Shown here: positions 1-40,820 of the stretch, one piece after another
Layout of the letters: each line of letters starts with the position of its first letter
How positions within the stretch are numbered: the first letter of the stretch is position 1
Assembly (NCBI GenBank): GCA_030448025.1
Contig: JAUJNQ010000005.1
Location: 65,382-106,201 of the forward strand
DNA length: 40,820 bases
Direction of reading: 5' to 3'
DNA from: Acidimicrobiales bacterium
Lineage (GTDB): Bacteria > Actinomycetota > Acidimicrobiia > Acidimicrobiales > GCA-2861595
Notes under the pieces: model-generated
Told to the model about the DNA's origin: nothing
Seen by the model: only the letters and a program-made list of their open reading frames with translations
Database searches by the model: none
Program-made: the position numbers and the translations under genes

Positions 1-5
1 GGGCC

Positions 6-899
6 ATGGCGTACTTCGCTCCCCTCGGGCTGGTCCTCCTCCCGGCGGTGTGGCTCACCCTGGCTCTCGCCGGGTACACGGCCATGTACTGGGGCCTCGG
101 GTCGCTGCCGCTGCGTGGTGCCTTCATCCTCTCGGGCTCGTCACTGCTCACCCTCGGCTCCGAACCGGCGACGGCACTGCCCGAGCATGTGCTGAGCTTC
201 ACCGAGGCGGCGTGCGGCATCGGCCTGCTGGCCCTGCTCATCACCTACCTCCCGAGCCAGTACACGACCTTCAACCGCCGGGAGGTGGCGGTGGCGCTGC
301 TCGAGGTGCGGGCGGGTACGCCGCCGTCGGGCCCGAACATGATCGAGCGCTACCACCGCATCAACTGGGACGGCGGGCTGACGCAGGTTTGGAAGGACTG
401 GGAGACCTGGTTCGCCGACCTCGAGGAGAGCCACACGTCCCTCCCCGCCCTCAGCTTCTTCCGCTCACCCCGACCCGAACGCTCGTGGATCACCGCGGCC
501 GGCGCCGTGCTCGACGCCGCGTCGCTGCGGGCGTCGGTGATGGACCACGAGCGGGACCCCGAGGCTGAGCTGTGCGTGCGAGCGGGCTACGTGGCCCTGC
601 GCCGCATCGCCGACTTCTTCCGGATCTCCTACGACCCCGACCCCCCGCCCGACGGGCCCATCTCGGTCTCCCGTGAGGAGTTCGACGATGTGTGCGCTCG
701 CCTGGAGAAGGTGGGAGTGGCCCTCAAGTCGGACCGCGACCAGGCCTGGCGGGATTTCGCAGGGTGGCGGGTGAACTACGACCGCGTGCTGGTGGAGCTG
801 GCCGGCCTCACCATGGCCCCCCACGCACCCTGGTCCTCGGACCGAGCACCGGACTCTCGCCGCCCACCGCTGTTCGCCCACATCCCCGTGAAGCGTTAG
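6..899 (+). CDS. K+ channel-like two-TM membrane protein, probably 5'-truncated
   Basis: 297 codons are visible. A hydrophobic segment at about residues 5-30 is followed by a pore-loop-like stretch SGSSLLTLGSE (about 42-52), a second hydrophobic helix (about 63-82) and a soluble C-terminal half of about 210 residues. This helix-pore-helix layout is that of two-TM potassium channels, but the filter reads TLGSE where a K+ channel has TVGYG or similar, so potassium selectivity is doubtful. The first ATG lies five bases from the window edge, and related channel-like proteins usually carry more sequence before the first helix, so the true start may be upstream and outside the window. The C-terminal half has no motif I recognise. 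It converges on gpgS. Confidence 0.6.
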   Translation: MAYFAPLGLVLLPAVWLTLALAGYTAMYWGLGSLPLRGAFILSGSSLLTLGSEPATALPEHVLSFTEAACGIGLLALLITYLPSQYTTFNRREVAVALLEVRAGTPPSGPNMIERYHRINWDGGLTQVWKDWETWFADLEESHTSLPALSFFRSPRPERSWITAAGAVLDAASLRASVMDHERDPEAELCVRAGYVALRRIADFFRISYDPDPPPDGPISVSREEFDDVCARLEKVGVALKSDRDQAWRDFAGWRVNYDRVLVELAGLTMAPHAPWSSDRAPDSRRPPLFAHIPVKR

Positions 900-998
900 G
901 GTCGTGCAGCGGACCACCCCAAGTCCTCGATGATGTGTGGCGCCACCTTCGTGCTCCTGTCCGTTTCCCGACCTCAGCTGGGATCCAGCGGAGGTCGC

Positions 999-1883
999 TC
1001 ACCGGAGGTACGGATCGGTTTGCAGGTCTCCGGCTCGAGTCGCTGCTTGGCCCCCACTCCCTGCCCTGATCGATGGCTCCGGCAGCGCGAGACCTGCGCG
1101 CGCCAGGGCCGTCTCGAGCACGGCCATGGCCTGGGGGGCGAGCTCGCCCAGCGAGCGGTTCCGGTGCACCCGCACGCCAAGGTCGACCTGGCCGAGTGAG
1201 GAGATGCCCAAGCGGCGGGTGACGTCCACCAGGAGCCCCAGCTCGACCCCATAGCCGTCGGCGAGTGAGACCTCGTTGAGCACCTCTCGGGGGGCGGCGC
1301 ACTCCCCGGCGAGGGGCTGCATCACGTCGCCGAGCTCGGGAAACAGCCGAGCCAGCAAGGGCCGGGCGAGGAGCTCGGTCACTCGGCCGCCACCTTGGGC
1401 GGCACCGTCAAGCGGTCGTTGGTAGAAGGCCTTGACGAGGGCGAACCTCTCGTTCGTCAGAACCGGGCCGAGCAGGCCCACCACGAAGTGCGGTGCGAAG
1501 TTGCGGACGTCGGCGTCGAGGAACACCAGCACGTCCCCTCTTGCTGCAAGCACCGCTCGGGTGAGGGCCTGCCCCTTGCCTGATCCTTGATCGCCGTTGG
1601 GGGGAGAGGGGACGACCCGGGCTCCCGCCGCTTCGGCCACGGCGGCGGTGCGGTCTGCAGAGTGATCGTCGGCCACCACGACCTCGTCGACCAGGCCGAC
1701 CTCATCCATCAGTCGTGAGCGGATGATGCTCACAATGGCGGGCAAGGTCTTCTCCTCGTCACGTGCCGGGATGCAGACCGACACCTGTCGACCGCCTTTG
1801 ACCGTCGCCAGCCCTTCCGAGGTGAACTGGTGGTGGTGGAACCGCTCGATACCCACTCCGCCGGAAGTAGCAGGCGTTGTCAT
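999..1883 (-). CDS. gpgS: Glucosyl-3-phosphoglycerate synthase (GT2 family)
   Basis: 294 aa, GT-A fold glycosyltransferase. After a short N-terminus with FHHHQF come the nucleotide-sugar motifs VSVCIPARDEEKT, VVADDHSADRT and the metal-binding FLDADVRNF. The middle segment GGRVTELLARPLL...MQPLAGECA and DGYGVELGLLVD are hallmarks of GpgS, which transfers glucose from an NDP-glucose to 3-phosphoglycerate, the first step toward glucosylglycerate and, in mycobacteria, methylglucose lipopolysaccharides. The length is a little shorter than the mycobacterial enzyme (about 320 aa). There is no Shine-Dalgarno before the ATG at 1883, so the transcript may be leaderless or the start may differ slightly. 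It lies downstream of folE and the ArsR-like regulator, with a 109-base gap. Confidence 0.85.
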   Translation of the reverse strand: MTTPATSGGVGIERFHHHQFTSEGLATVKGGRQVSVCIPARDEEKTLPAIVSIIRSRLMDEVGLVDEVVVADDHSADRTAAVAEAAGARVVPSPPNGDQGSGKGQALTRAVLAARGDVLVFLDADVRNFAPHFVVGLLGPVLTNERFALVKAFYQRPLDGAAQGGGRVTELLARPLLARLFPELGDVMQPLAGECAAPREVLNEVSLADGYGVELGLLVDVTRRLGISSLGQVDLGVRVHRNRSLGELAPQAMAVLETALARAGLALPEPSIRAGSGGQAATRAGDLQTDPYLR

Positions 1884-1992
1884 CGAAAGGAGACGGAGGA
1901 CGCATCGTCCCAGAGCGCAGCCAGGGAGCTTTGGCGTCCACCCGCCCCCGCCACAGGCCTCACCGAGGGTGGCAGGGAGGCAAGCGACTTCC

Positions 1993-2784
1993 TCATGTGA
2001 CCTCGTTCATCCGTGGGTTGGCTGCCGCCGGTTTCTTGGCCCGCTGCACCTTGAAGGGGCTCGACTGCCCGCCCTCCTGGCCGACCGGCCCTATGGCCAC
2101 GCAGCACTGATCGAGGCGGGGCTCCAGGCGGGGCTTCAGATGCCTGGCCTCCAGGCCGTCCACCATGCCCTCGACGAGGGCCAGGTTCATGCCGCACACG
2201 AGGTCTCGGTGAGCTTCGGCCAAATCACGAAAGGGACAGTTGCGCAAGCGGACGTCGTCGCCCTCGGGATAGGGCTGGTAGTCATGGGCGGCCAGGGCCT
2301 CGCCCAAGGCCTCCATCTGGCGCCTTCGGCTGGCTCGCCGCCCGAGCCGGGCCCGGATCCGGCGGCCCAGCTCTTGGCCGAAGCGGCGAGCGACGTCGCG
2401 GAGCGCCGAGCGGAGGCAGGGAGCTCTTTGCTCTTCCACGGTCTGGGCCAGCAGCTCGGCTGCGAGGCGGTAGTCGCGGGGGGGAAGGCTCACGTCGTGG
2501 TGGTGCGAGGAGCGACGGTAGAGCTTGGCCGGACGGCCCGCCCCCGGGCCTCGGCGTCCGCTCAGACGCCGGTAGCTGACCTCCAGCAGGCCGGCCTCGG
2601 CCAAGCGGTCAAGGTGGAAGGCAGCCAGGGAGCGCTGGATGCCGGCCGCTCTGGCTGCCTCGTCACGGCTGACCTCATGCGGTTGGGCGGCGACGTGGAC
2701 GTAGAGAGAGCGCCGCACTGGGTCGTGCAGCGAGTCGAGGGCGGCCAGCCGCTCGTCGAGGCCCCGACCAGGTTCGTCCGGCAC
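1993..2784 (-). CDS. ArsR-like winged-helix regulator with C-terminal cysteine cluster
   Basis: 263 aa from a GTG at 2784, chosen because AGGG lies about 7 bases upstream and folE ends at 2796; longer readings run through folE in another frame and are not credible. Residues about 10-75 form a winged helix (DPVRRSLYVHV...SRDEAARAAGIQRSLAAFHLDRLAEAGLLEV), followed by a wing-like GRRGPGAGRPAKLY. The C-terminal part holds Cys123, Cys173, Cys187 and the pair Cys217-Cys218, including RNCPFRDLAEAH and DQCCVAIG. Regulators of this build (SufR-like and relatives) bind an Fe-S cluster or metal through such cysteines; that is inference here. Its position between folE and gpgS suggests local regulation, but no operator was identified. 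Confidence 0.7.
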   Translation of the reverse strand: MPDEPGRGLDERLAALDSLHDPVRRSLYVHVAAQPHEVSRDEAARAAGIQRSLAAFHLDRLAEAGLLEVSYRRLSGRRGPGAGRPAKLYRRSSHHHDVSLPPRDYRLAAELLAQTVEEQRAPCLRSALRDVARRFGQELGRRIRARLGRRASRRRQMEALGEALAAHDYQPYPEGDDVRLRNCPFRDLAEAHRDLVCGMNLALVEGMVDGLEARHLKPRLEPRLDQCCVAIGPVGQEGGQSSPFKVQRAKKPAAANPRMNEVT

Positions 2785-2795
2785 GCCAACCCTGC

Positions 2796-3368
2796 CTAGC
2801 GCCAAAGCCCCGTCAAGGCCACGAACTCCTGGCGGGTCCTGGCATCGTCGCGAACCAGCCCGTGCAGGGCCGAGGTCAGCGTCTTCGCCCCCCGGGCCTG
2901 CACGCCTCGCAGGCTCATGCACAGGTGCTCGGCTTCCACCACCACTCCCACACCCCGGGGCTTGAGATGCTCCTCCAGCCAATCGGAAGCCTGCTGCGTC
3001 AGGCGCTCTTGGGTCTGCAGCCCCCGGGCGAACATCTCCACCACCCGAGCCAGCTTGGACAGGCCAAGGATGCGCTCGCCGGGCAGATAGCCGACGTGGG
3101 CCACGCCGACGAAGGGGAGCAGGTGGTGTTGGCACAGCGAGTGGAAGGGGACGTCTCTGGCGAGGACCAGCTCGTCGTAGCCCTCGTCATTGGGGAAGGT
3201 GGTGAGCGTGAAGTCCCGGGCAGTCAGCAACTCGGCATAGGCGCCGGCCACTCGTCGTGGAGTGTGCCGGAGCCCATCGCTGTCGGGGTCGGCGCCCAGC
3301 GCCGTGAGCAGGGATCGCACCGACCGCTCTGCCTCGACCAGGTCGACGCTGCTCGAGGCTTTCACCAC
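2796..3368 (-). CDS. folE: GTP cyclohydrolase I
   Basis: 190 aa, normal length. It converts GTP to 7,8-dihydroneopterin triphosphate, the first step of tetrahydrofolate synthesis. Motifs: DGLRHTPRRVAGAYAEL near the N-terminus, the zinc and active-site segment FHSLCQHHLLPFVG, GLSKLARVVEMFARGLQTQERLT, and LCMSLRGVQ, whose cysteine is the third zinc ligand. All catalytic landmarks are intact. The start is one of two adjacent GTG codons (3368 or 3365) with no good Shine-Dalgarno. It is the first gene of a minus-strand group with the ArsR-like regulator 11 bases downstream and then gpgS; other folate genes are not in the window. Confidence 0.95.
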   Translation of the reverse strand: MVKASSSVDLVEAERSVRSLLTALGADPDSDGLRHTPRRVAGAYAELLTARDFTLTTFPNDEGYDELVLARDVPFHSLCQHHLLPFVGVAHVGYLPGERILGLSKLARVVEMFARGLQTQERLTQQASDWLEEHLKPRGVGVVVEAEHLCMSLRGVQARGAKTLTSALHGLVRDDARTRQEFVALTGLWR

Positions 3369-3671
3369 CCCAAGCGATGCCGCTCCGAGTGCTCCGAAGC
3401 GATAGATGAGTGCAGGGGATGCAAGCTCACTCGGCGCCTTCCCTTCCTCGATGAGACGGGGATAACGATGATCTACTGCAAACGCCTGCTCACATTAGAA
3501 AGGGAGGCCGTTGCTGGTCAACCTGCGGCGATGGAGGACGGCGAAGGGCGCATTACCGGCCAGCTGCCGACCACCTTCAGGCTTGAGAGGGCCGCTGACG
3601 ACGCCCGATCAACGCCCCGCACCTCCTGGCGCCAGACGGCCGGCAGAACAGCTGTATAGCCGACTATCCCG
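3369..3671. other. Intergenic stretch without a convincing gene
   Basis: Between folE and the GNAT relic. Short open frames exist on both strands, the clearest being a 63-codon plus-strand frame from ATG 3469, but none has a Shine-Dalgarno, a recognisable motif or consistent GC at third positions. An AGAAAGGGAGG run near 3497-3507 resembles a ribosome site but leads to no credible protein. This is probably decayed sequence belonging to the accessory patch. Confidence 0.4.
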
Positions 3672-3829
3672 CCCAGCGTTCCCTTCGGCGAGCTTCTCGA
3701 TGAAGGGGAGGCCGGGGTGCGCATGCTGGCCGTCTGCCCGCTGACTGGAGACGAGGATGACGGGTGGCCCAACGGATCTACGAGGGGCTCGGCTTCCGCC
3801 GCGACCGAAGGTCGCGCTTGGAGCGTTTG
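3672..3829 (+). pseudogene. Relic of a GNAT-type N-acetyltransferase
   Basis: One frame reads VPFGELLDEGEAGVRMLAV, which resembles the acetyl-CoA-binding strand of GNAT proteins. About 60 bases later another frame reads AQRIYEGLGFRRDRRSR, which resembles the C-terminal helix and strand of the same family (typically xAxxLYExLGFRRD). The linking helix normally between them is missing and the frames differ, so this is a decayed fragment with an internal deletion. It lies just before the toxin-antitoxin pair. Confidence 0.55.
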
Positions 3830-3938
3830 CGAATGCCAGTTGAGCAACGGCTGTCGTTCCGCCCGACTCCGTGTCCTCGAGCTTCTGCTGAACAAGCCCG
3901 GAACGCAGTTCGGTATGTCTCCTGGCGTGGGAGCAATG

Positions 3939-3944
3939 TATATT
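3939..3944 (+). promoter_or_regulatory. -10 box TATATT of the antitoxin gene (leaderless start)
   Basis: TATATT at 3939-3944 is the most AT-rich hexamer of the region and lies 8 bases before the ATG at 3953. Transcription would begin at or next to the start codon. There is no Shine-Dalgarno upstream of the ATG, in agreement with a leaderless message. No clear -35 box is seen. Confidence 0.5.
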
Positions 3945-3952
3945 AGTGCTGT

Positions 3953-4171
3953 ATGTCGGCTACCCGTACGCAGGTCTATCTAACTGCCGACCAGCGCAAG
4001 CGGATCGATGAGATCCGCCGAGCCGACGGGCTCACGCTCGCCGAGGTAGTCCGCCGCGCCTTGGACGCCTACCTCTACACGGAGCGCGATTCCTCTACTG
4101 CCCTCGCCGAGACCTTTGGGGCCGATTCGACCGCTTACGCTCCCAGCCGTGACGAGTGGGAACGTGGCTGA
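3953..4171 (+). CDS. Ribbon-helix-helix antitoxin (VapB-like)
   Basis: 72 aa. The N-terminus TRTQVYLTADQRKRIDEIRRADGLTLAEVVRRALDAYL has the strand-helix-helix pattern of CopG/Arc-type DNA-binding antitoxins; the acidic C-terminal tail (residues about 50-72, ending SRDEWERG) would wrap and inhibit the toxin. The reading frame overlaps the PIN toxin gene by 8 bases, the usual arrangement for translational coupling. Such antitoxins normally repress their own promoter together with the toxin; the TATATT box just upstream is the likely target region. Confidence 0.85.
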   Translation: MSATRTQVYLTADQRKRIDEIRRADGLTLAEVVRRALDAYLYTERDSSTALAETFGADSTAYAPSRDEWERG

Positions 4172-4511
4172 CGTCCTTGTCGACACTGACGTCTTCATCG
4201 ATCACCTACGCGGCGCCCACGAGCTCAAGCCAGGCAAACACCGGCTCCACTACAGCGTGATCACCCGTGCGGAGCTCTTCGCAGGTACGGCCGGTACCGA
4301 CCTGGCGGCTCGGTTGCTTGCACCTTTCCGGGAGATCTCGGTAGATCGAAGCATTGCCGAGCGGGCTGGTCGGATCCGCCGCACCAGCAGTATCCGTCTT
4401 CCCGACGCCCTGATCGCCGCGACCGCTTTGGAGCACCGCCTCGGACTGTTCACGCGAAACGCCCAGGACTTCTCCCCGGTGAAGGGTCTAAGAATTCGGT
4501 CTCTCCGCTGA
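4164..4511 (+). CDS. PIN-domain ribonuclease toxin (VapC-like)
   Basis: 115 aa from a GTG at 4164. This start is preferred over a TTG at 4116 because it gives the family's usual N-terminus VADVLVDTDVFIDHL and the short antitoxin overlap. The PIN active-site acids are present: Asp in VDTDVFID, Glu in ITRAELFAG, Asp in IRLPDALIAATAL and the last acidic position in FTRNAQDF. VapC toxins are Mg-dependent endoribonucleases that cleave tRNA or rRNA; the target here is unknown. It is translationally coupled to the preceding RHH antitoxin. Confidence 0.88.
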   Translation: MADVLVDTDVFIDHLRGAHELKPGKHRLHYSVITRAELFAGTAGTDLAARLLAPFREISVDRSIAERAGRIRRTSSIRLPDALIAATALEHRLGLFTRNAQDFSPVKGLRIRSLR

Positions 4512-4660
4512 CGCGTGCCGTCGAGCCCAGATTTCGCGGTCCGGACGGTGCCGCTCGGGGGCGGACGCACCGGACGCCCAAGCGACAAGCTCATCAGGCA
4601 GTTCGGCGCCACCGCCCGTTTCTCCACGAAGCGACCACTGGTCACCCGTTGAGGTGAGTC

Positions 4661-5161
4661 CTACTCTCCCGCGGCAACGATCCTGCAGTCCTCACATAGA
4701 AGCTGGGAGAAGGTTCCAGCGTCATAGACCTGGAGCGCCCCGCCACACGAGGGGCAGCTCGATATCGGCCCGTATTCGGCTTGGGACTCGTCGTGGTGGT
4801 ACCAGTAGTAACAGCGGGCTACTGCCTCTAGTCGTGTTCGCAGCTCAAGGCCTCGAATGTTGATCTCGCTCTGCATGTCACGAAGTTCCCTGGCAGCCCA
4901 ATCCTCATAGCCTCTTGAATCCAGCCAAAGGCGCTCGATGGCACCGTAGATGCCGTTCCAAGAGGCAAGGTCTTCAACCACGTCGGTGGAGAGGTCCAAC
5001 TCCTCTGGCTCGATCTCCAGATTGCAGTCAAGACAATGAACGGGATTGAAACCAAGCGCAAACATGAGCTTCATCGCTCCCCTCGAGCGGCAGCCGCAGA
5101 TCTCCTCGGCTGGTGTTGGCTCAGGTGGTCGTAGCTTGAAGTACTTGTCCTGGGTGCCCAA
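4661..5161 (-). CDS. Zn-ribbon protein resembling DUF2310
   Basis: 166 aa from a TTG at 5161. It has three pairs of cysteines: ICGCRS near the N-terminus, HCLDCNLEI (about 43-51), and a C-terminal zinc ribbon SCPSCGG...LCEDCRIV. The pattern NPVHCLDC...DLASWNGIYGAIERLWL...SEINIRGLELRTRLE...CYYWYHH...CPSCGG...CEDCR follows the DUF2310 family, described as Zn-ribbon proteins possibly binding nucleic acid; this assignment is from memory of the family. Base composition is less GC-rich than the flanking genes, a hint of transfer. It shares its strand with the other cysteine-rich gene upstream (5308-6231), 146 bases away. No function is known. Confidence 0.65.
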   Translation of the reverse strand: MGTQDKYFKLRPPEPTPAEEICGCRSRGAMKLMFALGFNPVHCLDCNLEIEPEELDLSTDVVEDLASWNGIYGAIERLWLDSRGYEDWAARELRDMQSEINIRGLELRTRLEAVARCYYWYHHDESQAEYGPISSCPSCGGALQVYDAGTFSQLLCEDCRIVAAGE

Positions 5162-5307
5162 TGCTGGGGCCGGCTCCTGTGGCTGACGGCTGACAAACGG
5201 GTGGCGCCAATACTGCCCGCCTCCCCCGGCAGCCAGTCAAGCAGGTAGACATCCGGGCAACGCCCCGAGCGGCAGTTCGCGCTTTGATCAACGGCTGTTG
5301 CCCTGCG

Positions 5308-6231
5308 TCAGACCTGGTGGATGGTGCACGCTGAGCAGCAGACCAGGTCGACGAAGGCGAAGTAGGTGCCGAGGCCCTCGTCCTTCCATGGCGGGTCACC
5401 GAGCTCGACCTGGCCCAGGTACGGCATCGGTTCATCGCAGCGTGGGCACGGCGGGTAACCCCAGTGCTGCACCCACCTCGGACGGCCGCCGATCTGGGAC
5501 TGACAGCCCTCGAGGAGTTCAAGCTCGTAGAGATCATCGAGGTTTGCTGGCTGCGGAACTTCCACGCCGATGCCCATCCGGGCAGGCGCCAGCTCGAGCC
5601 ACGGGCCGGACGGACGGGAGCTGGGACACCTATTCGCGTCGGACCATCGCGCACCACCGAAGAGATCGATGTCGGTGTAGGTCCAACTCCCGCCACAGGT
5701 GCACCGCGGGCAGGTCAGAACCCGAAGCCGCTCGCCGACGACGCCAAGGAACTCGAGCTGGGCGCAAGCGAGGTCAAGGTCGAGCAGGCCCAGGAGCGCG
5801 GCACTGCACCACCGGCACCTTTCGTCGGCTGGTTCCCAGGCGGTAACCGGGCCGTCCTCCGCGGTCGTGTCCAGCTGCCGCGCTGCCCGCGACACGACTG
5901 GCGTGGGCAGCGCGTCGTACTCATCTGCCTTCTCGTAGAGCTCCGGGAACATCGTTCGGATGGCGCGTTGAGAAAGCCCGGCAGACGACTCGATCCTCAG
6001 CCGGTCACGCGGCCAGGTTTCCGTCAAGTGGTGAATCTCGATGGGCGGATCAGAGCCCTCGGGATAGCGGACGGTGTCCAGCACCTCGATCTCCACGCTT
6101 GCCTGGAACTGGCCACTTCCTTGCGGCACGCGAAGAAGGTTGGAGTTCGTCTCCGGGCTTTTCACATAGAGCAATTCATCGCCCAGAACACTTCGCTCGG
6201 TGGTGATGGTGAGGGTCAGTCTCCTGACCAT
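5308..6231 (-). CDS. Hypothetical cysteine-rich protein, C-terminal DUF1963/YwqG-like segment
   Basis: 307 aa from ATG 6231, preceded by AGGGGG at 5-base spacing. The N-terminal third is a beta-rich stretch without recognised motif. The middle holds two cysteine pairs (RCRWCSA and CPRCTCGG). The C-terminal 75 residues, SQIGGRPRWVQHWGYPPCPRCDEPMPYLGQVEL...YFAFVDLVCCSACTIHQV, resemble the YwqG/DUF1963-type fold with an inserted CPRC zinc knuckle. I cannot assign a reaction. Together with the DUF2310-like gene downstream on the same strand it makes a small set of zinc-ribbon proteins in an otherwise accessory region. Confidence 0.6.
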   Translation of the reverse strand: MVRRLTLTITTERSVLGDELLYVKSPETNSNLLRVPQGSGQFQASVEIEVLDTVRYPEGSDPPIEIHHLTETWPRDRLRIESSAGLSQRAIRTMFPELYEKADEYDALPTPVVSRAARQLDTTAEDGPVTAWEPADERCRWCSAALLGLLDLDLACAQLEFLGVVGERLRVLTCPRCTCGGSWTYTDIDLFGGARWSDANRCPSSRPSGPWLELAPARMGIGVEVPQPANLDDLYELELLEGCQSQIGGRPRWVQHWGYPPCPRCDEPMPYLGQVELGDPPWKDEGLGTYFAFVDLVCCSACTIHQV

Positions 6232-6479
6232 TGGCCCCCTTCATGCGCTCGGCAGTGTTGGTCATCGTGGCACACCACACCGGCAGCGAACGCCCCACCT
6301 CCTCGGCAGGTGCCCGGCGAACCCCGTAGGGTTGAAGGCGGCTCCCAACGCGCACCACCACTGCCTTGGCGAGCGGCCGCCGCTCCTTGTCGGAGAAGAC
6401 AGAGCGCCGCCGGCACTCACGCCTGAGTCCGTCCAGCTGGGCGGCGCCGAGCGGCAGCTCTGCGTGGGGTTGCTCACTT

Positions 6480-6833
6480 CTAGGCGAGAAGCGCACCCCT
6501 GAGTCGCTGCACCGTGTCATCGACGCGAGGCACGACAAAGAGCTCGACCCCACGCGGAGAGACGATCCGCAGCCTCCGCCGCAAAGCTCCCGAGAAGGGA
6601 TGAAGCCCTCGGGGTTCAACTGCCAAGTCCTCGACCTCTTGTCGCCTGCACGACCAGGCTTCGCCGCCGAAACCGGTGTCGAGGCGATTGGGTACGAAGA
6701 CAAGCCGTTCGTTCGTGAGGTGTAGGTGGCCTCCAACAGCCCGGTTCCCCTGACTTCTGTTAGCGCGAGTGGTCCATTCCAGGCGTTCGCCAACGCGCAA
6801 GTCCGGCTCTTTGACCCACGCTCCCACCCGCAC
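6480..6833 (-). CDS. Small GRAM/PH-like domain protein
   Basis: About 117 aa from a GTG at 6833 with AGGG upstream; the open frame continues to 7157 but the extra residues have poor composition, so the start is uncertain. The sequence VGERLEWTTRANRS...GGHLHLTNERLVFVPNRLD...WSCRRQEVEDLAVEPRG...RRLRIVSPRGVELFVVPRVDD has the strand order and the HLTNERLVFVPN signature of bacterial GRAM/PH-like domains. Such proteins are small and cytoplasmic, with mostly unknown roles. It is divergent from the response regulator gene at 7141. Confidence 0.55.
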   Translation of the reverse strand: MRVGAWVKEPDLRVGERLEWTTRANRSQGNRAVGGHLHLTNERLVFVPNRLDTGFGGEAWSCRRQEVEDLAVEPRGLHPFSGALRRRLRIVSPRGVELFVVPRVDDTVQRLRGALLA

Positions 6834-7140
6834 AGATTGCCCTGATAGAGCGTTCTCGACCAGCGCATCGAGCTCGGAACATGGTGTCCCGTGTGCCCTG
6901 GTGCTGACTGCGGCCGCAACCGAACCCTCGTCCTCCCCATCGTCGTCATGAACCGCCCAAGGCGCTCGACGTGCAACCAGACCGTTCGGACCCTCAGCTC
7001 CAGCCCGTACGGTGAGACCAGGCTGGGGGGCCAGGCTGATCTCGCCGGGGCGGGCGCACACCGCTTCCAGACCACATCTTCGCCGAATCTCCGCACGGCG
7101 ACGGCAGAACCCTCCACACCGGCCTCCGTATCCTGAGTTC
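6834..7140. other. Divergent intergenic region upstream of the two-component operon
   Basis: About 300 bases between the GRAM-like gene (minus) and the response regulator (plus). Only shadow frames are seen apart from the possible N-terminal extension of the minus-strand gene. The TATCCT box at 7129-7134 is the only promoter element I can point to. Confidence 0.4.
7129..7134 (+). promoter_or_regulatory. -10 box TATCCT, leaderless start of the response regulator
   Basis: TATCCT ends 6 bases before the GTG at 7141, the spacing expected when transcription starts on the first base of the start codon. No Shine-Dalgarno precedes this GTG. Confidence 0.5.
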
Positions 7141-7835
<695 letters not shown>

Positions 7836-7839
<4 letters not shown>

Positions 7840-8840
7840 GGCCGCTCGACCCCCTGTCGTCCATCAAGGTCAAGCTGGGAGTGGTCATCGTGGCCGCGGT
7901 CGGCGTCACCCTCCTCGTCAACGAGGTGGGCCTGCGCATGAACGTGAAGGCGGGGTTCCGCGCCCTCGTGGCAGGAGCCCTCGGACTGGCCATGGTGCAA
8001 CTGCTGGCAAGGGGCATGACCTCACCGCTCAGGGAGATGTCGATGGCGGCCACGGCCATGGCCCGCGGCGACTACACCCGTCGGGTCACCGCCAGCTCGC
8101 GCGACGAGGTGGGAGAGCTGGCACGGGCCTTCAACGCCATGGCCTCCCAGCTGTCCGAGGTCGACCGCCTGCGCCGGGACCTGGTGGCCAACGCCTCGCA
8201 CGAGCTGCGCACGCCCATCACCGCCCTGCGGGCAGGACTGGAGAACGTGGTCGATGGCGTGGCCCCGCCCGACCCGGCTGCCCTCCGCACCATGCTGGCC
8301 CAGGTGGAGCGGCTGGGCCGCCTCGTCGGCCAGCTTCTCGACCTCTCCCGGCTCGAGTCCGAGGCCGTGCCGCTCCAGCGGCGCGTCTTCGACGTCCAGC
8401 CCCTCCTCGAGGAGGCGGCCAGCCTGTCCCGCCTCCACACGCCGGGCGTGCACGTGGACGTAAGGGTGGAGAGTCCCTCGCCCCGGATCCACGGCGACCC
8501 CGAGAGGGTCCACCAAGTCGTAGCCAACCTGGTGGAGAACGCCGTGCGCTACTCACCGCCCGGTTCCACGGTGGAGCTGCGGGCGAACAACACCAGCCAC
8601 AACGGCGTCACCATCGAGGTCGACGACGAGGGCCCCGGCATCCCCGCGGAGGATTCTCAGCGGGTCTTCGAGCGCTTCTACCGGGCCGACTCGGCCCGGT
8701 CGTCCCTCGATGGCGGCTCCGGGCTGGGGCTGGCCATCGCCCGGTGGATCGTCGACCTGCACGGCGGGGTGATCCGCCCCGAGCAGCGCCAGCCGCGAGG
8801 TTGCCGGATGGTCGTGGTGCTGCCCAGGGGCAACCCATGA
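7836..8840 (+). CDS. Sensor histidine kinase with minimal periplasmic part
   Basis: 334 aa from GTG 7836, overlapping the regulator's stop. Two hydrophobic helices at about 12-29 and 39-58 are separated by only about ten residues, so there is no extracellular sensor domain. A HAMP domain (about 59-110) leads to the dimerisation helix with the phosphorylated His122 in NASHELRTPI. The ATP-binding domain has the N box (NLVENAVRYSPPG), G1 (VDDEGPGIP), F box (FERFYRADSA) and G2 (GGSGLGLAI). The stop overlaps the ATG of the next membrane protein (ATGA), suggesting that this protein or the membrane itself supplies the signal. Confidence 0.93.
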
Positions 8841-10378
8841 CGCCGGTGCACGGCGGCGTCCTCCCACCGCCTCCTCCCCCGCCGCCTCCGCCTCCGCCAC
8901 CGGTTCCGCCGGCCGGGCCGCGCAGCGCCCCCCAACCCTGGGACGACCTCAGCATCGAGCGGCCGGGCGACAGCCGAGCCCTGGCGGCGGCGCTGCTCGT
9001 GGCCCTGGGAACAGACGTGGCCGTGCGGGCCGGGGTCACCGGACTGGCCGGCGCCGGCCTCGTCACCATGGCCGCCGTCGCCCTGGTGGCCACTGGGCGC
9101 GTCGTCAACCGCCAGGCCCAGGCCGCCGTCCTCGCCGCCCCCTTGTTCGGGGTGTGGCTGGCGGCCCGCTCCAGCCCCTGGCTCCTGGCTCTGGATGTGC
9201 TCGCAGCCGCCGCCCTGCTGGTCCTGGGATCGTCGTTGTCCCGCCGCGGTTCGTTCCTCGACCTCCACCTCCTCGCTCTGCTCGGGCGGGCCTGGCACGG
9301 GTTGCTGCACGGGGCCATCGGGCCCGCCTTCGTGCTTCGCCAAGTGCGGCCCGGGCCTTACCGCCGCAACCTGGCCGTGCTCCGAGGCCTCATCCTGGCC
9401 GCTCCGTTGGTGCTCGTTCTCGGCCTCCTGCTGTCGTCGGCCGACGCCGTGTTCGCCTCCTTCTTCCGCCTGTCGCTCGACCCCTTCTCGCTGGCCGAGC
9501 ACGTACTGGCACTGGTCGCCGGCGGCTGGGCCATGGCCGGCCTCCTGCGCCTGTCCTCGGCTACACCCTTCGGCGAGGTGACGGTGCGTGCCCGCCGCCT
9601 GGGCCCAGCCGAGACCCTCACCGTGCTGGCCTGCCTGGACGCTCTGTACGCCGCCTTCGTGGTGGCCCAGCTCGTCGCCCTCTCCCCGGGCGGCCGGCGA
9701 GTGATCGAGACGGCCGGGCTCACCTACGCCGACTACGCCAGGAGCGGCTTCTTCCAGCTCCTGGCCGTGGCCTGCCTCACCCTCGCCACCCTGCTGGCCC
9801 TGGACACGTCGAAATTGGGAACCAGCTCGGGCTTCGGCAGCGAGGTGTCGAGGACCGCCCGCAGGATCTTCGTGCTGCTCTGCGAAGTGGCGATCGCCCT
9901 CACCCTGGTGATCGTGGTGGTGGCCCTTCGCCGGCTGTGGCTGTACGAACAGGCCTTCGGGCTCACCATGCTGCGTCTGTACAGCTCCCTCTTCGCGGCC
10001 TGGATCGCCATCGCCTTCGTCCTCCTGGGCTTCCGCCTGGCCGGGGCCGGCAGGCGCCGCTCGTGGTTCGTCCCCGCAGCCCTCGGAGTGGGACTGGCCG
10101 GTGTGCTGTTCCTCAACGTGGTCAACCCCGAAGCCCTCGTGGTGCGCCACAACGTGGCTCACGCCGAGCGCGCCGGCCGCTTCGACGCCGGCTACGCCAC
10201 CCGCCTCTCAGCCGACGCCGTGCCCACGCTCGTCGCCGCCCTCCCCCGTCTCGACCAAAACGCCCGCAGACTCGTGCTCGCTCACGTGTGCGCCCCTCGC
10301 CCACGACCCAGGGGCTGGCTCGCGTACAACGGCGGGGTCGACGCCGCCGTCGAGGCCAGGAACGGCGCGTGCTCATGA
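8837..10378 (+). CDS. DUF4153/DUF4173-type polytopic membrane protein
   Basis: 513 aa from ATG 8837, coupled to the kinase gene by an ATGA overlap; the longer open frame from 8744 lies inside the kinase and is rejected. The N-terminus carries 13 consecutive prolines (residues 10-22), followed by about 11-12 membrane helices. Segments such as AAPLVLVLGLLLSSADAVFASFF, LTYADYARSGFFQLLAVA and VVNPEALVVRHNVAHAERAGRFDAGY are typical of the DUF4153/4173 family, often encoded beside two-component genes in actinobacteria. The polyproline run should stall ribosomes without EF-P. The function is unknown; a role as sensor partner of the kinase is inference. Confidence 0.8.
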   Translation: MTPVHGGVLPPPPPPPPPPPPPVPPAGPRSAPQPWDDLSIERPGDSRALAAALLVALGTDVAVRAGVTGLAGAGLVTMAAVALVATGRVVNRQAQAAVLAAPLFGVWLAARSSPWLLALDVLAAAALLVLGSSLSRRGSFLDLHLLALLGRAWHGLLHGAIGPAFVLRQVRPGPYRRNLAVLRGLILAAPLVLVLGLLLSSADAVFASFFRLSLDPFSLAEHVLALVAGGWAMAGLLRLSSATPFGEVTVRARRLGPAETLTVLACLDALYAAFVVAQLVALSPGGRRVIETAGLTYADYARSGFFQLLAVACLTLATLLALDTSKLGTSSGFGSEVSRTARRIFVLLCEVAIALTLVIVVVALRRLWLYEQAFGLTMLRLYSSLFAAWIAIAFVLLGFRLAGAGRRRSWFVPAALGVGLAGVLFLNVVNPEALVVRHNVAHAERAGRFDAGYATRLSADAVPTLVAALPRLDQNARRLVLAHVCAPRPRPRGWLAYNGGVDAAVEARNGACS

Positions 10379-10451
10379 CCTGATGCCGCTTCGCCTCCAG
10401 TCCTCGGAGAAGGAGAGACTGGAACGAGGCCAGCGAGAGGAGCCATATCCG

Positions 10452-10934
10452 GTGCCTGAGGTGACCGAGACACAGCTACCCGGCTTCGGGGTCCGTCACG
10501 AGTTCACGACGACGGGTGGCGAGCGAGTGGGCGTGCTCTCCCACCGCGGCGGTCGCCGCGAGCTGGTGGTGTACGGCCGCAATGATCCCGACGCCTGCTT
10601 GACGGCGCTTCACCTGAGCCCGGAGGACACCCGGACGCTGGCCGAGCTGCTTGGCGCGACCCAGGTGAGCGAGGTGCTCGCCGCCGTGCAGCAGCGTCTG
10701 GAAGGCGTCGCCATCGACTGGGTCAACATCCCAGCAGCGTCGCCGTTCGCCGGATCCACGATTCGCCGCGGTGAGTTCCGTAGTCGAACCGGGGTATCCG
10801 TCGTCGCCGTGATCAGGGCTGACAGCACCGTGCCTGCACCAGGCCCCGACTTCGCCTTCGAGCCGGGAGACGTCGCCGTCGCGGTCGGCACGCCGGACGG
10901 TCTGTCTCAGTTCCGCGAGCTGCTGAGGGGGTGA
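10452..10934 (+). CDS. Cation:proton antiporter regulatory subunit (KhtT-like)
   Basis: 160 aa from GTG 10452, chosen over the ATG at 10383 because AGAGGAG lies 9 bases upstream and the product then starts at the usual VTETQLPGFGVRHEF. The N-terminal half matches the regulatory domain of KhtT; residues about 85-160 form an RCK_C (TrkA-C) domain with EFRSRTGVSVVAVIR...DFAFEPGDVAVAVGTPDGLSQF. In Bacillus, KhtT gates the K+/H+ antiporter KhtU and binds cyclic di-AMP; whether that ligand is used here cannot be read. It overlaps the antiporter gene by 4 bases (GTGA). Confidence 0.88.
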   Translation: MPEVTETQLPGFGVRHEFTTTGGERVGVLSHRGGRRELVVYGRNDPDACLTALHLSPEDTRTLAELLGATQVSEVLAAVQQRLEGVAIDWVNIPAASPFAGSTIRRGEFRSRTGVSVVAVIRADSTVPAPGPDFAFEPGDVAVAVGTPDGLSQFRELLRG

Positions 10935-12169
10935 CCGCGGTGTTCGCCGCCGCCGGTGGCGACACGGCGCTGGCGTTCATCGAGCTCGGCGCCGTCGCCA
11001 TCGGACTGGCGATTCTGGCTCGGCTCTCCGGTCGATGGGGGATCACGGCCATTCCCTTCTACCTCCTCGCCGGCCTGGCCGTGGGCGAAGGAGGGTTCGC
11101 TCCTCTTGACATCAGTGCCGACTTCATCGGTCAGGCGGCGAACATCGGCGTGTTGCTGCTGCTCTTGACCCTCGGCCTCGAGTACTCCCCGGATGAGCTG
11201 CGGCAGGGCTTGCGAACGGGGGTCGTCCCGGGCGTCGTCGACGCCGCGGCCAACTTCACGCCCGGGTTCGTGGCCGCCCTTCTCCTCGGTTGGGAGGTGC
11301 CAACGGCTCTGGTGCTCGGGGGCGTGTGCTGGGTCAGCTCGTCGGGCGTGATCGCCAAGGTGCTGAGCGACCTGGACCGTCTCGGCAACCGCGAGACCCC
11401 GGCGATCCTGAACCTGCTGGTGATCGAGGACCTCGCCATGGCCGCGTACCTGCCCGTCGTGGCCGCCTTGCTGGCCGGCACAGGTGCGGCTGATGCGGCT
11501 GTCACCGTCGCCATCTCCCTTGCCGCGGTCACCGTCATCCTCGTCGTGGCGTTGCGCTGGGGCCACAGCCTCAGCGGCTTCCTCGCCCCGGGTTCGAACG
11601 AGGCGCTGCTCTTGGCGGTCTTCGGGCTCACCCTCCTCGTCGGCGGACTTGCCGAACAGCTCCAGGTCTCCTCCGCCATCGGGGCGTTCCTGGTCGGTCT
11701 GGCCCTCTCCGGCACCGTGCAGGAGCGCGTCGGACCGTTGATCGAGCCGCTCCGCGACCTCTTCGCGGCGACCTTCTTCTTGTTCTTCTCGTTTCAGATC
11801 CGCCCTGACTCGCTGGTCGACGTCATCGTCCCCGCAGTGCTGCTCGCCACCGTGACCGGCGGGACGAAGTTGGCCACGGGATGGCTTGCTGCTGGCCGGG
11901 TCGGTATCGCCATCCCAGGTCGCCTTCGGGCCGGAACGGTGCTCATCGCCCGCGGTGAGTTCTCCATCGTCATCGCCAGCCTCGGGGCTGCCGCTGCTGA
12001 CGGCGAAGAACTGCGCGCCCTGGCCGCGGCCTACGTCCTGCTCACCGCCACAGCTGCCACGGTGCTGACCAAGCACGCAGAACGCTTGGCGCCGGCCCGG
12101 AAGCAGCCGCGTGCGGGGTCGCCAGTCGCCGATGCCGGAGGCTCATCTCCGCAGACGCTTCAGGAGTAG
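10931..12169 (+). CDS. CPA2-family cation:proton antiporter (KhtU-like)
   Basis: 412 aa from GTG 10931, overlapping the regulatory subunit's stop codon. About 12 membrane helices, with PFYLLAGLAVGEGG, LLLLLTLGLEYSPDEL, VSSSGVIAKVLSDL and the ion-binding region NLLVIEDLAMAAYLP (Glu-Asp pair in helix 5) typical of CPA2 exchangers. There is no RCK domain fused at the C-terminus, in agreement with a separate KhtT-like subunit. The expected role is electroneutral or electrogenic export of K+ (or Na+) in exchange for protons, for pH and potassium balance. Confidence 0.9.
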   Translation: MTAVFAAAGGDTALAFIELGAVAIGLAILARLSGRWGITAIPFYLLAGLAVGEGGFAPLDISADFIGQAANIGVLLLLLTLGLEYSPDELRQGLRTGVVPGVVDAAANFTPGFVAALLLGWEVPTALVLGGVCWVSSSGVIAKVLSDLDRLGNRETPAILNLLVIEDLAMAAYLPVVAALLAGTGAADAAVTVAISLAAVTVILVVALRWGHSLSGFLAPGSNEALLLAVFGLTLLVGGLAEQLQVSSAIGAFLVGLALSGTVQERVGPLIEPLRDLFAATFFLFFSFQIRPDSLVDVIVPAVLLATVTGGTKLATGWLAAGRVGIAIPGRLRAGTVLIARGEFSIVIASLGAAAADGEELRALAAAYVLLTATAATVLTKHAERLAPARKQPRAGSPVADAGGSSPQTLQE

Positions 12170-12280
12170 GAACAGCTCCTCCAGCACCATGCGGGTGAGG
12201 CTCGGCACACCGGGCCGGAGTGGCGCAGGCGACTGCCGCCGTCGCCGGAGTCGACGGTAGAGGCCGCCGGCGGGAGAGGA

Positions 12281-12403
12281 TCATCCTGCCGACGATAGAG
12301 CCCGCATGCGCTCTGCGAACTCGCTGGGAATGGTGACCTTCCATCCGCCCTGAACCGCCCTCCCAGATGCGTCCTTGGTCGAGGATCTCGCAGTGGCGTC
12401 CAC
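12281..12403 (-). CDS. Possible 40-residue microprotein
   Basis: GTG at 12403 is preceded by GGAGGTGA at 12410-12417 with 6-base spacing, one of the best Shine-Dalgarno sites in the window. The product runs VDATARSSTKDASGRAV then QGGWKVTIPSEFAERMRALSSAG: a polar N-terminus and an amphipathic C-terminal helix. No family is recognised. Because the sequence just upstream carries indels, this could instead be the C-terminus of the small membrane protein encoded at 12404-12753, joined by another frameshift. Confidence 0.4.
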   Translation of the reverse strand: MDATARSSTKDASGRAVQGGWKVTIPSEFAERMRALSSAG

Positions 12404-12753
12404 GACGGCTCACCTCCGCGGCTCTTCCCTTGCGCTTCTTGGCCGGACGTGGCCGGGCGTTCGTGGCCCAGAGCAGCATGACCGCTGGCAGGGCTCGCGG
12501 ACAGGACGCTTCGCAGGTCGCCGGTGATCGGCTGCTTGGCTCGAGCCAGCCAGGCGGAACGGGCGGCGGCGACGGGCCCACCCACGGCGAGGACGAGCAC
12601 GTACAGGGCGATGCCGATGACGTCGGCTTGAAGTAGGCTCCCAGGATGGCGCCCAGGCGGCGTGGTCGGATGGAAGGTCGGCCGGCGCTCGGCGTCAAGG
12701 GCCGTCCAGGCCGGCGCAGCCGTCAGCTCCTGCTTGCCGATTTCGTTGGTCAT
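12404..12753 (-). CDS. Small membrane protein downstream of secF, probably frameshifted
   Basis: Starts at ATG 12753 with GGAGG 4 bases upstream, and overlaps the repaired secF stop as ATGA. One frame gives an N-terminus MTNEIGKQEL and a membrane helix VIGIALYVLVLAVGGPVAAA, then ITGDLRSVLS. Near 12510 good coding composition moves to the +1 frame, which gives a second hydrophobic segment ALPAVMLLWATN and a basic tail RPAKKRKGRAAEV. A single-base indel there would make one two-helix protein. The exact 3' end is uncertain and I do not recognise the family. Confidence 0.4.
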
Positions 12754-15016
12754 TCGACCTCCGCGCGGTTCTTGGCCCTCGAGGGCCACGGCCACGGGAC
12801 CGGCGGCGGTGAACACCGAGGAGTAGGTACCGGTCACGATCCCCACCAGCAGGGCCAGGGGCGAAGTCGGTGAGGGTGTCGCCGCCCAGCAGGTAGAGGG
12901 CCAGGAGGATGAACAGGGCGCCCAGGCCGGTGTTCACCGTGCGGGGGATGGTCTGCAGGCAGGCGTCGTTGGCCACGATCACCAGCGGTTCACGGGACCG
13001 GGCCCGGCGCTGCTCACGGATGCGGTCGAAGACCACCACCGTGTCGTTGATGGAGTAGCCGATGACGGTGAGCAGGGCGGCCACGAAGATCCCGTCCAGG
13101 GTCTTGCCCAGCCAGGCGAACACCCCGAGGAGGATGACCACGTCATGGAACATGGCCACCACCGCGGCGGCTCCGTAGGTCCAGCGGAAGCGCACGGCCA
13201 GGTAAGCCAGCTGGGACGGCCAGGGCCAGGCCGAGGGCGATGAAAGCCTTGCGGCGCAGCTCGTCGCCGATGGTGGGACCGACGAACTCGTCGCGCACCA
13301 CCTCGACCTGCCCGCCGACCCCCTCACGGCCTCGGCCACGTCGGCCGCCTGGGCCTCGGACAAGCTGGCAGTGCGGACGGCCACGTTGTCCTCACCCGAC
13401 TCCTGCACCACCGCCCGAGGCAGGCCGGCCTGGGCCAGCTCCCCACGCAGCCGGTCAAGGTCGACAGGCCGCTCGGTCGAGTACTCGAGGAGGCGACCCC
13501 CGGAGAAGTCCAGGCCATAGTTGAGGCCCCGGGTGGCGATGCCGGCCACAGCCAGGATCACGGCCAGGGCCGACAGGCACAGCCACAGCCGGGACCGCCC
13601 CAGCAGGTCGGGGCCTCGCTCGGCCAGCCACGCCCGAAAGCCGCCGCCCACCTCGAAGCCCAGGAGCCCCGGACGCGCCGCCAGGCGCCTGCTGCGCAGG
13701 GCCAGCTCCACCAGCGTCCGGGTCACCACCAGGGCGGTGAACATCGACACGGCCACGCCCACGGTGAGGGTGATGCCGAAGCCGCGCACCGCCCCCGAGG
13801 CGAAGAAGAACAGCAGGATTGCGGCCAGGAAGGTGGTGGCGTTGGAGTCGGCGATGGCGCTCCAGGCCTTGCGGAAGCCGGCCAGCGCGGACCATCGCAC
13901 GCTGGCTCCTTTGGCGTGCTCCTCCTTGGCCCGCTCGAAGACCAGCACGTTGGCGTCCACGGCCATGCCGATGGCCAGCACGAACCCGGCGATGCCGGGC
14001 AGGGTGAGCGTGGCCTGAAGGGCCAGGAGCACGGCGAAGGAGACGAGCCCGTAGGTGACGAGGGCCACGGCCGCAAGGCCCCCGAGCAGGCGGTAGTAGA
14101 CCAGCATGTAGAGGATGGTGAGCGAGGCGCCGATGAGGGCGGCCTGGACGCTGGAGCGGATGGCGGCGTCGCCCAGGGTGGGGCCGATGGTGCGCTGCTC
14201 CACGATCTTGACCGGTACGGGAAGAGCGCCGGCGCGTATCAACAGCGCTAGGTCCTTGGCCTGGCGCTCGGTGAATCCACCGGAGATCTCCGTCTCCCCG
14301 CCGGTGATGCCCTCACCGCAGGCCACCGAGGGGTCGATCTGGGGGCTGGAGATGACGTCTCGGTCGAGGACGATGGCCACTCGTCGCTTCGGGTCGCCGG
14401 CCGGGGCGCACGCCGCCTCTCCCGTGAGCTTGGCCCACTCCTGCTCGCCCGATCCCCGGAAGTCGACCGCCACCCGCCACTCGCTCATCAGCTCGGTGTC
14501 GAGTGCCGCCCTCGCTCCGCCCACCGCTTCGCCGGTCAGCCTGGGCGGTCCCAACCGCAGCTTGGAGCCGTCCTCGTCGGTGAGGACCAGCTCCTCCTCG
14601 CCCGCCGGGGCGGCGTTGGGACCCTGGGCGGTGGTGGTGGTGCTGGTGGGGGCGGCCGGCTCTGTTGTCCCCAACACCGGCCGGAAAGCGAGCTGCGCCG
14701 TTCGCCCGATCACCTCCACCGCCTGCTTGGGATCTGCCACCCCGGGCAGCTCCACGACGATGCGCCGGTCGCCGGAACGCTGCAGCGTCGGCTCAGAAAC
14801 CCCGAGAGCGTCCACCCGGCGCCGCAGCACCTCCAGGGTGCGAGACGCCGTGTCGGCGTCAACCTTCTGGCGCTCGGTGTCCTGGGCCTCCAGCACGATC
14901 TGGGTGCCGCCCTCGAGATCCAGGCCCAGCCGCACGGGACGGCTCGCGGCCAAGGCCACTGCTCCCGCCACGACGGCGACGACCGCGACCGCGCGCCAGC
15001 CAAACGACTTCGACAA
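12750..15016 (-). CDS. secDF: Fused SecD-SecF protein-export membrane protein, with single-base frameshifts
   Basis: About 755 aa after repair, from a TTG at 15016 with GGAGGA 6 bases upstream. SecD part: GLDLEGGTQIVLEA, the periplasmic P1 domain, IGPTLGDAAIRSS and AIGMAVDANVLVFERAKEE. SecF part, in the same frame: GLNYGLDFSGGRLLEY and GYSINDTVVVFDRIREQ. SecDF uses the proton gradient to pull secreted proteins through SecYEG. Reading the neighbouring frame between about 13215 and 13320 restores the conserved VEVVRDEFVGPTIGDELRRK, so one G is missing at 13319-13323 and one base is extra at 13213-13215. A third indel lies at 12858-12861, and a likely fourth near 12780 restores the stop at 12750. 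These are homopolymer-type errors rather than decay. A fused secDF differs from the separate genes of most actinobacteria. Confidence 0.88.
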
Positions 15017-15056
15017 CGTTGATCCTCCAGCTCGACCACCCTGAAGGCGGCTCCGG

Positions 15057-15464
15057 TCAGTACAGGACTGGGTGTGCTGGAAGAAGGGGTGGGGCTCGCT
15101 CCGCCCAAGCGCGCCGGCGTGGACGCGTCGGCCCCGGCCACGGCTGGCCCACCATCACGACATGGCCGAGTGCGAGAACCACGACCATGGCCAAACCTGC
15201 CAAGACGGCTTGGTCGGGGCCACTTCCCCCGTGGTGCTTGGCCCAGATGCGGATTCCCGACTGGGGCTTGGCGGGGACCGCCGCCGGCTCCAAGCCGGAT
15301 CTGATGGCGGTGATGGCTTCGTTGGTCTCCACCGGTGTGACCGGCGACGAAGGGCGAGCCCCGGCGGTGGAGGCCAGAACGGTGGCCGCAAGACCAATGC
15401 CGACCAAGACCGCTGTGCGGAGACGGGACCCCGTTGTCACCGCACAGAGGCTAGAGGCTGGCAC
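15057..15464 (-). CDS. Small membrane protein upstream of secDF
   Basis: 135 aa from GTG 15464 (a second GTG at 15440 is equally possible). Two hydrophobic segments, TAVLVGIGLAATVLAS at about 17-32 and AVLAGLAMVVVLALGHVVMVG at about 85-105, are joined by a Pro/Ala-rich loop, with an Arg/Pro-rich tail. It lies 40 bases before secDF on the same strand, the place where yajC is often found, but the sequence does not look like YajC. I do not recognise the family. It is divergent from nhaA. Confidence 0.5.
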   Translation of the reverse strand: MPASSLCAVTTGSRLRTAVLVGIGLAATVLASTAGARPSSPVTPVETNEAITAIRSGLEPAAVPAKPQSGIRIWAKHHGGSGPDQAVLAGLAMVVVLALGHVVMVGQPWPGPTRPRRRAWAERAPPLLPAHPVLY

Positions 15465-15568
15465 GGCGGCGTGGGCGCACGGCGTCTGGCTCGATCGAAG
15501 TCGCTACCATGCCGGCGGGGTGCCGGGAAGCCTGGTCGGCGACAGGACATGCGCGACTTGGAGGCCAG

Positions 15569-16882
15569 ATGCCCACAACCCTTGAGAGCACGCCCACCAG
15601 TGACTCGCCCCGACCCGGCCGCTCGCTGCCGAGGGCCTTGCAGCGCTTCCTCGACACCGAGTCCTCCGGCGCGGTCGTCCTGTTGGCTTCCACCGTCGTG
15701 GCCCTCGCCTGGGCCAACTCGCCGTGGAAGGCGAGCTACGAGACGCTCTGGCACACGAAGCTGACCCTCGGGCTGGGCGATGTCGTGCGCACCGAGGACC
15801 TGCGCCACCTCGTCAACGAGGCGCTGATGGCGATCTTCTTCTTCGTGGTCGGCTTGGAGATCAAGCACGAGCTGGTGGCCGGCCAGCTGCAGCGCTGGCG
15901 GACCGCGGCCTTGCCGGTTTTCGCTGCCCTGGGAGGCATGGTCGTCCCTGCCGCCATCTACACCGCCATCAACCTGGGCGGCGAGGGGAGCAGAGGGTGG
16001 GGGATCCCCATGGCTACCGACATCGCCTTCGCCTTGGGCGTACTGGCCCTCCTCGGGAAGTCCATACCAGGCTCGCTCAAGGTCTTCTTGCTCACGCTGG
16101 CCATCGCCGACGACGTGGGGGCCATCATGGTCATCGCCATCTTCTACTCCGGCGGCATCCACTGGCCGGCCCTGCTGGTGGCGGCCGCGCTCCTGGCCGG
16201 AGTAGCCGGCCTGCGCCGGGCGCGTGTCTTCTGGGCGCCTGGTTACCTCCTGCTGGGAGTGGGCGCGTGGGCGGCGTTCTACGAGTCGGGCGTGCATGCG
16301 ACCCTGGCCGGAGTGGCCCTCGGCCTCCTGGCGCCGGGCCGCCCTCTGGCGCCGGACGTGGTGGTCGAGGAGTGGAGCGTCGACCTGGCCGAGGAGCCCA
16401 ACGCCGGAGAGCTGAAGACCATGACCACCCTGGCCAAGTCGACGGTGTCGGTCACCGAACGACTCCAGCACTCGCTCCATCCGGTGACGAGCTACCTGAT
16501 CGTGCCGCTGTTCGCCCTGGCCAACGCAGGGGTGGTCTTCCAGGCAGGATCGCTGCAGGCGCCTGGCGCCAGCGCCGTAGCGGCCGGTGTGGGCCTGGCC
16601 TTGGTGGTGGGCAAGCTCCTCGGGGTGAGCGGCGCGGCCTGGCTGGCGGTCCGGACCAAGGTGGGCAGGCTTCCCGACGGCGTCCGCTGGCCCCACATCG
16701 TGGGCGTGGCAGCGCTGGCGGGCATCGGCTACACCGTGTCGCTGTTCATCGCCGACCTCGCCTTCCCGAGGCCGGACCTGGTGGACGCGGCCAAGCTGGG
16801 GATCCTGGCCGCCTCGCTGGTCGCCGCTCTTCTGGGGGCCGCCATACTCCGCTTCTCCTCACGTCCGGGCTCGACGCCCTGA
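15569..16882 (+). CDS. nhaA: Na+/H+ antiporter NhaA
   Basis: 437 aa from ATG 15569, with GGAGG 4 bases upstream; an upstream in-frame ATG at 15509 has no ribosome site. Eleven to twelve membrane helices. The family core is present: EALMAIFFFVVGLEIKHELV, the first ion-binding Asp in PMATDIAFALGVLALLG, and the paired Asp of LAIADDVGAIMVIAIFY, which bind Na+ or H+ alternately. HSLHPVTSYLIVPLFALANAGV and GIGYTVSLFIADLAF complete the signature. It exports Na+ or Li+ using the proton gradient. It appears monocistronic. Confidence 0.96.
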   Translation: MPTTLESTPTSDSPRPGRSLPRALQRFLDTESSGAVVLLASTVVALAWANSPWKASYETLWHTKLTLGLGDVVRTEDLRHLVNEALMAIFFFVVGLEIKHELVAGQLQRWRTAALPVFAALGGMVVPAAIYTAINLGGEGSRGWGIPMATDIAFALGVLALLGKSIPGSLKVFLLTLAIADDVGAIMVIAIFYSGGIHWPALLVAAALLAGVAGLRRARVFWAPGYLLLGVGAWAAFYESGVHATLAGVALGLLAPGRPLAPDVVVEEWSVDLAEEPNAGELKTMTTLAKSTVSVTERLQHSLHPVTSYLIVPLFALANAGVVFQAGSLQAPGASAVAAGVGLALVVGKLLGVSGAAWLAVRTKVGRLPDGVRWPHIVGVAALAGIGYTVSLFIADLAFPRPDLVDAAKLGILAASLVAALLGAAILRFSSRPGSTP

Positions 16883-16906
16883 AGTCCCCGGAGGCGGCTC
16901 AGTGAC

Positions 16907-17335
16907 TCAGGCGATGTCGGCCGGGCGGGTGGTGAAGCTGAGCACCCAGGAGGCGTCGGTCTCACCGTCGATGCTGAGGCGCCAGGTGTACCGCCCACCG
17001 GGGGCCAAGGGGACGGGTCCGATGTTGATGGCGAGGGGCAGGTCGACGGGGCTGCCGGCGGGGATGCCCTCGGGCTGGCCCACCTCGAAGTCGCCGCGAA
17101 CCTCGATCAGCTGGGTGCCCTCGGGGGTCTCCAGCCCGACGGGCTGCCCGTCGGCGTCGACCAGGAAGAGCTCCCAGTGGTGGGGCTGAGTGGCCTCGTG
17201 CCAGTCGACCTCCACCTTGATCGCAATGGCCGAGGGGGTGGCATCGGGGCCGGTGATGCTCCATCCGCCGCCGAGGACGTAGAGCTTGCCATCGGCCACT
17301 TGGGCTGCGTCGCACAGCAGCATCGTCGCCTTCAT
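16907..17335 (-). CDS. DUF6941-like hypothetical protein
   Basis: 142 aa from ATG 17335 (MKATMLLCDAAQV); the frame runs further upstream but without motif. The N-terminal stretch LCDAAQVADGKLYVLGGGWSITGP, followed by a beta-rich body (IKVEVDWHEATQPHHWELFLVDADG, INIGPVPLAPGGRYTWRLSIDGE), fits the DUF6941 family common in actinobacteria, as I recall it. It has no signal peptide or membrane helix. It follows hsp20 on the same strand, with a strong hairpin in between, so co-transcription is doubtful. Confidence 0.65.
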   Translation of the reverse strand: MKATMLLCDAAQVADGKLYVLGGGWSITGPDATPSAIAIKVEVDWHEATQPHHWELFLVDADGQPVGLETPEGTQLIEVRGDFEVGQPEGIPAGSPVDLPLAINIGPVPLAPGGRYTWRLSIDGETDASWVLSFTTRPADIA

Positions 17336-17389
17336 AGAGCAACCGTAGTGCTTCGCACTCCCAAGCAGAGCTTGCTCGGCGAGCTGTGC

Positions 17390-17430
17390 GGCATCGGCGC
17401 CGACCGGCAAACCGGACCGGCGCCGATGCC
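17390..17430 (-). terminator. Long GC hairpin downstream of hsp20
   Basis: A perfect 13-base inverted repeat, GGCATCGGCGCCG at 17390-17402 and its complement at 17418-17430, encloses a further CCGG-CAAA-CCGG stem-loop. It lies 24 bases after the hsp20 stop. No U tract follows on either strand, so it would act as a U-less terminator or an RNA-stabilising 3' hairpin. Confidence 0.55.
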
Positions 17431-17453
17431 CATTCAGCTCCTGACCAGGACTT

Positions 17454-17900
17454 CTAGCTCGCTACTGACGAATTGGCCTCTACGGCCGTCGGCCCCTGGG
17501 AGTCGCTCGAGATTGACACCCTGCGGGGCTTGGCCTGCTCGGCCACCGGGATGGTGAGCGTGAGCACACCCTGGTCGTAGTTGGCTTGGATGGCGTCGGT
17601 GTCGAGGCTCTCCCCCAGGAACAGCTGGCGGGTGAACACACCCTGGGGCCGCTCGGAGATCAGAACCTCGTCCTCTTGTCCCCGTGCCCAAGAGCGCTCG
17701 GCCTTGACGGTGAGGACGTTGCGCTCGACTGTGAGCTCCACCGAGCCCGGGTCGGTCCCCGGCAGGTCGAGGTGGACCACGAACTGATCACCGCGACGAT
17801 AGGCGTCCATCGGAAGGACTGCCGGCATCGGGCGGGTGCCTCCCGCCGCCTGCTCGCTCAGGCGGTCCAGCTCCCGGAACGGATCGAAACGCATCAACAT
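17454..17900 (-). CDS. Hsp20/alpha-crystallin small heat-shock protein
   Basis: 148 aa. The N-terminus MRFDPFRELDRLSEQ is typical of bacterial Hsp20. The alpha-crystallin domain spans about 30-125: VVHLDLPGTDPGSVELTVERNVLTVKAER, RPQGVFTRQLFLGESLDTDAIQANYDQGVLTLTIPV, with the conserved GVL and IPV motifs. It is an ATP-independent holdase that keeps unfolded proteins soluble for refolding, a fit with the ClpB disaggregase encoded divergently. AAGGAG lies 5-6 bases before the ATG. The shared upstream region carries a HAIR-like repeat, so repression by HspR and induction by heat are likely. Confidence 0.94.
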   Translation of the reverse strand: MLMRFDPFRELDRLSEQAAGGTRPMPAVLPMDAYRRGDQFVVHLDLPGTDPGSVELTVERNVLTVKAERSWARGQEDEVLISERPQGVFTRQLFLGESLDTDAIQANYDQGVLTLTIPVAEQAKPRRVSISSDSQGPTAVEANSSVAS

Positions 17901-17940
17901 GCCTGCTCCTTTCTTCTCTGATTCGGTTCGTGTCTGAGGG

Positions 17941-17968
17941 AATGTAGCAAAGGCAGAGTAGTTGACAA
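17941..17968 (-). promoter_or_regulatory. hsp20 promoter
   Basis: On the minus strand TTGTCA (17963-17968) and TACATT (17941-17946) are separated by 16 bases. The -35 overlaps the left half of the HAIR-like repeat, so a bound repressor would exclude RNA polymerase. Confidence 0.5.
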
Positions 17969-17980
17969 CTAGGCACTCAA
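17962..17980. promoter_or_regulatory. HAIR-like HspR operator between hsp20 and clpB
   Basis: TTGACA-N7-ACTCAA matches the HAIR consensus CTTGAGT-N7-ACTCAAG with exact 7-base spacing. The right half-site is intact in six of seven bases; the left differs at two inner positions and one outer. The left half also serves as a -35 for clpB (TTGACA, with TATTCC 16 bases downstream) and overlaps the hsp20 -35 on the other strand. HspR itself is not in the window. Confidence 0.6.
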
Positions 17981-18031
17981 TTTTATTCCCTCAAATCGTG
18001 CAGGCAGCGGCGAGCAAGGAGAAATGGTGAC

Positions 18032-20521
18032 GTGAGCATGGCTTTCAGCCCCGACCGGTGGACCCTCAAGACCCAAGAGGCCTTCCAGACCGCGGTGGAG
18101 ACGGCGCGCCCGCAACCATCCCGAGGTGACGCCCGACCACCTGCTGGGCGCCCTGGTGGGCCAGGAGGAGGGGGTGGTGCTTCCCGTGCTCGAAAAGGTG
18201 GGCGTGGCCCCGCTGGCGGCGCGCAACCGCGTGGAGGAGGCACTGGGCCGGCTCCCCAAGGCCTACGGCGCCGACCCGCAGGTCGGCAGGGCGCTTCGGG
18301 AGGTCATGGGTGCGGCCGACGGCGCACGGGGGGAGCTTGGGGACGAGTACCTGTCCACCGAGCACCTCTTGCTGGCCCTCGCCGACCGCCTGAGCCTGGG
18401 CCGTGAGCAACTGCTGGCCGCCCTCCGGGAGGTTCGGGGCAGCCATCGGGTCACGTCACAGAACCCCGAGCAGTCCTACCAGGCCCTCGAGCGCTTCGGC
18501 CGGGATCTCACCGATGCGGCCCGGGCCGGGAAGCTGGACCCGGTCATCGGCCGGGACGACGAGATCCGCCGGGTCATCCAGGTTCTCTCCCGCCGCACCA
18601 AGAACAACCCGGTGCTCATCGGGGAGCCGGGCGTGGGCAAGACGGCCATCGTGGAGGGCCTGGCCCGGCGCATCGTGGAGGGAGACGTCCCCGAGAGCCT
18701 CCGCAACAAGCGCCTCGTCGCCCTGGACCTGTCGTCCATGGTGGCGGGGGCCAAGTACCGGGGCGAGTTCGAGGAGCGCCTGAAGGCCGTGCTCAAGGAG
18801 ATCGCCCACTCCGAGGGCGAGGTGGTCACCTTCATCGACGAGCTGCACACGGTGGTGGGGGCCGGGGAGCCGAGGGCGCCATGGACGCCGGCAACATGAT
18901 CAAGCCCATGCTCGCCCGCGGTGAGTTGCGCATGATCGGCGCCACCACCCTCGACGAGTTCCGCAAGCACATCGAGAAGGACCCCGCCCTGGAGCGGCGG
19001 TTCCAGCAGGTGCTGGTTGGCCAGCCCACAGTGGAGGACACCATCGCCATCCTGCGGGGCCTGAAGGAGCGCTATGAGGTGCACCACGGGGTCCGCATCC
19101 AAGACGCCGCCCTGATGGCCGCTGCCGTGCTCTCCGACCGGTACGTCACGGCGCGGTTCTTGCCCGACAAGGCCATCGACCTGGTGGACGAGGCGGCCAG
19201 CCGCCTGCGCATCGAGATCGACTCCATGCCCACCGAGATCGACGTGGTGGAGCGCCGCATGCGCCAGCTGGAGATCGAGCGGGTGGCTCTCGCCAAGGAG
19301 ACCGACCCCGCCTCCAAGGAGCGACTCGAGGCCCTCGATCGGGAGCTGGCCGAACTCCAGGAGCAGTCGTCGTCCATGAAGGCCCACTGGCTGGGTGAGA
19401 AGGAGGCCATCGCCGAGATCCAGTCGCTCAAGGAGCAGCTCGAGTCCCGTCGCGAGGACGCCGAGCGCTTCGAGCGGGAGGGAGACCTCACCAAGGCGGC
19501 CGAGATCCGCTACGGCGAGCTGCCTCACCTGGAGCGGGCCGTGGCGGAGGCCTCGGCGCGCCTGGCCGAGCTGCAGGCCACCCACAAGATGCTGAAGGAG
19601 GAGGTGGACGAGGAGGACGTGGCCGAGGTCGTCTCCAAGGCCACCGGCATCCCCGTCTCGCGGCTAATGGAGGGCGAGGTCCACAAGCTCGTGCGCATGG
19701 AGGACGTGCTCCATGAGCGGGTCGTGGGCCAGGACGACGCCGTCCACGCCGTGGCTGCAGCCATCCGCCGCAGCCGGGCCGGCCTCTCCGACCCCAACCG
19801 CCCCATCGGCTCGTTCCTCTTCCTCGGGCCCACCGGCGTGGGCAAGACCGAGCTGGCCCGCGCCCTGGCCGGGTTCCTGTTCGATGACGAGCGGGCCATG
19901 GTGCGCATCGACATGGGCGAGTACCAGGAGCGCCACACCGTTGCCCGCCTGGTCGGCGCCCCTCCCGGCTACGTGGGCTACGAGGAGGGCGGCCAGCTCA
20001 CCGAGACCGTTCGACGCCGTCCCTACGCCGTGGTGCTTCTCGACGAGATCGAGAAGGCCCACGCCGACGTGTTCAACGTGCTGCTCCAGGTCCTCGACGA
20101 CGGCCGCCTCACCGACGGCCAGGGCCGCACCGTGGACTTCACCAACGTGGTGCTGGTGATGACGTCCAACCTCCAGGGCGAGCCGGCCGACTTCTTCAAG
20201 CCCGAGTTCGTCAACCGCATCGACGACATCATCCGCTTCCGGGCTCTCACCCAGGACGACATCGCCCGTATCGTGACCATCCAGCTCGAGCACCTGCGCC
20301 GCCGCTTGGCTCAGCGGCGCCTGTCCCTGGAGCTGAACGACGACGCCTTGGCCTGGCTGGCGCAGCGGGGCTATGACCCGGTCTACGGGGCTCGTCCGCT
20401 CAAGCGGGTCATACAGCGAGAGGTGTCCGACAAACTGGCCCTGGCCCTGCTCGAGGGCGAGTACCAGGAGGGCGGCACGGTGAAGGTCGACGTCGAGGGC
20501 GACGCCATCGTGCTGCGGTAG
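18032..20521 (+). CDS. clpB: ClpB ATP-dependent disaggregase, with two apparent single-base frameshifts
   Basis: About 829 aa after repair, from GTG 18032 with AAGGAG 10 bases upstream. N-domain: [22 protein letters not shown] then [17 protein letters not shown]1: Walker [11 protein letters not shown] and Walker [15 protein letters not shown] coiled-coil middle domain follows (about 390-510). NBD2: [26 protein letters not shown] and PEFVNRIDD. An extra C at 18109-18111 and a missing G at 18864-18867 break the frame; repairing them gives the canonical sequence, so the gene is probably intact in the organism. In NBD2 the segment [21 protein letters not shown] lacks some 25 residues usually found between the sensor-1 strand and PEFxNR. 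ClpB rescues aggregated proteins with DnaK. Confidence 0.92.
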
Positions 20522-20534
20522 CGCCGTCTGGCCC

Positions 20535-21083
20535 TCACTCGCTCCAGGAAGCGTCGGGGAACTCCGGTGGCCATCCCGGCATGGGGAGCTTGTTGCTGCC
20601 GGCGTGGGCCACCAGCCATCCGCTTTCGGTGTTGTGCATCAGGAACGGCCGGGCCACGTACAGGGTCTCGTCGGTGGCGATGACCGGTTCCTCCTCGCGC
20701 GAGTACACGACGACCTCGTAATCCGGGCCCATGGCACGACCGCGGTTGGCAACGCTCCAGCGCCCGAGGTCGAACTCCTGCCAGGTCTGGTGGTACGTCG
20801 CGATGACCACGTCGGCGAAGTCATCCCACAAAGGGTGGGCCGGCCCCTCGTCACAAATCGAGGCGGCCACGTCGTCGAGGCTCTCGCCGACCAGGTCGGG
20901 TTCGCCTCTTTGGGGCCACAGCCAGGCCTGAACCTGGGCCAGGCGGAAGGCATCGTCGGTCAGCTGCCAGGCCTCTTCCCAGTCGCCGTCCTCCATAACC
21001 GCAGTGATCCAACGCCGAGCCACCCGGGCCGGCCTCTCCCTGCCGGCGCCGTTCGAGCCTCCGACCGTCGATGGACCGCTCAC
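20535..21083 (-). CDS. Hypothetical protein
   Basis: 182 aa from GTG 21083. No signal peptide or membrane helix. The pattern ARRWITAVMEDGDWEEAWQLTDDAFRLAQVQAWLW near the N-terminus and the beta-rich C-terminal part (YEVVVYSREEEPVIATDETLYVARPFLMHNTESGWLVAHAG) is reminiscent of small cystatin/NTF2-like alpha+beta folds, a weak resemblance only. It converges on clpB with 13 bases between stops and is divergent from the CASTOR-like channel gene, with start codons 18 bases apart. Confidence 0.6.
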   Translation of the reverse strand: MSGPSTVGGSNGAGRERPARVARRWITAVMEDGDWEEAWQLTDDAFRLAQVQAWLWPQRGEPDLVGESLDDVAASICDEGPAHPLWDDFADVVIATYHQTWQEFDLGRWSVANRGRAMGPDYEVVVYSREEEPVIATDETLYVARPFLMHNTESGWLVAHAGSNKLPMPGWPPEFPDASWSE

Positions 21084-21088
21084 GCCCG

Positions 21089-21094
21089 TAGATT
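21089..21094 (+). promoter_or_regulatory. -10 box TAGATT, leaderless start of the channel gene
   Basis: TAGATT ends 7 bases before the ATG at 21102 and there is no Shine-Dalgarno, so the message is probably leaderless. The divergent hypothetical gene starts at 21083, so the two promoters overlap. Confidence 0.45.
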
Positions 21095-21101
21095 CTCACC
21101 G

Positions 21102-23009
21102 ATGGGCACCCAACGACGTGCTCGGTACACGCTGCGACAGCGACTGGGTTACCGAATGGACAACCTGTTCTCCCGTGGCGCCACTGGGATGGTGGCCTGG
21201 CTGGGCGTGGCCACGCTCGGCCTCATCCTGGTGACCACCACCCTGGCCACGGTGGCCGGGATCGGCCCCGAGGGCGAGGGCGTCGGGTTCATCGAGTCCC
21301 TGTGGCTGAACATGTTGCGCACCCTGGACCCCGGGACCATGGGCGCCGACGTCGGGTGGCCGTTCAGGATCATCTCCCTCGTCGCCACGCTCGGCGGCAT
21401 CTTGATCGTCAGCTCACTGATCGGGCTCCTGGCCAGCGCCATCAGCGCCAAGGTCGAAGAGCTCCAGCGGGGCAAGACCCTGGTGCTGGAGGCTGGTCAC
21501 ACGCTGGTGCTCGGTTGGTCCCCGAAGATCTTCCCCATCCTGTCGGAGCTGCTACTGGCCAATGCCAACCAACGGTCGGCCTCGATCGTCGTACTCGCTC
21601 CCGTGGCCAAGAGCGAGATGGACGAACAGATCCGTTCCCGGGTCGGCACCCGACGCAACGTGCGGATCCTCTGCCGCACGGGCGTGCCGTTCGAGCATGC
21701 CGACCTGAGCATCACCAATGCTCAGTACGCCAAGTCGATCATCGCCCTCGGTTCGGACGAGGTCGACCAGGACGCCCAAGTGATCAAGACCGTGCTGGCG
21801 CTGGTGGGCAACGAGCTCGTTCCCCGGGACGTGCCCGTGGTGGCCGAGGTCACCCACCGCCGCAACGCCGACGCACTGCGGGCCGCCACCGGCAATCAGG
21901 TGGTCGTCATCCAGCCCTCCGAGATCATCGCCCACATCACGGCTCAGATCTCCCGCCAACCAGGCCTCAGCGTCGTCTACCAGGAGCTGCTCGACTTCGA
22001 CGGCGACGAGATCTACTTCCACCATGAAGCGGGGCTAGTGGGCAGGACATTCGGTGACTGCCTGAACGCCTTCGAGTCGTCCGCCGTGATGGGCGTGCGT
22101 TCAGCCAACGGACGTGTACGGCTGAAACCGCCGATGAACATGGTCTTCGCTCCCGGTGACGAGATCATCGCCATCGCCGAGGACGACGACATGATTGCCA
22201 TGACCGGGATCACGGGCGTGGAGCCGCCGACGCCGCTCCACCGCGAGCCCCTCACCCAGTCCACGCCCGAGTGCATTCTCGTGCTGGGCTGGAACGATCT
22301 GGGCCCGCTCATTCTCCGAGAGCTCGATCGCTACGTCGCCCCCGGGTCCAAGGCCAAGATCGCCCTCGACCGGGAGCTGGTAGGGGTCGGGGCCACCGAA
22401 CTCGCCCACGAGCTCACCAACCTCTCCGTTCAGTTCGAGGATGCCGGCAAGGACCACGACGACGTGGACCGGCTTCTCCGCGAGGACGGGTACGCCAACG
22501 TGATGATCCTTTGCTACCGGCACGGTGTGACCGAGGCCCAGGCCGATGCCAGGGCCTTGATGACGCTGCTGCAGACGCTGCAGACGTCGGAGAGGCTCGA
22601 CCGATCCGTCCACGTCATCACCGAGCTGCTCGACGTCCGCGACGTCCGCTTGGCACCGCAGACCACCGCCGACCACTTCGTGGTGAGCGAGCGGCTGAGC
22701 AGCCTCCTTCTCGTGCAGCTGTCTGAGAACATGGAGCTGCTCGGCGTCTTCACCGATCTCTTCGATGCCGAGGGCGCGGAGATCTACCTCCGACCGGCGA
22801 GCCACTACCTGGTCCCAGGGGAGACGGTCCAGTTCTCCTCGCTGGTCGAGGCAGGCGGGAGGCGGGAGGAGGTCGTCCTCGGGTACCGGATCGCCTCCCT
22901 CGCCCATTCGGAGGAAGAGAGCTTCGGCGTCTTCCTCAACCCGCCCAAGTCCAGCTCTCTGACGCTCGGTCTCGATGACTCGCTGATCGTCCTTGCCGAA
23001 GATGCCTGA
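21102..23009 (+). CDS. CASTOR/POLLUX-like ion channel with RCK-type domains
   Basis: 635 aa from ATG 21102. The N-terminal region has a membrane helix at about 28-48, a pore-like loop (ESLWLNMLRTLDPGTMGADVGWPFR) and a second helix (IISLVATLGGILIVSSLIGLLASAI). This layout, with the pore sequence LDPGTMG in place of TVGYG, is that of the plant CASTOR/POLLUX (DMI1) channels and their bacterial relatives. Two Rossmann-like regulatory halves follow: GHTLVLGWSPKIFPILSEL at about 128-146 and CILVLGWNDLGPLILREL at about 388-405. The plant proteins are nuclear-envelope cation channels in symbiotic calcium signalling; the bacterial role is not established. No partner gene is obvious. Confidence 0.85.
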   Translation: MGTQRRARYTLRQRLGYRMDNLFSRGATGMVAWLGVATLGLILVTTTLATVAGIGPEGEGVGFIESLWLNMLRTLDPGTMGADVGWPFRIISLVATLGGILIVSSLIGLLASAISAKVEELQRGKTLVLEAGHTLVLGWSPKIFPILSELLLANANQRSASIVVLAPVAKSEMDEQIRSRVGTRRNVRILCRTGVPFEHADLSITNAQYAKSIIALGSDEVDQDAQVIKTVLALVGNELVPRDVPVVAEVTHRRNADALRAATGNQVVVIQPSEIIAHITAQISRQPGLSVVYQELLDFDGDEIYFHHEAGLVGRTFGDCLNAFESSAVMGVRSANGRVRLKPPMNMVFAPGDEIIAIAEDDDMIAMTGITGVEPPTPLHREPLTQSTPECILVLGWNDLGPLILRELDRYVAPGSKAKIALDRELVGVGATELAHELTNLSVQFEDAGKDHDDVDRLLREDGYANVMILCYRHGVTEAQADARALMTLLQTLQTSERLDRSVHVITELLDVRDVRLAPQTTADHFVVSERLSSLLLVQLSENMELLGVFTDLFDAEGAEIYLRPASHYLVPGETVQFSSLVEAGGRREEVVLGYRIASLAHSEEESFGVFLNPPKSSSLTLGLDDSLIVLAEDA

Positions 23010-23010
23010 G

Positions 23011-23292
23011 TCAGGACTTGAGCAGTCGCTCTACGGCCGCCGTGGCCTCGGTGACCTTGGCCGATGCCTCCGCCCCGCCCTTGGCCGCGGCCTCGGTGAC
23101 GCAGTGCTCCAAGTGGCCGTGGAGGAGCCCGACGGCCACGCTGTGGAGGGCCTTGTTCACGGCGGAGATCTGAGTCAGGACGTCGATGCAGTACGTGTCC
23201 TCGTCGATCAGCCGCTGCAGGCCCCGCACCTGCCCCTCGATGCGCCGGAGCCGCTTGATGTAGTCGTCTCGCTGCACCGTGTAGCCCTGCAT
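23011..23292 (-). CDS. csoR: CsoR-family copper-sensing repressor
   Basis: 93 aa, all-helical DUF156 fold. The Cu(I) ligand set of CsoR is present with exact spacing: Cys35 (TYCIDVLTQISAV), His60 and Cys64 (LLHGHLEHCV). This separates it from the nickel (RcnR) and formaldehyde (FrmR) branches, though only ligands are compared here. AAGAGG lies about 7 bases before the ATG. Copper binding releases the tetramer from DNA. It is divergent from the DUF305 lipoprotein gene, whose promoter holds a CsoR-type operator; the same site may autoregulate csoR. Confidence 0.92.
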   Translation of the reverse strand: MQGYTVQRDDYIKRLRRIEGQVRGLQRLIDEDTYCIDVLTQISAVNKALHSVAVGLLHGHLEHCVTEAAAKGGAEASAKVTEATAAVERLLKS

Positions 23293-23320
23293 CCCGGACC
23301 TCTTCCTCGTGATTCACGCC

Positions 23321-23349
23321 ATGACAACTTTACCCTGGGAGGGTATACT
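23321..23349 (+). promoter_or_regulatory. Promoter of the DUF305 gene
   Basis: ATGACA (23321-23326) and TATACT (23344-23349) are separated by 17 bases, each matching the sigma-70 consensus in five of six positions. It is the best housekeeping-type promoter in the window. Confidence 0.65.
23331..23345. promoter_or_regulatory. CsoR-type operator TACCC-TGGGA-GGGTA
   Basis: A perfect 5-base inverted repeat around a 5-base centre, the form seen at CsoR sites (TACCC...GGGTA). It fills the spacer between the -35 and -10 boxes of the DUF305 promoter, so repressor binding would block transcription until copper enters the cell. Confidence 0.65.
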
Positions 23350-23382
23350 CCTCCCCTTGCCTCGACAAGGAGGACCATCCAC

Positions 23383-23931
23383 ATGAAGCGTCTCCTCACC
23401 GTGCTCGCCCTCTTGGGTCTGGCCCTGGCCGCGTGCGCGAGCAAGGAAGAGGCCAAGAAGCACAACGAGGCCGACATCGAGTTCGTGCAGGGCATGATCC
23501 CCCACCACGAGCAAGCCCTTCACATGTCAGAGCTGGCGGCCAAGCACGCCAACAGCCCCGACGTGAAGACCATCGCCTCCACCATCACCACCAAGCAGGA
23601 GGAGGAGATCAAGACCATGGAGACGCTGCTCCACGAGTGGGGGGTCAAGCCGGAGAAGGCTGGTGGACACGACGCCCATGGAGGGGCCGGCACCATGCAT
23701 CCGGGCATGTTGTCCGACTCGAAGCTGAAGGAGCTGGAGGAGGCCAGGGGTGTCGAGTTCGACAAGCTCTTCCTGAAGGGCATGGTGGAGCATCACAAGG
23801 GCGCCATCACCATGGCCGAGGAGGCTGAGCACAAGGGCGAGAACAAGGAGGTCAAGAAGCTGGCCGCCGAGATCAAGCGCGCTCAGGAGCGCGAGATCGA
23901 GGAGATGGAGAAGGAGCTGGTGGGGCTCTAG
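23383..23931 (+). CDS. DUF305 lipoprotein, probably copper-related
   Basis: 182 aa with AAGGAGGA 8 bases before the ATG. The signal peptide MKRLLTVLALLGLALAAC ends in a lipobox LAAC (Cys18), so the mature protein is anchored to the outer face of the cytoplasmic membrane. The DUF305 four-helix ferritin-like fold shows its twin motifs, MIPHHEQALHMSELA and MVEHHKGAITMAEEA, with a His/Met-rich linker (GHDAHGGAGTMHPGM). His and Met are copper ligands. The CsoR operator in the promoter and the divergent csoR support a role in copper binding or efflux. Its biochemical activity is not established. Confidence 0.88.
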   Translation: MKRLLTVLALLGLALAACASKEEAKKHNEADIEFVQGMIPHHEQALHMSELAAKHANSPDVKTIASTITTKQEEEIKTMETLLHEWGVKPEKAGGHDAHGGAGTMHPGMLSDSKLKELEEARGVEFDKLFLKGMVEHHKGAITMAEEAEHKGENKEVKKLAAEIKRAQEREIEEMEKELVGL

Positions 23932-23952
23932 CGAGAGGGCGTGCGCGACTGC

Positions 23953-24717
23953 TCAGCTCATGGCGTTGGCCATGGCCGCCATCAGCAGTAGCCCGCCGTC
24001 CACCACGAACGAAGCGCCCGTGGTGTAGGAGGCCTCGGGACTGGCCAGGTGGACGATGGCGTGGGCGATCTCCCTGGCGTCGCCCGGCCGGCCGAGGGGG
24101 ATGCCGGGGCGGTCCTTCTTCGTCGGGTCTTCGTCGTGCTGGCCGGTCATGGGGGTGGCGATCTCGCCCGGGGCGACGGCGTTGACGGTGACACCGTGCT
24201 CGGCCAGCTCCAGGGCCATCACCTTGGTGAGCAGGCCCAGTCCGCCCTTCGAGGCGCAGTAGGCCGCCGCCCCCTCGAGCGGCACGTGCTCGTGCACCGA
24301 CGTGACGTTCACGATCCGGCCTCCCCGGCCGGAGCCCACCATGCGCCGGGCGGCCCGCTGGGAGCAGAGGAAGGCACCGCTCAGGTTGATGTCGAGGACA
24401 TGGCGCCATTGGTCGAAGCTCTGCTCGAGGAACGGCGCCGAGACGCCGGTGCCGGCGTTGTTCACCAGCACGTCGAGGCCCCCCAGGGCATCGGCCAGCT
24501 CGTCGATCACGCCGGCTGCCTCAGGAAGTTGGGTGAGGTCCAGGCGGCGGAGCTCGGCTCGCCGGCCCAACCCCTCGATCTCCTCCACCGTCCCCGTGGC
24601 GCCGGCCTCGTCCTCGTGCCAGGTGACGCCCACGTCGCAGCCGGCCTCGGCCAGGGCCACGGCGGTGGCCTTGCCGATGCCCGAGTCCGAAGCGGTGACG
24701 ATGGCGACTCTGCTCAT
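23953..24717 (-). CDS. Short-chain dehydrogenase/reductase
   Basis: 254 aa from ATG 24717 with GGAG upstream. Classical SDR: cofactor motif VTASDSGIGKATA (Ala-Ser replaces the usual Gly-Gly in TGxxxGIG), NNAG, the catalytic Ser in VNVTSVHEH and YxxxK in AAYCASKGG, then the C-terminal GASFVVDGG. An acidic or basic cofactor-selecting residue cannot be judged with certainty. The substrate is unknown; similar sequences are annotated as sugar or 3-oxoacyl reductases. It lies 13 bases downstream of the baeRF2-like gene on the same strand, so the two are probably co-transcribed. Confidence 0.85.
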   Translation of the reverse strand: MSRVAIVTASDSGIGKATAVALAEAGCDVGVTWHEDEAGATGTVEEIEGLGRRAELRRLDLTQLPEAAGVIDELADALGGLDVLVNNAGTGVSAPFLEQSFDQWRHVLDINLSGAFLCSQRAARRMVGSGRGGRIVNVTSVHEHVPLEGAAAYCASKGGLGLLTKVMALELAEHGVTVNAVAPGEIATPMTGQHDEDPTKKDRPGIPLGRPGDAREIAHAIVHLASPEASYTTGASFVVDGGLLLMAAMANAMS

Positions 24718-24730
24718 GACGCTCCCACGC

Positions 24731-25882
24731 TCATGATGACGCCACTGGCCCGGAGCTCCAACGAAGAATCGCCCCGAGGCCGTCGGCGGGGCCGTCGGCG
24801 CCAGTCTGGCCCGGGATGACACGCACGCTCGCGCCAGTGCCGAGGGCAGCGCGCACGGCCACGTCCACCAGCCGGGCCCGCTGGTGCTCGTTCACACCCA
24901 TGGCTTGGATGGTGTCCTCGGTGAGCGCCACGTGGGTGGGCTCGGGGCCGAACCAGCCCTGGCGGTCGTCAGCGGGGTCGTCGTGGACCAGGAGCGTCTC
25001 CACCTGGGCCATGGCCAGTGCTTCCAGGGTGCGGGCCGGGCCGTCGGAGGCCTTGTCGTCCTGGCCCGATTCCTCCCGGAACTTGGCCAGCATTACGTCG
25101 GTGTCATGGGCCACGGCGGCCTCCACCAGCCGGTCCACGTCGGTGACCACGTCATCTATGGAACCGTCCACGGACCGCCCGCCATCCACGACCTCCAGCT
25201 TGTCCAGCACCTCCCTGGGCAACGCCTCCTTCAGCAGCTCGATGGCACGGACGTCGCCGGCGGTCACTACCAGCCTGGCGTCGACGTGGTGGAAGAGCCG
25301 CACGACCTCTTCGCTCACGGCCTTGGCGTTCTGCTCCCAGAGACTCTCCACCCGGTGGTGGTTGCGCCGCTGCGATTCACCATGGGGGGCCGACGAACCC
25401 ACCAGGTCCTGTCCCCCTCGAGCCTCTCGCTGGATGTTGGGAGCAGCGGCCCGCAAGCCGAACAGGTCCGCTCCCCGGCTGTCGGCCAGGACGGCCACGT
25501 GGGGCGGCGACGCCTGGCGCCACCTCAGCACCCCCGTCAAGAGAGGCAACGGCGCCCATCGCCCCAGGTCCTCTGCGGGCGGGTCGGGATGATGCTCCAC
25601 CTGGAGCAGACCGCCGGGGGTGGCGAACACCGCCATGCACTGCCCCATCAGATGGGCGTCGGCAACGAGAGGGTCGACCGCCTCCAGCACGCCCTCGGGG
25701 GCACCCTCCCCGGCCAGAGTCGATCGCAGCGACTTCCAGCGCTGCTCGGCCCGTTGGGCGGCGTTGTCGATCTCCGCTTCGGTGGTGAGGTACACGGAGA
25801 GGAAGGGGCCGTCGCCCAGCACGAGCTCGGTGAGCTCGGGGGCGGTCACGGCCACACGGGGGTTAGCGCCTGAGTGTTCCAT
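24731..25882 (-). CDS. baeRF2 / Rv2629-like protein (Vms1-type release-factor fold)
   Basis: 383 aa from ATG 25882. The N-terminal PFLSVYLTTEAEIDNAAQRAEQRWKSLR, central VAVLADSRGADLFGL...HRVESLWEQNAKAVSEEV and ARLVVTAGDVRAIELLKEAL match the bacterial family containing mycobacterial Rv2629, now named baeRF2 for its eRF1-like fold. Relatives of Vms1/ANKZF1 cleave peptidyl-tRNA on stalled ribosomes; such activity here is inference. Rv2629 is induced in hypoxia and dormancy, which would fit a stress role. It is the first gene of a pair with the SDR. Confidence 0.75.
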   Translation of the reverse strand: MEHSGANPRVAVTAPELTELVLGDGPFLSVYLTTEAEIDNAAQRAEQRWKSLRSTLAGEGAPEGVLEAVDPLVADAHLMGQCMAVFATPGGLLQVEHHPDPPAEDLGRWAPLPLLTGVLRWRQASPPHVAVLADSRGADLFGLRAAAPNIQREARGGQDLVGSSAPHGESQRRNHHRVESLWEQNAKAVSEEVVRLFHHVDARLVVTAGDVRAIELLKEALPREVLDKLEVVDGGRSVDGSIDDVVTDVDRLVEAAVAHDTDVMLAKFREESGQDDKASDGPARTLEALAMAQVETLLVHDDPADDRQGWFGPEPTHVALTEDTIQAMGVNEHQRARLVDVAVRAALGTGASVRVIPGQTGADGPADGLGAILRWSSGPVASS

Positions 25883-25988
25883 CGGGCCAGTCTGCCCGGT
25901 TCCCGCCGCCACGCGCCCGCCGCCGGCAGGGCAGGCTCTCGAGTCGGTTGACGGCTTTACCGGAGTTCGCCGTCGCCTCTGACGCCTC

Positions 25989-26561
25989 TCACGCCTGGTC
26001 GGCAGAAGCGTGGACCCGGCGGGGCTTGCGCCGGAGGTCAGAAGGGATCCGAAGCCCGAAGAACGCCGTGACCATGGCCAGCAGCACGGCAAGGTTGATG
26101 CCGAAGTGAAACCAAGCCGGGTCGAGTACCCGGGTGGCGATGCCTGGAGGTTCGCCCCCGCTGGCGACGTACTGCATCGTGCGTACCACATGCTCAACCA
26201 GGTGGTAACCCTGCACGGCGACGCCGAGCACGAAGATCCGCCAGTAGGTCCGATGCAGGGCGCGCCAGGCCGCTCGGCCGGGGGCGCCGTAACCGATCAG
26301 GACCACGACGAATCCCCACATGAGCATGGCGTTGAACCCGAGGTGGAGCCACTCGAAGTCGATCCCGCCGAGGACCGGATGCACATGCCTCGCTCCGAGT
26401 TTCTGGTTCGCCACCGCGAGCGTGTGCTCCATCTGGTGGAAGGTTTGGTAGATGACCAGACCGGTGAACTCAACCGCGGACCAGTAACGGCTTCTCAGCG
26501 GAGTGGTCGGGTCCGAGGCTCGCTGAGGGACGACGGGTGGCGGCGCTGTCGTTGTCGTCAT
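25989..26561 (-). CDS. Four-helix membrane protein with duplicated His motifs
   Basis: 190 aa. Four hydrophobic helices form two similar hairpins. The first has FHQMEHTLA (about 41-49) followed by FEWLHLGFNAMLMWGFVV; the second has YHLVEHVVR followed by PAWFHFGINLAVLLAMV. The repeated HxxEH and W-[LF]-H-[LF]-G-[FI]-N motifs point to an internal duplication and to a buried metal or heme site, but no family with a known reaction comes to mind. It ends in a basic cytoplasmic tail. It stands alone, divergent from the DPM1-like gene. Confidence 0.65.
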   Translation of the reverse strand: MTTTTAPPPVVPQRASDPTTPLRSRYWSAVEFTGLVIYQTFHQMEHTLAVANQKLGARHVHPVLGGIDFEWLHLGFNAMLMWGFVVVLIGYGAPGRAAWRALHRTYWRIFVLGVAVQGYHLVEHVVRTMQYVASGGEPPGIATRVLDPAWFHFGINLAVLLAMVTAFFGLRIPSDLRRKPRRVHASADQA

Positions 26562-26812
26562 CTGGACTCAACCCATGTGGCCACTGACTCCAGCGTCTCA
26601 CGTACCGAGGACTCAGGTGACACCGCCGCCGAGACGAGCCCCGGCTGGCGAGGGGTGTGAGGATCCTCATCCAGACCGTGACGAGGGCGAAGCCCGCATC
26701 GGCCCGGCGCCAAGACGTGACATCGGCACCTGTTCACCGACAAGGGCGATATGGGGAGACGCAGTAGCGGGGCAGTCGTACTCTTCCCGGGCCGAGCCGT
26801 CGACATGCAAAG

Positions 26813-27664
26813 GTGAGCCTCGACGGCGCACAGCCAGGGGCGTTGACGGCGGCAGGTCCTCCCTCGACGCGTGCCCTGGTGGTGGTGCCCACCTACGAGG
26901 AGGCCGAGAACATCGTCTGGGTCCTCGAGACCCTTCGTGCCGCCGTCCCCGGAGCGGAGGTCCTCGTGGTCGACGACGCGGGGGCCGACGACACCGCTGC
27001 CGTGGCCGAGGAGGCGGCTGCCCGCCTCGGAGGGGTCAAGGTGCTGCGGCGGCCGGCCAAGGCAGGCCTCGGCACCGCCTACCTGGCTGGGTTCGCGGTG
27101 GCCATGGAGCACGGGTACGGGGCCGCCGTGGAGATGGACGCCGACCGCTCCCACGATCCCCAGGCCCTCGTCACGCTGCTCGCAGAGCTCGACTCGGGCG
27201 CCGACCTCGCCATCGGCTCTCGCTACGTCCCCGGCGGGGTGATCCCCCGCTGGGCTGCGTACCGCCGGCTGCTCTCGAGGGTGGGCAATCACGTGGCCAC
27301 GGTCGCCGTCGGGACCCATGTGGGCGACCTCACCTCCGGCTTTCGGGCCTACAGGACCGAGGCTCTGAAGGCCACGGACCTTTCCTCCGTGCGCTCCGAG
27401 GGCTACGGCTTCCAGATCGAGATGGCGGCGCGCGTGATGAGTGCGGGCGGCAAGGTGGTCGAGGTCCCCATCACCTTCCGCGACCGCACCCGCGGCGCGT
27501 CCAAGCTCTCGGTTCGGATCGTCGTCGAGGCGCTCGTGCTGTGCGCCGGCCTCTGGTGGCGCCGCCACCGTGAACCTCGGCCCGAGACCGCCGGAGGGGG
27601 CCCCGCAGCTCCGGCGTGGCGCTGCCCCATGTGCGCGTCCCTGATCGCAACGGCCAGTCAGTAG
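26813..27664 (+). CDS. DPM1-like polyprenol-phosphate sugar transferase (GT2)
   Basis: 283 aa from GTG 26813. After about 20 poorly conserved residues come VVVPTYEEAENI, VVDDAGADDT, the metal-binding MDADRSHDPQ, GSRYVPGG and SGFRAYR, followed by EGYGFQIEMAARV and PITFRDRTRGASKLS: the set found in dolichol/polyprenol-phosphate mannosyltransferases. It would load mannose or another sugar onto a lipid carrier for outer-surface glycosylation. No C-terminal membrane domain is present; the tail carries WRCPMC. The usual lipoprotein acyltransferase partner (Lnt), often fused or adjacent in actinobacteria, is absent. Confidence 0.85.
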   Translation: MSLDGAQPGALTAAGPPSTRALVVVPTYEEAENIVWVLETLRAAVPGAEVLVVDDAGADDTAAVAEEAAARLGGVKVLRRPAKAGLGTAYLAGFAVAMEHGYGAAVEMDADRSHDPQALVTLLAELDSGADLAIGSRYVPGGVIPRWAAYRRLLSRVGNHVATVAVGTHVGDLTSGFRAYRTEALKATDLSSVRSEGYGFQIEMAARVMSAGGKVVEVPITFRDRTRGASKLSVRIVVEALVLCAGLWWRRHREPRPETAGGGPAAPAWRCPMCASLIATASQ

Positions 27665-27762
27665 ACCTCGGGAGATCAACCGCGTCAAGAGGTGGCGCGG
27701 GCATCGCACCCCTGAAGGAGGTTCGCCGGGACGCCCTCAGCCCTGGACGCGAGACTCGTCTC

Positions 27763-29145
27763 ATGGGCGTGACCGAGGCCGCAGAACCCCATGCGTCGGC
27801 CGCCGGGAGGGCGGTGGGAGGTGTCGAGGAGTTCGACGTCGTGGTGGTTGGGGCCCGCTGCGCTGGGTCGCCGCTCGCCACCCACCTCGCCCGATCCGGT
27901 CTGGGTGTCTGCGTGGTCGACCGGGCCGAGTTCCCGAGCGACACCATCTCCACCCATTTCTTCCAGGTCGAGGGCGTTGCCGTCCTCGACCGCCTGGGGG
28001 TGATCGAGCGTCTCCTGGCCACGGGTGCGCCGTGGATCGAGTCGATCTCCATGCGCGTCGAGGACATCTCCGTGTCACAGCGCCTTCCCTGCCGGCCGGG
28101 TGACGCCGGGCCCGGGCTGTGCGTGAGGCGCCCGCTGCTCGACACCATCCTGGTCGATCGGGCCCGCGAGGCAGGGGCAGAGGTGCGCACCTCCATGCGT
28201 GTCACCGGCTTGGTGGAGAACGGCGGCCGGGTGTGCGGCGTGCGGGCGCTTGGGGGTGACGGTCGCCAGGTCGAGCTTCGTGCTCCCCTGGTGGTGGGCG
28301 CCGATGGCATGGGCTCTACCGTCGCCCGACTGGTGGGCGCCCGCCGCTACCACGTGGTTCCAAATCAGCGCTTCGGCTATTGGGCCTATTTCGAGGGGGC
28401 TCACTGGGAAGCTCCCGCGGCCATCTCCTTCGAGCGGTGGGACGACGAGTTGGTCATCGGACTGCCGACCGACAGTGGCCTCTACATCGCCATGGCGCTG
28501 CCTCCCTTGGCGCGGCTGTCGTCGTTCACCGCCGACCTCGAGTCCAGCTTCGACGCCCACGTCACAGCATCGCCCCTGGTCGGCGCCGTCATCGATGGAG
28601 CCGGGCGCACGGGTCGGCCCCGGGGCATGGCCGGCTACCCAGGCTTCTTCCGCGACTCGGCCGGCCCGGGGTGGGTGCTCGTTGGCGACGCCGGCCACTT
28701 CAAGGACCCCACGCCCGGTCAGGGGATCTCGGACGCCCTACGTCAGGGAGAGACCCTGGCTCAGGCAATCGTGGAAGGACTGGGTGGGAGCCGGGCCCTC
28801 GACGTCGCCTTGGCAGAGTGGTGGCGCTGGCGGGACGACGATGCCTTGGAGATGCACTGGTTCTGCAGCGACATGGGGGCAGCCGGACCGGTACCGCGTC
28901 CCTTCCTCGAGATGGTCCGTGCCTTCGCCTCCCATCCCGACGGCCTCGACCCCTGGTTCGACATCCTGAGCCACCGGCTGGCGCCCTCCGACGTCCTCAC
29001 GCCGACGCGGCTCCTCACCGCCACCGCCCGCCTCCTTCGACAAGGCTCGGAGCCACGGGCCAAGGTGATGCGCGAGACCTGGAAGATGGCAGCCGACGAC
29101 GTGCACCGCAAGCGCCTGCGCAAGCGGCCCGTCCGCAACATCTAG
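27763..29145 (+). CDS. FAD-dependent oxidoreductase (geranylgeranyl reductase/PHBH-like)
   Basis: 460 aa from ATG 27763. The dinucleotide-binding motif FDVVVVGARCAGSPLATHLARSGLGVCVVDR lies at about 24-54; the second FAD motif, WVLVGDAGHFKDPTPGQGISDALRQGE, at about 305-330 is typical of group A flavoprotein monooxygenases and geranylgeranyl-reductase-like enzymes. [17 protein letters not shown] sits between. The substrate is not predictable. It lies about 100 bases after the DPM1-like gene on the same strand; a functional link is not evident. Confidence 0.85.
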   Translation: MGVTEAAEPHASAAGRAVGGVEEFDVVVVGARCAGSPLATHLARSGLGVCVVDRAEFPSDTISTHFFQVEGVAVLDRLGVIERLLATGAPWIESISMRVEDISVSQRLPCRPGDAGPGLCVRRPLLDTILVDRAREAGAEVRTSMRVTGLVENGGRVCGVRALGGDGRQVELRAPLVVGADGMGSTVARLVGARRYHVVPNQRFGYWAYFEGAHWEAPAAISFERWDDELVIGLPTDSGLYIAMALPPLARLSSFTADLESSFDAHVTASPLVGAVIDGAGRTGRPRGMAGYPGFFRDSAGPGWVLVGDAGHFKDPTPGQGISDALRQGETLAQAIVEGLGGSRALDVALAEWWRWRDDDALEMHWFCSDMGAAGPVPRPFLEMVRAFASHPDGLDPWFDILSHRLAPSDVLTPTRLLTATARLLRQGSEPRAKVMRETWKMAADDVHRKRLRKRPVRNI

Positions 29146-29216
29146 CAATCACCACTTGGCCCCGATCATTCAGCTCCCAACCATGCACGCGGAAGCCCAC
29201 TCGGGCGCTCCGACGC

Positions 29217-29672
29217 TCAGCGTCGGGCCGGCTCGTCTTCCTCTGACGTGGCGTCGGGATGCGGCACTTCGATCACGACGAGTGCATCGATTCCCTCGAA
29301 GTCGTACGGGTTGCACGTGTAGACGGCCAGATCGTTGGCTATCGCCGTCGCCGCGATCATGGCGTCGTAAGTACGCGCTGAGGTCTTGCGCCCGGCCCGT
29401 CGGAGTGAGGCAGCCACGCGTCCGAAGGCACGAGCCGCGTCGGCATCGAACGGCAACGGATCGAAGTCGGCTTCGGCTTGCTGGAGATGGGCCTGGCGGA
29501 CGGCCCGTTCGTCGTCGGTGTCAGCAACGAGTGGCCCCACCGAGAGCTCCGCGAGCGTGACCGCCGTGATGACCGGTTCGTCGGGGAGCACGTCGGGGTG
29601 GAATAGACGCGGCAGGAGGATGACCGTGCTGGTGTCGAGCACTCCCCGTGTCACCTGAGGGCTGTTGGTCAA
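29217..29672 (-). CDS. PIN-domain toxin (VapC-like)
   Basis: 151 aa from a TTG at 29672 that overlaps the antitoxin's stop (TTGA). Active-site acids: Asp in GVLDTSTVILL, Glu in VTLAELSVG, Asp in ARTYDAMIAATAI, and a last Asp in NPYDFEGID. It is longer than the first VapC in the window and belongs to a different subgroup. The predicted activity is Mg-dependent ribonuclease, restrained by the upstream antitoxin. Confidence 0.87.
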   Translation of the reverse strand: MTNSPQVTRGVLDTSTVILLPRLFHPDVLPDEPVITAVTLAELSVGPLVADTDDERAVRQAHLQQAEADFDPLPFDADAARAFGRVAASLRRAGRKTSARTYDAMIAATAIANDLAVYTCNPYDFEGIDALVVIEVPHPDATSEEDEPARR

Positions 29673-29905
29673 AGAGCGGCGTCGAGGACGCTATCGAGGT
29701 CGGCACGGACAGCCCCTGGATCTACCACGGGGAGCTTTCGCCAGCGTTCGACCAGCACGGTGGCGGGAACGGGCCGCTGGCCCAAGGGACGCAGCTCAGC
29801 CACCGGCTTGCCCGAACGGGTGATGGTGACTTTCTCGCCGCGCGCCACACGATCGACAACCTCGCCCCCGTGGTTGCGGAGCTCCCGGATGGTCACCTCT
29901 GCCAT
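29669..29905 (-). CDS. Phd/YefM-type antitoxin
   Basis: 78 aa from ATG 29905. VTIRELRNHGGEVVDRVARGEKVTITRSGKPVAELRPL is the Phd/YefM DNA-binding fold; the C-terminal part (LVERWRKLPVVDPGAVRADLDSVLD) is the toxin-neutralising segment. The frame is open further upstream to 30076, but that part falls within the IS110 relic and is not coding. The gene is coupled to the PIN toxin by a 4-base overlap. Confidence 0.87.
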   Translation of the reverse strand: MAEVTIRELRNHGGEVVDRVARGEKVTITRSGKPVAELRPLGQRPVPATVLVERWRKLPVVDPGAVRADLDSVLDAAL

Positions 29906-30026
29906 GACGGTCACCGTATCACCAGTGAGACATGCCGTTGGTTGGCGAGGAGAAGACGGAGGGCGCTGAGGCGTCGCTCGAACCACTGACGCCAGGGCGG
30001 CGGGCGGGGCCTCGCAAGGGTGGGGG

Positions 30027-30346
30027 CCAGGCGGCGTCGCCCGCGGCGCTCTTACGCCCGGGCACGTTCTTGACATGGCGAGGGTTCACAAGGAGCAACT
30101 CCAAGCCGGCCACCTCCTCCAGGATGTGCCACGCCGGCCGCCAGTAGTCGCCGGTGGCCTCCATTGCCACCTGGGTCACGCCCTCGGCCACTAGCCAGTC
30201 CCACAGCGCATCAGCTCGGCGGTGAAGGTCGAGAGCTCCCTCACCTGCTGGCGGCGATCGCCACCTGGTTTCGGCGTTCGCACCGCCGCCACCACGGTCC
30301 TCTTGTGGACATCCGACGCAGCGCAGCGATCAACAATGACGTCCAT
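30027..30346 (-). pseudogene. IS110-family transposase relic (N-terminal part)
   Basis: From ATG 30346 the product reads CAASDVHKRTVVAAVRTPK, the DEDD-domain start of IS110 transposases (Asp in SDVHK). Near 30210 the frame shifts, after which ALWDWLVAEGVTQVAMEATGDYWRPAW and LLVNPRHVKNVPGRKS continue the family pattern. Similarity stops near 30027, where the next DEDD residues and the whole Ser-containing C-terminal domain should be. It is a truncated, frameshifted, inactive copy. IS110 elements lack long inverted repeats, and none were found. It lies between the antitoxin gene and tRNA-Glu. Confidence 0.75.
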
Positions 30347-30609
30347 CGCTTTCCTCATTGGTCGGTTCTTGTTGCACCGCCCAAGGGGTCGCATCGCTCA
30401 AGACTCTGAGACACGTGCTCGCAGCAACAATCAAGGGTGCCTGCAGACCCCGGCACCAGTGTGACTTCGGGGTCGCGGCACCAATGCGATTCCGGGTGCG
30501 ATTCCGGGCTCGGCGGGCGGCACGCCAGGAGTTTCATCCCCACGGGTGCCCTACGCCAGGAGGGCATGTGGGACTGACCTGGACTCCAACTAGCAGCAGG
30601 CAGGCGAAG
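30347..30609. other. Non-coding stretch between the IS110 relic and tRNA-Glu
   Basis: About 260 bases without a credible gene. It contains short direct repeats of a GCACCAATGCGATTCCGGGTGCG type near 30470-30510, possibly the remains of an insertion border. Confidence 0.35.
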
Positions 30610-30682
30610 CAGCCCCAACGGGATTCGAACCCGTGTCTCCACCTTGAGAGGGTGGTGTCCTCGGCCTCTAGACGATGGGGCC
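30610..30682 (-). tRNA. tRNA-Glu (anticodon CTC)
   Basis: A 73-nt cloverleaf. Acceptor GGCCCCA pairs with TGGGGCT (a G-U closing pair), the D arm contains TAGAGGCC, the anticodon stem CCACC encloses loop CTCTCAA (anticodon CTC), and the T arm is ACGGG-TTCGAAT-CCCGT. CCA is not encoded. It is charged by GltX, encoded about 3 kb upstream on the same strand. Confidence 0.93.
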
Positions 30683-30792
30683 CAACTCTTGGTGCAGCCC
30701 AATCATAGGAGGCCAACGTCAGCCCATGACCTCCGAGGCGGGGACCCAGTCCCTTAAGCTCAACCCCGAGACGGCGGCAGAGAGGTGGACCG

Positions 30793-31299
30793 GTGGCGCG
30801 AGACGAGGAGCGGGTTCCCCCCGAAGAGGAGGAAGGCGTCTGGTGCATCACGGACGGCGATCCCGTCGGGCGTCGCCCACCGGAAACTTTTCGCGCCGAC
30901 GGGGTGGAGAACCTCACCTACAACAACCCCTATGCCCTGGAGATCGAGCGGGTCTGGTTCGACCAGAGGATCGTCTATGCCGTGGAGAGCGGCGAAGTCG
31001 CGGTCGACTTCGACGAGAATCGCACTGCCGTGAGGAACAAGGTCGCCCAGGAATACCAGATCGTCCACGCCGTCGACCTCGACGAGCACGGCAAGCTCGA
31101 GCACGGAACCGAGCCCGATCGGGTGGAGGGCCAGTACAACATCTACGACTCCGTCCCAGGCATGGAGAACTACTCCCCGCTCTGGCAGTTCAACTACGTG
31201 ATAGTCCCGCCGGAGTATGAGCCCAACGCCTTGCGCTCAGAGGCAGATTGCCTGAGCAGCGGCTACCCGATTCGCAAGAGCACCATCGTCGAGAACTGA
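30793..31299 (+). CDS. Hypothetical protein (DUF7482-like C-terminus)
   Basis: 168 aa from GTG 30793, with AGAGG about 8 bases upstream. Acidic, without signal peptide or membrane helix. The segment IVYAVESGEVAVDFDENRT and the C-terminal QYNIYDSVPGMENYSPLWQFNYVIVPPEYEPNALRSEADCL resemble a family often seen with cupredoxin-type proteins in actinobacteria and haloarchaea (DUF7482, from memory), where PG-YSPLW is conserved. It has no known activity. It converges with the GGDEF gene. Confidence 0.6.
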   Translation: MARDEERVPPEEEEGVWCITDGDPVGRRPPETFRADGVENLTYNNPYALEIERVWFDQRIVYAVESGEVAVDFDENRTAVRNKVAQEYQIVHAVDLDEHGKLEHGTEPDRVEGQYNIYDSVPGMENYSPLWQFNYVIVPPEYEPNALRSEADCLSSGYPIRKSTIVEN

Positions 31300-31366
31300 C
31301 CAGTCCTGTGAGCGCCGCCGTGAGCGCGCCCTGAAACCAGCGAGGAACCCCAGGCGTTCTGGCTGC

Positions 31367-32662
31367 CTACCGAGGGTTCCGCCGGCTGACGCGCCGGGCC
31401 TTGACTTCGTACATGGCGGCGTCGGCCCGCGCCAGCAGCGCCTCGGGGTCGTCGCCATCGCGGGAAACGACGCGCCCGACGCTGACGGTCACGAAGGCTC
31501 GGCCCCCGGCGAGGTCGTAGGGCTGAGCCACCGCCGACGCGATCCGCTCCGACAACTGGTCCGCTTCCTCGTCGTCCCGCAGGAACTCGCATAGCACCAC
31601 GAACTCGTCGCCACCCACCCGCGCCGCGGTGTCGCTGGTGCGAAGGCTGGCCCCGAGCCGGTTCGCCATCTCGATGAGCAGCTCATCACCGGCGGCGTGA
31701 CCAAGGCGGTCGTTGACGGCCTTGAAGCCGTCGAGGTCGAGATACAGCACGGCGAGCGCCGCTCCCTGGCGCTCGGCTTGGGCCAGACCGTGGCTGAGGC
31801 GGTCGCGGAGCAACGCTCGATTGGCCAGGCCCGTGAGTTCGTCGTGCAGCGAGCGCTGGACGAGCTGGTCTTCGAACGCCTTGCGACCGGAGATGTCCTC
31901 CGCCTTCGTCACGAAGAACCGCTTTCCCTGGGCGTCGGTCACCAACGACCGAGCCTGCAGGACCCACACCGAGCTCCCGTCGGTACGGAGGTAACGCTCC
32001 TCGAGGCGGTAGCTCGCCATCTCCTCCGTCACGAGCCGGTCCATGAGAGCAAGATCTGTCTGGAGGTCGTCGGGGTGGGTGAGGGCATGGCAACTGGTCC
32101 CCAGAAGCTGCTCGGCGCTGTGTCCGGTGATCTCACACATGGCCGGGTTAACGTCGACAAAGGTCCCGTCGATGCTCAGCAGGGCCAGTCCGATCGGGGC
32201 GTGGTCGAACGCGGATCTGAACCGCGACTCGCTGGCTCGGTACCCAGACTCCGCCTGCCGGGGGTCGCTGATGTCCTCGAAGGCGGCGATGGCGTAGGCC
32301 AGCTCGCCGGTCCGGTCGTACATGGGTACACCCCACGCCTGGACAGGCACACGGGCGCCGGACCAAGCGATCTCCATGTCGTCCACGCTCGCGGCCTCGC
32401 CCTCCAGAGCCCGCATCAGGGGCATTCGACCGGTCGGGTACGCCCGGTCGGTACCCGCCACGTAGGCCTGGTGGACCTCGGCCAGGCCACCCGGACGCGC
32501 TTCGGCCCTGGCGCCATTGCCGAGGAGCTTCTCGGCAATGGCGTTGGCGTAGAAGGGCCGCCCGGTGTGATCCACCACGAGCACGGCGATGGGCAGCTGC
32601 TCGAGGAAGCGAGCAAACAGATTCTCCGCCGGTTCGTCTTCGGCTGGCGCTACCAGGACCAC
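31367..32662 (-). CDS. PAS-PAS-GGDEF diguanylate cyclase
   Basis: About 431 aa from GTG 32662; the open frame continues upstream through tRNA-Gln, so a start after the tRNA is required. A first PAS domain (about 15-130: LPIAVLVVDHTGRPFYANAIAEKLLG) and a second (about 145-265: FDHAPIGLALLSIDGTFVDVNPAMCEITG) precede the GGDEF domain (about 275-425). The catalytic RVGGDEFVVL is intact and RTSD, five residues upstream, is an RxxD inhibitory site, so the enzyme should make cyclic di-GMP under feedback control. The PAS ligand is unknown. It is soluble. It sits between the two tRNA genes of an otherwise conserved neighbourhood. Confidence 0.92.
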   Translation of the reverse strand: MVLVAPAEDEPAENLFARFLEQLPIAVLVVDHTGRPFYANAIAEKLLGNGARAEARPGGLAEVHQAYVAGTDRAYPTGRMPLMRALEGEAASVDDMEIAWSGARVPVQAWGVPMYDRTGELAYAIAAFEDISDPRQAESGYRASESRFRSAFDHAPIGLALLSIDGTFVDVNPAMCEITGHSAEQLLGTSCHALTHPDDLQTDLALMDRLVTEEMASYRLEERYLRTDGSSVWVLQARSLVTDAQGKRFFVTKAEDISGRKAFEDQLVQRSLHDELTGLANRALLRDRLSHGLAQAERQGAALAVLYLDLDGFKAVNDRLGHAAGDELLIEMANRLGASLRTSDTAARVGGDEFVVLCEFLRDDEEADQLSERIASAVAQPYDLAGGRAFVTVSVGRVVSRDGDDPEALLARADAAMYEVKARRVSRRNPR

Positions 32663-32690
32663 CCACTTCGATGAATCGGGAACCCCTTGG

Positions 32691-32762
32691 CTCGGGGGGG
32701 AGGACTCGAACCCCCAATAACAGGGCCAGAACCTGTCGTGTTGCCGATTACACCACCCCCGA
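32691..32762 (-). tRNA. tRNA-Gln (anticodon CTG)
   Basis: A 72-nt cloverleaf. Acceptor TCGGGGG pairs with CCCCCGA, the D arm is GTGTAATCGGCAACAC, the anticodon stem ACAGG carries loop TTCTGGC (anticodon CTG), and the T loop is TTCGAGT. The discriminator is G, CCA is not encoded. It lies 15 bases after ydcF in the gltX operon direction and may be processed from the same transcript. Confidence 0.93.
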
Positions 32763-32777
32763 TCGACCGGAACCAGG

Positions 32778-33401
32778 CTAGTCGCTCGCCAGGCTGTGGC
32801 CCACACTGCTCACCCGGCGGAAGCCGAGCACGCGCCCAGCAGCCACGGCCAGGGTCTCCTTCCCGAGATAGGGCAGCGTCTCGGTGCCGGTGATGGGAGA
32901 TGTCGTGGTGGGCGAGGTGTGAGCCTCCAACCCCAGCTCGGAGGCCATGGCCTCGATGCGGGCGGCGTGGAATCCGTCCGAGACCAGCACCACGTCGGTC
33001 ATTCCTCGCCGCTTCAGCAACCGGGCCGCCGAGGCCAGTGACTCCCACGACGTTCGGCCCTGCACCTCGCGAAGGATCGAGGAGTCCGGAACGCCCTTGC
33101 TCCTCAGGTACCTCGCCGAAGCCCCGGCCTCGCTGAACCGGTCCTCCGGCAGGCGGCCCCCGGTGACCACCAATCGGTCGGCGTAACCCCGCTCGAAGAG
33201 CTTGGCCGCGTGGTCTAGACGGGCGCGAAGTACCGGGGAAGGCGTGCCGTTGTACTGAGCGGCCCCGAACACCACGATGGCCTGCACCCGCTCAACGTCG
33301 TCGCGCCGCGAGGCCTGGAACACCTGCACGAAGGTGACGCCGAGGTAGGCGATGACCAACAGCAGGGCCCCGGCCCCGATGCGCGAGGGCCAGCGCAGCA
33401 C
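32778..33401 (-). CDS. YdcF/DUF218 family membrane-anchored protein
   Basis: 207 aa from GTG 33401, 5 bases after gltX stops. An N-terminal membrane helix (IGAGALLLVIAYLGVTFVQVF) is followed by a DUF218 domain: AIVVFGAAQYNGTPSPVLRARLDHAAKLFERGYADRLVVTGG, ASARYLRSKGVPDSSILRE, TSWESLASAARLL and VVLVSDGFHAARIEAMA. Family members (YdcF, SanA, ElyC) act in the cell envelope, some in peptidoglycan or polyprenyl-carrier metabolism; the reaction is unclear. It is co-transcribed with gltX and followed by tRNA-Gln. Confidence 0.88.
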   Translation of the reverse strand: MLRWPSRIGAGALLLVIAYLGVTFVQVFQASRRDDVERVQAIVVFGAAQYNGTPSPVLRARLDHAAKLFERGYADRLVVTGGRLPEDRFSEAGASARYLRSKGVPDSSILREVQGRTSWESLASAARLLKRRGMTDVVLVSDGFHAARIEAMASELGLEAHTSPTTTSPITGTETLPYLGKETLAVAAGRVLGFRRVSSVGHSLASD

Positions 33402-33406
33402 GGTCC

Positions 33407-34861
33407 CTAGGCCTCCAGTCGCTCGAGGGCCCGGCGCAGCCGCTCGCGCGTCGGCTCCCTTCCCAGCACCTCGAGCGACTCGAAGAGCGGCGGCCCGACG
33501 TCGCGACCGGTGACGGCCACCCGCACCGGGAACTGGGCCTTGGCCAAGCCGAGCTGGTGGCGCTCGCCGACAGCGGCGGTGACCTGATGGAGGGCCGCTG
33601 CAGTCCACGCGCAGGATGCGAACTCCTCGCGGGCCGCGGTCAGGATCTGCTTGGCCGCAGGGCCTCGGACGACCCGCTTGTCCCAGGCCTTCTCGTCGAT
33701 GCGGGGCTCGGGGAGGAACAGGAACTCCACCATCGCCGGCACCTCGCCCAACGTGCGTACTCGCTCCTGCACCAGAGGGGCGAGCACGTCGAAGGCGGCG
33801 AAGTCGAAGTCGCCCGGAGCCCACGAACCGTGCTCCAGGAATGTCCCTGAAGCCCCCACGAACTCCGTCGCTGAGAGCGCCCGGATGTACTCGGCATTGA
33901 AGTGCAGCAGCTTGCGCTCGTCGAAGAAGGCGGGGGACGAGTTGACGTCCTCGAGACGGAAGGCGGCCACCATCTCGTCGAGGCTCACGACCTCACGACC
34001 GCCCGGCGGCGCCCATCCGAGGAGGGCGAGATAGTTGCGCATGGCCTCGGGCAGGTATCCCTGCTCCCGGTACTGCTCGAGGGCCACCTTGTCCCGCCGC
34101 TTCGAGAGCTTCTTGCCGGCCTGGTTCACCAGCACCGGAACGTGAGCAAACACGGGTGGGTCTCCGCCTCCCAGCGCGCCCCACAACAGCAGGGCCTTCA
34201 CAGTGTTGGGGAGGTGCTCTTCACCTCGGATGACGTGGGTGATGCCCATGGCCATGTCGTCCACGACGACGGCCAGGATGAAGATGGGCGTCTCGTTGGA
34301 GCGGAGGATGACGAAGTCCTCGACGGTGTGGTGCTCGAAGACGGGCGCTCCCCGGATGACGTCGATCACGGTGGTGCTGCCCTCGTCCGGCGTGCGGAAG
34401 CGCAGGGCTCGCCCCTCCCCCGGCGTCAACCCCCGGTCGCGGCAGTAACCGTCGTATCCAGGCGTTGGGATGTGGCGCGTTCGCTCGTCCCGCGCCTCTC
34501 GGGAGCAGTCGCAGTAGTAGGCCCGGCCGTCGGCGAAGAGCTTCTCGGCGGCCTCGGCGTAGAGATGGGACCGCTCGGACTGGTGGTACGGACCGTCATC
34601 CCAATCGAGGCCGAGCCACCGCAGGGCGTCGACGATGCCCACCGTCCACTGCTCCTGATTGCGCTCGGCGTCGGTGTCCTCGATGCGCAGCACCATGCTG
34701 CCTCCGTGATGGCGAGCGAAGAGCCAGTTGAAGAGGGCGGTGCGGGCGCCGCCGACGTGGAAGATGCCCGTCGGCGAGGGGGCAAAGCGGACGCGTACGG
34801 GTGCGCTCGCCGGCGCCGAATCGCCCTCCACCGGGACAGTCTCCCACCGGCTCGGAGTCAT
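33407..34861 (-). CDS. gltX: Glutamyl-tRNA synthetase
   Basis: 484 aa from ATG 34861. Class I signature [19 protein letters not shown] (HVGG for HIGH) and GKKLSKRR (for KMSKS). A cysteine-containing insert [13 protein letters not shown]...[10 protein letters not shown] resembles the zinc-binding region of some Glu[22 protein letters not shown] and the anticodon-binding C-terminal domain are complete. It charges tRNA-Glu and, in actinobacteria, normally also mis-charges tRNA-Gln for later amidation by GatCAB. Both tRNA genes lie downstream on the same strand. It is 27 bases after the hydrolase gene. Confidence 0.96.
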
Positions 34862-34888
34862 CGGTGCCACCTCTCCGAGCCAGAGCAC

Positions 34889-35734
34889 TCAGCCCCAGGA
34901 GGAGAGGTGCTCGAGGAGGAGCCGGTCGAGCTCATCGGCGGCCACCTCGGGGATCCAGTGACTCACCCCTTCGATGACCTCGAAGCGGTAGGGACCCTCC
35001 ACGTGAGAGGCGGTGGCCTCGGCGGCGTCGCGCCCCAGGGCGACGTCCTTGTCGCTCCACACGTACATCGTGGGGGTGGTGATGGGGCCGATTCCCAGTG
35101 CCTCCTCGGGTGAGACGGCCCGGTACCAGCTCAGGGCCGCAGTCAAGGCCTCCGGCTGGCGCATGAGGTCGACGTAGGGGTCGGCCTCCTTCTCCGGGAG
35201 CCCGGCGGCCACCAGCGTCTTGCGAAGGCCGTCACCGTCGTTTGCCAAGAGGGTCTTCTCGGCGATGCCCTCCTGGCGAAAGAAACCGATGTACGCCGAT
35301 CGCACGGCCTGGTCACCCTTGCCGGAGGCGATGGCTTCGAACAAGGCGGCCGGATGGGGCAGGGACACGGCGGTGAGCGTGCGAAGGCGCTCGGGATAGC
35401 GGGCAGCCAGATGCCATGCCACCCAGGCGCCCCAGTCGTGACCCACCACGTCGACCTGGTGACCGCCCATCTCGTCCACGATGGCCAACGCGTCGGCCAC
35501 GAGGTGATCGGTGGCGTAGTGCTCCACGCCCTTGGGACGCGCCTTGGGCGAGTAACCCCTCTGGTCGGGGGCCACGGCCCGGTAGCCGGCCTCGGCCAGG
35601 GTGGCCAACTGATGGCGCCACTCGAACGAGCTCTGGGGGAACCCATGGAGGAGGAGCACCAGGCGGCCGTCAGCGGGGCCCGCCACCTGGGCGCTGAACC
35701 GGTAGGCGCCGACGGGTACCTCGATCGTCTCCAT
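34889..35734 (-). CDS. Epoxide-hydrolase-like alpha/beta hydrolase
   Basis: 281 aa from ATG 35734. Oxyanion motif LLHGFPQSSFEW, nucleophile elbow VVGHDWGAWVAW with Asp as nucleophile, acid in YVWSDKDVALG and catalytic His in GVSHWIPEV. An Asp nucleophile with DWGA is typical of epoxide hydrolases and haloalkane dehalogenases rather than esterases. A cap domain lies between about 135 and 215. The substrate is unknown; its place in the leu-gltX operon gives no clear hint. Confidence 0.85.
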   Translation of the reverse strand: METIEVPVGAYRFSAQVAGPADGRLVLLLHGFPQSSFEWRHQLATLAEAGYRAVAPDQRGYSPKARPKGVEHYATDHLVADALAIVDEMGGHQVDVVGHDWGAWVAWHLAARYPERLRTLTAVSLPHPAALFEAIASGKGDQAVRSAYIGFFRQEGIAEKTLLANDGDGLRKTLVAAGLPEKEADPYVDLMRQPEALTAALSWYRAVSPEEALGIGPITTPTMYVWSDKDVALGRDAAEATASHVEGPYRFEVIEGVSHWIPEVAADELDRLLLEHLSSWG

Positions 35735-35759
35735 GGACAAGGGGATCGTGCTCGGTCGG

Positions 35760-36275
35760 CTACCAGACGAAGAGGCTGCGCCAGTCCGAGCCCAACTGCT
35801 CCCGGACGCGGGCCGGCGTGCTCCGCAGCGTTGATACGGCGACGCGGTCGGCGATGGCTCGCTGGTCGAGGTAGGCCTTGGCCGTCCCCTGGAAGAGGGG
35901 CTTGCGCATCTGGACCAGCTCGTCGGGGGCGTCACCGAGGAACCCCCACACGGTGAAGGCCAGCTCCATGTCGGGCTTCACCGGCGCCCGGCCGAACAAC
36001 GAGGCTCGGCGCAGGCCGACCCCGAGGCAGCCGGCGATGGCATCCTCGGCCCGTTCGCCCTCGGCCAGCTCGAGGCGCTCCTCGAACTGCCCGGCCAAGA
36101 GCATGCCGTATCCCTGGTCCGGGCCCGGAGAGCCGAAACGCCCACCCGTCGGGTGCCCCCGCCTGCCGCCCACCTCGGCCGGGCGGTCCTGGAACCACTG
36201 ACGGGCAGGAGGGAGGCGATCGGCGGGTCGCACGCGATCGACAGAGGACAGCGGCACGTAGTCGGGCTGGGCCAT
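35760..36275 (-). CDS. Conserved hypothetical protein in the leu-gltX operon
   Basis: 171 aa from ATG 36275, which overlaps the cimA stop by one base. No signal peptide or membrane helix. Recognisable features are PPARQWFQDRPAEVG, the glycine-rich SPGPDQGYGMLLAGQFEERLEL and the C-terminal ELVQMRKPLFQGTAKAYLDQRAIADRVAVSTLRSTPARVREQL. I do not recognise a family. The tight coupling to cimA and the 25-base gap to the hydrolase gene support a real gene. Confidence 0.7.
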   Translation of the reverse strand: MAQPDYVPLSSVDRVRPADRLPPARQWFQDRPAEVGGRRGHPTGGRFGSPGPDQGYGMLLAGQFEERLELAEGERAEDAIAGCLGVGLRRASLFGRAPVKPDMELAFTVWGFLGDAPDELVQMRKPLFQGTAKAYLDQRAIADRVAVSTLRSTPARVREQLGSDWRSLFVW

Positions 36276-37888
36276 CACAGCCTCCCGTCGCCGCTACGGC
36301 CGGTCCGCCCGTTGCCGCCCTCGCCCTCTCCTTGATGCAGCAAGCCGTAAACGATGCTGTCCGCCAGAGCCTGCCACGACGCCTCGATGATGTTCTCCGA
36401 GACGCCGATCGTGGACCACGAGCGCTCACCGTCGGTGGAGTCGATGAGCACTCTGGTGACGGCTCCGGTGCCCTTGGCCGTGTCGAGGACGCGCACCTTG
36501 TAGTCCGTGAGGTGGAGGTTGGCGAGCTCGGGGTGACTGGGCCCGATCGCCTGGCGCACGGCGGCGTCGAGCGCGTTCACCGGACCGTTGCCCTCGGCGG
36601 TGGCCACGATCCGCTCGTCACCCACGTGCACCTTGATGGTGGCCTCGGTGACGAAGCGGCCGTCTTCGCGCTGCTCGGTGATCACCCGGAACGACTCGAG
36701 CCGGAAGAAGCCCTGTTCCCACCCGCCGGCCCCTCGCATGAGCAGCTCGAGGGAGCCGTCGGCGGCCTCGAAGTGGTAGCCCCGGTGCTCCAGCTCCTTC
36801 AGGCGCTCCAGCACGCCGCCGAGGGCGGCCCCGTCCACCTCGAGACCCAGCTCCTGGGCCTTGAACTGCAGGGTGGAGCGCCCGGACAGCTCGCTCACCA
36901 CGAACCTGGTGCCGTTGCCCACCAGGTCGGGATTGACGTGCTCGTAGGCATCGCGGGCGCGAGCCAGCGCCGAGGTGTGGAGCCCCGCCTTGTGGGCGAA
37001 GGCCGACGCCCCTACGTAGGGCTGCTGGGGATCGGGGACGATGTTCACCAGCTCGGCCACGTGATGGGCCACGGGCATGAGTCGCTCGAGCCGGTCGACG
37101 GGGATGGTCTCGACACCCATCTTCAGCGTGAGATCGGGGACGATGGTGCACAGGTTGGCATTGCCCGTGCGCTCCCCGTAGCCGTTGATGCAGCCCTGCA
37201 CCTGGGTGGCTCCCATGCGCACACCGGCCAGCGTGTTGGCCACTGCGCAACCACCGTCGTCGTGGAAGTGCACGCCGATGGCCGACTCGAAGCGTGGGAC
37301 CACCTCCTTCACGATGCGCTCGGCCTCGTGGGGCAGCGACCCTCCGTTGGTGTCGCACAGCACCAGGGCTTCGGCGCCGGCGTCCTCGGCGGCGCGCAGG
37401 ACCCGGAGGCTGAACTCCGGGTTGCGCCTGTAGCCGTCGAAGAAGTGCTCGGCGTCGAGGAACACGGTCCGCCCCTCGCTGTGGAGGAACTCCACCGAGT
37501 CGGACACCATGCGCACGGCCTCGTCCAGGTCGGTGCGGAGCGCTTCGATGACGTGGTAGTCCCACGCCTTGGCCACGATGCACACCGTGGACGTCTCCGC
37601 CTTCAGCAGGCGGCGCAGGATCTCGTCGTCGTCGGCCCGGCCCCGGGCGCGCCTCGTGGAGCCGAAGGCCACCAGGGTGGCGGTGCCGAGGCTGAGCTCC
37701 ATGGGCGCCCGCTGGAAGAACTCGTCGTCCTTGGGGTTGGCGCCGGGCCAGCCGCCCTCGATGTAGTGCACGCCCAGGTGGTCGAGCTGCTCGGCGACGC
37801 GGAGCTTGTCGTCCACGGTGAGGGAGAGCCCTTCACGCTGGCTGCCGTCGCGCAAGGTGGTGTCGTACACGTCCACCCTCCTGGGCAT
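36275..37888 (-). CDS. cimA: (R)-citramalate synthase
   Basis: 537 aa from ATG 37888 (GAGG 5 bases upstream); an ATG at 37924 inside ilvE is the alternative. The catalytic TIM barrel starts with VYDTTLRDGSQREGLSLT, the metal-binding HFHDDGGCAVANTLAGV, and GCINGYGERTGNANL; the C-terminal regulatory LeuA-dimer domain is complete (about 395-520). Using citramalate-synthase-type features (YIEGGWPGANPKD, AKAWDYHV) I call it CimA rather than 2-isopropylmalate synthase. It condenses pyruvate and acetyl-CoA on the threonine-independent route to isoleucine. It is coupled to ilvE, and the leader upstream of leuB contains Ile codons. Confidence 0.9.
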   Translation of the reverse strand: MPRRVDVYDTTLRDGSQREGLSLTVDDKLRVAEQLDHLGVHYIEGGWPGANPKDDEFFQRAPMELSLGTATLVAFGSTRRARGRADDDEILRRLLKAETSTVCIVAKAWDYHVIEALRTDLDEAVRMVSDSVEFLHSEGRTVFLDAEHFFDGYRRNPEFSLRVLRAAEDAGAEALVLCDTNGGSLPHEAERIVKEVVPRFESAIGVHFHDDGGCAVANTLAGVRMGATQVQGCINGYGERTGNANLCTIVPDLTLKMGVETIPVDRLERLMPVAHHVAELVNIVPDPQQPYVGASAFAHKAGLHTSALARARDAYEHVNPDLVGNGTRFVVSELSGRSTLQFKAQELGLEVDGAALGGVLERLKELEHRGYHFEAADGSLELLMRGAGGWEQGFFRLESFRVITEQREDGRFVTEATIKVHVGDERIVATAEGNGPVNALDAAVRQAIGPSHPELANLHLTDYKVRVLDTAKGTGAVTRVLIDSTDGERSWSTIGVSENIIEASWQALADSIVYGLLHQGEGEGGNGRTGRSGDGRL

Positions 37889-37910
37889 GGACGCCTCGAA
37901 CGTGTGTGGG

Positions 37911-38831
37911 TCAGGTGTTGACATGCTCCAACCAATCCTTGTAGCGGTCGGCTTCACCCTTGACGGCGGCGAAGAAGGTGTCCTGGACCTTGCGGGTGAT
38001 GGGCCCGGGCTCGCCCACCTCGCGATCGTCGATCGAGCTGATGGGAACGACCTCGGCCGCCGTGCCGGTGAGAAAGGCCTCCTCGGCGGTGTACAGGTCG
38101 GAGCGCAGGATGTTGGCCACCACGTGCTCGAAGCCGAGGTCCCGTGCGATGGTCATGATCGAGCGCTGCGTGATGCCCTCGAGGGCACCGGCGCTGATGG
38201 GCGGCGTGATGATGCGCCCGTCCTTCACGATGAAGAGGTTCTCGCCCGTGCACTCGCTCACGTACCCCTGGGGTGACAGCAGGATGGCCTCGTCGTAGCC
38301 CGCCTTGAGGGCCTCCACCTTGGCCATCGAGGAGTTGAGGTACATGCCCGTGGCCTTGGCCGCCGGCGGCATGGAGTTGGGGTCGGGGCGCTGCCACGAG
38401 GAGATCTTCACCCTCACGCCCCGCTTGAGGGCCAACTCGCCGAGGTAGGTGCCCCACGGCCACACGGCGATGGACACCTGGACCGGGCAGGGCAGCGGGT
38501 TGAGGCCCATCTCGCCGTAGCCGAGGTAGACCAGTGGGCGGATGTAGCACGACTCCAAGCCGTTGATCCGCACCGTGTCCTTGGTGGCCTCGATCAGCTG
38601 CTGGGCGCTGTAGGGGATGTCGATCAGATAGATCTTGGCGCTGTTGAACAGGCGGTTGATGTGGTCGGTGAGCCGGAACACGGCCGGGCCCTCGGAGGTG
38701 GCGTAGGCGCGGATGCCCTCGAACACGCCACTGCCATAGTGCAGGGCGTGGGTGAGGATGTGGACGTTGGCGTCGTCCCAGTCGACGAGCTCCCCGTCCA
38801 TCCAGATCTTGTCGACCTTCTGCAGCGGCAT
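37911..38831 (-). CDS. ilvE: Branched-chain amino acid aminotransferase
   Basis: 306 aa from ATG 38831, 5 bases after leuB. Fold type IV PLP enzyme: ILTHALHYGSGVFEGIRAY, IRPLVYLGYGEMGLNP, the PLP Lys in PPAAKATGMYLNSSMAKVEAL, and EAILLSPQGYVSECTGENLFIV with the cofactor-binding Glu. It catalyses the last step in Leu, Ile and Val synthesis using glutamate. Its length is normal. Its place between leuB and cimA makes a branched-chain amino acid operon. Confidence 0.95.
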   Translation of the reverse strand: MPLQKVDKIWMDGELVDWDDANVHILTHALHYGSGVFEGIRAYATSEGPAVFRLTDHINRLFNSAKIYLIDIPYSAQQLIEATKDTVRINGLESCYIRPLVYLGYGEMGLNPLPCPVQVSIAVWPWGTYLGELALKRGVRVKISSWQRPDPNSMPPAAKATGMYLNSSMAKVEALKAGYDEAILLSPQGYVSECTGENLFIVKDGRIITPPISAGALEGITQRSIMTIARDLGFEHVVANILRSDLYTAEEAFLTGTAAEVVPISSIDDREVGEPGPITRKVQDTFFAAVKGEADRYKDWLEHVNT

Positions 38832-38836
38832 GGCGG

Positions 38837-39826
38837 TCAGACCCTCTCCGCCACGGCGTCGCCGAGCTGCTTGGTGGTGCCCGTGAGGGTGGAGGCTTCG
38901 GCCACCGCCTTGGCCACGCGCTCGGCAGCGGTGGTCTCGCCGAGGAAGTCGAGCATCATGGCCGCAGATCGTACGGCGGCCAGCGGGTTGGCCGTACCCG
39001 TGCCGACGATGTCGGGTGCCGAACCGTGCACCGGCTCGAAGAGCGAAGGGCCGGTTCGAGCGGGGTTCAGGTTGGCCGAGGCGGCCAGGCCGATGCCCCC
39101 GGCCACGGCCCCGCCCAGGTCGGTGAGGATGTCTCCGAAGAGGTTGTCGGTGACGATCACGTCGTAGCACTCGGGTGAGCCGACGAGGTACATGCACGCG
39201 GCGTCGACGTGGTGATAGCCGGTTCCCACGTCGGGGAACTCGGCGGAGACCTCGTCCACCGTGCGCTGCCAGAGGTCGCCGGCGTAGGTGAGCACGTTGG
39301 TCTTGTGCACCAGGGTGAGGTGGCGGCGGTGGCGACTCTCTGCCAGCTCGAAGGCGAAGCGCACGCAGCGCTCCACGCCCATGCGGGTGTTGACCGATCC
39401 CTGGGTGGCCACCTCGTGGGGAGTGCCCTTGCGCAGCGACCCACCCTCACCGGCATAGCTACCCTCGGTGTTCTCCCGTACGACCATGCAGTCGATGCGA
39501 GGAAGGTCGGCGCCCGCGCCCAGGAGCGGCCGGAGGTTGACGTAGAGGTCCAGCTCGAAGCGCAAGCGCAGAAGGAGGCCGCGCTCCAACACCCCGGGAG
39601 GAACGTCGGGCATGCCCACGGCCCCGAGCAGCACGGCGTCGAGCCCGGCGATCTCCTCGAGCACGGCGTCGGGCAGGACCTCGCCGCTGCGCAGGTAGCG
39701 GGCACCGCCGAGGTCGTAGTCGACGGTGTCGAGGGCCACGCCGGCGGCGGCGACCACCTTCAGGGCCTCGGCGACGACCTCGGGGCCGATGCCGTCGCCA
39801 CCGATGACGCCGACCTTGTGAGACAA
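38837..39826 (-). CDS. leuB: 3-isopropylmalate dehydrogenase
   Basis: 329 aa from TTG 39826, with AAGGAG 8 bases upstream; the frame extends to 40351 but that runs across the attenuator and greA. Motifs: [27 protein letters not shown], the catalytic KTNVL and [24 protein letters not shown], then [21 protein letters not shown]. It oxidises and decarboxylates 3-isopropylmalate in leucine synthesis; in organisms with CimA it can also act on the homologous citramalate-route intermediate. It is the first gene of the operon, directly behind an attenuator-like leader. Confidence 0.95.
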
Positions 39827-39848
39827 CTCAATCGCTCCTTGAACAAAG

Positions 39849-39874
39849 AAAAACCGCCCACTCTTGTGGACGGT
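39849..39874 (-). terminator. Intrinsic terminator in the leu leader (attenuator)
   Basis: On the minus strand ACCGTCCAC, loop AAGA, GTGGGCGGT form a 9-bp stem with one G-U pair, followed by a U-rich run. It ends about 20 bases before the leuB start and lies within the transcribed leader, so it must be bypassed for leuB to be expressed. Confidence 0.8.
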
Positions 39875-39879
39875 CAGAG

Positions 39880-39903
39880 GCGCACACCCGGGAAGGCGTG
39901 CGC
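39880..39903 (-). promoter_or_regulatory. Upstream hairpin of the leu leader
   Basis: GCGCACGCC and GGTGTGCGC pair over 9 bp (one G-U) around a short loop, starting directly after the leader-peptide stop codon. A ribosome stalled on the leader peptide's Val/Ile codons would be close enough to affect its folding. Confidence 0.6.
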
Positions 39904-39936
39904 TTATCGAATGATGATCACGGGATAGGTGGACAC
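39904..39936 (-). CDS. Leader peptide of the leu-ilv-cim operon
   Basis: A 10-codon frame from GTG 39936 to TAA 39904 encodes [10 protein letters not shown]. It contains Val-Ile-Ile-Ile directly before the last codon, the kind of regulatory codon run seen in branched-chain amino acid leader peptides. A -10 box (TACACT) ends nine bases before the GTG and there is no Shine-Dalgarno, so translation may be leaderless or nearly so. It is followed at once by a hairpin and then a terminator. Confidence 0.6.
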
Positions 39937-39945
39937 AGCCCACTG

Positions 39946-39951
39946 AGTGTA
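39946..39951 (-). promoter_or_regulatory. -10 box TACACT of the leu operon
   Basis: TACACT on the minus strand, 9 bases before the leader-peptide GTG. No clear -35 is seen. It lies about 25 bases from the greA -10 on the opposite strand, so the two promoters are back to back. Confidence 0.45.
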
Positions 39952-39973
39952 CCGGGCTTTGGTCGCCTGGCGC

Positions 39974-39979
39974 TAGCCT
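39974..39979 (+). promoter_or_regulatory. -10 box TAGCCT, leaderless start of greA
   Basis: TAGCCT ends 6 bases before the ATG at 39986 and no Shine-Dalgarno is present, so transcription probably begins on the start codon. Confidence 0.5.
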
Positions 39980-39985
39980 GGACCG

Positions 39986-40480
39986 ATGTCGGAGATCGGT
40001 CAGGCTCAGGAGATCAGCCAGACGCAGCTGTCGCAGGAGGCCTACGACCGGCTGGCCGCGGAGCGTGAAGATCTCGTAACTCGGGGCAGAGTGGACATCG
40101 CCCGTGCCATCGAGGCGGCTCGAATGCTCGGTGACCTCAAGGAGAACGGTGATTACCACGCGGCCAAGGACTCCCAGGGAAAGATGGAGGCCCGGATCCG
40201 CCAGATCGACAACCTCCTCGCCCACGCCGACATCGTCGAGCCCGTCGCCGCTGGTGACGCGGTGGCCGCCGGCTCGGTGGTGTCGCTGCGCTATGAAGGC
40301 GACGACGACGTCGAGCGCTTCCTTATCGGGTCCATCGAGGAGCGCCGCCATGACCTGTCGGTGATCTCACCCGGGTCGCCCCTCGGCCAGGTCCTACTAG
40401 GGCGCCAGCCGGGCGACACGGTGGAGTACCAGGCGCCGGGCGGGATGCTCAAGGTGGAGATCGTGGAGGTCGGCTCCTAG
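39986..40480 (+). CDS. greA: Transcription elongation factor GreA
   Basis: 164 aa. The N-terminal coiled-coil (about 15-85) contains [57 protein letters not shown], with the catalytic acidic tip [12 protein letters not shown] that inserts into the RNA polymerase secondary channel. The C-terminal FKBP-like domain has [28 protein letters not shown]. It rescues backtracked polymerase by stimulating transcript cleavage. It is divergent from the leu operon and followed by a short membrane-protein gene. Confidence 0.95.
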
Positions 40481-40535
40481 CCCCGAAGGGAACGGCGCCG
40501 GAACCCTGCTCCTGCTGCCCGTCTTCGTCACCGGC

Positions 40536-40796
40536 ATGGTGCGCGCGAAGCGTCTGCTGACCGACCCACTCTGCCTCTGGTGCGCCGGGCCCTCTGGCCA
40601 CCTCCACCAAGGCATCGCGTGGCGGGCGCCGTGTCCCTTGACAGCCGGCCTCGTCGCCCACGGGGCGGGGAGCTACGCCGACTTCGGTCACCTCGTCCCC
40701 GCGCTGGCCGCAACGCTGACGCTGGTGGTGGGACTGGCCTTGGCCTGGCCCGTAGCACCAGGTCCTGAGCGCGGGCGGCAGGGGGCGCGGCGGTGA
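40536..40796 (+). CDS. Small hypothetical membrane protein
   Basis: 86 aa from ATG 40536; the open frame extends upstream through a hydrophobic LLLLPVFVTG stretch without a standard start, so the true N-terminus may be longer. It has one clear membrane helix, LVPALAATLTLVVGLALAWPV, near the C-terminus and cysteines in LCLWCAG and RAPCP. The stop overlaps a GTG that opens the next gene (GTGA at 40793-40796), which supports its being real. Family not recognised. Confidence 0.5.
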   Translation: MVRAKRLLTDPLCLWCAGPSGHLHQGIAWRAPCPLTAGLVAHGAGSYADFGHLVPALAATLTLVVGLALAWPVAPGPERGRQGARR

Positions 40797-40820
40797 GCGA
40801 GGGACCCCACGTCGTGGTGG
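40793..40820 (+). CDS. Start of a further gene, truncated by the window end
   Basis: GTG at 40793 overlaps the stop of the preceding frame and gives VSEGPHVVV before the window ends. Too little is visible for a call. Confidence 0.35.

What the first reader, a model, noticed from the sequence alone, without database searches (positions are those of the whole stretch)
39849..39951. Attenuator with a 10-residue Val-Ile-Ile-Ile leader peptide in front of leuB-ilvE-cimA
In order on the minus strand: a -10 box, a GTG-initiated leader [10 protein letters not shown], a 9-bp GC hairpin beginning at the leader stop, and a 9-bp intrinsic terminator with a U tail, then the leuB ribosome site. This is the layout of ribosome-mediated attenuation, known for ilv and leu operons in proteobacteria and described for some actinobacterial ilv/leu genes. 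The codon run suggests sensing of Ile and Val rather than Leu, which fits an operon that contains citramalate synthase. A partial antiterminator pairing between CGCCUCU and AGAGUGGGCG on the leader is conceivable. The leaderless or near-leaderless leader peptide is an unusual twist.
Basis: partly seen in the sequence, partly recalled or inferred. Interest (0 to 1): 0.7.

Follow-up and report, generated by a model that had tools for sequence, protein, structure and literature searches.

The report
Compact leaderless attenuators for branched-chain genes
The start of this isoleucine-pathway operon carries a real, conserved switch in which a ribosome reading a tiny 10-codon message decides whether transcription continues; the switch is found throughout the bacterial order, and it lacks the alternative RNA fold such switches normally use.

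Summary
A near-leaderless leader ([10 protein letters not shown]), a hairpin fused to its stop codon and an intrinsic terminator precede leuB-ilvE-cimA. The same ~105-nt element also precedes ilvBNC in this genome. In the order Acidimicrobiales, 145 of 153 good-quality genomes carry at least one, upstream of leuB, ilvB, cimA or leuA.

In 133 unique elements the control codons sit at positions -5 to -2 before the stop. Their identity tracks the gene: Val/Ile for leuB, Ile for cimA, Val/Leu/Ile for ilvB, Leu for leuA (p=4e-51). Rare GTA is 40-fold over-represented. Both hairpins covary. Ribosome-mediated attenuation is close to certain as the kind of mechanism, though untested in vivo.

Pairing of the hairpin-1 3' arm with the terminator 5' arm is weaker than in shuffled controls; E. 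coli thrL and hisL show the opposite. A stalled ribosome leaves hairpin 1 largely folded; a ribosome on the stop melts it. I propose that folded hairpin 1 acts as a distance ruler: it holds the stalled ribosome ~13-16 nt from the terminator, inside the ~27-nt range where ribosomes block termination in E. coli. A finished ribosome sits at ~27 nt. That step is inference.

The parts
39946..39951 (-). -10-like hexamer TACACT, 9 nt before the leader start codon (transcript expected to be leaderless or with a 1-3 nt 5' UTR)
   Evidence: a -10-like hexamer lies 6-10 nt before the start codon in 111 of 133 elements vs 8% of shuffles; no start site mapped
39904..39936 (-). leader [19 protein letters not shown]; control codons GTG ATC ATC ATT at positions -5 to -2, spacer codon CGA at -1
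39880..39903 (-). hairpin 1 (GCGCACGCCU-UCCC-GGGUGUGCGC), starts directly after the leader stop; proposed ribosome-position reader / ruler
   Evidence: (7 of 8 pairs with two-sided changes in relatives)
39876..39879 (-). 4-nt spacer between hairpin 1 and terminator (0-6 nt in relatives)
39852..39875 (-). intrinsic terminator stem-loop GACCGUCCAC-AAGA-GUGGGCGGUU
39842..39854 (-). U-rich tail of the terminator (overlaps last stem bases)
39835..39840 (-). AAGGAG ribosome binding site of leuB
38837..39826 (-). leuB, 3-isopropylmalate dehydrogenase (TTG start)
37911..38840 (-). ilvE, branched-chain aminotransferase (limits as scanned)
36275..37957 (-). cimA, citramalate synthase

Best explanation
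The element is an amino-acid-responsive, ribosome-mediated transcription attenuator. A ribosome loads on the near-leaderless leader and reads four control codons (Val/Ile before leuB) placed 5 to 2 codons before the stop. If Ile-/Val-tRNA is charged, it runs to the stop, melts the 5' arm of hairpin 1 and leaves, and the terminator stops transcription. If charging is poor, it stalls on a control codon; it then covers essentially all RNA upstream, hairpin 1 stays folded, and transcription reads into leuB-ilvE-cimA. Shown by sequence: anatomy, conservation, codon placement and identity, covariation of both hairpins, no base-paired antiterminator. Inferred: folded hairpin 1 shortens the ribosome-to-terminator distance to about 13-16 nt, so the stalled ribosome itself hinders terminator folding, whereas a ribosome on the stop is about 27 nt away and does not. 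I put 0.93 on ribosome-mediated attenuation as the kind and about 0.4-0.45 on this ruler mechanism; the confidence given is for the whole statement.
For: Same layout before leuB in 17 of 20 first relatives; models find it in 153 of 227 (R1) and 145 of 153 (R2) good-quality genomes of the order, before leuB, ilvB, cimA or leuA. I/L/V fraction at -5..-2: leuB .81/.75/.82/.94, ilvB 1.0 at all four, but .12 and .11 at -1. Residues track the gene, chi-square p 4e-51. GTA is 56% of leader Val codons vs 3% in the genes, OR 40. Covariation: 57 two-sided compensatory cells vs 12.9 shuffled. Hairpin-1 median energy by A-site codon, leuB: -19.8 at -4, -15.5 at -3, -8.0 at -2, -1.7 at the stop. Free distance stop to terminator: median 27 nt, IQR 26-29; effective distance for stalls at -5..-2 with folds removed 16/13/13/16 nt. 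In E. coli a ribosome within 27 nt of a terminator represses it (PMC4824070).
Against: No expression, Term-seq or start-site data exist here. The 27-nt figure comes from one E. coli terminator, and a folded hairpin is treated as having no length. At codon -2 hairpin 1 is already half melted (-8 kcal/mol). Pairing programs cannot see tertiary contacts or a trans-acting factor. A weak preference of the hairpin-1 loop for the terminator 3' arm over shuffles (-2.2 vs -1.5 kcal/mol in leuB) leaves a small pseudoknot possibility. Models R1/R2 contain the codon region, so codon conservation among their hits is partly built in, and related genomes are not independent; the codon-free scan and the orthology-based first set do not have the model bias.
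Confidence: 0.45

Rival explanations
1. Classical four-segment attenuator (trp/his type): the stalled ribosome masks the 5' arm of hairpin 1, freeing its 3' arm to pair with the terminator 5' arm as antiterminator.
For: A weak pairing GGUGUGCG x CGUCCAC exists in many leuB elements once hairpin 1 is masked (terminator 5' arm about 0.5 paired with the ribosome at the stop).
Against: 2:3 pairing is weaker than shuffled in leuB, ilvB and cimA (-6.2 vs -7.3, -2.8 vs -5.7, -4.4 vs -5.1 kcal/mol). The terminator 5' arm is least paired when the ribosome is on the control codons, the reverse of E. coli thrL and hisL. Control codons avoid position -1, where masking of arm 1 would be better.
Confidence: 0.12
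2. Hairpin 1 itself is the antiterminator without the ribosome's help: folded 0-6 nt upstream, it prevents the terminator from closing its basal pairs in the RNA polymerase exit channel; a ribosome on the stop removes it.
For: Short, constrained spacer (0-6 nt) while the terminator-to-leuB distance ranges from 15 to 279 nt. Steric plugging of the exit channel by a protein (P7) blocks terminator folding (PMC6624301).
Against: Predicts high expression when the leader is not translated. Folds of E. coli trpL and hisL place pairing 2-3 nt before the terminator, yet those terminate. Double adjacent hairpins are treated as terminators in the literature (PMC8355165).
Confidence: 0.2
3. Hairpin 1 only pauses RNA polymerase to synchronise it with the ribosome; antitermination comes from an interaction not seen by secondary-structure methods (tertiary contact, trans factor, putRNA-like contact with the polymerase).
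For: Pausing roles are proposed for leader hairpins (C. glutamicum, PMC11857589); an RNA element that suppresses termination through direct polymerase contact exists (HK022 putRNA, PMC9378689).
Against: Hairpin-1 sequence varies with compensation in 7 of 8 pairs, so no specific recognition sequence is evident. Tight coupling of stop, hairpin and terminator distances is not required by this view.
Confidence: 0.15
4. Nascent-peptide arrest (TnaC-like) at the stop codon rather than codon sensing.
For: Many leuB leaders end in Ile-Pro-stop (Pro at -1 in 20 of 68).
Against: Peptide sequences are otherwise free, residues switch with the downstream gene, and rare synonymous codons are strongly preferred.
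Confidence: 0.03
5. No regulation: an ordinary terminator and a chance short ORF.
For: No experiment has been done.
Against: Conservation across an order, gene-matched codons, covariation, and zero chance hits.
Confidence: 0.01

Closest known systems
ilvBNC attenuator of Corynebacterium glutamicum / ilvB-II motif (PMC11857589, PMC10272879) and ilvB1 leader of Mycobacterium tuberculosis (PMC13236596)
   Same: Short leader with Leu/Val/Ile codons incl. GUA, leaderless in C. glutamicum, intrinsic terminator, and the same phase: a ribosome on the control codons leaves the intermediate hairpin free, one at the stop disturbs it.
   Different: There the antiterminator shares bases with the terminator (3-nt overlap in C. 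glutamicum). Here hairpin 1 and terminator share none and are 0-6 nt apart; the element also serves leuB, cimA and leuA, in another class.
E. coli thr, ilv, leu, trp, his attenuators
   Same: Leader codons match the operon's product; terminator before the first gene; stop codon about 25 nt from the terminator in thrL, leuL and ilvL.
   Different: Those use an antiterminator involving the terminator 5' arm; here none, and hairpin 1 starts at the stop instead of overlapping the control codons.
Direct ribosomal repression of terminators (pyrBI attenuator; tR2 experiments, PMC4824070)
   Same: A ribosome close to the terminator would prevent its folding, without an antiterminator.
   Different: pyrBI senses UTP through RNA polymerase pausing (general knowledge); here charged tRNA would be sensed and a hairpin would set the distance.
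Leaderless leuL2/ilvL leaders of Streptomyces lividans (PMC8079986); LEU element and ilvB leaders (PMC1262725)
   Same: Actinobacterial leaders with BCAA codons, several leaderless; leuL2 is followed by a hairpin and U stretch.
   Different: LEU element is described as a pseudoknot pairing with the leuA Shine-Dalgarno site. No leuB- or cimA-linked attenuator, and no Acidimicrobiia, in the papers found.

Membership tests
Ribosome-mediated transcription attenuator (broad sense) | Short translatable leader rich in codons for the operon's product | tested here: met
   codons at -5..-2 match the downstream gene, 133 elements
Ribosome-mediated transcription attenuator (broad sense) | Intrinsic terminator between leader and first gene | tested here: met
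Ribosome-mediated transcription attenuator (broad sense) | Expression responds to charging of the cognate tRNA | not testable with these tools
   needs reporter or Term-seq data
Classical trp/his-type attenuator | Base-paired antiterminator exclusive with the terminator | tested here: not met
   E. coli controls
Classical trp/his-type attenuator | Ribosome on control codons masks the 5' arm of the first hairpin | tested here: not met
   hairpin 1 intact for A site at -5/-4, mostly at -3, half at -2
Corynebacterium ilvB-II / C. glutamicum type | Leaderless leader with BCAA codons, ribosome at stop disturbs the intermediate hairpin | tested here: met
   (start site inferred from the -10 position only)
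Corynebacterium ilvB-II / C. glutamicum type | Antiterminator overlaps terminator bases | tested here: not met
Direct ribosomal repression of the terminator (pyrBI-like) | Ribosome within about 27 nt of the terminator in the read-through state and not in the other | tested here: inconclusive
   13-16 nt if folded hairpin 1 counts as zero length, 33-42 nt if it does not; stop 27 nt
Riboswitch, T-box or any Rfam family | Match to a covariance model at gathering score | tested here: not met

The most novel reading that the evidence does not exclude
An antiterminator-free attenuation mechanism conserved across an order: the leader hairpin is a folding ruler that brings a stalled ribosome into the range where it directly blocks the terminator, so amino-acid sensing needs only a ribosome-sized ORF, one hairpin and one terminator (about 105 nt), and one module serves leuB, ilvB, cimA and leuA by changing four codons.
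Probability: 0.4. Interest if true: 0.8.

Novelty: new variant of a known kind. Interest (0 to 1): 0.66.

Why it matters
It indicates that Acidimicrobiales, a group with little regulatory work in the papers found, control branched-chain amino acid synthesis largely through one compact RNA module. It also gives a natural case, with over a hundred variants, in which the textbook antiterminator is absent. If the ruler idea holds, it joins two separate lines of work (amino-acid attenuation and direct ribosome repression of terminators) and offers a very small, re-programmable sensor. The codon window (-5 to -2) is a clean measure of where a stalled ribosome counts.

Tried and rejected
Classical 2:3 antiterminator and all other pairings among leader, hairpin-1 arms and terminator arms: compared with other-class and shuffled partners, only 1:2 and 3:4 stand out. 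Equilibrium terminator probability as a test: dropped, because it stays near 0.96 in E. coli positive controls too; replaced by pairing of the terminator 5' arm before its 3' arm is made. Extension of hairpin 1 into the terminator base: no better than shuffled in leuB and cimA, slightly better in ilvB. Loop pseudoknot: only marginally above shuffled. Rfam: no match. A first inverted-repeat call failed on strand. So trp, his and other leaders of this layout outside the 367 kb scanned were not looked for directly. Canestrari et al. 2020 is not held.

Full report
WHAT IS THERE. On the minus strand, between the divergent greA and leuB, the window holds TACACT (39951-39946), 9 nt, then GTG TCC ACC TAT CCC GTG ATC ATC ATT CGA TAA (39936-39904), a 24-nt hairpin beginning with the next base (39903-39880), 4 nt, a 24-nt terminator hairpin (39875-39852) with a U-rich tail, AAGGAG, and leuB at TTG 39826. 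The fold is better than all 200 shuffles (z -3.6). NCBIfam names the operon leuB, ilvE, cimA. Scanning 367 kb of this genome for short ORF + fused hairpin + terminator, ignoring the amino acids, gives two hits: this one and the leader of ilvB; shuffled sequence gives none.

CONSERVATION. DNA similarity search brought 20 relatives with leuB; 17 carry the same layout with leaders such as VSPTLVIIIS, MTATSVAVIP, VRALSVIVIP, MKTLPSPVVIIA; L016, L017 and L019 do not. A covariance model from these 17 (R1) matches 153 of 227 good-quality genomes of the order. Its second match in this genome lies before ilvB-ilvN-ilvC with leader MSRPRTLVLVT. A model from the ilvB/cimA/leuA elements (R2) matches 145 of 153 good-quality genomes and 129 of 134 genera. 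In a sample of 396 genomes of the phylum, R1 hits outside the class were two. Named relatives are Acidimicrobiia MAGs (Acidimicrobiales, Ilumatobacteraceae, Microthrixaceae). In several Ilumatobacteraceae-type loci leuB has no element but one lies about 1.1 kb past leuB; the one read in full, L100, has the Ile codon run. Downstream genes in every collected element that could be assigned were leuB, ilvB, cimA or leuA.

CODONS. In 96 unique leaders I/L/V codons fill positions -5 to -2 before the stop (leuB .81 .75 .82 .94; ilvB 1.0 at all four; cimA .71 1.0 1.0 1.0; leuA four Leu) and are rare at -1 (.12.11.14). In 133 unique elements the composition depends on the gene: leuB I .50 V .32 L .01; cimA I .86; ilvB V .53 L .31 I .11; leuA L 1.00; chi-square p 4e-51. 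Rare codons are favoured: GTA 81 of 145 leader Val codons against 90 of 2941 in the genes (OR 40); ATT 71 of 172 Ile codons against 148 of 1657 (OR 7). That points to tRNA sensing, not to a peptide sequence. Citramalate synthase feeds Ile synthesis, and LeuB serves that route as well (general knowledge), so Val/Ile sensing fits. A -10-like hexamer lies 6-10 nt before the start codon in 111 of 133 elements against 8% of shuffles, so most transcripts should be leaderless or nearly so.

STRUCTURE. On 65 leuB elements 97.2% of pair cells are standard pairs; 57 cells have compensatory changes on both sides against 12.9 in column shuffles, and sliding the structure destroys this; hairpin 1 has such changes in 7 of 8 pairs, the terminator in 3 of 10. 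Relatedness inflates such counts, so I treat them as support only.

NO ANTITERMINATOR. Among all pairings of leader, hairpin-1 arms and terminator arms only 1:2 and 3:4 exceed other-class and shuffled partners; 2:3 is weaker than shuffled in leuB, ilvB and cimA. With the ribosome on codon -4 and the terminator 3' arm not yet made, the terminator 5' arm is only 0.11-0.13 paired; at -2 and at the stop it is significantly less paired than shuffled arms in both leuB and ilvB. The same measure in E. coli gives 0.85 against 0.52 shuffled for thrL and 0.69 against 0.43 for hisL; trpL, leuL and ilvL give 0.62, 0.52 and 0.48 with little or no excess over shuffles. So the test has power for two clear cases, not for every known attenuator. 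Equilibrium terminator probability is uninformative, since it stays high in the controls.

GEOMETRY AND MECHANISM. Taking the ribosome to cover 12 nt from the first A-site base, stalls at -5/-4 leave hairpin 1 intact (median -19.8 kcal/mol in leuB), -3 mostly (-15.5), -2 half (-8.0), whereas -1 and the stop melt it (-3.4, -1.7). Control codons thus occupy the positions that keep hairpin 1 largely folded and avoid -1, which does not. The C. glutamicum and M. tuberculosis ilvB models have the same phase (PMC11857589, PMC13236596), but there the intermediate hairpin shares bases with the terminator; here it does not, and the spacer is 0-6 nt. With the ribosome on a control codon essentially all upstream RNA of this ~30-nt leader is covered (inference from the footprint), so only hairpin 1 and the terminator remain free. 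The free distance from stop to terminator has median 27 nt (IQR 26-29; 28 nt in the window); from a stalled codon, removing folded RNA, it is 16, 13, 13, 16 nt for -5 to -2. In E. coli, ribosomes within 27 nt of a terminator repress it and those farther do not (PMC4824070). Hence the proposal: folded hairpin 1 holds the stalled ribosome in the repressing range, and the finished ribosome melts the ruler and stands at the edge of that range before leaving. This step is inference. Rivals are hairpin 1 acting directly on the polymerase exit channel, or an unseen tertiary or protein contact.

KNOWN AND NEW. Leaderless BCAA leaders are known in actinobacteria (PMC11857589, PMC8079986, PMC1262725). 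I found no report for leuB or cimA, nor for Acidimicrobiia, in the searches run, and no Rfam family. The library holds open-licence papers only, so subscription literature is not excluded. I file it as a new variant of ribosome-mediated attenuation.

LIMITS. Nothing was tested in vivo; start sites are inferred; models contain the codon region; genomes are related; the 27-nt threshold is from E. coli; only 367 kb of this genome was scanned without a model.

Noticed in passing
L052:7137-7246 (-), own genome contig C12:129136-129245: Second attenuator of the same layout before ilvB-ilvN-ilvC, leader MSRPRTLVLVT*, terminator CGACCUCCC..GGGAGGUCG.
   Followed up: yes
L061:3298-3408, L063:3070-3181, L247:2413-2524: Same layout before leuA with four Leu codons (MSTTSFSLLLLM*, VTTVSFSLLLLM*, MSTISSSLLLLM*).
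   Followed up: partly
L100:3289-3384, also L109, L122, L136, L140 near their ends: In several Ilumatobacteraceae-type loci leuB lacks the element and one lies about 1.1 kb past leuB; L100 shows an Ile codon run. The element seems to follow the Ile pathway gene when operons are rearranged.
   Followed up: partly
window 38837-40351 (-): The mechanical leuB frame is open back to ATG 40351, through the attenuator and antisense to greA; automatic annotation could give LeuB a false N-terminal extension and hide the leader.
   Followed up: no
window 39852-39875 (terminator stem U-G pair): In leuB elements one terminator pair is kept as a U-G wobble (56 of 65; U in the 5' arm in 62), although C-G would be stronger; reason unknown.
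   Followed up: no
L170:659-767 and L171:2493-2593: Two R1 matches in genomes of the phylum outside the class (leader MSFSQVVIIR before leuB; MSQNLLLT before a cimA-like gene): possible transfer or a wider range.
   Followed up: no
L016, L017, L019: Relatives whose leuB upstream region lacks the element; what replaces it was not examined.
   Followed up: no
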